Of a stretch of DNA of 64,000 nucleotides, positions 1-64,000 are shown piece by piece; the first letter of the stretch is position 1, and every line of letters begins with the position of its first letter. Source of the stretch: Thermocoleostomius sinensis A174 (GTDB taxonomy: Bacteria > Cyanobacteriota > Cyanobacteriia > Elainellales > Elainellaceae). Below the pieces are notes generated by a model. That model made no database searches. It worked only from the letters and a program-made list of their open reading frames with translations, and was not told the DNA's origin. The position numbers and the translations under genes were made by a program. The stretch lies in assembly GCF_026802175.1 (NCBI RefSeq), contig NZ_CP113797.1, forward strand, positions 3,697,026 through 3,761,025. The letters are read 5' to 3'.

Positions 1-814
1 GATCGCGGGCCTCTACTGGCGCTAGGGTGACGGTAAGTTGGGCAGAGAGGGCAATTTGACCGAGGGCGATCGACCAAACCCGCAACTGTTCCACCCGCAC
101 CACGCCCGCCATCTCTAGTAAGTGTTGGTGAATTTGATTCACATCCAAATGGTCTGGTGCTTTCTCTAGCAAAATATTGCAGCTTTGGCGAATCAGCGGC
201 ACGGCTCCAGCGGCAATCAGTACCGCAACGGCAACACTGATGGTACTATCCATCCAGTGCCAGCCAAACGCCCATACCAACACCGCTACGACAATGACCG
301 CGACGGAACTGACTGCATCGGCCACCATGTGTAAAAATGCCCCTCGCACGTTGAGATCGGAGTGGCTTTCCTGATGCAGCAGGAATGCATTAATGGTGTT
401 CATTACTAGCCCGATCGCCGCTGTCATCAACATCGGCCCACTCAAAATTTCCTCGGCTGGGTGATGCAGTCTTGTCACGGCTTCCCAGGCAATCCAGATC
501 GCCACCAGCATCAATCCTATGCCATTGAATAAGGCTGCCAAGATTTCTACTCGACGATAGCCAAACGTGGCTTGATTAGAAGCTGGTAGCTGCGCCATCC
601 AAACGGCTCCCAACGCCAGCCCCAGGAACAACCCATCGGACAGCATATGCCCCGACTCGGCCACCAAGGCCAAACTGTGGCTAAATAGCCCCACGCCTAA
701 CTCGACGATCGCAAACCCGACAATTAGCAAGAGGGCAATCCACAGCGATCGGGCTTTTTGAGGAGTGGCACTGTCTGGTGGGTGGGTGCAACCGGGATAG
801 CAATAATGAGGCAT
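1..814 (-). CDS. CDF family zinc/cation exporter (partial, C-terminus off the window)
   Basis: Cation diffusion facilitator of the CzcD/ZnT type, which exports Zn2+ (or similar divalent ions) against protons across the cytoplasmic membrane. The reading frame is open from the ATG at 814 to the left edge, giving 271 residues. Seen directly: a short Cys/His-containing N-terminus, hydrophobic segments from about residue 24, and the paired HxxxD metal-site motifs at H56/D60 and H162/D166, the pattern typical of zinc-selective members. The soluble C-terminal dimerisation domain begins near residue 215 and is cut off. Metal choice is inferred from the HD/HD pattern only. No regulator gene is visible nearby. 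Confidence 0.9.
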   Translation of the reverse strand, partial: MPHYCYPGCTHPPDSATPQKARSLWIALLLIVGFAIVELGVGLFSHSLALVAESGHMLSDGLFLGLALGAVWMAQLPASNQATFGYRRVEILAALFNGIGLMLVAIWIAWEAVTRLHHPAEEILSGPMLMTAAIGLVMNTINAFLLHQESHSDLNVRGAFLHMVADAVSSVAVIVVAVLVWAFGWHWMDSTISVAVAVLIAAGAVPLIRQSCNILLEKAPDHLDVNQIHQHLLEMAGVVRVEQLRVWSIALGQIALSAQLTVTLAPVEARD

Positions 815-1144
815 ATTTAACAAATTCAAGCGTCACAAATTTCGTCCGTCAACCTGAGTATTCAAGCTGAGTATTCAAGTCAATTCTGGGTAGGGTGGGC
901 CATGCTCAACTTACTACGAAAGAGATTCCGCATCGAAACTGAATCACTAAGTTTTAAGAAACTCCGCTGAACCCATGAGTTCCCGACTAGCGTCTGCCTG
1001 CTTGATCGTAGTACGTTCTGATGAAGCGATCGTGCTGATGAAACAATGCTGCTTTCAAGGCAAAAAATGCAAAATAATGAAGGGGGTAGCGTAACACTAG
1101 CCCCCAGCGCGCTACTGCATTGAAAAGATTTTACCCATTTGATT
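815..1144. other. Intergenic stretch, no gene
   Basis: Lies upstream of the CDF gene and downstream of ycf65 (both minus strand). It holds a candidate terminator for ycf65 near 1082-1105. The open frames here have no recognisable protein character. Confidence 0.6.
1070..1105 (-). terminator. Candidate intrinsic terminator of ycf65
   Basis: On the minus strand a GGGGG(C)TAG stem pairs with CTACCCCC around a 7-base loop (1082-1105, one bulged base). A T-rich run follows within about 20 bases. Position just past the ycf65 stop fits a terminator, but the bulge and the gap before the T run weaken it. Confidence 0.4.
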
Positions 1145-1444
1145 TCAGGCGCTACCTGTAAACGTGACATCTGGAAACTTTGCTTGCGCTTCCGCCATCG
1201 GTTGCCGCTTACCTTCCTCTTGCCAGTAATTGATCACTTCTGTCGCTTTGTTTAGTAACTCAACGCGATCGATCTCAGAAATCCAATGTTTAGATTCTAA
1301 TTCCGCCTTTAGCTGTTCCCAGGCATCATTGCGGGGCCAGAAAAAATAGGATGTTAAAGGGCTTGTTCCTTTGCCCACGACCTGATCAACCGCTAGGGCA
1401 ACATTTTCTTCTAGCCAAAGCACCTTTAAAATAAATTTCGCCAA
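1145..1444 (-). CDS. ycf65: Probable 30S ribosomal protein PSRP-3 / Ycf65
   Basis: Plastid-specific ribosomal protein 3 family (Ycf65), a small-subunit component kept in cyanobacteria and plastids. The strongly conserved core ([20 protein letters not shown] at about residues 20-39, then a [11 protein letters not shown] stretch) is present and the length (99 aa) is normal. Start choice: a perfect AGGAGG sits five bases before a TTG at 1444, and starting there gives the N-terminus [10 protein letters not shown], as in homologs. An in-frame GTG at 1465 would add seven residues but has no good ribosome site. Divergent from the HAD gene, with about 116 bases between. Confidence 0.9.
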
Positions 1445-1470
1445 ACCAACCTCCTGGACAGGCACAGCCG

Positions 1471-1499
1471 TTCCCGTTAACTTTACAATCCTCTATAAT
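1471..1499 (+). promoter_or_regulatory. Possible promoter of the HAD gene
   Basis: A perfect TATAAT (1494-1499) lies 62 bases before the ATG of the HAD gene. The hexamer 17 bases upstream is TTCCCG, a weak match to TTGACA, so the call rests mainly on the -10 box. Confidence 0.3.
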
Positions 1500-1560
1500 A
1501 GCCTATCCTTTCAAGGGCTAACTAGCGTGAAATTAGGAGTCTCTCTTACATCTACTGCCT

Positions 1561-2397
1561 ATGACCTCGACCTCACTAACTCCGACGGCAATTCCGAGCA
1601 CCGCAACAGCCATTGTCGTTTTTGATATTGATGGCGTCATTCGAGATGTAGGCAATTCCTATCGTCGGGCCTTGGCCGATACCGTGGAACAATTTACCCA
1701 AGGAGCGTATCGCCCTTCACAGGCTGACATTGATGCACTTAAAGCAGAAGGACTCTGGAACAATGACTGGGAAGCTTCCCGCGAATTGATTTACCGTTAC
1801 TTTGAGCAACAGGGATCTGATCGATCGCAGCTTGACCTTGATTACGACGCGATTGTGGCTTTTTTTCAGCAGCGCTATCGAGGACCAAATCCAGACGATC
1901 CCGACAGTTGGACGGGGTATATTTGCCAAGAACCGTTGCTGTTGCAGCCTAGCTATCTAGAACAGTTGACAGCCGCCAACATTGCCTGGGGATTCTTTAG
2001 CGGAGCCACTCGTGGTTCAGCGACCTATGTCCTAGAAAGACGGCTCAGGTTAACGGCTCCTGTACTGGTAGCAATGGAGGATGCGCCGGGCAAGCCCGAC
2101 CCGACCGGACTCTTTGCAACCGTGGCTGCGTTGCGATCGCGCAATCAAATTGACGCGCATGTTCCAGTCCTTTACGCTGGCGATACCGTAGCCGACCTAC
2201 AAACCGTCGAGCAGGCCCGATCGCTGCAACCCCAGCAACGATGGATCGGTGTGGGAATTTTGCCACCCCATGCACAACAGTCACCCTCTTATGCGGCCGA
2301 GTACTCACAACGGTTACAAGCGGCAGGAGCAACGATCGTCCTTCCTAGCATCGAGCAACTAGATTCGGCACAAATCTCTTCGCTGATTCAGACATAG
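1561..2397 (+). CDS. HAD-superfamily (subfamily IA) hydrolase, TIGR01548-like
   Basis: Haloacid-dehalogenase-like phosphohydrolase of the cytoplasm, 278 aa. Motif I is VVFDIDGVIRD, with nucleophile D22 and general acid D24. A Ser/Thr motif (FFSGATRGSATYV) lies near residue 147, and the Lys (GKPDP) and acidic (AGDTVADL) motifs follow near residues 178 and 207. The cap-domain layout and the DGVIRDVGNSYR start resemble the TIGR01548 group of cyanobacteria and archaea, whose substrate is unknown to me. A TATAAT lies upstream and no operon partner is evident. Confidence 0.8.
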   Translation: MTSTSLTPTAIPSTATAIVVFDIDGVIRDVGNSYRRALADTVEQFTQGAYRPSQADIDALKAEGLWNNDWEASRELIYRYFEQQGSDRSQLDLDYDAIVAFFQQRYRGPNPDDPDSWTGYICQEPLLLQPSYLEQLTAANIAWGFFSGATRGSATYVLERRLRLTAPVLVAMEDAPGKPDPTGLFATVAALRSRNQIDAHVPVLYAGDTVADLQTVEQARSLQPQQRWIGVGILPPHAQQSPSYAAEYSQRLQAAGATIVLPSIEQLDSAQISSLIQT

Positions 2398-2483
2398 AAG
2401 TTGCCTCTCAGCGGCGGCAAACGATAAAGGCACACAACCAAGATGGACGGGTTGCTTTCATCAGTTCGGTTCGTAAACAGACG

Positions 2484-2666
2484 CTATCGACTGAGTTTTC
2501 CTTTCAATAGCAATTCAATCTTCAATAAAAATTCATGTAGCCACTCCAAGCCCATCGCGCTGATCCAGGAAGGGATGGTGGCAGTGAACTGCTCAGTTGG
2601 AGTCACGGTCAGATTGGCCTGATAGCCGCGCTGAAGCGGTTTCAGGGAAATCAATTCTTTATTCAT
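2484..2666 (-). CDS. Small hypothetical protein (60 aa)
   Basis: Unrecognised 60-residue frame starting with ATG at 2666. It has a mixed N-terminal half and a C-terminal segment rich in Leu, Trp and Lys that could form an amphipathic helix. It sits alone between the HAD gene and an acetyltransferase gene. A real small gene is possible, but nothing beyond the open frame supports it. Confidence 0.35.
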   Translation of the reverse strand: MNKELISLKPLQRGYQANLTVTPTEQFTATIPSWISAMGLEWLHEFLLKIELLLKGKLSR

Positions 2667-2827
2667 AACTCAGTAATTCTACGGCGTCGTCTCTACTGGC
2701 ATTATAGAAATGCCCTCTAAGGCTTTCTGTAAAATTACGGTAAAGATCACTAGATTCTCAATGCGAATTCGATGTTGCTGAGCGGGATCTTTGAGATACG
2801 GCCAGTGGGATCGTGTTGTGCTTCTAG

Positions 2828-3331
2828 CTACGGGTAGAGATCTGGTTTATGCACGAGGTGTTTCACGTATACCCGATCACAACGAGGGGTTTCAACTCCG
2901 GTGGCGGGTTGATAGCCACTGCGTTCATACAAGTAAATGGCCTCCTTAAGCGCCGTTGCCGTTTCGATCCAAATTTGCTTAAATCCTCGCGCGGCGATCG
3001 CGGTTTCAAGGGTTTGCAATAAAAAACGACCTAATCCTTGCCCTCTAGCGGTTGGCAACAAATACATCTTGCGGATTTCTACGGCGTTTGCTCCTCGCGA
3101 TACGGGATAGTAGCCTGCTGTTCCGACAATTTGACCACCTTCCTCAACCACCCAGAATTCGCCACCTGTTGCCCAATACGCTGCCTCAACTTGCCACACA
3201 TCACGATCGGTCCCCTCTGGTTCACAGCTCAACTGGTATTCCTGCAATACTGATGTAATTAACAGAGCCGCCGCTTGGCGATCGATCGGCTGCCAATCGC
3301 GAATTAAAAACTGACGATAGCGCGTTTGCAT
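2828..3331 (-). CDS. GNAT family N-acetyltransferase
   Basis: Acetyl-CoA-dependent N-acetyltransferase, 167 aa. The acetyl-CoA pyrophosphate loop RGQGLG is at about residues 96-101, preceded by the beta4 strand AVEIRKMYLLP. The C-terminal ETATALKEAIYLYERSGY stretch is the usual GNAT motif B region. The substrate (protein, amino acid, antibiotic or other amine) cannot be told. It lies seven bases downstream of a second, unrelated GNAT gene on the same strand, so the two are probably co-transcribed. Confidence 0.8.
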   Translation of the reverse strand: MQTRYRQFLIRDWQPIDRQAAALLITSVLQEYQLSCEPEGTDRDVWQVEAAYWATGGEFWVVEEGGQIVGTAGYYPVSRGANAVEIRKMYLLPTARGQGLGRFLLQTLETAIAARGFKQIWIETATALKEAIYLYERSGYQPATGVETPRCDRVYVKHLVHKPDLYP

Positions 3332-3338
3332 CGTGGAG

Positions 3339-3869
3339 TCACTCCAATTTATAAATGTGATACTCCATCAAGTTGAGGATAGTTCCACTCATACTGAGTT
3401 TCTCAAATGCTTGTACAGGAGTTCCTTTGAGGCTTTCTGGAATTTTGCGGCTAGACTGATTGCGCTGATCGACGGTATACACCAAATACTCGTAGTCTAG
3501 TTGAGCATCGAGCCATTGTTTAAGACAATGAATGGCTTCTCGACCATAACCATGTCCATGCGCGGCTATTTTCGTCCAAACTTCCAGTTCAGGTGTGGAA
3601 GTATGAAGCCGATGAACGCCACAGAGTCCCAAAAACTCTTGATAATCTTTGGTGAGAATGACCAGCGTTAGGTCTGTACCTCGATCGCGCTGATGCATGG
3701 CCTCTTTGATATAGCGTGCCGTTTCCCGAAGAGTTTCAGCCGGTTTTGGATACATATACCGGGTAATTTCGGCGGTAAATTCCGCAAAGATCTCCTGCTG
3801 ATAGTCCAGCGAAATCGGCTTTAGTAATAACCGATCGCTCTCTAACTGAACCGTTTTCAAATTCTCCAT
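3339..3869 (-). CDS. GNAT family N-acetyltransferase (RimJ/RimL type)
   Basis: 176-aa GNAT protein of the RimJ/RimL sort, starting with the SDRLLLKPIS beta strand typical of that branch. The acetyl-CoA loop AHGHGYGREA lies near residues 103-112. Members acetylate N-termini of ribosomal proteins or small molecules; the target here is unknown. The end (from about residue 140) reads through a KIPESLKG segment and is less typical, but the frame is intact. Likely first gene of a two-gene unit with the GNAT gene downstream, with miaE close upstream on the same strand. Confidence 0.75.
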   Translation of the reverse strand: MENLKTVQLESDRLLLKPISLDYQQEIFAEFTAEITRYMYPKPAETLRETARYIKEAMHQRDRGTDLTLVILTKDYQEFLGLCGVHRLHTSTPELEVWTKIAAHGHGYGREAIHCLKQWLDAQLDYEYLVYTVDQRNQSSRKIPESLKGTPVQAFEKLSMSGTILNLMEYHIYKLE

Positions 3870-3900
3870 TCTCGTAGCGCTTTAGTAAAAAATCCATTAG

Positions 3901-4485
3901 CTAGCTATGAATGCGGGGTTCTGGGTGCAGCGTTGAGAGTAAGGCGCTTTCTACAGTTGCCAGTTCTTGAAGACGTTGTGTAACTGTTTCGCGATCGAAA
4001 TACGTTGTTGCCAATGTCCAATAAATGCCATAGTGCCGCGCTTCGGAAGCCATCAGCCCTCGGTAAAACTGGGCTAGCGCTGGCTCAGGGCAATGTGCCG
4101 CCAATAGCCCCAATCGTTCATGGCTGCGAGCCTCAATTAAACCAGACACCAGCAGCGAGTCTAACTGACGATGGGGTTCTTGGGGGCGAATGGCTGCTCT
4201 CAGTCCGGCTCCGTAAGGTGGAGGAGTCAAAGGAGCCAGCGCAATTCCACGCCGATCAAGCCACTGGTTCACCTGTTCAAAGTGCTCTAATTCTTCTTGG
4301 GCGATCGAGGTTAGCGTTCTCACCAATTTAGCGCTAGAAGGATAGCGAAATATGAGATTCAGGGCCACTCCTGCTGCTTTGCGTTCACAGTGGGAATGGT
4401 CGAGCAAAATTGTGTCAAGATTGGCGATCGCCTGATTAATCCAAGCCTCAGAAGTTGGCTGTTGAAGAAATTTAATCGTCTGCAT
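3901..4485 (-). CDS. miaE: tRNA-(ms2io6A)-hydroxylase MiaE
   Basis: Non-haem di-iron monooxygenase that hydroxylates the isopentenyl side chain of ms2i6A at tRNA position 37. It is a ferritin-like helical bundle; the four iron-ligand segments are visible as HCERKAAG, EELEHFEQV, EARSHERL and ASEARHYGIYW, giving two ExxH pairs plus two Glu. The start at 4485 (MQTIKFLQQP) matches family N-termini and gives 194 aa. An upstream ATG at 4557 would add 24 residues of non-family sequence. It requires the MiaA/MiaB products, which are not in this window. Confidence 0.85.
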   Translation of the reverse strand: MQTIKFLQQPTSEAWINQAIANLDTILLDHSHCERKAAGVALNLIFRYPSSAKLVRTLTSIAQEELEHFEQVNQWLDRRGIALAPLTPPPYGAGLRAAIRPQEPHRQLDSLLVSGLIEARSHERLGLLAAHCPEPALAQFYRGLMASEARHYGIYWTLATTYFDRETVTQRLQELATVESALLSTLHPEPRIHS

Positions 4486-4779
4486 AGCAATTTTTAAACA
4501 AGCACTAAGCTCACAGTTGTTCTGAACTGATCGAGCTTCTTGTACTGTACAACCCACGACCCGTTACGAGGTAAACCACCTCGGTTTCCAGCGAGATGAT
4601 GGTCTGCCGATTGCATGAAGATCGATCGCATGAAGTCCATTGGCTCCTCATTCACTCATTCACTCGTTCACTCATCGACTTCCTATATCCTGACATCACA
4701 TCCTTCGTTCTTCTCTCTAGACGCCGATCGCCCTGCCCTTTACGATGAAATACACCATCTACCCAGCCTTTATTTCACC

Positions 4780-6171
4780 ATGACCTTCAACCTTGAGCAG
4801 GCCGATGCCGTTGGCACAGCAACCGCCGTTCTGAATGGAGAAATGACTGCAACGGCCGTCACCCAGTCCACACTAGATCGCATTGCTGCCCAGGATGGCA
4901 AACTAAACTGCTTCACCACGCTGTTGCATGAACAAGCCCTTGCACAAGCGGCTCATGTGGATGAAGCCCTTGCCGATGGTAGACAGACCGGAGCATTGAC
5001 GGGTGTTCCTTTTGCCGTTAAAAATCTGTTTGATATTTCTGGACTGCCAACCCTGGCTGGATCAATGATTAATCGTGATCGTTCTCCAGCCGATCGCGAT
5101 GCTACCGCTATCACCAAGCTGAAACAAGCAGGAGCCATTTTGGTGGGGGCGCTCAACATGGATGAATATGCCTATGGATTTGTGACAGAAAATCATCACT
5201 ATGGAGCGACCCATAACCCGCATGATCTCGATCGGGTGGCGGGTGGTTCGTCGGGCGGATCGGCCGCAGCCGTAGCCGGAAGATTGGTTCCCCTCACGCT
5301 TGGCTCTGACACCAACGGCTCGATTCGCGTTCCAGCGGCTTTCTGTGGCGTTTTAGGACTGAAACCGACCTACGGGCGGCTGTCGCGGGCAGGTGCGTTT
5401 TTATTTTGCGCCAGTTTAGACCATATCGGCCCCTTTGCTCGATCGGTGCGTGACATTGCCCTTACCTTTGATTTGCTGCAAGGCGCAGATGTGCGCGATC
5501 CGATTTGCACCACATTGCCCCCAGAACCTTGTTTTCCGCAGTTAGGTCAAGGCATTGATGGCTTACGGATTGCTGTTGCCGATGAGTATTTTGCGACTGG
5601 CGGTGAACCGGAGGTATTTGAAGCTGTGTCTCAAGTGGCTGACGCCTTAGGCGCAACCGATCGTGTCATTATTCCCGAAGCCCATCGTGCCCGCGCCGCC
5701 GCTTATGTAATTACCGCTAGCGAAGGCAGCAATTTGCACTTCCATCGCCTCAAAACTCGCCCGCAAGATTTTGATCCAGCCACCCGCGATCGATTTTTAG
5801 CAGGAGCCATGATTCCTACGACGTGGTACACCCAAGCTCAGCGATTTCGTCGCTGGTATCGCGATCGGGTACGCGAAATTTTTCAACAAGTAGACTTAAT
5901 TTTAGCGCCCGCTACCCCCTGTTTAGCTCCGCGCATTGGGCAACAAACAATGGTACTGGATGGAGAAGAGATTTTAGTACGTCCCAATTTAGGATTGTAT
6001 ACACAGCCGCTTTCGTTCATTGGGTTGCCGATTCTGTCAGTGCCCATTCAACGCCCCAATCAATTGCCGTTGGGTGTACAAATTATTGCCGCTCCATACA
6101 AAGAAGCTTGGATTTTACGAGCGGCAGCTATGTTAGAGGCGAAAGGAATTTTGACTACACCAATTGTCTGA
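4780..6171 (+). CDS. AtzE-family amidohydrolase (amidase signature)
   Basis: Amidase-signature enzyme most like AtzE, the family that acts on 1-carboxybiuret in cyanurate breakdown. From the ATG at 4780 it has 463 aa, the usual AtzE length; an earlier ATG at 4615 would add 55 low-quality residues. The Ser-cisSer-Lys triad is visible: K81 (AVKNLFD), S157 in GGSSGGS, and S181 in GSDTNGSIRVPA. The Asn in DTNGS, where GatA has Gly, fits AtzE. No ring-opening hydrolase, AtzG or biuret gene is next to it, so the in vivo substrate is open. It is not a GatA: no gatB or gatC is here. Confidence 0.8.
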   Translation: MTFNLEQADAVGTATAVLNGEMTATAVTQSTLDRIAAQDGKLNCFTTLLHEQALAQAAHVDEALADGRQTGALTGVPFAVKNLFDISGLPTLAGSMINRDRSPADRDATAITKLKQAGAILVGALNMDEYAYGFVTENHHYGATHNPHDLDRVAGGSSGGSAAAVAGRLVPLTLGSDTNGSIRVPAAFCGVLGLKPTYGRLSRAGAFLFCASLDHIGPFARSVRDIALTFDLLQGADVRDPICTTLPPEPCFPQLGQGIDGLRIAVADEYFATGGEPEVFEAVSQVADALGATDRVIIPEAHRARAAAYVITASEGSNLHFHRLKTRPQDFDPATRDRFLAGAMIPTTWYTQAQRFRRWYRDRVREIFQQVDLILAPATPCLAPRIGQQTMVLDGEEILVRPNLGLYTQPLSFIGLPILSVPIQRPNQLPLGVQIIAAPYKEAWILRAAAMLEAKGILTTPIV

Positions 6172-6178
6172 GCGATTG

Positions 6179-6211
6179 TTCAATCATCACGTTCAATCAT
6201 CTTCAATCATC
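6179..6211 (+). repeat. Three copies of TTCAATCATC
   Basis: The 10-mer TTCAATCATC occurs at 6179-6188, 6192-6201 and 6202-6211, immediately after the amidase stop. Probably replication slippage; no function is suggested. Confidence 0.6.
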
Positions 6212-6349
6212 GCGTTAGAAATACAGAGGGGCAGTTCATGACCACCCCTGCTCAACCCGTCAAAGGACAGTGGGAGAAGGGAGACATGAAGGGAAGGGAC
6301 ATCTGCTCTGATTCCAAGTCCCAACCTCCAATCCCTCATCCCCAACTCC

Positions 6350-6583
6350 CTACTTCTGCCAAATTCGCCAGCTTGCCCCGATCGCGGCACTGACACCTGC
6401 CATTAACCCCATGCTAATGCCTTCTACTTTCTTTTCCATTGGATTTTGCGTCAGACATTCAGTGCTGGGGGTGGCGTCTGTCAGACACTCATTGATCGCG
6501 GCTTGGCTGGTGGTTGCGCCAAGAACACTTCCAGATACGCCGCAGAGGATAACCAGTAACCAAAAACGTGAATTTTTACCCAT
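6350..6583 (-). CDS. Small secreted or membrane-anchored hypothetical protein
   Basis: 77-aa protein of unknown function. Residues 1-29 look like a signal peptide (basic MGKNSR, hydrophobic core, cleavage near TSQAA). Two cysteines follow (C34 and C43 region), then a second hydrophobic segment at about 57-70 (ISMGLMAGVSAAIGAS). It could be a small periplasmic or thylakoid-lumen protein with a C-terminal anchor. Lies alone between the amidase gene and psb28, antisense to both. Confidence 0.5.
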   Translation of the reverse strand: MGKNSRFWLLVILCGVSGSVLGATTSQAAINECLTDATPSTECLTQNPMEKKVEGISMGLMAGVSAAIGASWRIWQK

Positions 6584-6816
6584 GACAAGTGTGAGGTTAG
6601 TAATTCGGAGGAATAATCTAATCTGGCTTATCTTAATCTGCTCCTACAGTCGTAAGATCACAGAATAAAAAAAACAAAGCCATTGATTAACAAATCCCAT
6701 TTACGTATAACCTCTGCCTATGGAAAGATCCCGAGATTTTTAGCAGCAATACTTAATCTTTAGAAAAATGGGAAGATAAGTTTAAGTTAACGATAGTTTA
6801 CTGGAATGTGATGAGT

Positions 6817-7152
6817 ATGGCTGAGATTCAATTTTCGAGAGGAATTACTGAACCGGTTGTTCCAGATGTCCGCCTGACTCGCGCCAAGGATGGCAGTAAC
6901 GGACAGGCTATTTTTTACTTTCAGAATCCTCAAGCGCTAGACAACGATCGCACGGATGAAATTACCGGTATGTACTTGATTGACGAGGAAGGTGAACTGG
7001 TATCCCGGGAAGTAAAAGCCAAGTTTGTCAACGGTCAACCAGAAGCGATCGAAGCCACCTATACGATGAAAAGCGTTGAGGATTGGGATCGGTTCATGCG
7101 CTTTATGCAACGGTATGCCGAAGAAAACGGGCTAGGCTTTAGCAAGACTTAA
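6817..7152 (+). CDS. psb28: Photosystem II assembly protein Psb28
   Basis: Psb28 binds PSII assembly intermediates at the cytosolic side near cytochrome b559 and CP47 during assembly and repair. The family N-terminus MAEIQFSRG, the YLIDEEGEL stretch, and the C-terminal signature [20 protein letters not shown] are all present; 111 aa is normal. Start: GTG (6808), ATG (6811) and ATG (6817) are in frame; the last gives the MAEIQF start of homologs. A G+C-rich hairpin of seven perfect base pairs (7231-7247) lies 80 bases downstream but lacks a T run. Confidence 0.95.
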
Positions 7153-7230
7153 CCGTTTAGGGTTGGGTTAACCTTTGATGCCCCCATCCTCTATTCGGGT
7201 CTCCAGTTCTGAGAAAACCAAGCCTTATAG

Positions 7231-7247
7231 TCCCCCATTTTGGGGGA
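7231..7247. repeat. TCCCCCA-TTT-TGGGGGA hairpin
   Basis: Perfect 7-bp inverted repeat with a three-base loop, between psb28 and moaB. This C5/G5 hairpin is of a kind often scattered in cyanobacterial intergenic DNA. No T run follows on either side, so I do not call a terminator. Confidence 0.5.
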
Positions 7248-7427
7248 TTCAGGGGACGGAAGCCGTTGAGGCTCAGCGCGATCGACGGCTGTGGTGAGCG
7301 TGGCAGCGCCGGAGGATTTAGGGGCAACATTGGCAATCTGCCGGGTTCATCCCCTGATTTAGCAAACGGGCGTCCTGGCTTTGATGACACTGAAGTTTCA
7401 AACTGAAGTTTCAAGACGATTCTGATT

Positions 7428-7934
7428 ATGCTCCAGGTTCCCCATCCCGATATTGACCCTGTTTCCGTTGGCTGTGCAGTTCTAACAGCCAGCGATACTC
7501 GTTCTCCCGAAACCGATCGTAGTGGACGGTTGATTCGGCAACTGCTGCGGGAAAACGGACATCGGATCGAACAGTATGCGCTGCTGAAAGATGAACCCGC
7601 CCAAATTCGAGCGATGGTAGCGGAATGGGTGGCACAACCAGAGATCCAGACAATTGTACTGAACGGCGGTACAGGTATCGCCCCACGGGACACCACCTAC
7701 GATGCGATCGAACGGCTGCTTGAAAAAACGCTGCCAGGGTTTGGGGAATTGTTTCGCTGGTTGAGCTATCAGGAAATTGGCTCACGGGCGATGGTGTCGC
7801 GGGCGGTGGCAGGGGTACACCAAGGTACGTTGATTTTCTCGTTACCTGGGTCAAGTAATGCGGTGCGGCTGGCAATGGAGAAGCTAATTTTGCCAGAACT
7901 GACGCATCTGGTCAAACAACTGAATGAAGGGTAA
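7428..7934 (+). CDS. moaB: Molybdenum cofactor biosynthesis protein MoaB
   Basis: MogA/MoaB-type molybdopterin-binding protein, 168 aa, acting in molybdopterin adenylylation or cofactor assembly in the cytosol. Landmarks are TASDTRSPETDRSG near residue 20, the NGGTGIAPRDTT loop at 79-90 that binds the pterin, and the late LPGSSNAVRLAMEKL segment. Cyanobacteria need the cofactor for nitrate reductase. No other moa/moe gene is adjacent. Confidence 0.88.
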   Translation: MLQVPHPDIDPVSVGCAVLTASDTRSPETDRSGRLIRQLLRENGHRIEQYALLKDEPAQIRAMVAEWVAQPEIQTIVLNGGTGIAPRDTTYDAIERLLEKTLPGFGELFRWLSYQEIGSRAMVSRAVAGVHQGTLIFSLPGSSNAVRLAMEKLILPELTHLVKQLNEG

Positions 7935-7979
7935 GGTCGAGACTGCTCTACAGTGCTGATCTAGATGTCTCTGTAATGG

Positions 7980-8762
7980 TTACTTCGTCTCGATCGCAAC
8001 TGACAGAAACGACAGGGGATGCCTCATATCCGTCGCAAATCCTAGAATGGCACGATCGCGATGTTCATACAACAGTTCTCCTTGAGCATTAAACAGAAAC
8101 GTGGCTCCGCGTTGCGTTAGATAGGCAGCATTGGGAACATAGGTTTTCCAATGGCTTAGTACTTCGGTCATGTTCCGCAGTCTGAGCGTTGCTAGTTCAA
8201 ACGGACGCTGAAACCCTTTGCCGCCCGCCCATCGGAAGAATGACCCTTTGAGCGGGGGGAGGGGAAAAGCATTGATCGTTTCCTCATCCGCGATTAACTG
8301 GGGGGCTTGCCGATCGCCCCGATAGCCGCGCCACACTTCCGCTAATGTGCCAGGGCTACCAACGCCAGCACACATTAGCAACAGGTTAAATAGGGCATTC
8401 TGAGACGGGGATAAACCAGGTAGTTTAACCGATAGCCCTGAGTACAGGTTGAGCATTTGGTGCAGTTCCGCTGTTGGATCGACAAAGAGACAATCTGCCG
8501 GAAACCCAGTATAGGCGCAAAATTGCTGACCCGACGCCCGATCGCCAATGCCAACAGCACGAACCGCAATTCCCTTAGCGTCAAGTTGTTCAGACTCTCG
8601 CTGCAACCACCAGGCATATTCCAGATTGTCAAAGTCCCCTAACTGCGACCACAGCAGCACCAGTTGCCAAGCGGCAGACTCACAGTTGCTTAAGATGGGC
8701 ACGATGGCTCCATCACTAACTCGCTGGCGATCGGTTTGGCTTAAGAGAGCGTAGAGATTCAT
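7980..8762 (-). CDS. Peroxiredoxin-like (AhpC/TSA) family protein
   Basis: Thioredoxin-fold protein of the peroxiredoxin-like AhpC/TSA group. From the ATG at 8762 (MNLYALLSQTDRQRVSDG) it has 260 aa, in line with cyanobacterial relatives; an ATG at 8864 would add 34 residues. The LSNCESAAWQLVLLWSQLGD stretch is at the position of the catalytic loop, but the usual CxxC or TxxC is reduced to one Cys. A later GIGDRASGQQFCAYTGFP segment, with another Cys, matches the strand-4 region. Peroxidase activity is therefore uncertain. Divergent from the LeuB-like gene. Confidence 0.6.
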   Translation of the reverse strand: MNLYALLSQTDRQRVSDGAIVPILSNCESAAWQLVLLWSQLGDFDNLEYAWWLQRESEQLDAKGIAVRAVGIGDRASGQQFCAYTGFPADCLFVDPTAELHQMLNLYSGLSVKLPGLSPSQNALFNLLLMCAGVGSPGTLAEVWRGYRGDRQAPQLIADEETINAFPLPPLKGSFFRWAGGKGFQRPFELATLRLRNMTEVLSHWKTYVPNAAYLTQRGATFLFNAQGELLYEHRDRAILGFATDMRHPLSFLSVAIETK

Positions 8763-8915
8763 CAGTGTCAGCGTCGTGTAAAAGCGTGCGTGAGACCAAA
8801 GGATTGCAGTCGTGGAAGTGATGACCGATGCGGCATCTTCATACGGTGCTGGAACATAGGCCATCTTACCAGTACGATGTCAATGGCAGGCCTACCCCCC
8901 TATTCCCAACCCCGA

Positions 8916-9953
8916 ATGCCGCATCCTCGTCACTATCGCGTTGTTGCCTTGCCCGGTGAAGGCATTGGCCCAGAAGTCGTAGAATCAGCACTCACCGTTT
9001 TGCAACACCTCGCTCAGCAACATGGATTTTCGGTGCAGATTGATCGGGGTTTGATTGGACAACCTGCGTTGGTCAAACAAGGCAGTTACTTTTCAGAAGT
9101 AACAGCGCAGTTATGTCAGGGAGCCGACGGAATTTTGTTTGGGGCTGTGACTCAAGGGGGGCTATTGGAACTGCGCAAGCGGTTCGACTTTTTTGCTAAC
9201 CTACGGCCTATTCGGCCGTCGCCGAGCTTATTGCAAGCATCGCCACTTAAACCAGAACGATTGCAAGATGTTGATATTTTGATTGTGCGAGAACTGACCA
9301 GCGGACTTTACTTTGGCCCCTGCGGGCGATCGATCGAGGTCGATGGTTCCTATGGCTATCACACGATGCGCTATACCGATAACGAGATTCGTCGCATTGC
9401 CAAGGTAGCCTTGCAAAAAGCCGCCGATCGCCGTCATCACCTCACCATTGCCCACAAAGAAAATGCGTTGCCCTGTTTGCCGTGGACGCGCCTTGTTCAG
9501 GAAGTTGCCCCCTCCTTTGCTCACGTCACCGTAGAGTCAATGCTGGTCGATAATTTGGCGATGCAACTGGTCATGAACCCTCAACGGTTTGATGTGATTT
9601 TGGCCGGGAATTTGTTTGGTGACATTCTCAGCGATATTGGCGGAGCCTTAGTGGGGTCGATCGGCTTACTAGGGTCTGCTAGCTTGAATGCCGATGGATT
9701 TGGACTCTATGAAGCGGTTCATGGCACGGCGTCTGATTTGGCTGGACGGGGAGTTGCGAACCCGTTGGGAACCATCGCGGCGGTAGAGTTGATGCTGCAA
9801 CAGTGGGGAGAAACAAGCGCAGCCGATCGATTGCGGCAAGTTCAAGAACAGCTATTGGCCGCTGGCTATCGCACGCTCGATTTATCGCCTCAACCAGGTG
9901 ATCAGATAGTGGCAACTCAAGAGCTAGTCGAGCTTTTTCTGCAAGCACTTTAG
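8916..9953 (+). CDS. Isocitrate/isopropylmalate dehydrogenase family protein (LeuB-like)
   Basis: Beta-decarboxylating dehydrogenase, about 345 aa. Family marks: ALPGEGIGPEVVESAL at the N-terminus, the RELTSGLYFG loop, the NLFGDILSDIGGALVGS metal-binding stretch, and the YEAVHGTASDLAGRGVANP nucleotide loop. The hydroxy-acid substrate could be 3-isopropylmalate, but GEGIGPE instead of GDGIGPE and the short overall form suggest a paralog of the true leucine enzyme. Start: ATG codons at 8877, 8883 and 8916 are in frame; 8916 best fits family N-termini. Confidence 0.75.
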   Translation: MPHPRHYRVVALPGEGIGPEVVESALTVLQHLAQQHGFSVQIDRGLIGQPALVKQGSYFSEVTAQLCQGADGILFGAVTQGGLLELRKRFDFFANLRPIRPSPSLLQASPLKPERLQDVDILIVRELTSGLYFGPCGRSIEVDGSYGYHTMRYTDNEIRRIAKVALQKAADRRHHLTIAHKENALPCLPWTRLVQEVAPSFAHVTVESMLVDNLAMQLVMNPQRFDVILAGNLFGDILSDIGGALVGSIGLLGSASLNADGFGLYEAVHGTASDLAGRGVANPLGTIAAVELMLQQWGETSAADRLRQVQEQLLAAGYRTLDLSPQPGDQIVATQELVELFLQAL

Positions 9954-10183
9954 GTTCAGTTGGGTTGCCATTGATTCTTTTGATCTACTTGAGCTATCTA
10001 AGTTGTTAATTTAGGTGACAATTTTTTTCTCTAATGAGAGTCTTGCTAGAGTTTAGGGGCAATTTGCTGATAGAACTAAAGCTGTAATACTATATGCAGC
10101 GCTAGCAAGAGTTTTACGCGGGCTTAAGTGCTATTGACAGCGTATGACTCTGCTCATCTTGTCCGTTGTTCCTAGGGCCGATC

Positions 10184-11431
10184 ATGTCTCAGACCATTAG
10201 ATCTCAGAACGTTAAGCCTCAAACATTAGGTCAGGCTAGCCCCGATCGCTCGTCTCGTGCCCCTTCAACGCCAATTTCGGCAACGGGTTCGACCGAACAA
10301 GCAGCAAATTCTCAGTCTCAAGATGTTCCGAGCTTGGCGACAACGATGAATGTGGATGCGCTGCTAGACGAGGTGTTTGGTGACATTGAGCGCATGTTAG
10401 AGCCGGATAGTTCTCCGACTCGCCCTTTAGCAACAGATTCGGCTCCAGCAAACCCACATAGCACGGCGATCGCCCCATTTTCGGCGGCGACTCAGTCTCC
10501 TGAACCAGCTTCGGCGGATGCGACTGCTATACCCAGCACTATGACAAACGCGATGACCTCTACGTCTACGTCTGAAGCTATCTCGTCTAAAGCAACGTCA
10601 TTACTATCCCCTCTAGCAGCAAACTTGACTTCCCCCTCCAGCAGTTTAGCTCTGTTGCCCAAATTATCGCCCCGCCAACTGAAACCCGATGATTCAATCG
10701 ATCCGGAGGTTGAGTTGTTTCCAGATCTGCCTGAGGTTGTTGCTTCCCCTGCTCGCCCCCTTGACTTGCTGTTGATGTTCCTGGCGTTAATTTCCCTGAT
10801 ATCAGCTGCTGGGTTGTGGATTTTTGTGCGCACAAAATTACCACAATTGACGCAAGTCGCGAACACACCTTCGACAGCGGAAGTTCTCCAGGCTAAGCAC
10901 GATGCTGAGTTTTTAGATTATGTGCGTCGATCGCTAGAAAGAATCGATCGCAGCAAACCAATGCAATCAACCGCTGACTCTCGTCCTGCCACTGCGCTTG
11001 ACCCGTTGTTTGTGCCGCTGCCACCTCCACCCCCGATCGCGGTTGCCCCTCCCATTGCCGCTGTCCCCACTCCCAGCATTTCCGTTTCTCCTCTACCGAT
11101 GGCTCCTGTTCCTTCTGTGGCTCCGGCGATCGCTCCGTCTAGTTCAGCCTTGTCTGCCTCTCCACCCACAGACTCGATCGCCGCTGCCCCTGTTCCTGCG
11201 ACGCCATCCATCCCCAACATTGCCCCCTCTCCAACCCATACATTAATTGGGCTACTGGAATTGGGCGATCGATCGGCAGCGTTGTTTGAAATTGATGGTA
11301 CTCCTCAGCGCATTCAGGTGGGCGAAAAGTTTGGGGCAAGTGGTTGGACGTTGATTTCTGTGTCCGGAGACGAAGCGATCGTGCGCCGCAATGGCGATGT
11401 GCGATCGGTGTTGATTGGGCAAAAGTTTTAA
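10184..11431 (+). CDS. Proline-rich single-span membrane protein with PilP/GspC-like C-terminal domain
   Basis: 415-aa protein. The N-terminal ~180 residues are Ser/Thr/Ala/Pro-rich and probably disordered in the cytosol. One membrane helix follows (about 190-215, LDLLLMFLALISLISAAG), then a long Pro/Ala-rich linker rich in PLPPPPP and APVPS. A compact C-terminal domain of ~65 residues ends with GEKFGASGWTLISVSGDEA and VLIGQKF. That end resembles the homology-region domain of GspC/PilP proteins, which link inner- and outer-membrane parts of type II secretion or type IV pili. No other secretion gene is adjacent, so the role is inferred. Start at 10184 (MSQTIRS) is preferred over 10166. Confidence 0.55.
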   Translation: MSQTIRSQNVKPQTLGQASPDRSSRAPSTPISATGSTEQAANSQSQDVPSLATTMNVDALLDEVFGDIERMLEPDSSPTRPLATDSAPANPHSTAIAPFSAATQSPEPASADATAIPSTMTNAMTSTSTSEAISSKATSLLSPLAANLTSPSSSLALLPKLSPRQLKPDDSIDPEVELFPDLPEVVASPARPLDLLLMFLALISLISAAGLWIFVRTKLPQLTQVANTPSTAEVLQAKHDAEFLDYVRRSLERIDRSKPMQSTADSRPATALDPLFVPLPPPPPIAVAPPIAAVPTPSISVSPLPMAPVPSVAPAIAPSSSALSASPPTDSIAAAPVPATPSIPNIAPSPTHTLIGLLELGDRSAALFEIDGTPQRIQVGEKFGASGWTLISVSGDEAIVRRNGDVRSVLIGQKF

Positions 11432-11499
11432 GAATTCGTGTAAGCTATTGCAAGATTTGGTTACAAGTGCCAATCCTTGCACAGGAGCCACGAAGCGCA

Positions 11500-12987
11500 G
11501 TGAAATTCTGTAAAGTCGCAGACATCACAGATTGGCAAGATCAAGAATTTCGATCGATCTCATCTCTGTTAGGTGTGGATGGTTTCCAAGATCGCAAGGT
11601 TTGGGAACATATTCAGGTCTATCGAGGGCTTCAGCAACTTGGTTTACTGAATGACAATACCTGCGCTCTGGGACTGGGAGTTGGCCAAGAGCGTTTAATT
11701 TATGCCTTTACCAATGTTTGTAGTGCGGTGGTGGCCACCGATCTCTACAATTCCTCGAACTGGTCTACGGCAGCGATGTCGGTAGAAGAGGTGTATGACC
11801 AAAGTCCATTCTCCTATCGCCGCGATCGTTTAACTGTACAACACATGGACATGACGCAGATCGAATTTCCCGATACCAGCTTTGATGTGGTTTGGAGTTG
11901 TTGCTCGATCGAACATGTCAATAGTTTTGCGGACTTACATCAAGTTTATCGAGAGATTCATCGTGTTTTGAAACCAGGTGGTGTTGCGGCTCTCACCACT
12001 GAATATAACCTCAGCAATCACCACAGCTATGATCCGAATATGCTGTTCACTGATCGCTATTGGATTGACCATTGGTTAACAGGCGAAAATCCGCTGATCC
12101 AAGGATTTGAATTAATCGATCAACCTGATTTAGTGCTGCAACCTGATCCGAATAATGAGCCTCAGCCCAGACGCTTGGCGATCAAAACTTCGATTCCGAT
12201 TTACAGTCGCGATATTGTTCTTGATAGCGTTGCTTTTTTCTTGCGCAAAACGGGTGATTTTTCTCGTGATTATGACGATCGCTGGTTGCCTTTAGAGTGG
12301 AGACAGTATTTATCTGCTTGTGCTCAACTCCAGGCGAAAAATGTTGCTGTCTCCGAGTCCTTGCTGAAGCCACTAGTGGAAAGTGAAATAATAGAACCTC
12401 GGCTAAAAGTGGCAGCTCTACGGCGGTTAATGATAGCTTTGCGAGAGCAAAACAAAACGGATGAGATGATGCAGTATTGTCAATCGATCGTGTCACTGTG
12501 TGCATCGTCTCAAGATACAGATCATTTGTTGCCATTAGCCCATGTGTGCAAGAGATTGAAGCAGTGGGATATTGCCCAATTCTTATACGAAAAAACTGAA
12601 AATTCACCCGGCGCGCGTGATATTCAGGTGGTTCGCAGCCTTTTGGGACAAGCAGAATGTTTGGCTCAACAGAACCAGATTCAAGCAGCCCTAGAGCGTG
12701 CCAAGAAAGCGCAAGAGCAGTTACCGCCCTATCATCCAATTGATGAGCTAATTGCCAGCGTTCACCATCATCAAGGCATATATCATGAAAGGCTCGAGCA
12801 ATTTCGAGAGGCGGTAGCTGCCTATCAGTTGGCATTAAACGCTGCACCCAATCCTAGAATGTGTCAAACTCTTACACAACGGTTAGATTACTGTCAAACA
12901 AGGTTAAAAGAACGATCGATTTCCTATCGTGCGAATGCTAAACTGCACAAATTTTTGAGCAAACTAGGAAACTCCATCAAACCCTAG
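11500..12987 (+). CDS. SAM-dependent methyltransferase with TPR-like C-terminal half
   Basis: 495-aa protein. Class I methyltransferase fold: SAM-binding loop ALGLGVGQE at about 56-64, acidic residue D81 at the end of strand 2, and FDVVWSCCSIEHV at 128-140 with HRVLKPGGVAALTTEY after it. From about residue 290 the sequence becomes helical with repeats of TPR character (AQFLYEKTENSPGAR, AALERAKKAQEQLPP, YHERLEQFREAVAAYQLALN). The GTG at 11500 is chosen as start, with AGGAG upstream; the frame runs further up but overlaps the previous gene. Target unknown; lies just upstream of an FkbM-type methyltransferase gene. Confidence 0.7.
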   Translation: MKFCKVADITDWQDQEFRSISSLLGVDGFQDRKVWEHIQVYRGLQQLGLLNDNTCALGLGVGQERLIYAFTNVCSAVVATDLYNSSNWSTAAMSVEEVYDQSPFSYRRDRLTVQHMDMTQIEFPDTSFDVVWSCCSIEHVNSFADLHQVYREIHRVLKPGGVAALTTEYNLSNHHSYDPNMLFTDRYWIDHWLTGENPLIQGFELIDQPDLVLQPDPNNEPQPRRLAIKTSIPIYSRDIVLDSVAFFLRKTGDFSRDYDDRWLPLEWRQYLSACAQLQAKNVAVSESLLKPLVESEIIEPRLKVAALRRLMIALREQNKTDEMMQYCQSIVSLCASSQDTDHLLPLAHVCKRLKQWDIAQFLYEKTENSPGARDIQVVRSLLGQAECLAQQNQIQAALERAKKAQEQLPPYHPIDELIASVHHHQGIYHERLEQFREAVAAYQLALNAAPNPRMCQTLTQRLDYCQTRLKERSISYRANAKLHKFLSKLGNSIKP

Positions 12988-13088
12988 CCTGAAATCTTCT
13001 TAGACGAGTGAATTCTGAATATCTTAATTCTAAATACTTTGATGTTATCTCTGGTTCCACCTTTTTCCCGTTATATACAGACTAATTC

Positions 13089-14456
13089 ATGAATCAATTG
13101 AATGACCCTCAATGGATAAATGCCAAGGAATTTCTACAGCGATACCTAAAACCTGGCGAACGCATGGTTGCACCTCGCTACTTTAAGCAAGAAGCCTCTA
13201 AACTGTATCCTTATAAATTGACTCATGAATTAACGCCCGATTACTATGAGTGGTTGCTTCTTCACAAAGGCCAGTTGCAACAGATTGATCCCACTTTTTT
13301 GAAGCAGGCAGTGACTCAACTGAATCCTGTCTTTGCCAATGAAGTGTTTGTAATTTTAACGGCTCGATCGGATGTGCCAGCGTTGACTAATTCTGTGCAT
13401 TTGCAACCGCTTTGGCAACAGGTGAACCCATCGCTAGAGGGAGGCTCGTCATTTGGATGGCGTCATACTCTGTCACAGCCCCTCGATCGCCTTAAACAAC
13501 AATTGGCTGATCCTCGGATTGATGGGCTAACGCAACAATTGAATGCAGTCCTCGATCGCTTGATTCAGATAGAGCGAGCTATCAAGAAGCTGAACCAAGC
13601 TATCCAAGGGCAAACCGCTGCTCGTCCTCGTCCGAATGCCCCTCTCGCCACGTTGTCGTTGGAAGAGTTGCGATCGACCTGTCGTGCTTCATGCCAGACG
13701 GCTTACTTGGGGGATAACATCATTCTGTGCCGGGTCTTAGGAAACTATCTTGTCTACGGCGATACGAAAGATGTGGGCATTGTGCCACATCTAAGCTTGA
13801 ACGGGTTTTGGGAACCTTGGGTGACATTGCTGATGATGCGCACGGTGAAACCCGGTTGGTATTGTTTAGATGTAGGAGCTAATCATGGTTATTACTCTGT
13901 GGTGATGGCCAGCCAAGTTGGCCCCGCCGGACGAGTGATTGCCCTAGAGCCAAATGTTCACTTGGTTAAGCTAATTTGTAAAACTCTGGAAGTGAATGGG
14001 TTCAACGATCGAGCCAAAGCATTGTGCAAAGCTGTTTCTGAAAAGGCAGGCGAGGTTGTGAAGCTAGTGGTTCCTCATGGGCAAACAGGCCATGCTTCGA
14101 TTTATGGCAACGCTAGAGACTCGGATGAAGTCATGGACGTGGAAACGGTGACGATCGATCAACTCACCGCAGACTGGCCACAGGTCAACTTCATCAAAAT
14201 TGACGTGGAAGGAGCCGAAGAAAACGTTTGGCGTGGAATGCAAGAAACGGTGCGGCGTAACCCTAACCTTGCCATTGTGCTGGAATTTGGCGCTAATCGG
14301 TATGCTAATCCCAGAGCGTTTTTAGAAGAAATTGTGGCGGCAGGCTTTATTTTGCGATACATCGACTATGATACCCATCCCAAGGAACTCTCGATCGAAC
14401 GATGCCTCAGCGATCGATCAGATAGCTACTGGGATTTATTTCTTAGTCGCACCTGA
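13089..14456 (+). CDS. FkbM family methyltransferase with N-terminal extension
   Basis: 455-aa protein. The C-terminal ~260 residues are an FkbM-type O-methyltransferase: CLDVGANHGYYSVVMA at 259-274, RVIALEPN after it, and IKIDVEGAEENVWRGM near residue 375, the family hallmark. The first ~180 residues are unusual: a helical part followed by a predicted coiled coil (about 140-175, LNAVLDRLIQIERAIKKL). FkbM enzymes often methylate sugars or lipids in surface glycans. The gene follows another methyltransferase by 101 bases and may share a transcript with it. Confidence 0.75.
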   Translation: MNQLNDPQWINAKEFLQRYLKPGERMVAPRYFKQEASKLYPYKLTHELTPDYYEWLLLHKGQLQQIDPTFLKQAVTQLNPVFANEVFVILTARSDVPALTNSVHLQPLWQQVNPSLEGGSSFGWRHTLSQPLDRLKQQLADPRIDGLTQQLNAVLDRLIQIERAIKKLNQAIQGQTAARPRPNAPLATLSLEELRSTCRASCQTAYLGDNIILCRVLGNYLVYGDTKDVGIVPHLSLNGFWEPWVTLLMMRTVKPGWYCLDVGANHGYYSVVMASQVGPAGRVIALEPNVHLVKLICKTLEVNGFNDRAKALCKAVSEKAGEVVKLVVPHGQTGHASIYGNARDSDEVMDVETVTIDQLTADWPQVNFIKIDVEGAEENVWRGMQETVRRNPNLAIVLEFGANRYANPRAFLEEIVAAGFILRYIDYDTHPKELSIERCLSDRSDSYWDLFLSRT

Positions 14457-14598
14457 TGCCTTGCCCTAGATCGAATCATTCCCATACTGGTAAACCTCTA
14501 GGGGTACTCCTAATAGATTTCCTTTCCTCCTTCCTGCTTTAGCCTTCCTTCTTGACTGCCTGATAGGATGAAAGGGCACAGGTTGAATAGGAACACCA

Positions 14599-15186
14599 AT
14601 GAGTTTATTCGAGGACTTCAGCGCCTTCCTAGAAAGTCGTCTGGAGGAGTTTTTGCGCAATAATCCCCACCTAGAACTACAAGCCCTAGAAGAACAACTG
14701 CGTGAGCAGGAAGCAGAAGCAATTAAGTTGCTTGGAGATTTGCGCTTGCGGGAAAAACGACTGCAAGATGAAATTTTGACAACGGCGCAAGAAGTACAGC
14801 GGTGGCATGTTCGGATTGAGAAAGCTAAGCAAGCCCAGCGTTTTGATCTAGTAAAACCGGCCGAAGAACGGGAAGCGGCCCTACTACGACAAGGCAATCA
14901 GCTTTGGGGACAAATGGAACTAGTTAAAAAACGTATCGAGCAGACGATCGAACTACAGCGGCAGATTCAGATCCGTCGGCAAGAAGTACGGCAGAAAGTG
15001 ACCGAAGCCCAACAAGCTGCCCGCGCCAGTTACCAAACTCAGTCTGAACAGCAATGGCAAACTACTGGATGGAACCAGGGCTATCGGGTTGGCTATACCA
15101 GCGTTGCCGATCCCCTAGAACAAACGTTTCGACAGTGGGAAACGGATGAAGAATTGGAAGAATTAAAACGACAAATGGGGCGCTAA
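14599..15186 (+). CDS. TIGR04376-like coiled-coil protein
   Basis: 195-aa, almost wholly helical charged protein with no membrane segment. The N-terminus MSLFEDFSAFLESRLEEFLR followed by long coiled coils (about 35-150) matches, from memory, a cyanobacterial family named TIGR04376, whose function is unknown. A GYRVGYTSVADPLEQTFRQWE segment near the end is conserved-looking. AGGAA lies before the ATG. Downstream, before the converging lipB, is the DnaA-box array. Confidence 0.65.
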   Translation: MSLFEDFSAFLESRLEEFLRNNPHLELQALEEQLREQEAEAIKLLGDLRLREKRLQDEILTTAQEVQRWHVRIEKAKQAQRFDLVKPAEEREAALLRQGNQLWGQMELVKKRIEQTIELQRQIQIRRQEVRQKVTEAQQAARASYQTQSEQQWQTTGWNQGYRVGYTSVADPLEQTFRQWETDEELEELKRQMGR

Positions 15187-15242
15187 ATGTGATAAACTCA
15201 GCGGAGTTTTTTGCAGATGCCGCAGCTATTCAGGTTATGGGG

Positions 15243-15318
15243 GTTTTCCACAGGAATCCTAGAGTTTTCCACAGGGCTGTTTCGGTTTTCCACAGGATGC
15301 CGAAAAGTTTTCCACAGG
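15243..15318 (+). promoter_or_regulatory. Array of four DnaA boxes (GTTTTCCACAGG)
   Basis: Four identical 12-mers GTTTTCCACAGG start at 15243, 15264, 15285 and 15307. Each holds TTTTCCACA, the DnaA-box sequence known from cyanobacteria. All four are in the same orientation with centre distances of 21, 21 and 22 bp, close to two helical turns, so they face one side of the DNA. They sit between two converging genes, where no promoter is expected. Part of a replication origin or a DnaA-titration site is possible; no AT-rich unwinding region, dnaA or dnaN is adjacent. Confidence 0.75.
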
Positions 15319-15342
15319 ATGGGGAAGGATGTTTATTTTCCT

Positions 15343-16023
15343 CTAGTCCCTGATGATGTTTTGCATCTCCTCAGGAGAAACAGAGACAAGCCTGACTTGA
15401 AACACTTGCTCAAAAACGATCGCAACTTGCTGCTGCACCCGATCGAGACTAATTTGGGGAATAAATTGCGCTAAGCTGCCTACGGGTTTGTCGGCGATTC
15501 CACACGGCACAATTGACTGAAACCCCGTCAAGTCGGGACAGACATTGAGAGAAAAGCCGTGCATTGTAATCCATCGGCTGACTTTGATGCCGATCGCCGC
15601 AACCTTACAGCCCTCGACCCAAATGCCGGTCAATCCAGCAATGCGTTCACCCTTTAGCCCGTGGAGCGCCAAGACCTGAATTAACACTTCCTCAAGCTGT
15701 CGCAGATACCAATGGAGATCTGGCTGATAGTACCGCAAGTTGAGAATGGGATAGCCTACTAATTGTCCGGGGGCATGAAACGTCACTTCGCCGCCCCGCT
15801 CAATTCGGTGTACAGGATGGGGCGGATTGGCTGTATCAAACTTTAGGTGCTCTAAACGGCCGCCCTGACCCAACGTGTAGACGGGCGGGTGTTGCAACAG
15901 CATTAACACATCGTTCAATGTGGGCTGCTGACGACGGGCAGAAACCAACGATCGCTGCCATTGCCAAGCTACCCCATAGGGCACTAGTCCAGGTTCATAA
16001 AGCCAACCGCAACGAGAAGTCAA
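15343..16023 (-). CDS. lipB: Octanoyltransferase LipB
   Basis: Lipoyl(octanoyl) transferase, moving octanoyl groups from acyl carrier protein to lipoyl domains of dehydrogenase complexes and the glycine cleavage H protein. 226 aa. The family signature [18 protein letters not shown] starts at residue 76, the conserved Lys is in [14 protein letters not shown] (K140), and the nucleophilic Cys is C174 in VPCGI. Converges on the TIGR04376 gene; the region between contains the DnaA boxes. No lipA is adjacent. Confidence 0.93.
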
Positions 16024-16272
16024 TATCGAGACTCAATCGCGTTTCACACCTAATCAATCAGTCTATCCCATATCTCCCATGCGAGATCAAGCGTAATCTA
16101 GCCGAGTTCGAATCAAGAATTATCAAGGGATGCAAAACATTTTAAACGAGCCTGTCGTACAGAATACAAGGTGTTAGGGTGGGAGTATACACCCCAGTTG
16201 ACACTGATCCAGCTATCCAGATCCAGTCACACAAGGGGGATGACCCAAAATGTTCTTAGGGGAGGAAGCTTT

Positions 16273-16923
16273 ATGAAGCTTGTTATCCAGGGCAAAAATA
16301 TTGAAATTACCGATGCAATCCGCGAGTATGTACATCAGAAAATTGAGAAGGCTGTTAACCATTTTCAGACATTGACGACGGAAGTTGATGTACATCTGTC
16401 GGTGGCCCGCAACCCTCGGATAAACCCCAAGCAAACCGCAGAGGTGACAATCTACGCCAATGGAACTGTGGTTCGTGCAGAGGAAAGCAGCGAAAATCTT
16501 TACGCCAGCATTGATTTGGTTTCTAACAAAATCGCTCGACAATTGCGCAAATACAAGGAGAAACGGCAAGACAAACAGCACGCACCCGTGAAAACGGCAG
16601 AAGTCCTAGCCGATGAGCCAGTTGCCCCCACGTTGGTAAGCGATCGAACTCCTGAACTGCCTACAGAAGTAGTGCGGATGAAATACTTTGCTATGCCGCC
16701 GATGACCATTCAGCAAGCGCTGGAGCAGCTAGAACTGGTAGATCACGACTTCTACATGTTCCGCAATATTGAAACTGGCGAAATCAACGTAATCTATGAA
16801 CGCAATCATGGTGGCTATGGGGTGATTCAGCCCCGCAATGGCAATGGGCATACTAATGGCAAGCATCACAGTAAAGCGACTCACACGGCCCACGTAGAAG
16901 CAGCTAATGCAAGCCGAGGGTAG
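16273..16923 (+). CDS. hpf: Ribosome hibernation promoting factor, long form (LrtA)
   Basis: Long-form HPF (LrtA in cyanobacteria), which binds 30S and dimerises 70S ribosomes into inactive 100S particles in the dark or on starvation. 216 aa: N-terminal HPF/RaiA domain (1-100, [18 protein letters not shown]) and C-terminal dimerisation domain (about 133-185, [20 protein letters not shown] to [17 protein letters not shown]), then a His/Asn-rich tail. GGGGAGG seven bases before the ATG at 16273 fixes the start. The last 19 codons lie in the first copy of a 70-bp tandem duplication. Confidence 0.95.
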
Positions 16924-17005
16924 GGTTTTCTATCCTCACAGTAAAGCGACTCACACGGCCCACGTAGAAGCAGCTAATGCAAGCCGAGGGTAGGGTTTTC
17001 TATCC
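16866..17005 (+). repeat. Exact 70-bp tandem duplication over the hpf 3' end
   Basis: The 70-bp unit at 16866-16935 is repeated without a mismatch at 16936-17005, with three further matching bases. The first copy encodes the hpf tail and stop; the second is untranslated. 70 is not a multiple of three. The perfect identity means the event is recent, or an assembly artefact. Confidence 0.95.
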
Positions 17006-17019
17006 TCATTTCACACCGG

Positions 17020-17084
17020 GCCCAGTTTCCTAGTCGTTGATTTACTCATTTTGCAAAGATAGGAAACTGGGCATTTCTTATTTG
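17020..17084 (+). terminator. Candidate terminator of hpf
   Basis: A perfect 13-bp inverted repeat, GCCCAGTTTCCTA at 17020-17032 and its complement at 17060-17072, encloses a 27-base loop. The T-rich run ATTTCTTATTTG follows. The loop is long for an intrinsic terminator but the stem and T run fit. Confidence 0.6.
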
Positions 17085-17155
17085 TCCTTGCCTATGCAGA
17101 ATAGAAATATAGAAAATTAAGGATGGCTCAACGCGTGACTTCTCTTTAGCATTTG

Positions 17156-17824
17156 ATGTATACCTATGCATTCTTGCCCAACTCTGATGATCCGCTCGAT
17201 TTGCCAGAAGGCATTTCGGGATCGTTACAGCTTGTTGCTGTGAATGGCATCGCGGCGTTAGTAGAGCCAGGTTTATCATTGGAAACCATTCAGATCAGCG
17301 ATGATGTCCTGATGCAGGCAGTGCTCTGTCATGATCAGGTAATTCGAGAGATGTTTGAGCAAACGCCGTTGTTGCCCTTGCGGTTTGGTACTTACTTTGT
17401 CTCGCGGCAAGGATTAATGGAGCATCTAGGCGCACACTGGACTGAGTATTTAGATAAACTAGCAAAATTGCAAGGACAGGCAGAATACTTGTTGAAGCTC
17501 GTGCCGCTAGCAGCCCCAGAGTTTGCTGTACCGCCTGATCTGAAAGGGAAAGACTATTTTCTGTTTAAAAAACAGGACTATCAAACTAAGGTAGATTGGC
17601 AGCGACAACAGCGATCGGAACTGGAAAAAGTACTAGAAGCAATGGCTCAACGTTGCCCTCAGTGGACGTGCACAGAACCCAAAGATGGAGTAGAACGAAT
17701 TTATATTTTGAGCGATCGGCAGTACGAGCCACTGTTGCAGGATTGGGTAAAAACGTGGCAATCGTTTTGTCCGCGATGGGAGCTCAGTTTAGGTGAAGCG
17801 TTGCCGCCCTATCACTTTGTGTAG
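17156..17824 (+). CDS. GvpL/GvpF family gas vesicle protein (solitary)
   Basis: 222-aa member of the GvpL/GvpF family, accessory proteins in gas vesicle assembly. Family traits: N-terminal MYTYAFLP, the LLPLRFGTYF segment at about 73-82, a helical middle (about 95-150), and a C-terminal AYLV-like strand replaced here by RIYILSDRQYEPLLQDW. ATG at 17156, with TTG just upstream. No gvpA, gvpC or gvpN gene is in the window, so it is an orphan copy. It may have a role other than flotation, or act with a distant gvp cluster. Confidence 0.8.
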   Translation: MYTYAFLPNSDDPLDLPEGISGSLQLVAVNGIAALVEPGLSLETIQISDDVLMQAVLCHDQVIREMFEQTPLLPLRFGTYFVSRQGLMEHLGAHWTEYLDKLAKLQGQAEYLLKLVPLAAPEFAVPPDLKGKDYFLFKKQDYQTKVDWQRQQRSELEKVLEAMAQRCPQWTCTEPKDGVERIYILSDRQYEPLLQDWVKTWQSFCPRWELSLGEALPPYHFV

Positions 17825-18081
17825 ACGATTGCCTAAGCTCGGCTCTATCTCCTTTATCTCTTATGAAGGCAATTTCTCATGAAGGGATTGACTAAAGTCG
17901 AGCTAAGTATGATTTCCTTCTCAGGTTCTAACTCGTGATTCTGCAAGTTTCCTTAATTTTCAGCCAAAAACTCGGCATCGCCACAATTTAACTCAGTTTC
18001 AGCCAGCAACTGTTTCTGTCAATCGGTTGATGACTGCGATATTCTGACCTTAGGGTATACTACAACCGACCGCATCTTCTC

Positions 18082-19251
18082 ATGATTCAATTCGCTCAAC
18101 GTTTGGCTCCGCTGCAATCAAATGTATTCGCCGATATGGATCACGCCAAGGCGAAGGCGAAAGCAACTGGAAAAGAAATTCTAGATCTGTCGCTTGGTTC
18201 CTCTGATTTGCCAACTCCAAATCATATCCTAGAGGCGATCGCTCAATCGCTGCCAGACGCCCGCACGCATGGATATTTGTTGTATCACGGAACGCGATCG
18301 TTTCGACAAGCCGCGGCACAGTGGTATACCCAAAAGTTTGGCATTGCCGTTGATCCAGAGACAGAAGTACTGCAACTGATTGGCTCACAGGAGGGAACAG
18401 CGCATCTGCCGTTAGCTATTCTTAATCCTGGTGATTTCGCCTTACTGCAAGATCCAGGATATCCCTCCCATGCCGGAGGCGTGTATCTGGCCAGTGGACA
18501 AATTTATCCCATGCCGTTGTTGGCAGAAAATGGGTTTTTGCCAGTGCTGGCAGATATTCCTGCCCCCGTATTAGCACAAGCACGGATGATGGTACTGAGC
18601 TATCCCCATAACCCCACGACGGCTGTTGCTCCATTGCGTTTCTTTCAAGAAGCCGTTGCCTTTTGTCAACAGCACAATTTAGTGCTGGTCCATGATTTCC
18701 CCTATGCCGATTTGGTATTCGACGGAGCAAAGCCGCCATCAGTGCTACAGGCTGATCCTGATAAAACGGTTTCGATCGAATTTTTTACCATGTCTAAGTC
18801 CTACAACATGGGCGGATTTCGGGTGGGCTATGCTATTGGAAATGCTGATTTGATTCGAGCCTTGCGCCAGGTGAAGGCTGCTGTCGATTTTAATCAATAT
18901 CTTGGAATTTTGAATGGAGCAACGGCGGCTCTGACTGGACCTCAAACCCATGTGACGATGGCAGTTGAAACCTTTCGGCAGCGTCGCGATGCGTTTGTAC
19001 AAGCCATGCATCGAATTGGGTGGACAGTCCCTATTCCCACAGCCACGATGTACATTTGGGCAAAATTGCCAGAAGCTTGGGGAGAAGATTCGATCGGGTT
19101 CTGCACCCAGCTAGTAGAGGCTACTGGCGTTGCCATTTCGCCTGGAGCCGGATTTGGTAAATCTGGCGAGGGATATGTTCGCTTTGCTCTGGTCCACGAA
19201 CCAGCCGTGTTGGAAACCGCCATCGATCGCATTCACCAGTTTTTGCAGTGA
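18082..19251 (+). CDS. Class I/II aminotransferase, LL-diaminopimelate aminotransferase-like
   Basis: 389-aa fold-type I PLP enzyme. The PLP-lysine motif MSKSYNMGGFRVGYA lies near residue 235, with the Asn/Tyr segments SYPHNPTTA (about 173) and LVHDFPYADLVF (about 203). The sequence is close to proteins annotated as LL-diaminopimelate aminotransferase in cyanobacteria, a one-step route to LL-DAP for lysine and cell wall. A general aspartate or alanine aminotransferase is the alternative. It has a promoter-sized gap (257 bases) upstream and a good terminator about 200 bases downstream. Confidence 0.75.
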   Translation: MIQFAQRLAPLQSNVFADMDHAKAKAKATGKEILDLSLGSSDLPTPNHILEAIAQSLPDARTHGYLLYHGTRSFRQAAAQWYTQKFGIAVDPETEVLQLIGSQEGTAHLPLAILNPGDFALLQDPGYPSHAGGVYLASGQIYPMPLLAENGFLPVLADIPAPVLAQARMMVLSYPHNPTTAVAPLRFFQEAVAFCQQHNLVLVHDFPYADLVFDGAKPPSVLQADPDKTVSIEFFTMSKSYNMGGFRVGYAIGNADLIRALRQVKAAVDFNQYLGILNGATAALTGPQTHVTMAVETFRQRRDAFVQAMHRIGWTVPIPTATMYIWAKLPEAWGEDSIGFCTQLVEATGVAISPGAGFGKSGEGYVRFALVHEPAVLETAIDRIHQFLQ

Positions 19252-20032
19252 TGGTTCTGCCAACGGAGTGACGTTTGTTCAAAAGTTTGTTCTATTACAG
19301 TTGATCTTACAGTTGATCATTTCATTGTTGAGTTAGTTGACCGCTAGCCGCTATCAATGCAGGTCCTCAATTAATCGAAGAATTTGTAAAGATTCCGCTG
19401 CTTCATCAAAGCTTCACAAAAATCTCTAGCTCAAATTTCTCACAGTGCTTAGAAAGTCAACTTTCTAGGCATTTTTTATAGCTTTGTTTCAATTTTAGAT
19501 GAGAAGATTCAGTGAAAACCACGAGATGATTACTGTCAATTTAATAGACAACTCGTTACAATCTGCCTCAATCTCGCCACGTGTTTCTCTGTGATTTAAA
19601 GAGCAATGAAGCTATAGATTTCATTGAAATCCCTAGATAGAGCTAATTTTTCTCCGGTTCATTGAGCCTGTCTAGGAATAATACTCTGGGTACAAATTCA
19701 TATTTTTTGTATTAAAAAATACATTACTCTTGATGACACAGTTGTCTAAATCGCAACTAAAGTCTGATTTCACTCATTCCTAGCAAGCCATTCCTAGCAA
19801 ACAAATATGTTCCCCATCACTTTCACCTTCTGGTTTCAGAGGGTACGCCATCGAACCCTCCTTCCACCGTTGTTTGGTTCATCTGTAGCGATCGCTTTTA
19901 TATCAATCGCGGCTGACTCAGTACTGCCCACGTTCAACGGCCCAGGCAGCAATCCAGCAGAAGTTTTAGTGAGCGCTTCTCAAGCCTTGCTCATCAGTCC
20001 ACCCTGATTCACGTCTTAGGAGAATTGACACG
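19252..20032. other. Intergenic region, AT-rich
   Basis: Nearly 780 bases with no convincing gene. It contains one terminator-like hairpin at 19447-19477; the rest is AT-rich. A 66-codon frame at 19807-20007 has a poor protein-like composition and is not called. Confidence 0.6.
19447..19477 (+). terminator. Intrinsic terminator of the aminotransferase gene
   Basis: An 11-bp stem with one G-T pair, 19447-19457 against 19460-19470 (core TTAGAAAGT and ACTTTCTA), is followed at once by ATTTTTTAT. This is a classic rho-independent terminator shape on the plus strand. Confidence 0.7.
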
Positions 20033-21091
20033 ATGCATTGGACCGTGGCGGCCCCTTTCCTTGAACGAGATGATAATCATTGGTTAACGCCTTATGTTCC
20101 GGGCGAGCGGCATCAATTTCAACTGATTCCAAGTCAACAGCCTTCAGCAAACTGGCACAATCGCCACTCTTCAGTCAGTGGGTGGAAAGAATGGGTAATG
20201 TATTGGCAGCAGGGCAAAGCGGCGATTGAAGCAACTCAAGGCGGCGTAATTACGGTGTTTCCACAGCTAGCTGCTACTGTTGGCCTACAGCAGCAGAAAA
20301 TGGGCAGACGAATTCCAGTTGTGGCGTGGTTATTTAACGTGGGCACTTGCAATCCGGGTATACGTCGATTAGCTGCCCAACTGAGTCTTCATCGCATCGA
20401 TCGTTTCATCGTTCACACTCGGCGCGAACGAGTTTTATATAGCCAGTGGTTAAACTTGCCCGACAATCGATTTGAGTTTGTTCCCTATCAAGCGCCCGAA
20501 ATTCCGATCCAGTACGAAGAAAACGAAACCCAACCCTTCATTGTCTCCCTTGGTTCCGCTCATCGAGATTTTCCAACATTGTTCAAAGCAGTAGAAGCGC
20601 TCAACTTACCTACGATCGTTGCTTCAGGAAAACGTGCTCTAGAAGGACTCCCGATTCCGGCGCAAGTGCAAACCCCCTTTGGCATCAGCCGCAGCGATTG
20701 TTTGCGGTTAGCCCAAGAAGCTCGGATTAACGTCATTCCACTTATGCCAAATCCCACAGCTACGGCGGCCGGGCAAGTCACCTTGGTAGAAGCAATGCGA
20801 ATGGGACGAGCCATTATCGCTACTCGGTGCCATGGAGCAGACGATTATATTCAGCATGGAGAAACTGGCTTGCTGGTTGATCCCCAATCTGTAGACGACC
20901 TCAAGCAGGCGATCGAACAGCTTTGGAACGATCCTCAACTTCGCCAGCGCTTGGGGAACGCTGCCAAACAGTATGCCGCACAGCACTTTTCCGATGAGGC
21001 GGCTGGAATTGCACTGGGCAGAATTTTGGATAGCGTTGCAGATCAAATCAGCGTTCGTGGCGTCGGCAAAACTAAATGGTCAACCACCTAG
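20033..21091 (+). CDS. GT4-type glycosyltransferase
   Basis: 352-aa GT-B glycosyltransferase with a group-1 (GT4) C-terminal domain. Donor-binding features in the second half: NVIPLMPNPTATAAGQVTLVEAMRMGRAIIATRCHGADDYIQ region (about 238-285) with the conserved E in VEAM, and the GETGLLVDPQSVDDL loop after it. The N-terminal acceptor domain is divergent. AGGAG precedes the ATG. It is not linked to other sugar genes; it precedes dacB by 99 bases. Donor and acceptor are unknown. Confidence 0.8.
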   Translation: MHWTVAAPFLERDDNHWLTPYVPGERHQFQLIPSQQPSANWHNRHSSVSGWKEWVMYWQQGKAAIEATQGGVITVFPQLAATVGLQQQKMGRRIPVVAWLFNVGTCNPGIRRLAAQLSLHRIDRFIVHTRRERVLYSQWLNLPDNRFEFVPYQAPEIPIQYEENETQPFIVSLGSAHRDFPTLFKAVEALNLPTIVASGKRALEGLPIPAQVQTPFGISRSDCLRLAQEARINVIPLMPNPTATAAGQVTLVEAMRMGRAIIATRCHGADDYIQHGETGLLVDPQSVDDLKQAIEQLWNDPQLRQRLGNAAKQYAAQHFSDEAAGIALGRILDSVADQISVRGVGKTKWSTT

Positions 21092-21190
21092 CGAAACCTT
21101 CACCTTTGCCTTGATGGCTCACCTTGAGTTCTCAGTGGAATTCCAGTAGAGTAAGGGCGTATTTTTGGCGTCGATGAAGTTGAGTCTACT

Positions 21191-22639
21191 GTGATCATCC
21201 GATTGAACCAGGCAGGGTTGCTCGTGGTATTGTGCAGTTGGCTAGGGCTAGGAGCATTTCCTTCCAGCGCTCAAGACGCCGCAATCTGTACTAGCCAGTT
21301 GCGAGATTCGATCGATGCTGTGCTGAACCGTCCTGAACTGCGCCGAACTCGCTGGGGGGTTCTGGTTCAATCCTTGGGCGATCCACAGCCACTTTATAGC
21401 CACAATGCCGAGCAGTATTTCGTTCCCGCTTCTAATGTCAAACTGCTGACGACAGCGGCAGCCTTAGAGCAGTTGGGCCCAGACTTTCGGATTCGTACCT
21501 CGATTTACCATAGAAATTTTGCCAATCAGCAAACTCTATACATCGTTGGACGAGGCGATCCCAGTTTAACGGATGAGGATCTGGTTAGTTTGGCTCAGCA
21601 ATTACGCGAGCGAGGGATTACAACGGTCGATCGGCTGATTGGAGACGACTCCTATTTTCAAGGAGACTCCATCAACCCTACTTGGGAATGGGAAGATATC
21701 CAAGCTGGCTATGGGGCACCTGTCAATAGCCTGATCTTGAATCAGAATGCCATTGGTCTAACAGTGATCCCGCAAGCATTAGGGCAACCCTTGGCGGTGC
21801 GATGGGATGATCCGGCTGAGTCCATTATGTGGCAGGTACAAAATCGATCGACCACAGTTCCTGTAGATGCGACGGAGTTTTTAACCGTGGGGCGCGATCT
21901 CAGTCGCTCAGTACTGTATGTGCACGGGCAGTTGCGGGTTGGGTCTGCGTCTGAGCCAGTTGCTGTCTCGGTGCCGCAGCCAGCCCAACGGTTCATGCAG
22001 CGGTTTGTGCAAATTTTGGTAACGCAAGGAATTCAAGTGCGACAAACGATTGTAACTACCCAATTTACTGATCCCCAAGGACTAGAAATTGCCGCCGTTG
22101 AGTCCCCTCCCCTCAGTGAACTGCTCGTAGAAACCAATCGAGAGAGTAATAACCTATATGCTGAAGTGTTGCTGCGATCGCTTGGAAAACGCAACGAAGA
22201 GGCAACTTCGACCTTGGAGGCGGGAATTGCTGCGTTAGAAATGACGTTCAATGGTTGGGGAATCAACCCAGACAGTTATGCCCTTGTAGACGGCTCAGGA
22301 CTGTCTCGTCACAATTTAGTCAGTCCAGAAGCAATTGTGCAAACCCTACAAATAATGGCGCGATCGTCAAATGCATCCACTTATCGACATTCACTCGCAC
22401 TTGCAGGAGTTAACGGAACGCTGCAAAATCGATTTCGTCAAACGCTGGTCGAACAAAAGCTACGGGGAAAAACCGGGCAATTGCGCAATGCAATGGCGCT
22501 TTCTGGGTATCTTGAACTTGGGCATCAATCAGCCCTTGTATTCAGTCTCCTGGTGAATCCGTTCCATCAGGCACCCAGTCAAGTACAAACCAGTCTCGAT
22601 GCGATAGTAGAACAGTTAGCTCAAGTGCGATCGTGTTGA
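21191..22639 (+). CDS. dacB: D-Ala-D-Ala carboxypeptidase/endopeptidase (PBP4 type, family S13)
   Basis: Class C low-molecular-mass penicillin-binding protein that trims or cleaves peptidoglycan cross-links in the periplasm. 482 aa with GTG start at 21191 and a signal peptide ending near PSSAQDA (residue 30). The three penicillin-binding motifs are in order: SNVK at 81-84, SNN at 319-321 and KTG at 427-429. A large insert domain between the first two motifs is normal for the S13 family. Confidence 0.92.
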   Translation: MIIRLNQAGLLVVLCSWLGLGAFPSSAQDAAICTSQLRDSIDAVLNRPELRRTRWGVLVQSLGDPQPLYSHNAEQYFVPASNVKLLTTAAALEQLGPDFRIRTSIYHRNFANQQTLYIVGRGDPSLTDEDLVSLAQQLRERGITTVDRLIGDDSYFQGDSINPTWEWEDIQAGYGAPVNSLILNQNAIGLTVIPQALGQPLAVRWDDPAESIMWQVQNRSTTVPVDATEFLTVGRDLSRSVLYVHGQLRVGSASEPVAVSVPQPAQRFMQRFVQILVTQGIQVRQTIVTTQFTDPQGLEIAAVESPPLSELLVETNRESNNLYAEVLLRSLGKRNEEATSTLEAGIAALEMTFNGWGINPDSYALVDGSGLSRHNLVSPEAIVQTLQIMARSSNASTYRHSLALAGVNGTLQNRFRQTLVEQKLRGKTGQLRNAMALSGYLELGHQSALVFSLLVNPFHQAPSQVQTSLDAIVEQLAQVRSC

Positions 22640-22711
22640 ATTGGGCGATTGCTTCGACCGTCCGTATTGAATTGTGATTGGATAGTTTAACCCAATCACC
22701 CAATCACCCAG

Positions 22712-23053
22712 TTAGGAAGCACGGCCCACCATCAGGCGATCGGACGGTTGAATTTGGTACTTGATGAGATTGGCAAGCTCTTGAAGTTGGCTGATGGCTT
22801 CTGCTCCTTCTAGCTTCATCAACTCCCGATCGTCTCGCATCTCCGTCCAGGTAATTCCGTAGTCTGAAACCAAAAAACGAATCAAATGGTTTTCGCCCAA
22901 ACTGACCATGAACGATGCACTACTCATCTGCCCACCACAGGTATAGCAAGAAGCCAAATAGCCTCGTTGCTCCAGCACAATGGCAAGCGCTTGAAGATTC
23001 ATTACAAGGTCATGGACGAATTGGCGATGTTGTTCTGCAAGTCTAAGGAACAT
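22712..23053 (-). CDS. DUF1815 family protein
   Basis: 113-aa protein of the cyanobacterial DUF1815 family, function unknown. Start at 23053 follows a perfect AGGAGG seven bases upstream and gives the conserved N-terminus MFLRLAEQHRQFVHDLV; the frame also has an earlier ATG at 23083. A CYTCGG motif (about 36-41) could bind a metal or be redox-active. No membrane segment is seen. Converges on dacB. Confidence 0.85.
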   Translation of the reverse strand: MFLRLAEQHRQFVHDLVMNLQALAIVLEQRGYLASCYTCGGQMSSASFMVSLGENHLIRFLVSDYGITWTEMRDDRELMKLEGAEAISQLQELANLIKYQIQPSDRLMVGRAS

Positions 23054-23464
23054 AACTTGACCTCCTATCACCACACATATCACACAATTTTAGACCTTTT
23101 TATAATTTCTTAAGTATTTAAATTCTTTACGTGTGATGCAGGAATATACTCCAGGTGGTGGTGTTGAAATGACGAAAACGAGCCGTTAACAAAGAATTAA
23201 AAGTTAATAATTAAGCGATGCAGACCAATGAGGGTTGTTACTGTAGAGTTGCTAGCTCAGGGTAACTGACTGCTGATTCGGATAAAAGTATCAGGCACAA
23301 CAGTCAAGCTCATCCTAAGAAGCATTGAACTGTACAAACACCCTTTCAAACCAGCGTAGCCTTTAAGTTGAACTCCCTGCCAGTAGATAGTTAAATTTCT
23401 TATCGATTAGTGTGACGTTCTATAGAAATATTTAAATTCTGTGGCAAAAGACAATCCGTAGATA
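23054..23464. other. Intergenic region
   Basis: About 410 AT-rich bases upstream of the DUF1815 gene and downstream of the DUF2839 gene. No coding signal, tRNA or clear hairpin was seen. Confidence 0.6.
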
Positions 23465-23677
23465 TTAGTTAACCTGCCACCAACCAAAAGCTGGGCCGAT
23501 GAAACGAATAACGATCCAGTAGGTTACAAGCAGACCAATCCCAATCCAAGCTCCTCGGGTACTCCAATCTACAAACTTTTGTGCCTGGCTTTTTTTGATG
23601 GGTAACCACGGAGCAATGTTGGGTTCCTGTCCATACTTCTCTCCCAAGACTTCTTTCCGTCGCTTTGAATCACCCAT
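23465..23677 (-). CDS. DUF2839 family small membrane protein
   Basis: 70-aa protein of the DUF2839 family, conserved in cyanobacteria, function unknown. AGGAGGAG sits before the ATG at 23677, giving the N-terminus MGDSKRRKEVLGEKYGQE; an upstream ATG at 23722 is less likely. The basic N-terminal half is followed by one membrane helix (about 42-62, GIGLLVTYWIVIRFIGPAFG), so the protein should be inserted with its basic end in the cytosol. Confidence 0.85.
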   Translation of the reverse strand: MGDSKRRKEVLGEKYGQEPNIAPWLPIKKSQAQKFVDWSTRGAWIGIGLLVTYWIVIRFIGPAFGWWQVN

Positions 23678-23779
23678 GGTTCGGCTCCTCCTGGTTTCCT
23701 TGTCTACTTTTTCAACGAGCACCCCTGTGTTTCAATCATACTGGTTTACGCCGCATTGACCTGTGCCTTTGTCCTTATC

Positions 23780-25588
23780 TCAGTCTCCAATCCCAAGTTC
23801 TTCAAAGGAGTTGAATAAACTGGCATCGACGTAGTTAATGCGGGCAAAAGGACTGAGGGCGGCTAACACTTGTTGCCCATAGCTACGATGGTTGACGCGA
23901 TTGTCTAGAAGCGCCACAACCCCTTGAGATTCTCGGACAGGAGCGATCGCCCGTTGCAAATCGCTGAGTGCCTCTGGCAGCAAATATAGACGAAACCAGT
24001 CCTGTCGATTGCGTTTATAGTGAGCAACTCGTCCTGCTACTAGGGGATTTTCTAGAGAAGGCAACGGCAACGTCGCAATTACCAGCAATTGGGGAGCCGG
24101 AAGCACCCCTTGGTGTTGGCGCCAAAACTCCCAGCCTGTCACTAAGATGCCGCGATCGTCCAGGCACGTTTTTTCTACCTGCACGCGCGACCCAAACTCA
24201 GACGCCAGAACCGAGCCAATTTGAGCTTTTAGGGGCACATCTTCAATCAACAACACAGTTAAGCCTTGGTTAGCTGTATTGGTAGCTCCTAGTAGGGCCC
24301 GAATTTCTTGCATGAGCACTGGCTGAAACTGGGGCGTATTGGGCATTGGTAATCCGTCGGGCAGGTAAAGGTGAACTAGTTCGTGCTGGCGATCGAGCGT
24401 GAACTTTAGGCAAGTAATGGTATCTAACCCCACCCGCTGGCGATAAATTTTGGCATCTGCATCTAGATCCAACGATCCCCCAATGAGGACGACCGGTTGC
24501 TGTAACCAAACCGGTCGCAGGGCAGGTGCAACATCTACTGGGCAACTCAACAGCGTAAATTGTCCTTGCTGCCGCGCAACTTCTGTCCACAGCATTTGAT
24601 CAGGCTGTTTCAGGGCTTGTCTAAAGTCTTCCCACGCAGTTGGCAATTGGGTCAACCGTTGATTGGCGGCTGTGGTGACGGGATCAAGGTGATCGACCCC
24701 GCCACGATCGCCCCTACCAAGGGGATCACGATGGGAATCAATGGTCGTTGCCTCACACTCCTGCTCTGGTTCATCTAGATCGGCTTCATCTAGATTGACC
24801 GATGGGCGATCGCGCTCACAGTTCGCCGCATCCGTTTTCTCAGAATCAAGCGATGTCAGGGAAGCCGCATCTTCTAATGACAATGGAACAGACAACGCTG
24901 CATACAGTCGCGTTAGGATCTCTCGCTCATCGGGATCAATTAGATAACAATCGTAGGGATTTGCAGGATGTTGAAAGATGGAACGAGTCAGTTGAACGCG
25001 GGCATCGCGGATGGTATCGGCACAGTGAGGATACGCTGCCATCAAATCGTCCCAATCCTGGGAGTGAATTTGGTGGGTTAACTGCTGCCGAGTCCATGTT
25101 TCTAGATCATCGGCTCCATCGATAATAGTTGGAATATGGTCAGGAAACCGTCCTGCCTGGGTGAGCCGATCGAACAACCAAGCTTGGGGTGTTGTCAATA
25201 GCAGCCCTTCAAAATCATCACACCAGCGATCGCCTGTCCGAATAGCTTTATGATCCGGAATCCACTGGCGCAAACGGGGGATTTCGACCATCAACAGGCG
25301 CTGCTGCACGGCGGCGGTTGTCACCAAAATCACTGATCCCTGCCAAATTAACAGCGGCATTAAGTAACTCAAGCGATAACGCCCGTGATAGCCCGAAGGA
25401 GCACCTGCTTGCAGCAATGCACTCCGCCCCAAGCGCAGTGCACGAGCAACTAGGCGCGCCATTGTCAGATGATGGTGCCAATAGGGTTCGCCCTGCTCTC
25501 GTAGGAAAGCCCGGAGTTGTTGATGAACTTCTACCTCAATCACAAGCGTTGTCTCGATTACTGAGCAGTGAATGTCTGAAGGACTCAA
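23780..25588 (-). CDS. DinG-like helicase relative with degenerate nucleotide-binding motifs
   Basis: 602-aa protein resembling DinG/Rad3-type superfamily 2 helicases, as annotated in cyanobacteria. The N-terminal half has helicase layout (ARLVARALRLGRSALLQAG at 44-62, then ILVTTAAVQQRLL), but the Walker A place reads AGAPSGYHGRYR with no GKT, and the DEAH box place reads DGAD (157-160). A central acidic stretch (about 245-305) is followed by a C-terminal helicase-like part with AGRVAHYKRNRQDWFRLYLLP and DNRVNHRSYGQQVL. ATP hydrolysis is doubtful. A GTG at 25543 (VIEVEVHQQ) is an alternative start. Confidence 0.65.
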   Translation of the reverse strand: MSPSDIHCSVIETTLVIEVEVHQQLRAFLREQGEPYWHHHLTMARLVARALRLGRSALLQAGAPSGYHGRYRLSYLMPLLIWQGSVILVTTAAVQQRLLMVEIPRLRQWIPDHKAIRTGDRWCDDFEGLLLTTPQAWLFDRLTQAGRFPDHIPTIIDGADDLETWTRQQLTHQIHSQDWDDLMAAYPHCADTIRDARVQLTRSIFQHPANPYDCYLIDPDEREILTRLYAALSVPLSLEDAASLTSLDSEKTDAANCERDRPSVNLDEADLDEPEQECEATTIDSHRDPLGRGDRGGVDHLDPVTTAANQRLTQLPTAWEDFRQALKQPDQMLWTEVARQQGQFTLLSCPVDVAPALRPVWLQQPVVLIGGSLDLDADAKIYRQRVGLDTITCLKFTLDRQHELVHLYLPDGLPMPNTPQFQPVLMQEIRALLGATNTANQGLTVLLIEDVPLKAQIGSVLASEFGSRVQVEKTCLDDRGILVTGWEFWRQHQGVLPAPQLLVIATLPLPSLENPLVAGRVAHYKRNRQDWFRLYLLPEALSDLQRAIAPVRESQGVVALLDNRVNHRSYGQQVLAALSPFARINYVDASLFNSFEELGIGD

Positions 25589-25832
25589 TGAACTTCATTG
25601 TGACACAAACGCTTATAGGACTTAGTGAAGTTGGAGATCAGTTCGAGATCAAAAGTTGGAGGTCAGAGATTCAAACACAGTATTAAGACTTAGCCACTCA
25701 AGGCGAAAGGTCTGAACAGGTCTGACATGCCAAGGAAGTGTTCAGATCGATGGGTGCCAGAGTGAGCGTTTTCCTGTATAGTATTGCTTCCGATAGATGG
25801 CAGCGAACGGCAGCATCAAGCCCAAAAGATTC

Positions 25833-26672
25833 ATGAAGATTGGGGTGATTGGACTCGGACTGATTGGCGGTTCATTGGCGATCGATTTGCGGGCACTGGG
25901 TCATACCATTTTGGGAGTGAGCCGACGCTCGGAAACCTGTGCTCAAGCCGTAGCTCAACAGATTGTGGACAAGGCTAGTCCTGATCTAGCTCTAATGAAG
26001 GCGGCCGACCTCATTTTTCTTTGTACTCCGCTAGGAGCTATCAAACCGACTGTAGAACAGTTAATTCCTCATCTCGCGCCCACCACGGTGCTGACGGATG
26101 TGGGATCGGTCAAAACGTCTGTGGTGAATACGATTGCTCCGCGCTGGCCAAACTTTGTGGGTGGACACCCGATGGCGGGAACGGCTGAAAGTGGTTTAAA
26201 TGCGGCGGTGTCCGGCTTGTTTGTAGACCGGCCCTATGTATTAACACCGATCGACTCGACGCCCCAGGCGGCGATTGACCAGGTTACCGCCGTGGTTCAG
26301 TCACTCCGCAGCCGCATCTACCATTGTCATCCGGAGGATCACGATCGGGCAGTGGCTTGGATTTCGCACCTACCCGTCATGATTAGTGCAAGTTTGATTG
26401 CCGCTTGCCTAAACGAAGATGATCCGATCGTGCTAAAACTGGCGCAGCAGCTAGCTAGTTCTGGGTTTCGAGATACAAGTCGTGTGGGTGGCGGTAATCC
26501 AGAATTAGGAGTCATGATGGCAACTTACAATCAGCAAGCGCTACTGCACGCACTGTATTGTTATCGAGACCAATTAGATCAAACCATTCGATCGATTGAA
26601 GGAGGAGATTGGACAGAACTAGAAGAACTTCTGATACAAACTCAACAAGCCCGATCGGAATTTTTGCAATAG
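25833..26672 (+). CDS. tyrA: Prephenate/arogenate dehydrogenase TyrA
   Basis: NAD(P)-dependent dehydrogenase of tyrosine synthesis; cyanobacterial enzymes mostly use arogenate and NADP. 279 aa from the ATG at 25833 (MKIGVIGLGLIGGSLA), which puts the GxGxxG loop at residues 7-12. The catalytic region VGGHPMAGTAESG is near 110-122 and the helical C-terminal domain contains HDRAVAWISHLPVMISASL. No ACT domain or chorismate mutase fusion is present. An in-frame start 36 bases upstream is less typical. Confidence 0.9.
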   Translation: MKIGVIGLGLIGGSLAIDLRALGHTILGVSRRSETCAQAVAQQIVDKASPDLALMKAADLIFLCTPLGAIKPTVEQLIPHLAPTTVLTDVGSVKTSVVNTIAPRWPNFVGGHPMAGTAESGLNAAVSGLFVDRPYVLTPIDSTPQAAIDQVTAVVQSLRSRIYHCHPEDHDRAVAWISHLPVMISASLIAACLNEDDPIVLKLAQQLASSGFRDTSRVGGGNPELGVMMATYNQQALLHALYCYRDQLDQTIRSIEGGDWTELEELLIQTQQARSEFLQ

Positions 26673-26698
26673 TAAAGTTTTACAACGGAACGCAGAAC

Positions 26699-27598
26699 CT
26701 ATGGCATTGCAACTTCTGGGTCCATCGACACGGGAAGTACCGATCGATGCTTGCGCTGAATGCGACGATGATCAAGAATAGCGAGAATGGGAGGAAACCG
26801 TAGGATGACTCGATTAGCGGCATCGAGTTCTGCGGCCCATTCTTGACGAGTTTGCTTGCGCTTCGTCCAGTGCACACCCGGACGCAAGTGATGTTCTTGG
26901 TGGTAGCCCTCGTTACAAAATAATAAATTATAAAGTTCACCATAATAGCTCGTGGAATTGGCATAGCGGTTTTCTGGAATGCCGCCAAAGTGCTCATAAT
27001 AATTCTCTAGATGCTCTAAAAACCAACCAAGATAAAAAGTAGGAATAAAAATAACTAGAACATACTGCCACGAGAGGTAGAGGAAGCCGAGCAAACCAAG
27101 CATGCACGCTACCAGTTCAACACACAACTGATGTTTTTCGCCTCGCTTAATAATTTCTCTAAAGGCTGCAACTAAATTGGCTCGAAAGATGCCGAGCGCA
27201 CAGTAAGACCAAACTGGTTCCGGTTCACCCTGTTGACCGTGGGCAAACAAAGAGGTCGGATCGTTCGTGTGACCATATGCATCTTGACGATCGTTAACAT
27301 AGCGATGATGAAGCAAATGCTCGTAGCGATAGTAGATTTGGGGCAGCCCAATGTTAATCGAATTAATCACCAGATAGAGCTGATTTAACCATTCAGCCTT
27401 GAACCAAGGGGTATGAACAAAATTGTGGCTGGCTACGAGACCGTTGTACCAAAACAAGAAAACGCAAAGCGGCAGAAATAACAGGTTTTGTAGCAAGGTG
27501 CGATCGTACCACGTTGCCGCTATCCAGACATTGAGGGCTAGCTGAAACAATGTCACGCTCAGCGGAATACTGTCGCGCCAAGTATATTTCCAAAGCAT
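26699..27598 (-). CDS. Fatty acid desaturase family protein
   Basis: Membrane di-iron desaturase/hydroxylase-type protein, 299 aa from the ATG at 27598 (MLWKYTWRDS). The three histidine boxes are HNFVH (58-62), HLLHH (94-98) and HQEHH (233-237). Hydrophobic segments lie around 12-30, 36-55, 160-195. The substrate is not clear: the short form is unlike DesA/DesB acyl-lipid desaturases, and carotenoid or other lipid substrates are possible. An earlier start at 27643 is less likely. Divergent from the permease gene. Confidence 0.75.
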   Translation of the reverse strand: MLWKYTWRDSIPLSVTLFQLALNVWIAATWYDRTLLQNLLFLPLCVFLFWYNGLVASHNFVHTPWFKAEWLNQLYLVINSINIGLPQIYYRYEHLLHHRYVNDRQDAYGHTNDPTSLFAHGQQGEPEPVWSYCALGIFRANLVAAFREIIKRGEKHQLCVELVACMLGLLGFLYLSWQYVLVIFIPTFYLGWFLEHLENYYEHFGGIPENRYANSTSYYGELYNLLFCNEGYHQEHHLRPGVHWTKRKQTRQEWAAELDAANRVILRFPPILAILDHRRIQRKHRSVLPVSMDPEVAMP

Positions 27599-27781
27599 AG
27601 TTGTGGGGCACTCTGTGAAGGGTTTGACCGCCCAGCATAACACAGCTTTTAAAGTTGAACGCCAGATATAGAGTTGTTTGTTCTTGCAGTTCCTATATTT
27701 AGGGTTCTATAGACAAGGTAGCCGTGAACCGAAGTGTCCTTAACTTGGTGCCCTAAATTACTGTTTCATCGCTACACAGCA

Positions 27782-27809
27782 TAGACAATAGACTGCTACT
27801 AAATATAAA
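27782..27809 (+). promoter_or_regulatory. Possible promoter of the permease gene
   Basis: TAGACA (27782-27787), 16 bases, then TATAAA (27804-27809), ending 25 bases before the ATG. It matches the sigma-70 pattern moderately. Confidence 0.35.
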
Positions 27810-27834
27810 AACTTCGTAAAGGTGCAGATAGCAA

Positions 27835-29145
27835 ATGAGCATTTCCACCGAATCGCAGTATGTCGATCGATCCCAATCTGGAGAAGACTATCCCCTTAGT
27901 GCAGTTCCTGCCGAATCTCGTAAGTCACTATGGTCATTAGCTCCACTATTGATGGGGTTTACGCTTTACTCGGGCACGTTGTTTGCGGGCGGCTTGGTGG
28001 GGCCACAGTTCCGGTTCTTCCCAGACTTGTTAGGTCTGATTCTAGTTGGAAATTTGATTTTGGGAATTTATGCCGCTGGTCTGGCCTATATTGCTGCCAA
28101 CACCGGACTAACAACGGTTCTAATGTCGCGATTTAGCTTTGGCAACATTGGTTCGCGCTGGGTTGATTTCATTCTGGGGTTCACACAAATTGGTTGGTAT
28201 GCATGGGGGTCTGCCCTAATTGCCGATTTGCTGAACAAGCTGTTGGGGGTTCCAGAATCCTTAAACTGGTTGACGATTTTGTTCTTCACCTATTTTTTCT
28301 GTTGGACAGCCTATATTGGCTATCGGGCGATGGACTGGCTAAGCCGGATTGCCGTCCCCGCGATGCTGATTTTAATGCTTTGGAGTTTGTCGATCGCCGC
28401 TGGTCAAGTGGGTGGCTGGCAAGGACTGCAAGCAATCACGCCCCAAGGTGAGATGACGATCGGCGCGGCCCTCACAATTATTGTCGGCACGTTTGTTTCT
28501 GGTGGAACCCAAGCCACAAACTGGAGCCGGTTTGCCAATTCTGCAAAAACGGCCACGATTGGCACATTGGCTGCCTTCTTTTTGGCTAATGGCTTTCTGA
28601 TTTTTACGGGCGCCTTTTGTGCCTTGGTCTACTCTGGCGTCAGCGATGTGGCCGATAGCTCGGACATTGTGCAAGTGATGGCCTATCAAGGGTTGCTGTT
28701 TTGGGGCTTAGTGCTGCTGTTCCTCAATATGTGGACAACGCAAGACAACACGATGTATGCCTTTTCAGTGGCAGGAGCACACATGTTTCGCACCAACAAG
28801 CGCACATGGTTTGTGTTGGGAGGCGCGACGATTGCCCTAATTTTGGCATGGGCAGGCATTTATGAAGCACTGGTTCCCTATCTAATTTTGTTGGGTACGT
28901 TCATTCCTCCAATTGGGGGCATTATCATGGCAGATTTTTGGCTCTACCGTCGGGGTGCATTTCCACCGCTCGATCAACCCCAGCCTGCCTTCAATTGGGC
29001 AGGAATTATATCCTATGTTGTGGCTTCGGCCATTGCCTATTTTTCGTCTCAAGCCAATATTGGCATTGCACCTATTAATGGCATAGTGGCGGCGGTTATC
29101 ATCTACTATGTTTTAGCTAAAGCTTTACCCACCCAGACCTCATAA
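27835..29145 (+). CDS. Cytosine/purine permease-like transporter (NCS1 family)
   Basis: 436-aa polytopic membrane protein with about 12 hydrophobic segments, of the CodB/NCS1 nucleobase-cation symporter family. Landmarks: the N-terminal PAESRKSLWSLAPLLMGFTL, the TVLMSRFSFGNIGSRWVD loop, GGTQATNWSRFANSAKTA in the middle and MWTTQDNTMYAFSVAGAH. Transport of cytosine or another nucleobase into the cell is inferred. No deaminase gene sits beside it. AAGGTG precedes the ATG. Confidence 0.8.
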   Translation: MSISTESQYVDRSQSGEDYPLSAVPAESRKSLWSLAPLLMGFTLYSGTLFAGGLVGPQFRFFPDLLGLILVGNLILGIYAAGLAYIAANTGLTTVLMSRFSFGNIGSRWVDFILGFTQIGWYAWGSALIADLLNKLLGVPESLNWLTILFFTYFFCWTAYIGYRAMDWLSRIAVPAMLILMLWSLSIAAGQVGGWQGLQAITPQGEMTIGAALTIIVGTFVSGGTQATNWSRFANSAKTATIGTLAAFFLANGFLIFTGAFCALVYSGVSDVADSSDIVQVMAYQGLLFWGLVLLFLNMWTTQDNTMYAFSVAGAHMFRTNKRTWFVLGGATIALILAWAGIYEALVPYLILLGTFIPPIGGIIMADFWLYRRGAFPPLDQPQPAFNWAGIISYVVASAIAYFSSQANIGIAPINGIVAAVIIYYVLAKALPTQTS

Positions 29146-29404
29146 GGTTACAGCAGTAAATCAGTGTTGCACCTAACCCGCGATCGAGCTAGCCCCGATC
29201 GTAAGTTGTTGATTGTCTTTATGACTTCTTTATTTTCTTTTTCTAGCATTAGAAATGAAGCAATTGAAGTCCTCTGCTCTAGCTGTCTCTGTTTCTTTCA
29301 GATTTAGCAGAACCGAATGACAGCAGCTTGAGATAGCTTGACAGAATTTGGACTTTCATTGCACACGGCTTTATTTCTAATGGCGATTGCTGCAACTATC
29401 CACT

Positions 29405-29908
29405 ATGTCCCTACTTCATCGGCAAGCTCTATCGGTTTTGGAAACCCTCCATCAACAGATACAGACTGTATTAACCGATTTAGCCAATGAGTGTCCACAG
29501 TCCACCGTGTGGGTTGCTACGAATGACACAAACTGGATTTCGGAAATTAGAATGCACTACACCGAAACTGAAGTGAAGCTAGACGTTTGGCTATCGGATA
29601 TTCCCTTTCAAGCATTGGAACTGCATATTTCCCCAGAAACGGCTGTGATTCGTGCCAAATCATTGTTGGATATGGTAGAGGGCTTTTTTAGTGCCGAGCA
29701 CCTCGAAGGCATCATTCCCTTTCCTGTGGCGGTTCATCCAGAAACGGTGAATGCCAGTCTTCAACACAATTTATTATCACTGACGTTGCCTAAATCTGGT
29801 CAAATTGAGCGCCAGCGCCTTTTGGTTCGCTTCAACCAAGTGCTTGATCTGTCTCAATCTTCTTCGGTGATGCGCCGATCGCTCACGTTTAAAGGGGCTA
29901 AATCTTAG
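29405..29908 (+). CDS. Hsp20-like (alpha-crystallin fold) protein
   Basis: 167-aa soluble protein. Its middle (about 45-95) has EVKLDVWLSDIPFQALELHISPETAVIRAK, a pattern like the alpha-crystallin or CS-domain beta sandwich, and LVRFNQ near the end. Such proteins are small heat-shock chaperones, but the conserved C-terminal IxI motif is not obvious, so this is an unusual or distant member. Start is the ATG at 29405; a TTG six codons upstream is in frame. Neighbour of the single-domain receiver gene, on the opposite strand. Confidence 0.45.
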   Translation: MSLLHRQALSVLETLHQQIQTVLTDLANECPQSTVWVATNDTNWISEIRMHYTETEVKLDVWLSDIPFQALELHISPETAVIRAKSLLDMVEGFFSAEHLEGIIPFPVAVHPETVNASLQHNLLSLTLPKSGQIERQRLLVRFNQVLDLSQSSSVMRRSLTFKGAKS

Positions 29909-29963
29909 GCAGGTAATTAACAGGTAATTAATAAGTGCAATGAAGTGCAGTCCTTTATTGGCT

Positions 29964-30320
29964 TTAAACTAAATGGGTTTGCACCGTCTCAATCAATTCA
30001 CTAAATCTGAAGGGTTTGGATAGATAGGCTTTGATGGTTTGATAGGTTTGGATAGATGGCTCAGGGGGTAGAACCTGAGCACTAACAATAATTACAGGCA
30101 GCGAGCAATGAGATTGCTGTAATTCGTCAAGCACAGCCCATCCATTTTTATCGGGCAGACCCAAATCTAATAGCAGCAAATCAAACCGATCGGCTTGCAG
30201 CTTTTGTAAGGCTTCGGCACCCGTACTAGCAACTTCAACGGTGTATCCATTTTTTAACAGACCCTTTGCAATAAAAGCAGCGATGCGGGGTTCATCTTCA
30301 GCAATTAAAATTTGGTTCAT
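29964..30320 (-). CDS. Single-domain response regulator (CheY-like)
   Basis: 118-aa receiver domain with no output domain. The phosphoacceptor is D52 (LLDLGLPDKNG), the acidic pair is D9/E10 region (AEDEPR), and K102 is in SKPF. Thr at the switch position is replaced by Ser (VSAQ). The first 60 residues closely resemble those of the OmpR-type regulator encoded 380 bases upstream, which suggests a duplication. It may relay signals from the neighbouring kinase. Confidence 0.88.
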   Translation of the reverse strand: MNQILIAEDEPRIAAFIAKGLLKNGYTVEVASTGAEALQKLQADRFDLLLLDLGLPDKNGWAVLDELQQSHCSLPVIIVSAQVLPPEPSIQTYQTIKAYLSKPFRFSELIETVQTHLV

Positions 30321-30699
30321 TGAAGTGCCATGACATCAGAAAGGTGTCTCCGCCTAGGAGCGGAATATGTCGAATTGATCAGGACGGATCTATCAAGTTA
30401 ACTTGCCCCCAGCATTGAACCACTTCTTCATTCCCAAGTGAAGAAATCGAGATTGCTCGTCTCATGAGTTAGATGAATTGATTCGTATATTAATTCATGC
30501 AATCTAAATAGCAATAATGTTCTGAACAAATATTCTGAATTTCTCAGATTTGAAAACAGAAACGACCATACAGATCTTGCAATTCATAGCTAATCTAGAT
30601 TCTAGATCGCCGAGCGCTATTTTGAATAGATTTCAGATGAAACTTTGATAAGAAAATTCTCATCCGACTCGTAAGTATGGTTTCGTTTCTCTCGACTTC
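30321..30699. other. Intergenic region
   Basis: About 380 AT-rich bases between the lone receiver and the OmpR-type regulator, all read leftward. No gene or clear terminator was seen; it presumably holds the receiver gene promoter. Confidence 0.5.
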
Positions 30700-31374
30700 C
30701 TACGATCGCATTCGATAACCAACACCCCGTACAGTTTCGATTAAATCATCTCCTAATTTTTTACGTAAATACCCAACATATACATCTACAATATTAGAGC
30801 CAGGATCATAGTCATAGCCCCAAACATGATTCAATAACTGTTCTCGGCTCATCACTTGATCGGGATGACGCAAGAAAGTTTCAGCCAGGGTAAATTCACG
30901 AGCCGATAATTCAACCGATCGATCGCCAATATATACTCGTCGAGTTCGTAGATCGAGACGTAGATTCTGCCGTTGCAAAACCATATCTGATTGCGCAGAT
31001 GCCATTGAATTTTTATTAGTGCGTAGCCGTACTCGCACCCGCGCTAGCAGTTCATCAAAGTGAAAAGGTTTAGTGACATAATCATCTGCACCGTGCTCTA
31101 GTCCATTCACTTTGTCATTCACATCATCTCGTGCCGTTAAGATAATTATAGGCTTTTGAAAGCCTTGCCCTCTCAATTCTTCCAGTACCAGCAATCCATC
31201 TTTGCCAGGCAATCCCAGATCTAGAATTATGAGATCAAACTCATCTTCGATGGCGAAGCGGATCGCGGCTTGTCCGTCTTGAACGATGGCTGTGATAAAC
31301 CCGTTTGCCCGAAATCCTTTTTCTAGAAAAGCGGCAATTCGAGGTTCGTCTTCAACAATAAGAATTCGATTCAT
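30700..31374 (-). CDS. OmpR/PhoB family response regulator
   Basis: 224-aa DNA-binding response regulator: receiver domain (1-115, phosphoacceptor D52, K102 in TKPF) and a winged-helix output domain (about 125-224, ending with NIVDVYVGYLRKKLG and TVRGVGYRM). The ATG overlaps the stop of the kinase gene (TGATG), so the pair is co-translated. Most likely phosphorylated by that kinase. The divergent glycan cluster across 330 bases is a candidate target. Confidence 0.92.
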   Translation of the reverse strand: MNRILIVEDEPRIAAFLEKGFRANGFITAIVQDGQAAIRFAIEDEFDLIILDLGLPGKDGLLVLEELRGQGFQKPIIILTARDDVNDKVNGLEHGADDYVTKPFHFDELLARVRVRLRTNKNSMASAQSDMVLQRQNLRLDLRTRRVYIGDRSVELSAREFTLAETFLRHPDQVMSREQLLNHVWGYDYDPGSNIVDVYVGYLRKKLGDDLIETVRGVGYRMRS

Positions 31375-32915
31375 CAAAACAACCTCGCAATAGGGGGTTC
31401 TAAAGGTAAAACTAGTGTGAAGGTGGAGCCAACCCCGACCTGACTCACCAACTCAACACGACCACCATGCGCCTCTGTAATGGCTTGAACAATCGCCAAT
31501 CCTAAGCCAGCCCCATCCGATCGTCGTTGACGGTTACTGGCACGAGCAAAGCGCTCAAAAATTCGTTCTTGATCGAAAGGAGCAATGCCTTCGCCCGTAT
31601 CGCGAACCCAAAGCTGTACTTCTCGTCTTCCGATACTTGCTCCAATTTCAATTAAATCAGAGGGCCGAGTGGATTGAATTGCATTTTGGATCAGGTTCAA
31701 CATAGCTCCGGTCAAGCGCTGACGATCGCCCCTCATTTGCCCTTGCCCTAAACATTTAAGCTGCCAATTTCGATTGTCAAATGATGAACTTTTCAACGTT
31801 TGTGCTTTGACAAAGATCTCTTTTACAAAAGCTGAAACCTCAAGGATTTCAAGCTGCAAAAAATCAGGACGTTCTGCCTTTGCCAATAAAATTAGATCGT
31901 TGACAATTCGGCTCATGCGATCGAGTTCGTCCATCACTATCGACAGGGTTTCTTGCTGTTCTTGTGGGTCATCTCCCATCAGTTCCAAGTGTCCCTGAAT
32001 GATAGTAATGGGAGTGCGAAGTTCGTGCCCTGCATCATTAATAAAGCTACGTTGGCTGGTGAAGGCATCTTGCAACCGGCTCATCATGGCATTAAACGTG
32101 GTAGCTAATTCAGCCATTTCACCCGAACCCTCTATAGTTGGCAACCGTTGCGATAGATCGGATTCGCCAATCGATCGAGCCGTGTCCACCAATTGCCGCA
32201 CTGGGGTCAACAGTTGGGCAATGGCAAACCAAGCAATAATAGACGCAATCAACACTACCCCAACCGCTACGTGGGCAAACACTATCACGCTGTCGAGTGC
32301 TTCTTGCCTTTCTCCGACTGTTGTATGTGCAACAACAAACGCGCCCTGAATTCGCCCCTGCATAACCAACGGTTGAGCAATGTATAGAATATTCCCGATT
32401 TCAGAGTCGGTTGTTGCGTATTTACCTGAAATGGGATGTCCCAAGTTGCTCCACCGTTGAGATAAGGGGGAACCAGGCTGCAAAACCGCCGGTAAAACCA
32501 TCGGATTTGATCGGTAAACCCGATCGCCGACTACAGCAATCAAAAAATTGTCATCTTGGGGCAATTGCTGCATCAAATATTGTTCTAAGAACGGCTGCAA
32601 CTCAGCCGGATCTCGACGTTGCTCATGCTCCCATTGTCTGTACGTGCTGCGGAACGTTTGCATTTCTTGGTTTAAGTCACGCCGAACGCGCTCATCCACC
32701 TTATTGAACAGTAGAAATAGAAAAACTGGGATGGACGCAGCTGCAACCACCAACATCAACACTACATACATCAATAAAATACGAGTTCGCGTCTCTCCTA
32801 GAAATCGATGCCACCAATCGAACTTTCTGCCTAAATTGGGGGAGGCAATTCTCTTTGGAGGTTTGTTGAACGGAGTTGCCACTGCATCTATGGAGCGCGA
32901 GAAACGAGAGCACAA
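31374..32915 (-). CDS. Membrane sensor histidine kinase
   Basis: 513-aa sensor kinase. A membrane helix (about 46-70), an extracytoplasmic domain of ~135 residues (72-207), and a second helix (211-236) are followed by HAMP (about 236-288), HisKA with phospho-acceptor H297 (AGHELRTP) and the HATPase domain with N box LNLIQNAIQS, DTGEGIAPFDQERIFERF and GAGLGLAIV. The signal is unknown. Co-translated with the OmpR regulator downstream. The first ~35 residues are poorly typical; a later start is possible. Confidence 0.92.
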   Translation of the reverse strand: MCSRFSRSIDAVATPFNKPPKRIASPNLGRKFDWWHRFLGETRTRILLMYVVLMLVVAAASIPVFLFLLFNKVDERVRRDLNQEMQTFRSTYRQWEHEQRRDPAELQPFLEQYLMQQLPQDDNFLIAVVGDRVYRSNPMVLPAVLQPGSPLSQRWSNLGHPISGKYATTDSEIGNILYIAQPLVMQGRIQGAFVVAHTTVGERQEALDSVIVFAHVAVGVVLIASIIAWFAIAQLLTPVRQLVDTARSIGESDLSQRLPTIEGSGEMAELATTFNAMMSRLQDAFTSQRSFINDAGHELRTPITIIQGHLELMGDDPQEQQETLSIVMDELDRMSRIVNDLILLAKAERPDFLQLEILEVSAFVKEIFVKAQTLKSSSFDNRNWQLKCLGQGQMRGDRQRLTGAMLNLIQNAIQSTRPSDLIEIGASIGRREVQLWVRDTGEGIAPFDQERIFERFARASNRQRRSDGAGLGLAIVQAITEAHGGRVELVSQVGVGSTFTLVLPLEPPIARLF

Positions 32916-33248
32916 AAACGCGAAAAGCTACTAATCATTATTGTTAACTGCCTGTCATCGATCGGCTACTTCTATTAAACACAAGGTGATGAGGCTAAAT
33001 CCTGCAAAGTTTCTTTCATGAGAAAACTCTCATGAAACTCTTAATTTTTTTTCATTTTTTACTCATGAAAAAGATCTCATTCCGGCTTCATGTCGCCTTC
33101 ACAGACCGATGACAAAGTGTTAGATAGGCACAAGCTCCAAGCTAAGGAGGAATGTGTTCTTTTTGCTCGATCCCATACGGCACTCCCTGTTCTTGCGACC
33201 GCGAAGCCCAGACGCATACCTCATTACTTGCAACAGGAGAGGATAACA
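32916..33248. other. Divergent intergenic region of kinase and glycan cluster
   Basis: AT-rich control region between the kinase gene and the first glycosyltransferase gene. It contains a perfect 10-bp palindrome with T tracts (33014-33060) and further TCATGA copies. The frame upstream of the ATG at 33249 is open but has no ribosome site. Confidence 0.6.
33014..33060 (+). promoter_or_regulatory. Palindrome plus T tracts: possible leader attenuator or operator
   Basis: TTTCATGAGA (33014-33023), AAAC, then TCTCATGAAA (33028-33037) form a perfect 10-bp hairpin, followed by TTAATTTTTTTTC and another T run. Another CTCATGAAA occurs at 33062-33070. It could terminate a leader transcript of the glycan genes or bind a regulator. 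A terminator for the divergent kinase gene is excluded by direction. Confidence 0.5.
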
Positions 33249-34502
33249 ATGAGACTGATGGTTTACTCCCATGATGCTTTTGGATTGGGCAACATTCGCC
33301 GAATGCTGGCCATTTGTCAGTATTTAGTTCAAACAGTGCCAGATATTACAATCCTAGTTGTTTCTGGCTCACCAGCGCTGCACAGCTTACGTTTACCAAG
33401 CGGGGTAGACTACATTAAGCTTCCCTGTGTTGGGCGCGATCAAGCTGGTGAACTGACGGTTAAATTTCTAGAGACCGAAGTTCAAGAAACGATCAAGTTG
33501 CGATCGGAAATTATCTTGGCAGCCGCTACCAATTTTAAACCCGATCTGTTTTTGGTAGACAAGAAACCAGATGGGCTACAAGGAGAACTTAAAGATACAT
33601 TAGCCTATGTGAAGGCGAACCATCCAGCAACGAAACTGGTATTACTATTGCGCGATATTCTTGATTGTTCAGATGTCACCATTCAACAGTGGCAACGATG
33701 CAATTATTACCAGCTAGTGGAATGGCTATATGATCAAGTTTGGGTAATTGGAACACGACAAATTTTTGATGTTTGTCAAGAATATGCCTTTCCCAAAGTT
33801 ATAGCCGATAAGGTGCGATTTTGCGGCTACATTCGTCGATCGTCCAGCGGAATTTCTCGATCGACGTTGCGCTCTCAGCTTGGTATCCAGCCCCAAGACG
33901 CGTTTGTATTGGTTACGGCTGGTGGTGGTGGGGATGGGTTTGAGCTAATTGAAGCCTACCTAATGGGCTTAGCTGAAGAGAAGAACTATCCTGGTCAACT
34001 CAAAAGCTTGATTGTTTCAGGTCCAGAAATGCCATTGAACCAGCGGCAAGCCCTACTTCGCTTATCAACCAAGCATACCAATGTGCAAATTCGAGAATTT
34101 ACGGATGATCTGATCAACTATATGAGTGCAGCGGATTTGGTGGTGTCGATGGCTGGACACAACACTATCAGCGAAATTTTGTCTCTGCGTAAACGGGCGA
34201 TTGTCGTGCCGCGTGTGGCTCCAGTGGCAGAACAATGGATTCGGGCTGAACGCATGGCTAAGTTGGGATTATTTAAGGTGATCCATCCCCAGCACTTAAC
34301 GGCTCATCGGTTAATTCAAACCGTTCTCGATGAGCTTGTTGCACCTGACCTAACCCAGTCACTCCAGGTAGATATGCAAGCCTTACCCCGTATTCTCAAC
34401 TATCTTTCCTGGCTGTTGTCCGATCACCAAACTGTCGCTTGCTCTTTCCGTTCGTCGTTTCATAGTGATCAAATCCCGCACTTAGCCACTGCCGATCGGT
34501 GA
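33249..34502 (+). CDS. COG4671-type glycosyltransferase (first copy)
   Basis: 417-aa GT-B-like protein of the predicted glycosyltransferase group COG4671, related to GT28 (MurG-like). The N-terminus RLMVYSHDAFGLGNIRRML is the family marker (usually CQHxxGxGHxxR); here His is replaced at GLGNIRR. The C-terminal half has VLVTAGGGGDG and SAADLVVSMAGHNTISEIL, a nucleotide-sugar binding pattern. AGGAG lies before the ATG at 33249, so the longer frame from 33090 is not used. First gene of the glycan cluster. Confidence 0.75.
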   Translation: MRLMVYSHDAFGLGNIRRMLAICQYLVQTVPDITILVVSGSPALHSLRLPSGVDYIKLPCVGRDQAGELTVKFLETEVQETIKLRSEIILAAATNFKPDLFLVDKKPDGLQGELKDTLAYVKANHPATKLVLLLRDILDCSDVTIQQWQRCNYYQLVEWLYDQVWVIGTRQIFDVCQEYAFPKVIADKVRFCGYIRRSSSGISRSTLRSQLGIQPQDAFVLVTAGGGGDGFELIEAYLMGLAEEKNYPGQLKSLIVSGPEMPLNQRQALLRLSTKHTNVQIREFTDDLINYMSAADLVVSMAGHNTISEILSLRKRAIVVPRVAPVAEQWIRAERMAKLGLFKVIHPQHLTAHRLIQTVLDELVAPDLTQSLQVDMQALPRILNYLSWLLSDHQTVACSFRSSFHSDQIPHLATADR

Positions 34503-34560
34503 TTGTGACATTTCAAAATCTTCCAGAGAATCTTCCAGTCAATCTCTTAGGAAACCTTTC

Positions 34561-35919
34561 ATGCGTTCTGTTGCTAATCACACTGTAATGATTGGATATC
34601 TACTGAAAACCTATCCAAAGTTATCAGAAACATTCATTCTCAATGAAATTCTGGAATTGGAGCGCCAAGGTTTACGTCTGCATCTCTTTTCACTACGTTC
34701 TCCTAGTGATAGTCAATGTCATCCAGGTGTGTCTCAGGTTAAGGCTGATGTTACATACCTTCCCACCTTGTTGCCTACATTCTCTTGGAAAGATGCGCGA
34801 TCGCTACTATCGGCTCATCTGCAACTATTTTGGCAGCATCCGCTACGTTACATCCGCACACTATATTTTCATGGCAATCGCCTAGAAGAAAAACACTGGA
34901 ATGAATTTTGGCAAGGTGGCTATTTAGCATTAAAAATGCAGCAGCTTGACATCGACTATCTGCATGTGCATTTCGCCAATATTCCAGCGGCAACAGCTGA
35001 AATTGCTAAGCATTTTTGTGGAGTGCCGTTCAGTATTACGGCTCATGCTAAGGATATTTATCTATCCGATTCAGCCACACTCGATCGCAAGTTTGCTACG
35101 GCTGAATTTGTTCTCACTTGCACAAACTTTAACCAGCAGTATCTTACAAAAATCGCAAACCACAATACTTCTATCCATCTGGCGTATCACGGCTTGGATT
35201 TACAGCAGTTTGCATTAAACGAATCAGATGTTTGTGTGGCTAATCTAGCTGATATGGCATCAGATTCTCTAGCTGCTTCTGTTCCCCATCTCCTCAGCGT
35301 TGGACGTTTCTGTGAAAAGAAAGGATTTTTTTATTTACTAGAAGCATGTCACTGGTTGAAGCAGCAGGGGTATGCGTTCCGCTGCACGATCGTCGGTTAT
35401 GGGCCCTTGCAACCACAAATCGAGCGATTTATCCAAGAACATCACCTCACTCATATTGTGCATCTAGCCGGTAAACTCACCCAAGATCAACTGATTACCC
35501 TATATCATCAAGCCGATCTGTTCGTGCTGCCCTGCATTATCACTGAAGACGGCGATCGGGATGGTATTCCCAATGTCTTGCTAGAAGCAATGGCCATGCA
35601 GATTCCGGTTATCTCAACTCGGATCTCTGGAATTGCGGAACTAGTTGATTCTGGACGCACGGGAATTTTAGTACCACAGAAAGATGCGACCGCGTTAGCA
35701 GCCGCGATCGAGCAGTTGCTTTCACAGCCAGAATTGCGCAAGCAGTTGGGACAGGCAGGTTGCACAAAAGTACGCCAATGCTTTGCCCTTGATCGCAACG
35801 TTGAACAAGTTAAAAATTTGCTACTGCAAGCTTTGCAATTATCAAACACTGCTCGCTTACCCAAAGGATTGGGAGGCATTGGAGACTTGTCGCAAACATT
35901 GGAGGAAGCGATTCGATGA
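34561..35919 (+). CDS. GT4 glycosyltransferase (WcaL-like)
   Basis: 452-aa retaining glycosyltransferase. The N-terminus IGYLLKTYPKLSETFILNEI and HVHFANIPAATAEIAK resemble the colanic-acid-type WcaL/AmsK enzymes. In the donor domain SVGRFCEKKGFFYLLEAC starts near residue 246, and the E(x7)E region reads DGDRDGIPNVLLEAMAMQIPVIS, then SGIAELVDSGRTGILVP. AGGAA lies upstream of the ATG. Its stop overlaps the start of the next gene by four bases (ATGA). It acts on the cytosolic face on a lipid-linked glycan, by inference. Confidence 0.88.
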   Translation: MRSVANHTVMIGYLLKTYPKLSETFILNEILELERQGLRLHLFSLRSPSDSQCHPGVSQVKADVTYLPTLLPTFSWKDARSLLSAHLQLFWQHPLRYIRTLYFHGNRLEEKHWNEFWQGGYLALKMQQLDIDYLHVHFANIPAATAEIAKHFCGVPFSITAHAKDIYLSDSATLDRKFATAEFVLTCTNFNQQYLTKIANHNTSIHLAYHGLDLQQFALNESDVCVANLADMASDSLAASVPHLLSVGRFCEKKGFFYLLEACHWLKQQGYAFRCTIVGYGPLQPQIERFIQEHHLTHIVHLAGKLTQDQLITLYHQADLFVLPCIITEDGDRDGIPNVLLEAMAMQIPVISTRISGIAELVDSGRTGILVPQKDATALAAAIEQLLSQPELRKQLGQAGCTKVRQCFALDRNVEQVKNLLLQALQLSNTARLPKGLGGIGDLSQTLEEAIR

Positions 35920-37106
35920 AACGGTTGATGTTCTATTGTCAGCATATTCTTGGTATTGGTCATTTGATTCGCAGCACAGAGATCGTGCGTGGATTGACGA
36001 ATGATTTTCAAGTCTGCTTTATCAACGGTGGCGAAATCGTTAAGGGATTCGAGATTCCAGATAAAATTGAACTTGTGAACCTACCAGCCATCAAAACAGA
36101 TACTGAATTTAGAGAATTACAGGTTCCAACGGGATTTCAAACAATTGACGAAGTCCTAGAATATCGTAGAGATCAGTTGCTTACTGCATTCAATCGCATT
36201 CAACCGGATGTGTTGATGATTGAATTGTTTCCATTTGGGAGACGCCGATTTTCTGCTGAACTGCTTCCCCTACTCGATCGTGCTAAAGCTCACGGTACAA
36301 AAATTGTGTGCAGTCTGCGGGATATTGTGGTGACGAAGCAAGATCAAGTGCGTCACGAAGAGAAAGTATGCAAGCTGATAAATCGTTACTTTGATCTGCT
36401 ATTGATTCATGGTGATCCCGCCTTTATTCCTCTAGAAGCCAGCTTTTCGCGCACCCAGGATCTCAACTGTAACGTTCACTATACAGGTTATGTGGTGCAG
36501 CAAGGAGTAGGGATTAGGGAACAGAAAATAGGAAATGGGAAACAGGCAGCATCTACCCATCTGCCAACACCTCTAATTCTTACAAGTGTTGGCGGTGGTC
36601 GCTTTGGTCATGATTTACTCAAGTGCGTTGCAGAAGCTAGCAAGGTACTGGAAACTAAAATTCCACATCACATTCAACTGTTTACGGGTCCGTTTGCTCC
36701 TGATGAAGTGTTTGAGCAGTTGCAGACGATCGCCCAACATCGCCACAACCTAACCGTCGATCGCTATACCCCCAACCTACTGGCATACATGCAACAGGCA
36801 GATTTATCGATCAGCATGGCAGGGTACAACACCACGATGAATGTATTAACAACTGGGGTGCGATCGATGCTGTTGCCGTTTACAGGCAATGACGATCAGG
36901 AACAGACAATTCGATCGCAGCGGCTAGAGCAATTGGGGGTGGTGACATTGATTCGTCCGAGCGATCTTCACCCTGAAGCCTTCGCCGATCGCATTATTGA
37001 GTGCCTGCAAACATCTCCAACTTCAATGCAGTTTGATCTAGGCGGAGTTAAAAAAACAGCAAATTTGATTCGAGCGATCGTTCACAAACAGCCCGTGATT
37101 GTATAG
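35916..37106 (+). CDS. COG4671-type glycosyltransferase (second copy)
   Basis: 396-aa relative of the protein encoded two genes upstream, with the full family marker MFYCQHILGIGHLIRSTEIV at the N-terminus. The second half has TSVGGGRFGHDLL and ADLSISMAGYNTTMNVL for donor binding, then LPFTGNDDQEQTIRSQRLEQLG. GGAGG precedes the ATG, and the start overlaps the previous stop. A stretch near residues 195-215 (RNRGNGKQ-like, low conservation) may be an insertion. Sugar donor is unknown. Confidence 0.82.
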   Translation: MKRLMFYCQHILGIGHLIRSTEIVRGLTNDFQVCFINGGEIVKGFEIPDKIELVNLPAIKTDTEFRELQVPTGFQTIDEVLEYRRDQLLTAFNRIQPDVLMIELFPFGRRRFSAELLPLLDRAKAHGTKIVCSLRDIVVTKQDQVRHEEKVCKLINRYFDLLLIHGDPAFIPLEASFSRTQDLNCNVHYTGYVVQQGVGIREQKIGNGKQAASTHLPTPLILTSVGGGRFGHDLLKCVAEASKVLETKIPHHIQLFTGPFAPDEVFEQLQTIAQHRHNLTVDRYTPNLLAYMQQADLSISMAGYNTTMNVLTTGVRSMLLPFTGNDDQEQTIRSQRLEQLGVVTLIRPSDLHPEAFADRIIECLQTSPTSMQFDLGGVKKTANLIRAIVHKQPVIV

Positions 37107-37145
37107 AACGTCATTCACTGTAGAAATCTAACTAGGAATCTATTT

Positions 37146-38339
37146 ATGAAAACACCGAAAGTTTGTATTACCACACTTGAATTTCCACCGGATGTTGGCG
37201 GTGTAGGCGAGTCAGTTCACCGCATTGCTCAAATTCTGTTTGATTTAGGGTATGAAGTGCATGTCGCTGTGTTTCACTCTAAACAACGAAAGGATGAGGG
37301 ATTTCGGCGCTCATCCTGTTCCACCATGATTCAAGATAATGTCATTGTTCATAGACTGGAACCTGCGAATCGATCGCATCAACCCATTATGCAAGATTAC
37401 CTCAGCGAGGTTTATTTCTTGCTGAAGAAACTACATCAAGAGCATCAGTTTGATGTGTTTCATGCCTTCTTTGTCAACGAAACGGGATTCTTAACAACCC
37501 TGCTGGCCCAAGAACACAACGTGCCAGTTATTAACAGCATCCGGGGCAGCGATCTCCACAAGCATGTATTCAATCCGAAGCAACATGGGCAAATTGCCTG
37601 GACGCTAGAAAACTCGGCTTGGGTAACGTTCGTTAGCCGCGATCTGCAACAGCGAGCCAGTTTGTTAGCACCTGGTATTCGTCGTAAATCCTCCGCCTTC
37701 TGGAATTCCATTCAACCGATCGATTTTCGGCAATTGCCCACTCCTTTTTTGGTCAACCAGCTGCGTGGGACGGTGATTGGCACAGTAGGACGGTTTCGCG
37801 ACAAGAAGGGGTTGGAGTTTTTGTTCGATGCCTGTGCCAAGCTCAAACAACAATTGGAATTTACGCTGCTGCTGGTTGGAGACTTTGCCGATCGCGAACG
37901 AGAATACTGGCAACAGGAGGTAGAAACCAGCGGCATTGCCGATCGCATTGTCATCACCGGGATGTTGGAGCGGCAACAAGCGCTGGCCTTTTTACCTCAC
38001 ATGAATATCTTTACCGTGCCGTCGCTACACGATGGTTGTCCTAATACATTGCTAGAAGCGATGTTGGCGGGTCAAGCCATTATTGGCACCAATGTGGATG
38101 CCATTGGTGAAATTTTGGAGGATGGGCAAGATGCTTTAGTGGTCAACCCAGGATCATCCGACGAACTCGCTGAAGCCATTCACTGGTTAGCTCGATCGCC
38201 AGAACTGCGGCAGCAGTTGGGTCAAGCTGCTAAACGCAAAGTTCTTGAGCAGCTTTCTCCGACTGTAGAACAAGCCCATTGGAACGCTGTATATCAACGA
38301 GTTTTGCTTCCCCGCTTGGCTTCAGTGGCGATCGGGTAG
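37146..38339 (+). CDS. GT4 glycosyltransferase
   Basis: 397-aa GT4 enzyme. The N-terminus ITTLEFPPDVGGVGESVHRI is the Gly-rich acceptor-domain start; GTVGRFRDKKGLEFLFDAC (near 215) and VPSLHDGCPNTLLEAMLAG (near 295), then EILEDGQDALVVNPGS form the donor site with the E(x7)E motif. It lies 39 bases after the previous gene with AGGAA before the ATG, and its 3' end is followed at once by the GT2 gene. Confidence 0.88.
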   Translation: MKTPKVCITTLEFPPDVGGVGESVHRIAQILFDLGYEVHVAVFHSKQRKDEGFRRSSCSTMIQDNVIVHRLEPANRSHQPIMQDYLSEVYFLLKKLHQEHQFDVFHAFFVNETGFLTTLLAQEHNVPVINSIRGSDLHKHVFNPKQHGQIAWTLENSAWVTFVSRDLQQRASLLAPGIRRKSSAFWNSIQPIDFRQLPTPFLVNQLRGTVIGTVGRFRDKKGLEFLFDACAKLKQQLEFTLLLVGDFADREREYWQQEVETSGIADRIVITGMLERQQALAFLPHMNIFTVPSLHDGCPNTLLEAMLAGQAIIGTNVDAIGEILEDGQDALVVNPGSSDELAEAIHWLARSPELRQQLGQAAKRKVLEQLSPTVEQAHWNAVYQRVLLPRLASVAIG

Positions 38340-38368
38340 TTAAACAAATGACTCAAGGAGGATACGCT

Positions 38369-39421
38369 ATGACAAATCCGCAAGTAACCATTGTTGTTTC
38401 CCCCCGCGAACGATTTAGCTATGCTCGTGAATCCTTGGAGAGCATCTACGCGAATACAACTATACCTTTTCGATTGGTTTACGTTGACGGTGGTTCTCCA
38501 GCCTATGTAAAGGAATATTTGCAGGAGCAATCTCGTCTTCGCAACTTTCACCTGATTCGCACCGAGCATTATTTATCACCAAATAAAGCCAGGAATTTAG
38601 GACTGAAAGAAGTTGATACCGAGTATGTTCTATTTATCGATAACGACGTACATGTATCTCCGAACTGGCTCGATTTTCTCTTGGAATGCGCGAGTGAGAC
38701 TCAAGCTGATGTTATCTGTCCTTTGACTTGCATTGGGCAGCCTCTGCATCAAAAAATTCACTTAGCAGGCGGCGAGGCTCGTATTGTGCTGGAGGTAAAG
38801 GGCGAGAAGAAGCGGCGACGAGTGCATGAAAAACACTATTTTGTGAATCGTTCCGTAGCGGAGGTTCAGGATCAGTTACAGCGCCAACCGTGCGAATTTG
38901 CTGAATTTCACTGCATGTTGGTGCGCTCCTCAATCTTTGAAAAAACCGGGCCGTTGGATGAAGCACTGCTGAGTACTCGCGAACACATTGACTTTTGCTT
39001 AAGCGTGGCACAGGCAGGTGGAACTGTCTACTGCGAACCTGCTTCTGTCGTCACCTATGTGCCCGATGTGGTGTTCCGTTGGTCTGATTTATCCTACTTT
39101 ATGCTGCGCTGGAGCGATGCTTGGGAAATGCAAAGCTTACAGCATTTCCGTGACAAGTGGGATCTGAAGAAAGATAGATATTTCAAGAAACGGTACGGTC
39201 GATTAGGGCATCGTCGTCATCAAGCGTTCCTGAAACCGCTTATGAAAAAGCTCACGTTTGGTCAATCTGTCCCTTGGTTAGAATCGCTGCTGATTTTCCT
39301 AGAGCGACAGTTGAATCACCTGATTACCGATCGCTATGCTCACAAGTATCCGCAACTTGTGTCTGTTCACCCCCAAACTACTGTTACAGCGCCCAAAACT
39401 CTGGTTGCCTCCTCTCGTTAA
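38369..39421 (+). CDS. GT2 family glycosyltransferase
   Basis: 350-aa GT-A fold enzyme. TIVVSPRERFSYARESLESI at the start, the acidic motif VLFIDNDVHVSPNW (D-x-D, about residue 90), and a catalytic-base region LSTREHIDFCLSVAQAGG (about 205) are visible. No membrane helix. AAGGAGG seven bases before the ATG at 38369 fixes the start. The C-terminal 100 residues are basic and unusual. Fifth glycosyltransferase of the cluster. Confidence 0.85.
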   Translation: MTNPQVTIVVSPRERFSYARESLESIYANTTIPFRLVYVDGGSPAYVKEYLQEQSRLRNFHLIRTEHYLSPNKARNLGLKEVDTEYVLFIDNDVHVSPNWLDFLLECASETQADVICPLTCIGQPLHQKIHLAGGEARIVLEVKGEKKRRRVHEKHYFVNRSVAEVQDQLQRQPCEFAEFHCMLVRSSIFEKTGPLDEALLSTREHIDFCLSVAQAGGTVYCEPASVVTYVPDVVFRWSDLSYFMLRWSDAWEMQSLQHFRDKWDLKKDRYFKKRYGRLGHRRHQAFLKPLMKKLTFGQSVPWLESLLIFLERQLNHLITDRYAHKYPQLVSVHPQTTVTAPKTLVASSR

Positions 39422-39694
39422 CTAGACTCAGGAGATTGCAAATCGTATCTAAATCCCCTCGCCCCTCTTATAGCCATTGCCAGATAAGCCATCACCACAG
39501 ATAGACCAGCCCCAGGTAAGGGTAGTTCGCACACTGCCCTTACAGAAATTTGTGGTTTATGCGAGTGAGAACTCTTGTAAAAGGAAATCAAATCTGTGAT
39601 TAAGCCACAATCAAGATTTGTATACACGGTAGCCTATTGTCACTGTCATTTATCACCATCATTCACTAATTTCAGCCGTTGAGAAACAACCATC

Positions 39695-41539
39695 ATGGCA
39701 AAGCCTAAGAGTATCAAAGCCGCGTTACCTGGAATTGGGCGCATTCTTCATAAATTTGCGCCCCAGATCCGCAAACAGCAAGCCTTACTCTGCGTTTCAT
39801 TCATTGCTCTGGTGCTGGAAACCGTGATGCGCTTGTTGGAGCCATGGCCCCTGAAATTTATTTTTGATCAGGTCATTTTGCCTCAATTTGAATCGGGAGC
39901 ACCAGCTGTTGAAATCTTGGCCAATGTACAACCGATGGTGTTACTGACCGGGTTGTGTGTAGCGCTTGTTCTGATTGCGGGACTACGGGGCGCAACCGCT
40001 TATCTCAGTACTGTTGGGTTAGCGATCGCGGCCACGCGCATTGTTACAGATGTACGAGCGAATCTTTACAGTCATCTGCAACGACTATCGCTGTCGTTCC
40101 ATAGCAAAGCCAAAAGTGGCGATTTAATTACCCGTGTCACCTATGATGTTGAACGCCTACGAGAAGTGGCGGTGGTGGCAGCGTTACCTTTGTTTTCCAA
40201 CATGCTGACGGTGGTAGGCATGATTGGTGTCATGTTTTTTCTCAACTGGGAATTAGCGCTGATTGCGATCGCGATCGGGCCGCTTTTTCTGCTGTCGTCA
40301 GTACGCATGAGCCGCAAAATTCGAGAAGTGGCACGAGTTCAACGCAAGCGAGAAGGAGCCATGGCAGCCGTAGCTGCTGAATCGATGGGAGCAATCAAAG
40401 TTGTGCAAGCTCTATCGCTGCAAACTATGCTGGAGCAAAATTTCTCGACGCACAACCAGAAGAGTTTACGAGAAGCTGCACAGGCACAAAAGCTCAGCGC
40501 TGGTTTAGAGCGCACGGTAGAGGTGTTGGTGGCAATTTCAACCGCTTTGGTGTTGTGGCGAGGATCGCTGCTCGTGTTACGGCAAGCAGTAACACCGGGA
40601 GATTTGTTAGTTTTCACCACGTATCTTAAGGTGGCCTTCAAACCGATGCGGCAACTGGCCAAATACACGGGACAAATTGCCAAGGCTACCGCTTCGGGTG
40701 AACGAATTGTAGATTTACTGGATCAGGTGCCCGATGTGCAAGACCTGCGCGGAGCCAAAACAGCCCCCGACTTTCGCGGAGCGATTCGGTTTGAACGAGT
40801 CAGCTTTTTCTACGAAACCGAGCACAGTACATTACACAACATCAATTTCAAAGTGCAGCCGGGTCAACACGTTGCGCTTGTGGGGCCATCGGGTGGTGGT
40901 AAATCGACGCTAGTAAGTTTGCTGTTGCGGTTTTATGATCCGCAAGAAGGGCGAATTTTGATTGATGGGCACGATTTGCGCGAATACAAATTGGACTCTC
41001 TACGGCGGCAAATCAGCATTGTCCTACAAGATAGTGTATTGTTTGCTACCACCGTCCGAGAAAATATTGCTTATGGCTGTTTGGGAGCTAGCGATCGCGA
41101 GGTAGAAGCAGCAGCAAAACTGGCCAATGCCCATGATTTCATTCTGCGATTACCCCAAGGGTATAACACCATTTTGGGCGAACGGGGAGCTACCCTATCA
41201 GGAGGACAACGCCAACGGATTGCTATTGCCCGAGCCGCCATTCGCAAAGCCCCGATTGTCATTTTGGATGAACCGACAACTGGATTAGACAACGAAAGTG
41301 AACGATCGGTAAGTGAAGCGCTCGATCGATTAACCCAAGGTTGTACAACGTTTTTAATCTCACATAATTTACGAGCAACTGAACACGCCGATCAAATTTT
41401 CTATATCGAAAACGGCACAATTTTGGAACGCGGCACTCATTGCGAATTAATGCAAGCAGGTGGTTCCTATGCCAACCTCTACCAATTGCAAGCGATTGAC
41501 TCTGTACTATCGGGAGGAACCGACCATGCTGTGGCATAG
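39695..41539 (+). CDS. ABC exporter, fused permease and ATPase (MsbA-like)
   Basis: 614-aa half-transporter. The N-terminal six-helix membrane domain (about 20-320) is followed by the ATPase: Walker A GPSGGGKSTL (about 395), Q-loop ISIVLQDSVLF, signature LSGGQRQRIAIARA, Walker B IVILDEPTTGLD and switch ISHNL. It should act as a homodimer exporting a lipid or lipid-linked glycan. It follows five glycosyltransferase genes and overlaps the next gene by 14 bases, so it most likely moves their product. Confidence 0.92.
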   Translation: MAKPKSIKAALPGIGRILHKFAPQIRKQQALLCVSFIALVLETVMRLLEPWPLKFIFDQVILPQFESGAPAVEILANVQPMVLLTGLCVALVLIAGLRGATAYLSTVGLAIAATRIVTDVRANLYSHLQRLSLSFHSKAKSGDLITRVTYDVERLREVAVVAALPLFSNMLTVVGMIGVMFFLNWELALIAIAIGPLFLLSSVRMSRKIREVARVQRKREGAMAAVAAESMGAIKVVQALSLQTMLEQNFSTHNQKSLREAAQAQKLSAGLERTVEVLVAISTALVLWRGSLLVLRQAVTPGDLLVFTTYLKVAFKPMRQLAKYTGQIAKATASGERIVDLLDQVPDVQDLRGAKTAPDFRGAIRFERVSFFYETEHSTLHNINFKVQPGQHVALVGPSGGGKSTLVSLLLRFYDPQEGRILIDGHDLREYKLDSLRRQISIVLQDSVLFATTVRENIAYGCLGASDREVEAAAKLANAHDFILRLPQGYNTILGERGATLSGGQRQRIAIARAAIRKAPIVILDEPTTGLDNESERSVSEALDRLTQGCTTFLISHNLRATEHADQIFYIENGTILERGTHCELMQAGGSYANLYQLQAIDSVLSGGTDHAVA

Positions 41540-42818
41540 ACCCGTCAGATGGAATACTAGATGGAATAACAGAAAGGCTGCTACAGAACGACTTCCTGAC
41601 CAGCCATTCAACAGCCAGCACAGTGCCACTCCCCACTCCCCAACCCCCATCACTCAAATCCTCCTCGTTCGCCACGGACGCAGCACCTTTAACGAGCAAG
41701 GGCGCTTTCAAGGCTGTTCAGATCAGTCGGTGCTGACGAATGCTGGAAAACAAGCAGCGCATGTAGTTGGGGCATTGTTAAGCCGCGTTTCGATCGATGC
41801 TATTTATGCCAGCCCGTTGCAACGAGTGCAGCAAACCCTGGATGCCATTCTCGAAGAGCGATCAGCCGAGACACCCATTGAAACTATTCGCTTCGACGAT
41901 CGCCTACGTGAAGTAGATCTACCCGCTTGGGAAGGGCTGCCATTTCAACAGGTGCGCGAACAGTTTGCGGCCGAGTATCACTGCTGGAAACAGCGGCCGC
42001 ATGAATTTCAAATGGTCGATCGAGATACGGCTTCTCCCTTTTTTCCCGTTTGTGAGCTTTACGATCGCGCTCAAAGATTTTGGCAAGATCGACTGCCGCA
42101 ACATCGCGGGCAGACCATTCTAATTGTGGGCCACGGTGGTTCCAATCATGCCCTAATTAGTACAGCTTTGGGGCTATCTCCAGCCCAGCATCACACCTTA
42201 CAACAATCAAACAACGGATTAAGTGTCTTGGCCATAGGCGATCGATTGTCATCGGCTGAACTGCATGGACTCAACTGGACGCAATCGTTAGGAGAAACCT
42301 TACCCAAACTCAAAGAGGGCAAACATGGGCTACGATTACTGCTTCTACCCGCCGATCGATTATTTTCAACCCATATTCAGCCACTATTACCATTTCTAGC
42401 GCACATTGCTATTGACTTCAGCCTCAGCGCTTATGAGGATTCCCAAGATGTGGTCGATCGCATTCTGCTCAATCATCCGAACACGGTAAAGCTTCAGGTT
42501 TCAAGAAGTGACGTTCCCTATGTTTGGCAACAATCAATTTTACAACAGCAAGTAGAACTCAATCATTTACTCACTGGCTTGGTGATTGCACCCAATGATA
42601 TGGTAAAAGTGCTGATTGCGCAAGCGATGGGATTAAAGCACACGCGATCATCAGCACTGTGTCTAAAATCAGGCACATTAAGTGTTTTACATTATCCATC
42701 TATTAATCATCCCCCCATCCTCCAAGCCTTCAACATTGACCCCAAGGATTGTTCAAGAATTCCTAACTCTCGTTCGGCAAAGCTCACGCACCCTCAATCC
42801 CTAATTCCCACTCTCTAA
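41526..42818 (+). CDS. Histidine phosphatase family protein, two-part
   Basis: 430-aa protein. Residues about 40-240 are a phosphoglycerate-mutase-like histidine phosphatase: LLVRHGRSTFNEQGRFQG with catalytic His, the Glu region DRLREVDLPAWEGLPF, and the second His in LIVGHGGSNHALI. The second half (about 260-430) looks like a second, degenerate domain without RHG. A low-complexity linker occupies 1-40. GGGAGG upstream of the ATG at 41526 fixes the start, 14 bases inside the ABC gene. Role in the glycan pathway is inferred from translational coupling. Confidence 0.8.
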   Translation: MLWHRPVRWNTRWNNRKAATERLPDQPFNSQHSATPHSPTPITQILLVRHGRSTFNEQGRFQGCSDQSVLTNAGKQAAHVVGALLSRVSIDAIYASPLQRVQQTLDAILEERSAETPIETIRFDDRLREVDLPAWEGLPFQQVREQFAAEYHCWKQRPHEFQMVDRDTASPFFPVCELYDRAQRFWQDRLPQHRGQTILIVGHGGSNHALISTALGLSPAQHHTLQQSNNGLSVLAIGDRLSSAELHGLNWTQSLGETLPKLKEGKHGLRLLLLPADRLFSTHIQPLLPFLAHIAIDFSLSAYEDSQDVVDRILLNHPNTVKLQVSRSDVPYVWQQSILQQQVELNHLLTGLVIAPNDMVKVLIAQAMGLKHTRSSALCLKSGTLSVLHYPSINHPPILQAFNIDPKDCSRIPNSRSAKLTHPQSLIPTL

Positions 42819-42839
42819 CCCCCGCCAAGGAGTATTAAC

Positions 42840-43916
42840 ATGAGCAAAATTTTGATAACTGGAGTAGCTGGTTTCATTGGGTTTCACGTCGCTCAAACAT
42901 TGCTTAAAGCGGGTGAAACGATCGTTGGATTAGATAACTTAAATGACTATTATGATGTCAATTTGAAGTACGGTCGATTAGCTCAATTAGAACCTTATGA
43001 TCGCTTTCAGTTTCACAAGCTAGACCTGGCCAATCGCTCCGGCATGGAAGCACTGTTTGCCCAGTATTCCTTCGATCGAGTCATTCATTTAGCAGCTCAA
43101 GCTGGCGTTCGCTATTCGTTGCAAAATCCCCACGCTTACATCGACAGCAACATTGTTGGCTTCACAAACATCTTAGAAGGATGCCGACAAACACCAGTAC
43201 AACATCTGGTATTTGCGTCGTCTAGTTCGGTCTATGGAGCTAATCGATCGCTACCATTTTCGGTTCACGATTCAGTCGATCACCCTCTCAGCCTCTATGC
43301 TGCTACTAAGCGATCGAACGAGTTAATGGCCCATACCTACAGCCATCTCTATCAACTTCCCACAACTGGGTTACGCTTCTTCACCGTTTATGGACCTTGG
43401 GGGCGTCCAGATATGGCCCTGTTTAAGTTCACCAAAGCAATCCTAGACAGACAACCGATCGAAGTCTACAACTGGGGACAAATGCGGCGAGATTTTACCT
43501 ATATTGACGATATTGTAGATGGGATCATTCGTGTACTTCATTGCATTCCTCGATCGAATTCATCTTGGTCTGCCCATCCGCCTGATCCTAGCAGCAGCCA
43601 TGCTCCCTACCGCATTTATAACATTGGTAATAATCAACCTGTGACGCTGCTTCACTTTATTGAAGTTCTAGAACAGGCACTCGGTATTGAGGCAAACAAG
43701 CGCTTGCTGCCCCTACAACCAGGGGATGTTCTAGAAACCTATGCCGATGTTGCTGACTTAACCGCAGCCGTTGGCTATGTGCCCACCACGCCGATCGAGA
43801 TTGGCATTCCGCAGTTTGTGAATTGGTATTTGCAGTATTACGGTCAACCGTCAAGTTCCGATTCCGATGTTGAAATACGTCTCGCATCTCTTGCATCTAG
43901 AACTCAAGCTCAGTGA
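42840..43916 (+). CDS. NAD-dependent epimerase, UDP-glucuronate 4-epimerase-like
   Basis: 358-aa extended SDR. NAD loop GVAGFIGFH (7-15), LDNLNDYYDVNLKYGRL (family mark of GalE/CapI-type UDP-glucuronate epimerases), Ser-Tyr-Lys triad with SSSSVYG and YAATKRSNE, and RFFTVYGPWGRPDMALFKF are all present. Likely makes UDP-galacturonate for the glycan. AAGGAG precedes the ATG, 21 bases after the previous stop. Last gene of the cluster. Confidence 0.88.
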   Translation: MSKILITGVAGFIGFHVAQTLLKAGETIVGLDNLNDYYDVNLKYGRLAQLEPYDRFQFHKLDLANRSGMEALFAQYSFDRVIHLAAQAGVRYSLQNPHAYIDSNIVGFTNILEGCRQTPVQHLVFASSSSVYGANRSLPFSVHDSVDHPLSLYAATKRSNELMAHTYSHLYQLPTTGLRFFTVYGPWGRPDMALFKFTKAILDRQPIEVYNWGQMRRDFTYIDDIVDGIIRVLHCIPRSNSSWSAHPPDPSSSHAPYRIYNIGNNQPVTLLHFIEVLEQALGIEANKRLLPLQPGDVLETYADVADLTAAVGYVPTTPIEIGIPQFVNWYLQYYGQPSSSDSDVEIRLASLASRTQAQ

Positions 43917-43965
43917 TTTGCGTTTCCAGGCTATCGTTGGTCATTTCCATATGAATTAATTACGT

Positions 43966-45984
43966 CTAAGTGGGTAGGGGTCCAGGCGCTTGCTGCAAGA
44001 ATGACGGCAGATCCACAGCCGCTAACGATCGCCGTTTCTTCGCTGAACGCGATGGATAAACCACAGGGGACGGCCAACCAGGATTATCGAACGCAGAAGC
44101 GGCTGGAGGGGTAGACACCTCCGGTAAATTTGATTCTACTAAGTTTGACTCTACGGCAGCTTGAGTTGGCTCGGCTTCGACCCAATCAGTAATGGACGAT
44201 TTTTTGTCAGAAGCCTTGATCGGCTGATTCTGAGAGTCTGGTTCAAACCAAGGCGACAGGTCTGATTCTGAAGGTCTGTCTGCCGCTGTTTCCTGAAGCG
44301 CCTGAAAATCGATCGACTCAAATGCTGACAAATCTCCTGATAAACTCGCCTTCACAACTTCCTCAGTAGACACATCAATTAACCGTGCCAAGTCTTGCCA
44401 AAGTGCATCTTCCGCATCAGCCATGACCGAATTCAACAAATCATCAGCACTGCGGCTGGAACGCCCCTCTTCCGAGCAATCGGCTGTCGCATCATGCGCC
44501 TGTGTCACAGAAGAACGTGGCGGGCAAGGCTCAGGGGTAACATCCCAATGAGACACTTGCGGCGTTTCTCGTTGTTCAGCCTCTTGATTGTCAGACAACA
44601 TGGCATCAGCAATCAAATCAGCTAAGGGTTGCACAACCGAGTCTAGTTTTTGCAAAAGTTGTTCGTCAGGGACCATCGATTCACGCGCAGGCTCCTGAGA
44701 GAGTTTTGCCACATTCTGATGCCCAGCCGGATGAACCTCAGTGTCCTTACCAGAGAGTTTTTGACCAGATGGGGCGATCGATGCCTTATCGATCGATTGA
44801 AACCCTGGCAATGTAACAGCCGCCAACCGCGATCGCCGCGATCGAACAATGGGGAGATTGCTCGGATCAAAGGCTTGACTCGTTTCCGCATCCGCATCAG
44901 GTGTTTCACTGTCCAAACAGGTTGCAGAAAGGTTCATCCACGGGAAGCGAGCCGGAGAAATATCTTTTGAAGAAACCCAGGGCTGAATATGCTGCACCTT
45001 AGGCACAAAGGAGCGATCACCAGCCGCCGCCATCGTCTCTGCCACCGATTCAAAGGCTGGAGTGGCTACATCCAAGCTTTTCTCTAAGGCTGCCTTGAAC
45101 TGAAGAGTGTAGCGCTGCTGCCGATGTAATCGCGCTTGCAAATCTCGACAATTGTTTTCAGTTTGAATCAACCGTTGGGCTTGGTCGTTATAGCGCTGCT
45201 GCACCAACGCAGCTTCTCGCTCTAGTTGCGCCACTCGTTCTTGGCTAGATTCTAATTGCCCAGTGAGGGTTTCAATCAAAATCTGTTGCCGTTGACTCGT
45301 TTGATGAACAGCCTCAAGCTGTTGATATAAATCAATGGCTTGTCCTTGCGTCAGCGTGAAATCTAGAGCCGCTTCATTAGCCGCTTCATTACCCCATTCG
45401 GCAGCATTGTACTCAGCAGCAAAATCTGTACTATAATTCGTACTATGATGTTGAGATCGTTTGACTTCTGCCTTCAGTGCATTTTGGCTACGTTCAAGGG
45501 CCTGCTCAAGCTGCGCTACTCGATCGAGCAAGATACTATTGCACTGGTTTAACTCCTGAATCAAGCTGATAAGGTCAGACAAATCTGTTGAACCGGATGA
45601 CTGAAGCCAAGTTTCCGCCGCCGTTGCCAATTCCTCGGACAAGTTGGGATGTTCTGCATGTTCCTCATGGCGATACTTTGGATTGCGCGCTAAATCGTCA
45701 TGCTGAAGGCGGTTGGTCGCCGCTGCTGCCACATTTGCTTGATCTTTCTGCAAACCGTCCGTTAAGCTTTTGCTCCGATCGTCTTCAGATTGAGCTACTT
45801 CAGATTGAGCTAAACGATCGCACAAACCCGCTTGCTCGATCGAATCCTCGGTAAGAGGGTGGTTGGGTGGTACCGGCTGAGGTTCTGACCCAGACTCTGA
45901 TCCAGGTTCTGACGGTTGGTTGGTTGGTAGGCGACCATTGTTTGTACGGCTTAGATGATTGGATGGAACGTTTGCTTCACTCAT
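43966..45984 (-). CDS. Large acidic coiled-coil protein, function unknown
   Basis: 672-aa unrecognised protein. The first ~120 residues are polar and disordered-looking. A long coiled coil spans about 125-310 (ILLDRVAQLEQALERSQNAL; LESSQERVAQLEREAALVQQ). The rest is acidic and low in hydrophobic residues, ending with a basic segment near AKKRRSLAAVDLPSFLQQ. No signal peptide or membrane helix. A cytoskeletal or scaffold role is only a thought. Converges on the epimerase gene. Confidence 0.75.
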   Translation of the reverse strand: MSEANVPSNHLSRTNNGRLPTNQPSEPGSESGSEPQPVPPNHPLTEDSIEQAGLCDRLAQSEVAQSEDDRSKSLTDGLQKDQANVAAAATNRLQHDDLARNPKYRHEEHAEHPNLSEELATAAETWLQSSGSTDLSDLISLIQELNQCNSILLDRVAQLEQALERSQNALKAEVKRSQHHSTNYSTDFAAEYNAAEWGNEAANEAALDFTLTQGQAIDLYQQLEAVHQTSQRQQILIETLTGQLESSQERVAQLEREAALVQQRYNDQAQRLIQTENNCRDLQARLHRQQRYTLQFKAALEKSLDVATPAFESVAETMAAAGDRSFVPKVQHIQPWVSSKDISPARFPWMNLSATCLDSETPDADAETSQAFDPSNLPIVRSRRSRLAAVTLPGFQSIDKASIAPSGQKLSGKDTEVHPAGHQNVAKLSQEPARESMVPDEQLLQKLDSVVQPLADLIADAMLSDNQEAEQRETPQVSHWDVTPEPCPPRSSVTQAHDATADCSEEGRSSRSADDLLNSVMADAEDALWQDLARLIDVSTEEVVKASLSGDLSAFESIDFQALQETAADRPSESDLSPWFEPDSQNQPIKASDKKSSITDWVEAEPTQAAVESNLVESNLPEVSTPPAASAFDNPGWPSPVVYPSRSAKKRRSLAAVDLPSFLQQAPGPLPT

Positions 45985-46485
45985 AGCTCTAACTCAAAGG
46001 CACACTCAACGTCGGCGGGTTGTCATTCTTGATGATTTAACTTCATTCGGCGGAAATCTGCAAGGATCGCTCTAACTTAACCGTGCTGTCTCCGCAGGCT
46101 ACTTGGCAGTCCGCCAATTCAGTTCAATCTGTGAATCTTTGGCTCGTGAAATCAGTCTTTAATACTGACTCTCTTTGTTCTTGGGTTTGTTTTTGGATTC
46201 TTGATTTTGGGTGTTTGATTGGGTTTTTGATCCAGACAAATTTCCCACTAAAATTGGGGATCAAATAGGGGATCAGGGGATCAAACAGGGGATCTAAAGT
46301 TGTGGATCAAAACGATCCAGCCTGTAGACGCACTTGGCTGGTAAGCTCCTCTTTATTGAACACTTAACTTAGTAACACAGAAAATAGGTTTGGCGACAAT
46401 CTTTAAGTTAGTTAATTTTTCGTTGTGGTCTTTGCTCACGCCCAATAACCCTTCACCCTAACACGGATTTCAAAAATCGCTACAG
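45985..46485. other. Intergenic region with GGGGATCA repeats
   Basis: About 500 bases between two leftward genes. It contains the short repeat tract at 46256-46298 and T-rich DNA around 46140-46240. No gene is evident; a 61-codon frame at 46083-46268 is not protein-like. Confidence 0.6.
46256..46298 (+). repeat. Tandem GGGGATCAAAYA repeats
   Basis: GGGGATC occurs four times in a row, at 46256, 46268, 46276 and 46288, with 12-, 8- and 12-base periods, followed by a related TGTGGATCAAA. Units are too short for CRISPR. Confidence 0.7.
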
Positions 46486-47541
46486 TTAGTTACGTTTCGA
46501 TGCAATCAAAGCATCCCACAAGACGGATTGATGCAGTAACGCGCGATCGACAATCGCGGCAATTCGATCGCTAGACAGCGCTTCACCGTTGGCATACAGT
46601 TCCAACCAGTCTTGACTAATTTGTTTGGAACTTGTAGGCATTTGGTCTAGGGCCCAGCCAGCAAGATTGAGATCTTGCATTAATTGACTGACCTTGGGAT
46701 CATAATTAACTGCAAAACAGCGACACTCAGATGCCGCCGCCATAATCAATCCATGAAACCGCATGGCGATTGTCATTTCCACTCCACGAAATACGCCCTT
46801 CAATTGACGAGGATTGGTGAACGTCAAAATTTTGCTGGTTTCAGGCAGGTGGGCATGAATGGATTGAGCGATCGGTAAATCTTGAACTGGCTGAAAAGGA
46901 ATCAGCAGCAAATACGCTTGGCTAGCTTTTTGAAAATCAATCAGTGCTTGCGTAAAGATATCTAACCGCTGGGGTGTTAACTGGGGATGAGGACGTAGAG
47001 CCACCGCTACTCTAGGAGCCGGCAAATCCCACAATCCAGGAACGGGTTCAGACTCTAGCGCCCATACTGGATCAGGAGCCAGCATAAACGGTACATGCCA
47101 ACTTGCAACCAAATTTGCCGACCCCACATCTCGAACGCTAATTGCCGTAGAGTGCGTTACAACTTGGCGAGTTAGCCAGCGGGTGAGCGGTCGCGTCAAT
47201 GGACCAATCCCTTGGGCCCAAGCAATCGTGCGCAGTCCCATCTGTTGTGCCAATCCCATCACCCCGGCATAGTAGAGCGGACTGATGGCACTGGTAACAT
47301 CTTGCATCAAACTACCGCCACCCCAGATCAACGCTTCTGATTGCCGCAACGCTTGCAAAACTGCCGTTACCGAAAATCGATCGCACGCCGCCACCCCATA
47401 GCGCGTTTGTGTTTCGATCGGATTGCCTGATAGCACCAGCGGCTTCACCTGAGGAGGAAGCATCTGCAACAGCGCCGCCAACAGGGCCTCATCACCGCCA
47501 TTGCCTTTGCCATAATAGCCACATAAAACTGCCCGCATCAT
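46486..47541 (-). CDS. csaB: Polysaccharide pyruvyl transferase CsaB
   Basis: CsaB-type pyruvyl transferase, 351 aa. It adds ketal pyruvate to cell-wall polysaccharide, which anchors S-layer (SLH) proteins. Family marks: AVLCGYYGKGNGGDEALL at the start, the WGGGSLMQDVTS motif (about 73), AWAQGIGPL, SVRDVGSANLV, and MRFHGLIMAAASECR (about 260). No SLH protein gene lies nearby. Starts MMRAV; the second ATG is equally possible. It is about 2.5 kb from the glycan cluster and on the other strand. Confidence 0.9.
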   Translation of the reverse strand: MMRAVLCGYYGKGNGGDEALLAALLQMLPPQVKPLVLSGNPIETQTRYGVAACDRFSVTAVLQALRQSEALIWGGGSLMQDVTSAISPLYYAGVMGLAQQMGLRTIAWAQGIGPLTRPLTRWLTRQVVTHSTAISVRDVGSANLVASWHVPFMLAPDPVWALESEPVPGLWDLPAPRVAVALRPHPQLTPQRLDIFTQALIDFQKASQAYLLLIPFQPVQDLPIAQSIHAHLPETSKILTFTNPRQLKGVFRGVEMTIAMRFHGLIMAAASECRCFAVNYDPKVSQLMQDLNLAGWALDQMPTSSKQISQDWLELYANGEALSSDRIAAIVDRALLHQSVLWDALIASKRN

Positions 47542-47660
47542 TTCTTCTCCAGTCCCTCAACCCTTTACAATACCGGAGATAAGGAATGAAGGATGAGGTA
47601 ACTTGTCTTTCCCATTCTCCACTTCCGCCCCCCGACTCCCCCCTCCCCCCTCCCCCACCT

Positions 47661-47993
47661 ATGCACGCTCTTTCAATTCCCACCTGGATCATTCATATTT
47701 CCAGCGTCATTGAATGGATCGCCGCTATTTGGTTAATCTGGACGTACAGCGAAGTCAGCAACCAACCCGCGTGGCGTGCTTTGTCCTGGGGGATGATGCC
47801 TGCTTTGGTCAGTGCCATGTGTGCTTGCACCTGGCATTTCTTCGACAATTTGCCGGCTCTTGGATGGCTCGTCACCCTACAAGCAGCCATGACGGTTGTA
47901 GGTAATATCACCTTGTGCTTGGCGGGCTGGTGGATCTGGCGATCGTTTCTTCCACAAAATCAAGCAAAAGATCAAAACCAAGCGAAAGAATAA
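47661..47993 (+). CDS. DUF2499 (Ycf49-like) membrane protein
   Basis: 110-aa polytopic protein of the Ycf49/DUF2499 family of cyanobacteria and plastids, function unknown. Start at ATG 47661 gives MHALSIPTWIIHISSVIEW, the family beginning; an earlier ATG at 47586 would add 25 Pro/Ser-rich residues. Three hydrophobic segments (about 5-22, 38-55, 65-85) with a conserved MCACTWHFFDN stretch. Directly precedes the DUF3593 gene by 27 bases. Confidence 0.85.
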   Translation: MHALSIPTWIIHISSVIEWIAAIWLIWTYSEVSNQPAWRALSWGMMPALVSAMCACTWHFFDNLPALGWLVTLQAAMTVVGNITLCLAGWWIWRSFLPQNQAKDQNQAKE

Positions 47994-48020
47994 GTGTTCC
48001 TGACCTAGTGTCCCAACATC

Positions 48021-48347
48021 ATGACGAAAGAAACGCTGTTTGCTCTCTCGCTTTTTCCCTACCTAGGGTTTCTCTGGTTTCTGACTCGAACTCGGCAAAC
48101 CCCCCGCTTAGCACTCATTGGGTTTTACATGACGCTGGTATTTGTAGCAGTAACAATCCCGGCAGGGATTTATGCTCAGGTTGTTTACGGCAAGGAACTG
48201 GCAAATGTGGATGCGCTTCACGGAGGAGCAGAGTTTTTTCTGACGCTGTCCAATATTTTGGTGGTGTTAGGGTTCCGACAAGCGATTCTGCAAACCCGAT
48301 CGCCCGCCAACTCTACCATAGACCCTAGTCAGGATGTGTCTGAATGA
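48021..48347 (+). CDS. DUF3593 family membrane protein
   Basis: 108-aa membrane protein of the DUF3593 family, cyanobacterial and plastid, function unknown. Three hydrophobic spans: FALSLFPYLGFLWFL (6-20), ALIGFYMTLVFVAVTIPAG (31-49) and EFFLTLSNILVVLGF (70-84), with LANVDALHGGAE conserved in the family loop. Same strand and only 27 bases after the DUF2499 gene, so they likely act together. Confidence 0.85.
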   Translation: MTKETLFALSLFPYLGFLWFLTRTRQTPRLALIGFYMTLVFVAVTIPAGIYAQVVYGKELANVDALHGGAEFFLTLSNILVVLGFRQAILQTRSPANSTIDPSQDVSE

Positions 48348-48478
48348 GGCTCTAAGTCTGCTGTAAGGTCGGCTCTCAGTGAAGAAATTCCCAACCTCAG
48401 CTACAATCAAGCGCTGCAGAGGGAAGAATTTGATCATGCCATCGGCTGAGATCACCACTGTTTTGTGCGCTACCCAAC

Positions 48479-50461
48479 ATGATTTGCTGTCTCAATCCTC
48501 GTTGCCCAACTCCCCTCAACCTAGATCACGTGACCCATTGCCAAGCGTGCGGCAAACCTATGCACCTACTGCGAGGACGATATCGCACGGTGCAACCCTT
48601 GGGACAAGGTGGTTTTGGCAGAACCTATTTAGCGTTAGATGAAGATCGGTTAAATAGCCGCTGCGTCATCAAACAGTTCTCGCCACAGGTACAGGGCGAA
48701 CAATCGCTAGAAAACGCAATTCGCTTGTTTAATCAAGAAGCAGTGCGCCTCCATGAACTGGGTGAACATGCGCAAATTCCTACCTTGTTAGCTTATTTTG
48801 AACAAGATGGATTTCTTTACTTGATTCAGCAATTTATTGAAGGGCACAGTTTATTACAAGAGATGCGACAACAGGGGTCCTTCAATGAACGGCAAATTCG
48901 TAATGTTTTATCCGAGCTATTACCCATTCTGCGGTTTATTCATCGTCACCAAGTCATTCACCGGGATATTACTCCCAATAATGTCCTGCGTCGTCCCGAT
49001 GGACGATTAGTGTTAATTGATTTTGGCGTGGCCAAACAGCTTGCCGATGAACCGACGATCGAAGCTGGAACACGAGTAGGAACAGAAGGTTATGCCCCAA
49101 TGGAGCAGTTTCGCGGCGGTAAGGCATTCCCGGCTAGCGACCTTTATAGTTTAGGGGCAACCTGTTTGCACTTAATGACGCAAACTCGACCCGATACTTT
49201 CTATGATCCGTTAAGCGGTCGCTGGACTTGGCGAGAGCACCTTCAACAGACCGGCTACATGATCAGCGATCAATTGGCGCATATTTTGGATCATTTACTC
49301 AAAGATTGGGTGGGAGAACGGTATCAGTCGGCCGATGAGGTCATGCGCGATCTCAACGCCGATTCATTTTTGCCCGCCACCCGATCGCCCAACCTTCCTC
49401 CAATTTCGTCTTCTCCAAAACCGTTGCCGCCTAGTGGGTCTCCGTCTTGTCCTCCCGTGCGTACTTCTAATCCACCTTCCCACCCACCCATTGCACCCCC
49501 CTCTGTTCCTCCGCCGATATCCCGTCCTCCTGGAACATCAGGAACGCCTGCTTCGGGACGGGCGCTCAGTCGATCGCTGCGGTGTTTGCATACCCTAGTG
49601 GGACACAGGTCTTGGGTTACGTCAGTAGCGGTTCATCCTAAGGAGCAGTTAGTTGTCAGCAGCAGCCTAGATGACACCATTAAACTCTGGAATCTTCAAA
49701 CTGGCGAAGAACGGACAACGCTGATAGGACACTCTAAGGGAGTCAATACGATTGCTATCAGTCCTGATGGTAAACGGCTACTCAGCGGTAGTGATGACTA
49801 TACACTCAAGGTGTGGAACTTGCACAACGGCAGCTTGTTGGGAACCTTGCACGGCCATGCTCGCGATGTGAATGCTGTTGCCATTAGCCCCGATGGCAAA
49901 TTGCTCGTCAGTGGCGGGGAAGATCGCACTATTCGCCTGTGGAGTGCCACGACTGGAGCGTTGCTGAAAACGCTGCCTGGGGTGGGTATGATTAAAGCCA
50001 TTGCCATCAGCCGGAATGGCTGCATCTTGGCCAGTGGTGGATTAGATAACAAGATCAAGCTCTGGAGTTTGCAAACTGGAGAACAATTGAGAACCTTGGT
50101 TGGTCATACCAATTCGGTGAATGCGATCGCGTTTACACCCGATGGGCAATGGCTCCTCACGGGAAGTAAAGATAAAACCGTGCGGTTGTGGAATGCGCAG
50201 ACAGGAGAACTGTTCCGAACCTTTAGCGATCACATTCGAGAAGTCAGCGCTGTCACGGTTACACCGAATGGCAAAACGCTGATCAGCGGCAGCAGTGATA
50301 CTACGATCAAGCTGTGGGACATGGCTACGGGTAAAGTCACCTATACTTGGACAGATCATGCAGATACGGTGAATGCGATCGCCCTTAGTCCCGATAGTAG
50401 GTTGTTAGTAAGTGGTAGTTCTGACAAAACCATCCGTATTTGGCAATTGCCACCAGTCTAA
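48479..50461 (+). CDS. Ser/Thr protein kinase with seven WD40 repeats
   Basis: 660-aa eukaryotic-type kinase. A short N-terminal Cys motif (CCLNPRCP and HCQACGKP, residues 3-26) resembles a zinc ribbon. Kinase domain at about 35-305: GQGGFGRTYLALD, K65, HRDITPNN (161-168), DFGVAK (181-186). A Pro/Ser-rich linker (about 306-360) leads to seven WD40 repeats (363-658), each ending in a IKLWN-type strand; repeat 4 lacks the GH pair. All catalytic residues are present. Overlaps the next gene, which is on the other strand, by four bases. Substrates unknown. Confidence 0.93.
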   Translation: MICCLNPRCPTPLNLDHVTHCQACGKPMHLLRGRYRTVQPLGQGGFGRTYLALDEDRLNSRCVIKQFSPQVQGEQSLENAIRLFNQEAVRLHELGEHAQIPTLLAYFEQDGFLYLIQQFIEGHSLLQEMRQQGSFNERQIRNVLSELLPILRFIHRHQVIHRDITPNNVLRRPDGRLVLIDFGVAKQLADEPTIEAGTRVGTEGYAPMEQFRGGKAFPASDLYSLGATCLHLMTQTRPDTFYDPLSGRWTWREHLQQTGYMISDQLAHILDHLLKDWVGERYQSADEVMRDLNADSFLPATRSPNLPPISSSPKPLPPSGSPSCPPVRTSNPPSHPPIAPPSVPPPISRPPGTSGTPASGRALSRSLRCLHTLVGHRSWVTSVAVHPKEQLVVSSSLDDTIKLWNLQTGEERTTLIGHSKGVNTIAISPDGKRLLSGSDDYTLKVWNLHNGSLLGTLHGHARDVNAVAISPDGKLLVSGGEDRTIRLWSATTGALLKTLPGVGMIKAIAISRNGCILASGGLDNKIKLWSLQTGEQLRTLVGHTNSVNAIAFTPDGQWLLTGSKDKTVRLWNAQTGELFRTFSDHIREVSAVTVTPNGKTLISGSSDTTIKLWDMATGKVTYTWTDHADTVNAIALSPDSRLLVSGSSDKTIRIWQLPPV

Positions 50462-51333
50462 CTAGCCTCTTGGTTCTGGTTCATAGGCTCTAAGCTGGGA
50501 GGCTCGGTCGCTGTAGAGGGCATCTTTGGCGAAAAGGGCAATCGTTCTAGCGGCAACGATACCTGCGAATTTAATGGCGGCTTTATCTGATGCAAGCTAT
50601 CCAGCAAAGCACGACATACTGCTGGATCAGTTTCTCGATTCAGCATCAGTCGAAAACAGTCGGTTAAGTCCGCCACCGACAAAGGGGCCGATACTCCGTG
50701 AATGACCGCTTCCCGATCGTCAGTGGCCACTACGGACTGTTGCCGAACCCATTGCGTTAACCGCCGTACAGCCAGGAGACGTTTCAGAGCATCTGCATCT
50801 GATAACTCGTTTAGCAGCCGCTCTACAGTCCGATGACTTGCATGAGGAGTCGCCGAAGAATCGCCAGTTTCGCACCGAGTCACACGATCGATTGTTTGCC
50901 ATCCCAACAGTACCAACACTGCTGTTGTAGCCATTCCCTGCAAAATCATGCCTTTAGCAACCCAGGAGCCATGAGTTTCGATCCACAGCGCGAGCGAAAC
51001 ATAGGTGCCCACACTGACAACGACTCCACTGCAAAGCGCAACTGTGACTGGACGCAAGGATGGGTGCCAAAGTCGCCATCTAATTGACAAATGCCACTGG
51101 CCTTGATAAATCAAATAAACTCCAACCAGTGCGCCCAATCCTGCACCACTCGATACTACCAATTGCCAGTTCCAAATACATAGCAACAGCCCGATCGCGA
51201 GGCACAACAACCAGCCTCTTTTTTGCTCAACCGCTTCAGTTACACGATTGAACGATTTAGAATGCCACAGGGAATCGAATTGGTGTCCAACTTGATTCGC
51301 CCATCGTTGCCATTGTGGAAAAGCCTGTGTCAC
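50458..51333 (-). CDS. Membrane protein with helical (armadillo-like) C-terminal region
   Basis: 291-aa protein conserved in form with cyanobacterial proteins annotated as armadillo-type fold-containing. Hydrophobic segments lie around 40-62, 64-77, 92-116 and 125-145; the C-terminal half (about 165-245) is helical (VERLLNELSDADALKRLLAV, then DLTDCFRLMLNRETDPAVCR), followed by a Pro/Ser tail. Function unknown. Tail-to-tail with the kinase gene, sharing four bases. Confidence 0.65.
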   Translation of the reverse strand: MTQAFPQWQRWANQVGHQFDSLWHSKSFNRVTEAVEQKRGWLLCLAIGLLLCIWNWQLVVSSGAGLGALVGVYLIYQGQWHLSIRWRLWHPSLRPVTVALCSGVVVSVGTYVSLALWIETHGSWVAKGMILQGMATTAVLVLLGWQTIDRVTRCETGDSSATPHASHRTVERLLNELSDADALKRLLAVRRLTQWVRQQSVVATDDREAVIHGVSAPLSVADLTDCFRLMLNRETDPAVCRALLDSLHQIKPPLNSQVSLPLERLPFSPKMPSTATEPPSLEPMNQNQEAS

Positions 51334-51462
51334 AACGCTCTATCTGCCAACAAACTAAACGATACAACCACTCGCCATGCAGGTTTTCAGTGAGTTACCT
51401 TGAGCATACCAAGCTTCCCTATCCTACCTCCCAACCCCACACCTCCCAACCTATCTCAGCCT

Positions 51463-51840
51463 ATGTCCACCTACAACTTGATTTATGCTGTAGTACGGCA
51501 AATTCCGAGTGGTAAAGTGGCTACCTATGGACAAGTCGCTGAACTTGCCAACCTACCAAGACAAGCGCGTTTGGTTGGCTATGCTCTCTACAAAGTAGAC
51601 CCGCAATCGCCCGATATTCCGTGGCATCGAGTCATTAATGCAAAAGGAGAAATCTCTACCTCTCCCTTTCGCTATGGCACAGAATATTTGCAGCGATCGC
51701 TCCTGGAACAAGAAGGCATTGAATTTAGCCCCGATGGCAAAATAAACCTTCACCGCTATCGCTGGCAACCAGATTGGCAACCAGACATGCGAGAAGGATG
51801 GGAAGAGCGAGTGGGACGCGGCGGAGCTAGCCAACTTTGA
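51463..51840 (+). CDS. Alkyltransferase-like (ATL) protein, MGMT family
   Basis: 125-aa DNA-binding domain of O6-alkylguanine transferases. Start at ATG 51463 (MSTYNLIYAVV); residues before it in the same frame are low-complexity. The active-site motif PCHRV reads PWHRVI, so the alkyl-acceptor Cys is replaced by Trp. That is the hallmark of ATL proteins, which bind O6-alkylguanine and pass the lesion to nucleotide-excision repair. The helix-turn-helix with TYGQVAELANLPRQARLVGYAL is intact, including the Arg finger. Confidence 0.85.
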   Translation: MSTYNLIYAVVRQIPSGKVATYGQVAELANLPRQARLVGYALYKVDPQSPDIPWHRVINAKGEISTSPFRYGTEYLQRSLLEQEGIEFSPDGKINLHRYRWQPDWQPDMREGWEERVGRGGASQL

Positions 51841-52351
51841 ACCTCGGCCGAAAATAAGACAAGCCTTGCCCGGTAGCTGAACCGAGACCGATGGTCAGCA
51901 CCACTGAAAGCAAGCGCGATCGCAATTGTTAAGGCAGCCGCATGGAGGATGAAGACACCATGCATAACCGTCGAGCGTATCATGAAATCCTGGCAGGGAA
52001 CAGCTTACCCTTGTTATACGGCGAGTGAGCGTAGCTAAAACAATTAAGCCAATGAGATGTAACGAAACGAAAAATAATGCAACCTTACTTTGCAACTTTT
52101 TAGTTGTGCCTCTATTCTATTCCCTATCTGCATTGACGCAACAGATAGGTCAATCAGCCTCCTTGATGATTGAAATTAGGCGTTGAAATCATCAAAATCA
52201 TCATTCGGCAGTTTGATCATTGAAAATTCTCAAGATTAACAATTGTGTAGTTAATTGCTCCAAAATTCTCTCGTTTAACGCTTAAACTACTCCTCATTGT
52301 GTAAAGAAACCTGTACATTAGACAGGATAGCTTTCGTTAAAAACACGATAC
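51841..52351. other. Intergenic region
   Basis: About 510 bases upstream of the antiporter gene. Minus-strand frames of ~66-75 codons exist at 51756-51983 and 51895-52095, with hydrophobic stretches, but they overlap each other in different frames and one runs antisense into the ATL gene. No clear gene, tRNA or riboswitch. Confidence 0.5.
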
Positions 52352-53764
52352 ATGGTTGACCTCACCCCTGGAACAACCTCGTTGATTTCCACAATTTCAA
52401 CAATGCCTATCTTTCCTATTGCTTTTCCAATTCCTTTGCTGGCTGCGGCCGAAGCTCAAGCTGGGCCAACTATTCTGGCAGGTGTATTACTCAGTTTAGT
52501 AGTCATCTACTTATCCTCCAAGCTAATCGGAGAACTGTGTGCTCGCATTAACCTTCCTCCTGTGTTAGGTGAACTAATTGGAGGGGTAGTGGTTGGAATT
52601 TCTGCCTTGAATTTACTGGTTTTTCCAGCAGAAGGCGGAGAAGCCCATTCAATGATTCTGAGTTTTCTGCAAACAACAGCAGGACTAGTTCCTGAAGTCA
52701 CGCCCCATGTTGCCGATTCAATTCATGAAGTGATTTCAGTCCTCTCCGAAATTGGCGTCATTATCCTGCTATTTGAAATTGGATTAGAGTCTGATCTTGG
52801 AGAACTGATTCGAGTAGGTCCACAGGCAGCGGCCGTGGCGATCGTGGGAGTGGTTGTTCCGTTTGCGTTAGGCACAACGGGGCTAATTGCTCTATTTGGC
52901 GTACCAGCCGTACCAGCCATTTTTGCAGGAGCCGCGCTGACAGCAACCAGTATCGGAATTACAGCCAAGGTACTCTCCGAAATTCAGCGTTTAACTTCCC
53001 GGGAAGGACAAATTATCATCGGCGCAGCGGTATTAGATGATGTCCTGGGGATTATTGTTTTGGCTGTTGTATCGAGCTTGGCTAAAACCGGAGAAATTGT
53101 CATCGCCAATGTGATTTTTCTGATTGTGGGCGCTACGGTATTTTTGGTGGGTTCTATTTTAATTGGACGATTCCTCAGCCCCTATTTTGTGGCACTGGTC
53201 GATCGCCTAAAAACTCGAGGTCAGTTAATTTTACCGGCGCTAATTTTTGCCTTTGTACTGGCCTACATTGGAGCCGCGATTCAACTGGAAGCCATTTTAG
53301 GAGCCTTTGCCGCAGGGCTGGTGTTGGCAGAAACAGATAAGCGCAAGGAAATCGAAGAACAGGTGATTCCCATTGCCGACATGTTAGTCCCCATCTTCTT
53401 TGTGGTAGTGGGTGCACAAACCGATGTCAGTGTATTAAATCCATTTAATCCGGCCAATCGCGAAGGATTAATTATCGCCACCTTTTTGGTGATGGTGGCC
53501 ATCATCGGTAAAGTGGTCACTGGGTTAGCGGTCTTCGGACAAGAGAAGGTGAATCGATTGGCGATCGGCATTGGCATGATTCCACGAGGTGAAGTGGGCT
53601 TGGTGTTTGCCGGAGTCGGAGCCGCAACGGGGGTTCTATCCGAGTCGCTTAACGCCGCCATTATCGTGATGGTAATTTTGACCACGTTCTTGGCTCCACC
53701 ACTGCTACGCTTGGTTTTCCAGGAAGCACCTGAAGGCATGGAAACGCTGCAAGAGTCAGACTAG
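52352..53764 (+). CDS. Cation/proton antiporter, NhaS3/Kef type
   Basis: 470-aa CPA2 family membrane protein with about 12 hydrophobic spans. IGELCARINLPPVLGELIGG (near 60-80), GVIILLFEIGLESDLGEL, and the ion-site motif VLDDVLGIIVLA (near 230) are visible. Resembles NhaS3, a thylakoid Na+(K+)/H+ antiporter of cyanobacteria; the membrane location here is inferred. No C-terminal TrkA-N domain. The first 28 residues may be an N-terminal extension or signal. Confidence 0.85.
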   Translation: MVDLTPGTTSLISTISTMPIFPIAFPIPLLAAAEAQAGPTILAGVLLSLVVIYLSSKLIGELCARINLPPVLGELIGGVVVGISALNLLVFPAEGGEAHSMILSFLQTTAGLVPEVTPHVADSIHEVISVLSEIGVIILLFEIGLESDLGELIRVGPQAAAVAIVGVVVPFALGTTGLIALFGVPAVPAIFAGAALTATSIGITAKVLSEIQRLTSREGQIIIGAAVLDDVLGIIVLAVVSSLAKTGEIVIANVIFLIVGATVFLVGSILIGRFLSPYFVALVDRLKTRGQLILPALIFAFVLAYIGAAIQLEAILGAFAAGLVLAETDKRKEIEEQVIPIADMLVPIFFVVVGAQTDVSVLNPFNPANREGLIIATFLVMVAIIGKVVTGLAVFGQEKVNRLAIGIGMIPRGEVGLVFAGVGAATGVLSESLNAAIIVMVILTTFLAPPLLRLVFQEAPEGMETLQESD

Positions 53765-54171
53765 TCCCATGTTGCCAAGATTAAGAAATGACATGCTTGG
53801 GCAGGGGAAAGGCAAAACTCATCATTTGCACTAACTGATTCCGCGATTATGGTTTCCTTGAGAAAGTTTGTGCTAGACTCATCGCTCATGAATATGCTCT
53901 ATAGGTAGAGTAAGATTCAGCAACGGTTCTATGTGTCACCAGCGCATGGTTCTACTGTCAATGAGTTTGACCAACGGCTGCTGTCTTCTCCAGAGGGTTT
54001 ATTCTTCAGCCAGAGTGGGCGATCGTTTAGCTGTCCTCTGGGTACTTTGGACAAACGAAAGCAGCGCCTATAATTTTGCCAACCGAGTTCCCTACTGCTC
54101 TTACGTGTTTCGAGCTTTTGCTGATGCAGATTCCAGTCTCTAACCATTCTTCACCTGAAAGTCCACAGTCC
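53765..54171. other. Intergenic region
   Basis: About 400 bases between the antiporter and murI genes. Frames of ~70 codons exist on both strands but look random. Contains the murI promoter presumably; no clear -35/-10 pair was found. Confidence 0.5.
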
Positions 54172-55083
54172 ATGTCGTTGTCTCAGGTTGTTGAGCCTAC
54201 AGTTGTCCCTGGGGGGATGAATCATGCTCGCCACAATGCCAATGTTCAATTTCCCATCGTTGCTTCTACTGAACGACAACGAGCCAGAATTGGAATTTTT
54301 GACAGCGGCGTGGGTGGACTCACCGTGCTAAGAGAGGTCTACCGTCAACTGCCCAACGAATCGATCCTTTACTTTGGCGATACGGCCCGCCTTCCCTATG
54401 GCATTCGATCACAGGCAGAAATTCTACAGTTCGTCCGCGAAATCTTAAATTGGATGCTACAACAGGGCGTCAAGATGGTGATTATGGCCTGTCACACCGG
54501 ATCGGCTCTGGCCCTAGAGACCGTACGATCGGAGTTCCCGATTCCCATCTTGGGCGTCATTTTGCCAGGAGCCCGAGCCGCCGTACAGCAGGGCAAGCGC
54601 ATTGGGGTGATTGCCACCCCGGCCACCGCCAAAAGCAACGCCTTTCGCCAGGCCATTTTGGAAATTAATCCGGCGGTAAATGTTTGGCAGGTTGGCTGTC
54701 CAGAGTTTGTACCGCTAGTTGAAAATAATCGCATTCATGATCCCTATACCTACCGAGTCGCCAAGGAGTACTTGCAGCCCTTACTAGAACAGCAAATTGA
54801 TACTCTGATCTATGGCTGTACCCACTACCCCCATCTAGCTCCGGTGATTCGATCGATCCTACCGCGATCGGTACGGTTGCTAGATCCGGCGGTGCATGTG
54901 ATTCAAGCCGCCGCTCAAGAATTGGAACTATTGGGACTACGCAATACTCGTGCCGCCTTACCAACTCAGTTTTATGTCAGTGGATGCGCTACTACATTTG
55001 CTCAATTATCGGTGCAGTGGCTAGGTTGTGTTCCCAGTGTAGAACAGGTTAATATTACCGACTTATCCCAGGTTGTGCGGTGA
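54172..55083 (+). CDS. murI: Glutamate racemase
   Basis: Makes D-glutamate for peptidoglycan. 303 aa from the ATG at 54172; an alternative ATG at 54217 or one at 54076 in the same frame cannot be ruled out. Motifs: FDSGVGGLTVLRE (D44, S45), FGDTARLPYG, first catalytic Cys C107 and second C216 in YGCTHYP. The first Cys motif reads ACHTGSA rather than ACNTASA, so the Asn next to Cys is His. Precedes sds by 1.1 kb, an order I recall from other cyanobacteria. Confidence 0.9.
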   Translation: MSLSQVVEPTVVPGGMNHARHNANVQFPIVASTERQRARIGIFDSGVGGLTVLREVYRQLPNESILYFGDTARLPYGIRSQAEILQFVREILNWMLQQGVKMVIMACHTGSALALETVRSEFPIPILGVILPGARAAVQQGKRIGVIATPATAKSNAFRQAILEINPAVNVWQVGCPEFVPLVENNRIHDPYTYRVAKEYLQPLLEQQIDTLIYGCTHYPHLAPVIRSILPRSVRLLDPAVHVIQAAAQELELLGLRNTRAALPTQFYVSGCATTFAQLSVQWLGCVPSVEQVNITDLSQVVR

Positions 55084-55215
55084 CAGATGCTTGGCCAAAA
55101 ACAGCAAGCGAATCATAGTCTAATTCATCGAATAATTCATTCAAAGAATATTCCTACAATTTCACTTGCTGTGTTATGAGTATTGACTGAATCTTTAACA
55201 GGAAGGTAGATCAAG

Positions 55216-55320
55216 TCAAATTCTTGACGATCGTTGAGCTAATCGTAGAAGGAGATACACTGCCAGCACATATCCAGTCGCCAGAATAGGAATGATAAAA
55301 GGAATGGGGTCGTAAGCCAT
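55216..55320 (-). CDS. Possible 34-aa single-span membrane protein
   Basis: ATG at 55320 opens a 34-residue frame: short MAYDPIPF start, one hydrophobic helix (IIPILATGYVLAVYLLLRLA, about 9-28) and a basic end (QRSSRI). Positive charges after the helix suggest a cytosolic C-terminus. The form is like small subunits of photosynthetic or NDH-1 complexes, but it matches none I know. The ribosome site is weak. Confidence 0.35.
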   Translation of the reverse strand: MAYDPIPFIIPILATGYVLAVYLLLRLAQRSSRI

Positions 55321-55922
55321 AGTGCAGATCCAAGCAGAAGATAAGAGGGCTAGGTAGCAGAATGCAGTGGAGTTTCAAAACTCACACAACAATGCACGCA
55401 CAGAACCGTAGGCAGAAACACAGACAAACTAAATGGATGCCTGAACGACAAAGCTCCCAGCACCTTAGCCTGAGGCAACTGACACTGAGCCTCTACAGAG
55501 TTGTGGCGATGTCAGGAACACCAATACCCAACCCAAGCTTCGATCGCAATCAAAGCTTGCTCAGCCAACAGAGAACGGATAAGCCTCTCAAACTGAGAAG
55601 TGTCTCGCTCTCATACCGTCGCATCAGCACCTCAAGACCTTACTGCTCTACCCGCGCTGAATGTATGAAATTTTGAAATCCTTAGTTATAGACTAACACA
55701 TTGATTCCTGCTTCGAGGGGGTATTTCCGTACTTTTTGCAGGTTTTTTTAGTCGTCAATATTAGATAAGTATAAATCGCTAGATTCGCGCCCTGCTGCGA
55801 TTGAAGGATAAATCAATTCTCACCGTTTCTAAACCTTACTGAGGGATAGAAGCCGTCTAACGTTTTGTTTTTTGTATAAAAGATAACAGTATGCCAAAGC
55901 GGGCTAGAAAATCAGGGTGACA

Positions 55923-55948
55923 GATTGATCGATCGGATTGATCGATCG
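55923..55948 (+). repeat. Tandem 13-bp repeat GATTGATCGATCG
   Basis: Two adjacent perfect copies (55923-55935 and 55936-55948), each holding a self-complementary GATCGATC-type core. Probably local slippage. Confidence 0.7.
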
Positions 55949-56089
55949 GTAATTATTCAATTCTTGTTCACTAAAAACTAAGATGAGGCGGAAACAGACT
56001 AAGATTTTTTGAACCGACTAATTTCGTATAAAACTCTTGCTGAAGGGCAGAAAACGGTGTTTTTGACCGATCGCTCGTTGCAGCTATTT

Positions 56090-56123
56090 AAAAACTCCGA
56101 GGAAGACATGCGCCTGATGTCGG
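56090..56123 (+). promoter_or_regulatory. Hairpin in the leader of sds
   Basis: GACAT-GCGCCTG-ATGTC forms a five-pair hairpin, extended by CTCC/GGAG across a one-sided bulge. It lies about 70 bases before the sds ATG and may shape the 5' leader. No T run follows. Confidence 0.25.
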
Positions 56124-56191
56124 AGCGTTAGCTTAGAATAAGTGTAAGATTATGTAAAATTTCGTAACTTAACGCCAGAGTCAGCTTATCC

Positions 56192-57163
56192 ATGACCTCA
56201 GCCACCTCGCTCTTCTCCTCGATTGAAGCAGATTTGCGTCTACTCACAGAGAACCTCAAGCAGTTAGTTGGTGCTCGTCACCCCATACTCTATGCCGCTG
56301 CCGAGCATTTATTTGGAGCGGGAGGAAAACGGCTGAGGCCCGCGATCGTCCTGCTAATCTCGCGAGCGACCATGCCAAACCAAGATATTACACCAAAGCA
56401 TCGTCGGTTAGCAGAACTGACAGAGATGATCCACACAGCTAGTTTGGTGCATGATGACATTATTGATGAATCGGAGTTGCGGCGCGGCGTTCCCACGGTT
56501 CATACCAGCTTTGGCAATCGCGTTGCGGTTTTAGCAGGGGATTTCCTGTTTGCTCAAGCGTCTTGGTATCTGGCTAATTTGGACAATTTAACGGTGGTGA
56601 AGCTGCTCTCGGAAGTCATCAAAGACTATGCCGAGGGCGAGATCCAGCAGGGGTTAAATCGCTATGATACTCAGTTGTCGATCGACGCCTATTTAGAGAA
56701 AACCTACTATAAAACGGCCTCACTGATGGCTAATAGCTCCAAAGCGGCGGGGGTATTGAGCGGTGTTTCACCAGAGATGGCAATCAAGCTGTATGACTAT
56801 GGGCGTCATATCGGCTTAGCCTTTCAAATTGTCGATGATATTCTCGACTTCACCGGATCGAGCGACTCACTCGGGAAACCAGCCGGGTCTGATTTGAAAA
56901 GCGGCAATCTCACCGCCCCGGTGCTGTATGCACTAGAAGAAAAGCCATATCTGGAAACGTTGATTGAACGGGAATTTGCCCAAGCGGGAGATCTCGAGCA
57001 AGCCCTTGCGTTGGTTGAAGATAGCCAGGGAATTAATCGATCGCGGCAATTGGCTTCCCATCATGCGCAACAAGCCGTGCAGAGCCTGACCGATTTACCG
57101 CCGTCTGACTGTCGGCAAGCCTTGATTGAGTTAGCAGACTATGTGTTAAGTCGGCTCTATTAA
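56192..57163 (+). CDS. sds: Solanesyl (all-trans polyprenyl) diphosphate synthase
   Basis: 323-aa trans-prenyltransferase making the nonaprenyl side chain of plastoquinone, likely. FGAGGKRLRP (42-51), first aspartate-rich motif DDIIDE (88-93) and second DDILD (215-219) are intact. Small residues before the first motif (HTASLV) fit long-chain products. Cytosolic, with the product used in thylakoid plastoquinone. Neighbours are murI upstream and the MITE downstream. Confidence 0.92.
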   Translation: MTSATSLFSSIEADLRLLTENLKQLVGARHPILYAAAEHLFGAGGKRLRPAIVLLISRATMPNQDITPKHRRLAELTEMIHTASLVHDDIIDESELRRGVPTVHTSFGNRVAVLAGDFLFAQASWYLANLDNLTVVKLLSEVIKDYAEGEIQQGLNRYDTQLSIDAYLEKTYYKTASLMANSSKAAGVLSGVSPEMAIKLYDYGRHIGLAFQIVDDILDFTGSSDSLGKPAGSDLKSGNLTAPVLYALEEKPYLETLIEREFAQAGDLEQALALVEDSQGINRSRQLASHHAQQAVQSLTDLPPSDCRQALIELADYVLSRLY

Positions 57164-57222
57164 GCGCTGATTCAAATTCTCTGTAGGGTAGGCAACTACT
57201 CTATATAATCCAAGAGTTGCTA

Positions 57223-57339
57223 GGTAAATCGGCGTTGCTGAATTCAGGTATGATTTGCCAACCTTGCTCCCAACTGTCAAGACGATTCGCAAAACGCCCT
57301 GACGAGATTCATCCATCCGATCAGCAACGCCGGTAAATC
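57223..57339. mobile_element. 101-bp MITE-like element with 8-bp target duplication
   Basis: Element 57231-57331 has perfect 11-bp inverted termini: GGCGTTGCTGA at the left and TCAGCAACGCC at the right. The direct repeat GGTAAATC flanks it on both sides (57223-57230 and 57332-57339), a perfect 8-bp target duplication. No transposase fits in 101 bp, so a full IS must supply it. The right duplication overlaps the last base of the dnaB stop codon. IS family not assigned. Confidence 0.8.
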
Positions 57340-58688
57340 TACTGTCCTGGAGCGGCTAGATTACGAAACTGCGTAAATTGTGGATCGAACAATAATTTCA
57401 CCGTTCCTACCGGGCCATTACGGTGCTTAGCAATGATTACTTCGGCTAAGCCGCGATCGGGGGTGTCGGGGTCGTAATAGTCCTCGCGGTACAACATCAT
57501 GATCAAATCGGCGTCTTGTTCGATCGAACCACTTTCGCGTAAATCCGACATCATGGGGCGTTTGTTGGTGCGTGATTCCACTCCTCGGCTCAGTTGCGAC
57601 AGGGCAATGACCGGAACGCTCAATTCACGGGCTAATCCTTTCAGCGATCGTGTAATTTTCGAGAGTTCTTGTACGCGATTGTCGCCGCCGCCTTCCATAA
57701 GTTGCAAGTAATCAATCAACACCAACCCCAACACGCCACCGTTCTCTGCTTGTAAGCGCCGTGCCTTCGATCGCATTTCCATCACCGAAATATTTGGCGT
57801 ATCGTCGATGAAGATCGGCAAGCGCGACATAAAATCGATCGCCGATCCCAAGGCTTCCCATTCATGCGGGCTAATCCGCCCCGAGCGCAGGCGACCGCTT
57901 TCAATCCGCGATTCACTGGCTAGCAGGCGATACACTAACTGTTCTTTCGACATTTCTAGGCTGAAAATGGCGATCGGCAGTTTTTGAAAGGCCGCAATGT
58001 TGCGAGCAATATTGAGAACAAGGCTAGTTTTTCCCATTGCGGGGCGGCCAGCGGCAATAATTAAATCCGATCGCTGAAACCCTTGCGTCATTGCATCCAG
58101 GTCATAAAAGCCGCAGGCAATTCCTGGCGTCACCAGTCCCAAATGGCGCTGCTCAATATCCGAAAATGTCTGGGTCAGAATATCTGCTGTGGCCATCAGT
58201 CCTGGCCCGGTTCGTACTTGGGTAATGTTGAAGATTTTCTGCTCAGCCTGATCCAGAATTTTTTCCAGAGAAGCCGTATTATCGTAGGCTAGTTGTGCGA
58301 CATCCGTACCCACATGGATCAGCCGACGCCGCAGATATTTCTCTGTAACTAACTGCGCATACTGGTCAATATTGACAGCGCTAATGGTGCGATCGACCAA
58401 GTCTGCCAAGCGCCCTTGTCCACCCACTTTATCCAGCAAGCCATGATCATGCAGCCAACTGGTGACACTCATCAGATCGGTGGGGCGACCTTGAGTTTGC
58501 AGGGTTAAAGCCGCTCGATAAATTTCCTGATGCGCACTAATATAAAACGCTTCCGGGCGCAAAATCTCCATCACTCGCCCGATCGCCTCTGGATCTAACA
58601 GAATGCCTCCCAAAATGGCTTCTTCTGCATCCACATTTTGAGGTGGCAGGCGATCGTTATATCCCTGAAAGTTAAGTTCTTGCACCAT
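57339..58688 (-). CDS. dnaB: Replicative DNA helicase DnaB
   Basis: Hexameric replicative helicase, 449 aa. N-terminal domain (about 15-115, DAEEAILGGIL), linker, then the RecA-like domain with Walker A GRPAMGKT (214-221), Walker B VLIDYLQLM region (about 325), ALSQLSRGVE with arginine, and RESGSIEQDADLIMML. No intein interrupts the frame, although many cyanobacterial dnaB genes carry one. It ends two bases before the MITE. Its usual partner rplI is about 1.5 kb upstream on the same strand. Confidence 0.95.
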   Translation of the reverse strand: MVQELNFQGYNDRLPPQNVDAEEAILGGILLDPEAIGRVMEILRPEAFYISAHQEIYRAALTLQTQGRPTDLMSVTSWLHDHGLLDKVGGQGRLADLVDRTISAVNIDQYAQLVTEKYLRRRLIHVGTDVAQLAYDNTASLEKILDQAEQKIFNITQVRTGPGLMATADILTQTFSDIEQRHLGLVTPGIACGFYDLDAMTQGFQRSDLIIAAGRPAMGKTSLVLNIARNIAAFQKLPIAIFSLEMSKEQLVYRLLASESRIESGRLRSGRISPHEWEALGSAIDFMSRLPIFIDDTPNISVMEMRSKARRLQAENGGVLGLVLIDYLQLMEGGGDNRVQELSKITRSLKGLARELSVPVIALSQLSRGVESRTNKRPMMSDLRESGSIEQDADLIMMLYREDYYDPDTPDRGLAEVIIAKHRNGPVGTVKLLFDPQFTQFRNLAAPGQ

Positions 58689-58905
58689 AAAAGGTTTAAG
58701 GGTTGAGGATTAGAGTGGCGAGAAACGAATAGAAAGAAATTGGTACAAAAATACTATAAACTGAGTTGTGCTGTGTATTGTAGCGTGCCAGCCGTTCAGT
58801 TTTTCGGGTTAGTGGCAGAATGTTTTAGATTCTTAAGTCAGTTGTTCAGATACGATTAACCTTTGAAGGAGTCTACTGGCACGATCGGTGTAGAGATGCC
58901 TCTCG

Positions 58906-59271
58906 TTATCCTGCTTCCACAAAGGCTTTGACGGCTTCGGCAACGACGCTGGCAACAGGATTTTTGAAGATGTAATCCAAAATTTGTTTGATGGCTTCTA
59001 CCCCTCCGGCTTTGGTGGCTTGCAGGAGACGATCGCGGAATTGGGGGTTGCGGTTGGCTTCCCGTTTGACGGCTTCGATCTGGCGTTCGGTGGGGCTGGG
59101 GTAGGTTTGGGCGAGTTGGGCAAGGAGTTGCTGAATTTTGGCGGCGGCTTCGGCAAGGTCTTGTTCCTGAGCGTAGATGTTCATATCACCCTCAACGTTG
59201 CCAGCGGCGGCATTGACGGGGGCGTTGAAATTCATTTGAACTGTGGGTTTGGGTTTAGGTTGATTGGTCAT
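58906..59271 (-). CDS. Small cytosolic accessory protein (121 aa)
   Basis: Unnamed small protein. An N-terminal polar strand segment (TVQMNFNAPVNAAAGNVEGD, 10-29) is followed by a helical bundle (about 35-120, LAEAAAKIQQLLAQLAQTYP). From memory, the NFNAP...AGNVEGD...IYA pattern recurs in cyanobacterial proteins, sometimes joined to NACHT- or TIR-type effector proteins, but I cannot assign a function. It lies three bases after the DUF4926 gene. Confidence 0.7.
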   Translation of the reverse strand: MTNQPKPKPTVQMNFNAPVNAAAGNVEGDMNIYAQEQDLAEAAAKIQQLLAQLAQTYPSPTERQIEAVKREANRNPQFRDRLLQATKAGGVEAIKQILDYIFKNPVASVVAEAVKAFVEAG

Positions 59272-59274
59272 GAA

Positions 59275-59508
59275 TTAAGTTTCTGGGGGAGTTTCTAATC
59301 TAACTTTTTGAATATCGGTGAGGTCAAGGGTCAAGAGAGCAGTGGTTTTGCCATCTGAGCGAATGAATTCGACTTCAAAGGTTTGCCCATTTGGGTAGCA
59401 GTGAACCACTGCACCGCGATCGCCCGTTTTCAGTCCATGTTCCTGAACGTTATGGGTGAGGGTAACGACATCGAGTTCCTGAATTACTGTGTCCAGTCTC
59501 TGAATCAT
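59275..59508 (-). CDS. DUF4926 domain protein
   Basis: 77-aa small beta-rich protein of the DUF4926 type: VIQELDVVTLTHNVQEHGLK, then GDRGAVVHCYPNGQTFEVEF and ALLTLDLTDIQKV. Function unknown; related small genes often sit next to DUF6883-type genes, as here. The start at 59508 is one choice; a GTG eight codons later is possible. It lies 10 bases after the end of the broken DUF6883-like frame. Confidence 0.75.
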   Translation of the reverse strand: MIQRLDTVIQELDVVTLTHNVQEHGLKTGDRGAVVHCYPNGQTFEVEFIRSDGKTTALLTLDLTDIQKVRLETPPET

Positions 59509-59517
59509 GGGTTGACC

Positions 59518-59722
59518 TCATAATGGGTAGGCAGTAACAAAACGAGGAATGCTGGCTCCGTTATCGATAATCCAAACGGTACGCAAGTGGACGGTTCACT
59601 TCTTGGGGAGTGGCGATTTTGCCTTCAATGATGTATTTCACGCCATGCGGTGTGTGGATAATTTCTTGAACGTCTTCAGCGTAGGCGATCGCTAAGAGTG
59701 CTTGTTCTACGCATAGCGACAT
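59518..59722 (-). pseudogene. Frameshifted DUF6883-like gene remnant
   Basis: Two overlapping minus-strand frames join across one shift near 59585: the first has VEQALLAIAYAEDVQEIIHT and VKYIIEGKIATP, the second TVWIIDNGASIPRFVTAYPL and stop. Together they match the C-terminal half of DUF6883-like proteins (from memory), which end in FVTAYP. The N-terminal half is missing or scrambled. Frame is lost, so no full protein is made. Confidence 0.6.
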
Positions 59723-59910
59723 TCTCTTCGTTGAAACCAATGGCTCTCAGCAGCTTGGCTGCTCAACAGTACATGATCCGCTGCATACTTGCGAATTCCG
59801 TCCAACACCGAAAACCGCTCAATTTTCTCCTGCTGCTCCCGGACTCCCTCCTGCTTCGGCTCTTTTCGCTCCACCGTTTGTGCCATCAATTCAAACTGAA
59901 ACGGCATAGT

Positions 59911-60054
59911 TCATCTCACCGATGCAGGTTCCGGCTCTGGTTTCTCCTGCTCGATCGCATCCGTCAGCGTATACAGTCGCCACCAATCTCTGTAATAAGT
60001 AGACACCACCGATGCAAATATTCGCCCCAGTTTGGAGAACCTGCCATCACCCAT
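59911..60054 (-). CDS. Possible 47-aa protein of the accessory cassette
   Basis: Minus-strand frame from ATG 60054, beginning MGDGRFSKLGRIFASVVSTY and ending in a Glu/Pro-rich tail. It is followed within a few bases by another charged frame (MPFQFELMAQ..., 59707-59907) that runs into the DUF6883-like remnant. Both may be remains of a larger broken gene. Weak support. Confidence 0.2.
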   Translation of the reverse strand: MGDGRFSKLGRIFASVVSTYYRDWWRLYTLTDAIEQEKPEPEPASVR

Positions 60055-60167
60055 GCAAAAACCTAGATTAGGTCGATTCTAATCCAGGTCATGGGGAATT
60101 TCCTTGGGTCGTTTTGTCAACCTCGTGCAACAGGATCGAGTTTCCCCCTCGATCCTTGATACAGTCC

Positions 60168-60629
60168 CTAGTTGAGGGGAACTACCTGAATATCAACGGT
60201 AGCGGTAACGTCTGGATGCAACTTGATGTCTACTTTATAGGTTCCTAGTTTGTGAATGTCGGGAACGGTGATACCACGGCGATCGATTTCCAGCCCGGTT
60301 GCCGACTGAATCACATCTGCCACATCTTGATTGGTGACCGTACCAAAAATGGCATCCTTTTCACCTGCTTGCTTCGAGATGGCCAGCTTGCCTGCCTTCT
60401 CCAGTGCAGCTTTTTGCGCTTCTGCTTCTTTCTTCAGTTCGAGCAGTCGTTGCCGTTCCTCTTCCCGACGGCGTTCAACCTGCTTCAAAATTCCTGGAGT
60501 GGTATGTACTGCCAAGCCTTGCGGCAGCAAATAATTGCGGGCATATCCTGGAGCCACCTCTACTAAGTCACCCGTGCGACCGAGTTTGCTAACGTCCTGT
60601 CTGAGGACTAGTTGAATACGCTTTGCCAT
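60168..60629 (-). CDS. rplI: 50S ribosomal protein L9
   Basis: L9, 153 aa, binds 23S rRNA at the base of the L1 stalk. [21 protein letters not shown]-type start ([18 protein letters not shown] at 5-22), [13 protein letters not shown], the long connecting helix (about 45-75) and the C-terminal domain with [20 protein letters not shown]. Usually paired with dnaB; here about 1.5 kb of accessory DNA separates them. Confidence 0.95.
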
Positions 60630-60817
60630 GAGTCGTTCCCTATTGTGCGTTTGGCGGAGTTAATCTTGTGTGAATAGCCAGTCTACAATCGTAGCGAACT
60701 GTGTTGGACGATCGCAACCTTCTGTTGCGCTTGAGTTCGTGCAACTGCAATCGGAAGCTGTTGCTGGGGAATGGAGATAAGAGGAGGCTATTTCTTATAG
60801 TCAGTCTGAAACTCACG

Positions 60818-61309
60818 TCATACTACAATCTCTACTTCAATGCCTTCTCCTGCACCGAGATCATAGGTGTCATGGTCGGTGATATTAGTGTCGCTTAGCT
60901 CTAAATTGTAAAATTCGATCGCCTCCTGCTCAAAATACGGGCCGGCATGCCATGTCCCTTGTTCGAGCTTAATGAAGCAGTTACCAGGCACACGGAACGC
61001 CGCAATGTCGTCAATCACGGGTTGATTGGACTGCCCGGGTGGAGCCACTGCAATTAACCATTCTTGCCCTGCCAGTGAACCTAGACATTGCGTACAGCGT
61101 TGATGGCGAGTCATACGAGAAAATTTTCGTCCTCGGTGATGCAGCCGCATGATATAGAAACGCGGTGTGCCCTGATCGAGACATAGCTGGGCGTCGTCTG
61201 CATCGTAAGGTTTGCCATCGGCACTGGCGAAGATCACCTGACCATACGGACGAAACGTGTCTGGGGTGATAGGCTGAGCCACTCGTTTAACGATCGTGGA
61301 GGAAGACAT
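60818..61309 (-). CDS. Ureidoglycolate lyase (AllA-like)
   Basis: 163-aa protein of the AllA fold, which releases urea and glyoxylate from ureidoglycolate in purine/allantoin breakdown. TFRPYGQVI near the start, HHRGRKFSRMTRHQRCTQCLGSL (about 57-80; H and C ligands) and WHAGPYF (about 120) match the family. No allantoinase or allantoicase gene is near, so use as an urea-linked scavenging enzyme is inferred. It precedes the SDR gene by about 57 bases. Confidence 0.8.
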   Translation of the reverse strand: MSSSTIVKRVAQPITPDTFRPYGQVIFASADGKPYDADDAQLCLDQGTPRFYIMRLHHRGRKFSRMTRHQRCTQCLGSLAGQEWLIAVAPPGQSNQPVIDDIAAFRVPGNCFIKLEQGTWHAGPYFEQEAIEFYNLELSDTNITDHDTYDLGAGEGIEVEIVV

Positions 61310-61366
61310 AGGAGGAAGGAGGAAAAAAAGATAAGAGAGGAAGAATTAAGGGCAAAGCTATTGACG

Positions 61367-62272
61367 TTATTGACTTTTTAAGTTGCGCCAGTCTTTGGCA
61401 ATGAGATCAATCCCATAGAAGCGTTGCCAAAAGACATCAACCAACCGGGTTGGCAACACTTTTGTCATCATCCAAACCGCAAACTTTCCGCCAGTTGCCG
61501 CTACATAGCGAGGTTTGGGACGCCGAGCGGATATGGCTTTGAGGACGACTTCTGCCACTTGTTCAGGCGTCCAAGCTTGGCGATCGACCTGTTGTTCCAA
61601 CCCTTGAAGCTTACCAAAGGCAGCGCGGTACGGTGTCTGAGATGGATCGGAGACAGCTTGCTCCACCGACGTTCTAGCAACACCAAAAAAGTCTGTGCGT
61701 ACGGGTCCTGGTTCAATGACGCTGACGGAGATATTGAATGGCTCAAGTTCCATCCGCAGCGCATCGCTCAATCCTTCTAGGGCAAACTTCGAGGCACTGT
61801 ATAGCCCACCTAGGGGAAAGGCGGTGCGACCCGCAATCGAACTGATATTGATGATTCGTCCGCCTCCTTGGGAGCGCATGACCGGAATCAAGCTCCGAAT
61901 GAGGGCAATTGGTGCGAGTAAATTTACCTTGAACTGTTGTTGAACAGCAGCATCGGAGATTAACTCGATGGGCCCCATCTGCCCATAGCCGGCATTGTTG
62001 ACCAGCACATCAACACGCCCGAACCGATCGAGCGCCGTTTGCGTTAAGGTGGACACCTGCTCAGATTGGGTCAGATCTGCCACCACCACCAAGACTTCCG
62101 CCCCCGCCTGACGACAACGAGTAGCGAGCGTTTCTAATTTATCTTGACTACGAGCCGTTAGAATCAGTCGAATGCCTGGAAACCGAGCAGCCAGCAATTC
62201 AGCCAAGGCTGCGCCAATTCCAGCCGAGGCTCCGGTAATGAGAATAACCTGTTCTGCGATCGAGGAAGACAT
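61367..62272 (-). CDS. SDR family oxidoreductase
   Basis: 301-aa classical short-chain dehydrogenase. NAD(P) loop TGASAGIG (13-20), VNNAGYGQMG (about 90), ISSIAGRTAFP and the active-site pair YSASKFALEG (about 155). Ser, Tyr and Lys catalytic residues are present. The basic residue after the Gly motif suggests NADP. Substrate unknown. Transcribed leftward toward the AllA-like gene; divergent from the YqiA-like gene. Confidence 0.85.
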   Translation of the reverse strand: MSSSIAEQVILITGASAGIGAALAELLAARFPGIRLILTARSQDKLETLATRCRQAGAEVLVVVADLTQSEQVSTLTQTALDRFGRVDVLVNNAGYGQMGPIELISDAAVQQQFKVNLLAPIALIRSLIPVMRSQGGGRIINISSIAGRTAFPLGGLYSASKFALEGLSDALRMELEPFNISVSVIEPGPVRTDFFGVARTSVEQAVSDPSQTPYRAAFGKLQGLEQQVDRQAWTPEQVAEVVLKAISARRPKPRYVAATGGKFAVWMMTKVLPTRLVDVFWQRFYGIDLIAKDWRNLKSQ

Positions 62273-62323
62273 GAAATATCAGAAAGAAAAAGAATATGCT
62301 TCAAAAAAAGGAAGAGCATTGTG

Positions 62324-62989
62324 ATGCGATCATATATCTATTTGCATGGGTTCGCGTCTAGCCCTAGTTCGACAAAAGCTCAATTCTTGAACCATCAGTT
62401 TCAGCAGCATGGTCTATGCCTTACCATCCCAAACCTCAATCAGCCCGACTTCTATAGCCTGACTCTGTCGCGGCAACTTCAGCAAGTTGCAACCATACTG
62501 CCCACTGATACGCCTGTAACGTTGATTGGATCTAGCTTTGGTGGATTGACGGCTGCGTGGTTAGGAGAGCGTCATCCTCAAATCGATCGTCTAGTGTTGC
62601 TTGCCCCTGCCTTCCAATTTCTCAACCATTGGCTTCCAAAATTAGGAGCGGCTCAAGTTGAACAATGGCAAAAGAACAATGCCCTACTGACCTATCACTA
62701 CGGCGAGCAACGCCAGATGCCCATCAGCTATCAGCTTGTGACAGATATAGCTCAATATGATGAATCGGGATTACAACGATCGGTTCCTACCTTAATTTTG
62801 CATGGACAGCAGGATGAAGTGATTCCCATTCAGTCCAGCCGCTCCTATGCCGCCTTACGTCCTTGGGTCAGCTTGGTTGAACTCGACAGCGATCATAGCC
62901 TTAGCAACGCGCAAGCAGAAATTTGGCAAGCCATTTGCCACTTTTGTCATCTCGACGATCAGCGCGATCGCAAGATCACCGTATCCTAG
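62324..62989 (+). CDS. YqiA/YcfP-type alpha/beta hydrolase
   Basis: 221-aa esterase-like protein. YIYLHGFASSPSSTKAQFL at the N-terminus, the nucleophile elbow GSSFGG (about 78-83), ILHGQQDEVIP with the acid, and DSDHSL with the His are in place. AAGGAAGAG precedes ATG 62324; GTG at 62321 is in frame. E. coli YqiA is an esterase; the substrate here is not known. Confidence 0.85.
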   Translation: MRSYIYLHGFASSPSSTKAQFLNHQFQQHGLCLTIPNLNQPDFYSLTLSRQLQQVATILPTDTPVTLIGSSFGGLTAAWLGERHPQIDRLVLLAPAFQFLNHWLPKLGAAQVEQWQKNNALLTYHYGEQRQMPISYQLVTDIAQYDESGLQRSVPTLILHGQQDEVIPIQSSRSYAALRPWVSLVELDSDHSLSNAQAEIWQAICHFCHLDDQRDRKITVS

Positions 62990-63040
62990 AGACAAGTCAT
63001 CCATCCCTTATTTTCGTTCCTCATCCTTTAGTCTTCCCCC

Positions 63041-64000
63041 ATGCTGCCTTTTCTCCGTCCCGATTTAGCTCAGTTGGTTGCCTATACTCCTCATCCCGGT
63101 AGCATTGAGAGTTCAGATTCCTCTGGAATCAATGCGGCAACGCCGATTGATCGCTTGGACACGAACGAAAATCCCTTCGACCTCCCCGATGATTTGAAAC
63201 AGAAATTGGCGTGGACGTATCAACAAGCAATTGAATCGAATCGCTATCCCGATGGTGAACATGGGGCGCTGAAGCAAGCGATTGCAGAGTATGTGGCGGA
63301 AACTGGGGAAGACACTCGTTTTGTGACGCCAAATCACATTTCGATCGGCAATGGCTCAGATGAGTTGATTCGGTCATTGCTGATTGCGACATGTGTGGGG
63401 GGGGCTGGAGCGGTGTTAGTGGCGCACCCAACTTTTTCCATGTATGGAATTTTGGCCCAAACCTTGGGCATTCCGGTGATGACCGTTGGCCGCTCTCCAA
63501 CAACGTTTGAAATCGATCTATCAGCGGCAAAGACCGCCCTCAGCCAAACTGAAGCACCGATACGAGTCGTGTTTATGGTGCATCCCAATTCCCCGACTGG
63601 CAATCCATTGACCGCCGCCGAATTATCCTGGTTACGATCGCTGCCAGACCATGTTTTGGTGGTGATTGACGAAGCCTATTTTGAATTTAGCCAGCATACA
63701 GTGCTCAGCGAACTTCAGTTTCGATCGAATTGGGTCATTTTGCGCACCTTCTCGAAAGCCTTTCGCTTGGCGGCCCATCGCATAGGGTATGCGATCGCGC
63801 ATGGGGAGTTGATCACAGCCCTGGAAAAGGTGCGATTGCCATACAATTTGCCTGCTACGACTCAAGCAGCGGCGCAGTGGGCCCTGACGCATCGCCAGAC
63901 TTTGCTAAAGGTGGTTCCCCTGCTGCAATCAGAACGAGAGGCTCTGTTTCAAACCTTAGCAGCGCATCCACGGCTTCAGGTGTTTCCCAGTGATGCCAAT
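63041..64000 (+). CDS. hisC: Histidinol-phosphate aminotransferase (partial, 3' end off the window)
   Basis: PLP enzyme of histidine synthesis, or a related aromatic aminotransferase. From ATG 63041 the frame is open for 320 codons to the right edge. [11 protein letters not shown] (40-50), [14 protein letters not shown] (177-190), [10 protein letters not shown] (207-216) and PLP lysine K239 in [13 protein letters not shown] are present. The SKAF motif continues [10 protein letters not shown] instead of the usual GLAGLRVGY, a modest change. It follows the hydrolase gene by 51 bases. Confidence 0.88.

Follow-up and report, generated by a model that had tools for sequence, protein, structure and literature searches.

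The window analysed here, a 64,000-nucleotide stretch of the genome of the filamentous cyanobacterium Thermocoleostomius sinensis A174 (C1:3697026-3761025, part of a single 5.81-Mb contig), raises the question of what a tight row of DnaA boxes does at a place where neither dnaN nor dnaA is near. Sequence reading and a pattern scan found four copies of GTTTTCCACAGG at 15243-15318 (the array, at C1:3712269), identical and on the same strand, as the initial annotation had described. Each copy encloses an exact TTTTCCACA on the plus strand, at 15244..15252 (box 1), 15265..15273 (box 2, 21 bp after box 1), 15286..15294 (box 3, a further 21 bp on) and 15308..15316 (box 4, 22 bp after box 3). The assignment to DnaA stands; TTTTCCACA is described as the usual cyanobacterial DnaA box (PMC4674748). 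At 3 bp past box 4 a weak inverted half box, TGGGGAAGG, is present on the minus strand (15320..15328), which agrees with the box complement at 6 of 9 positions, little above the shuffle mean of 5.20.

The array and its surroundings

Apart from the array the window contains one exact TTTTCCACA, a solitary copy at 51314 on the minus strand. With one mismatch allowed, boxes were found 17 times in the whole window against 21.4 times in shuffled sequences, so there is no excess; the unusual feature of the window is the tight grouping of exact boxes and not the overall box number. The genome-wide box count that had been proposed as a check gave 77 copies of TTTTCCACA in 5.81 Mb and 25 for the reversed control. 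With 77 boxes in the genome, the number of groups of four within 73 bp expected by chance is 1.2e-8 (Poisson). The extended form with flanking G's, GTTTTCCACAG, occurs 13 times in the genome, with none for the reversed control: four copies are in the array, two at C1:1841603, one at oriC and six are single. A chance repeat or a coding repeat was also considered because an 87-aa reading frame (15211-15474) spans the boxes, and was rejected since the spacings of 21, 21 and 22 bp (20 or 19 bp elsewhere) break the frame.

The array is situated in a 156-bp intergenic gap between two converging genes. On one side the gene F4 (14599..15186, plus strand), probably an original neighbour of the array, encodes a 195-aa protein without a Pfam match; F4 was found in 38 of 40 genomes, including this one. 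On the other side lies lipB (15343..16023, minus strand), which encodes a lipoyl protein ligase A/B catalytic domain. The suggestion that a promoter role is unlikely was borne out. The boxes lie past two 3' ends, and the only promoter-like match in 14400-16400, obtained with a sigma-70-type consensus scan, is at 16146-16119, beyond lipB. Boxes overlapping a promoter, as expected for a DnaA-regulated promoter, were thus not found at the array.

The array and the dnaN-linked origin

The initial annotation had proposed an unlinked replication origin, or part of one, as a possible function of the array, and had noted that dnaN and dnaA are not close. The latter is correct: dnaN is located at C1:1271134 and dnaA at 2278100, and the array is ca. 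2.44 Mb from the dnaN origin. This distance varies among relatives, from ca. 35 kb in G008 and 67 kb in G016 to 0.57 Mb in G007. The origin proposal itself did not hold up, as the genome has an oriC adjacent to dnaN with three exact and four one-mismatch boxes within 194 bp. In this oriC the DnaA-trio-like CTACTACT is present, and past one box come first GGCTCTACTACTGATC and next AT-rich DNA. Such a box-then-DnaA-trio layout has been described for bacterial origins, S. elongatus being among those tested (PMC8287927).

The array is, like an oriC, a cluster of DnaA boxes, and we compared it with dnaN loci for the other marks of an origin. TACTACT was found within 31 bp 3' of a box at 16 of 18 dnaN loci (the exceptions are G004 and G019) and at 0 of 25 array loci; these dnaN loci came from 17 of the 25 family genomes and from G029, and all except the one of this genome were picked for having a box pair. 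A looser trio pattern separated the two classes on average, with a mean longest run of 1.1 at 22 arrays versus 2.6 at 17 dnaN loci. The highest AT content in 60-bp windows was 0.653 at the arrays (n = 22), 0.735 at dnaN (n = 16) and 0.698 at the box pair near hemJ (n = 15), while random places, drawn from the T. sinensis genome only, gave 0.652 (n = 200). No AT-rich unwinding element above this background was therefore detected at the array.

A second DnaA-dependent origin, acting beside or instead of the dnaN-linked one, would account for the strong box array. Multiple origins have been reported for Synechocystis 6803 and Nostoc 7120 (PMC7198777), but the reported multiple-origin replication is DnaA-independent. 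The GC skew, which is usually irregular in cyanobacteria (PMC7198777), was sampled in 43 stretches of 20 kb; it did not switch consistently and is of no use for placing an origin. A flat skew might allow a second origin, and for lack of a consistent switch anywhere the skew cannot decide the matter. The outcome that had been named as evidence against an origin, a stronger box cluster by dnaN together with a skew switch at that place, was thus found in half: the cluster by dnaN is larger, and a consistent switch was seen nowhere. Since the array lacks the DnaA-trios and the AT-rich DNA of the dnaN loci, it is not a replication origin of the ordinary type. These sequence features disfavour an origin function, and we regard a second origin as very improbable.

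The 68 single copies of TTTTCCACA in the genome display a strand polarity with turning points at 2.36 Mb and 4.66 Mb (permutation p 0.003), one turning point lying within 0.1 Mb of dnaA. As a general feature this polarity was discarded, because p was 0.72 in G007 and 0.59 in G029.

Conservation of the array in related genomes

The new point, invisible as long as only the window is considered, is the conservation of the array. Pairs of boxes separated by 8-20 bp were searched for in 40 genomes, T. sinensis and 39 relatives, and were present in 36, with one match for the reversed control. By comparison of hand-picked gene neighbourhoods three recurring places were recognized. One is the dnaN origin; at another, two or three boxes precede a DUF2811 gene and/or hemJ; the third is the array at guaA (GMP synthase, named from sequence) and F4. 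We then surveyed 25 family genomes, one per species with T. sinensis included and many of them fragmented, starting from the guaA and F4 genes and not from the boxes. An array was present behind guaA and/or F4 in all 25, and in each the tandem boxes were antiparallel to guaA and codirectional with F4. Not every array is made of four exact boxes: that of G003 consists of two exact and two one-mismatch boxes, and in G002 and G020 no more than two exact tandem boxes lie within 500 bp of guaA. Three further genomes, from other families, also carry the array, at a distance from guaA of up to 500 bp in G026 and G031 and of ca. 545 bp in G030.

Six of the 25 family genomes have guaA and F4 as adjacent, converging genes with the boxes between them, and it is the place of guaA in these six that lipB occupies in T. 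sinensis. The two genes are not adjacent in the other 19 (in G018 they are nevertheless only 3.6 kb apart), and here the boxes are found with guaA in 13 and with F4 in six, never with both or neither. T. sinensis is one of the latter, its guaA lying 400 kb off and lacking boxes up to 500 bp from its end; the G009 array is ca. 590 bp from F4. A dependence on guaA alone can be ruled out because the boxes stay with F4 in six genomes. A link to lipB was likewise rejected: within the family lipB lies within 2.5 kb of the array in this genome and G010 only, and seems to have become a neighbour late. The three neighbour states require five changes on a tree of GuaA from 27 genomes, in which most branches are weak. 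The simplest history would be an ancestral guaA > boxes < F4 arrangement that was broken on either side several times, with the array kept each time. The retention of the array through these separations points to selection on the site itself.

The position behind 3' ends suggests another function, in which DnaA bound to the array would act as a roadblock or terminator against read-through between the flanking genes and replace a hairpin terminator. DnaA boxes act as orientation-dependent transcription blocks in E. coli, and the array follows the 3' end of guaA and/or F4 in a fixed orientation in 25 family genomes (at ca. 590 bp in G009). Furthermore, a consensus scan of the 156 bp between F4 and lipB detected no intrinsic terminator. 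However, the boxes stay with either gene after separation, which means that neither 3' end needs them: no exact box was found within 500 bp of guaA in 6 of the 25 family genomes and of F4 in 14 of the 25, G009 included. The placement between converging genes that had been pointed out is correct for T. sinensis, but it does not hold as a general rule since in some relatives the next gene is codirectional, for example in L117 (F4+ / boxes / rpsD+), which also argues against this function. This explanation is the main rival, although we consider it unlikely.

Architecture of the arrays

The array architecture was compared using hand-picked sets of loci, which applies to the AT and spacer, flank and half-box, loose-trio, and spacing and TACTACT comparisons alike. 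The AT and spacer, flank and half-box, and loose-trio comparisons took 22 of the 25 family arrays, and the first box of the L103 array was left out of the AT and spacer and the flank and half-box comparisons. The perfection of the boxes is partly a selection effect because exact boxes were the search target.

Exact tandem boxes of 24 genomes gave 51 spacings, which were 10 bp (1), 19 bp (2), 20 bp (9), 21 bp (24), 22 bp (14) and 30 bp (1). With 47 of the 51 at 20-22 bp nearly all are close to whole helical turns, so the helical phasing noticed in the window extends to the relatives. The sequence between the boxes varies, except for the flanking G's and for GACTTT or a near variant after one box in several genomes. 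A G precedes and follows the box in 86% and 86% of 69 array boxes and in 55% and 67% of 52 oriC boxes; this preference was absent from 10 single boxes of the T. sinensis genome. For an inverted half box after the last box, the mean best match was 6.73 of 9 over 22 arrays versus 5.20 in shuffled sequences (standard deviation of the mean 0.16). The relatives often have a better half box than the window, 3-6 bp after the last box, and in G007, G015, G020, G021 and G024 an exact inverted box occurs 15 bp from the nearest tandem box.

DnaA binding at the array is predicted from sequence, and the site could instead be read by another protein that recognizes GTTTTCCACAG, or be a structural or repeat element unrelated to DnaA. 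The G before and the G after the box are more regular than the 9-mer alone requires, and many relatives have an inverted half box after the array. The differing spacer sequences are not expected of a copied repeat. The same 9-mer, the same flank preference and a 21-22-bp tandem pair are also present in the dnaN-linked origins of relatives, and there DnaA binding is the accepted role of the boxes. A site unrelated to DnaA is therefore, in our view, quite improbable.

Box arrays in other cyanobacteria

In the phylum triple arrays were detected in 28 of 292 genomes. The 30 loci from these genomes comprised five with guaA, eight with the DUF2811 gene and one with dnaN nearby, the one of the window itself, and 15 without a probe gene. 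Twelve of these 15 were inspected, and three were located behind a gene for a cation-efflux-like transporter (named by eye from sequence). In these three loci, L142, L146 and L156 (boxes 1501-1551), which belong to other families, the triple array is codirectional with the transporter gene.

For 80 named guaA loci, five of which apparently come from G003, G006, G009, G010 and G022 and overlap the family set, 39 exact boxes were found at -50..900 bp of the guaA stop (70,648 bp) versus nine in the other 494,989 bp. Twelve loci had at least two exact boxes, all 37 of which were antiparallel to guaA; Elainella, Trichocoleus, Kastovskya, Phormidium tanganyikae, Oscillatoria and Pegethrix are among them. 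The loci that belong by name to the Nostocales had at most one exact box behind guaA. No exact box was found behind guaA at 66 of the 80 loci, many of them from Nostocales and some with a short downstream sequence. Together with the 28 of 292 genomes that have triples, these 66 loci show that not all members of the phylum have the site.

Two other groupings of boxes were observed. A second conserved pair or triple with a spacing of 21-22 bp usually lies 0.2-0.6 kb before the DUF2811 gene and/or hemJ and is codirectional with it. By hand count it is present in at least 17 of the 25 family genomes, including T. sinensis (C1:1841604-1841634, L061:9605-9635), the third box pair of G024 being outside this comparison. 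This site may be a DnaA-controlled promoter. At another place in G009 (L094:3205-3301) five exact boxes are spaced by 11, 22, 44 and 11 bp.

Proposed role of the array

We consider it likelier than the other readings that the array is a non-origin DnaA-box cluster which would bind DnaA molecules side by side and limit the amount of free or active DnaA, in the manner of datA and the Bacillus clusters. A datA-like titration site had been among the initial proposals; it gains support from the conservation pattern and appears the best of the readings offered. The array probably serves specifically to retain or control DnaA; we infer both the binding and the DnaA-limiting step. DnaA of three cyanobacteria has been found on the S. 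elongatus oriC by ChIP-qPCR (PMC7198777). In the proposed mechanism DnaA would occupy every box along one face of the helix, and contacts between neighbours would help it to form a short filament. As the array is not adjoined by DnaA-trios or a melting element, the filament would not open the DNA; instead, it would hold DnaA or change its nucleotide state, as datA does. When the array is duplicated in each round, less DnaA would be free for the dnaN-linked oriC. Loaded in this way, the array would most likely act as a DnaA sink or a DnaA-state switch that competes with oriC, either sequestering or inactivating DnaA.

A point against this function is the box number, since four is a small number for a site that would titrate by number alone. 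Furthermore, dnaA is dispensable in several cyanobacteria (PMC7198777), so that control of DnaA may not matter in all of them. More speculatively, filamentous cyanobacteria might keep a dedicated DnaA-handling locus in which three to four phased boxes in one direction would be the scaffold for a closed DnaA filament that is inactivated or recharged. Such a locus would be a separately arisen counterpart of datA or DARS, free in position and fixed in box phase and direction; we regard this as a tentative idea that is rather doubtful at present.

Cyanobacteria are often polyploid and sometimes DnaA-independent. Among the literature matches listed, subscription papers aside, no title or beginning of an abstract described a DnaA-box cluster, datA, DARS or a DnaA titration site in cyanobacteria. 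The array is a small, well-delimited stretch that could be removed, relocated or supplied in addition, by which one may ask whether a chromosomal site controls the DnaA supply as in E. coli and Bacillus.

Comparison with known systems

The array shares its TTTTCCACA boxes with the cyanobacterial oriC beside dnaN as described in PMC4674748 and PMC8287927, which in many relatives also has a 21-22-bp tandem pair. The oriC differs in having DnaA-trio-like repeats, AT-rich DNA and dnaN, all three of which are absent from the array. Of the E. coli elements as described in PMC4585315, DARS1 and DARS2 resemble the array in that their core consists of three DnaA boxes away from oriC. DARS1 depends on a flanking region and DARS2 on IHF and Fis sites, and their effect on DnaA, release of ADP, is opposite. 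E. coli datA is, like the array, a non-coding cluster of DnaA boxes, and is kept across strains; it needs an IHF site at a set spacing between boxes 2 and 3 (PMC4585315). It acts through hydrolysis of DnaA-ATP. In the array, boxes 2 and 3 are separated by 12 bp only.

The DnaA-box clusters that B. subtilis has outside oriC (Okumura 2012, as cited in PMC13220808 and PMC4585315) cause early initiation when six of them are deleted. The array corresponds to them in that several DnaA boxes occupy one intergenic place away from oriC and are kept in related genomes, here in 25 of 25. Unlike the B. subtilis clusters, it is uniform, one-directional, phased by two helical turns and not reliably close to oriC, and its role is a predicted one. 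The distribution differs as well, with one guaA/F4 site per family genome and, in at least 17 of the 25, the DUF2811-hemJ site in addition.
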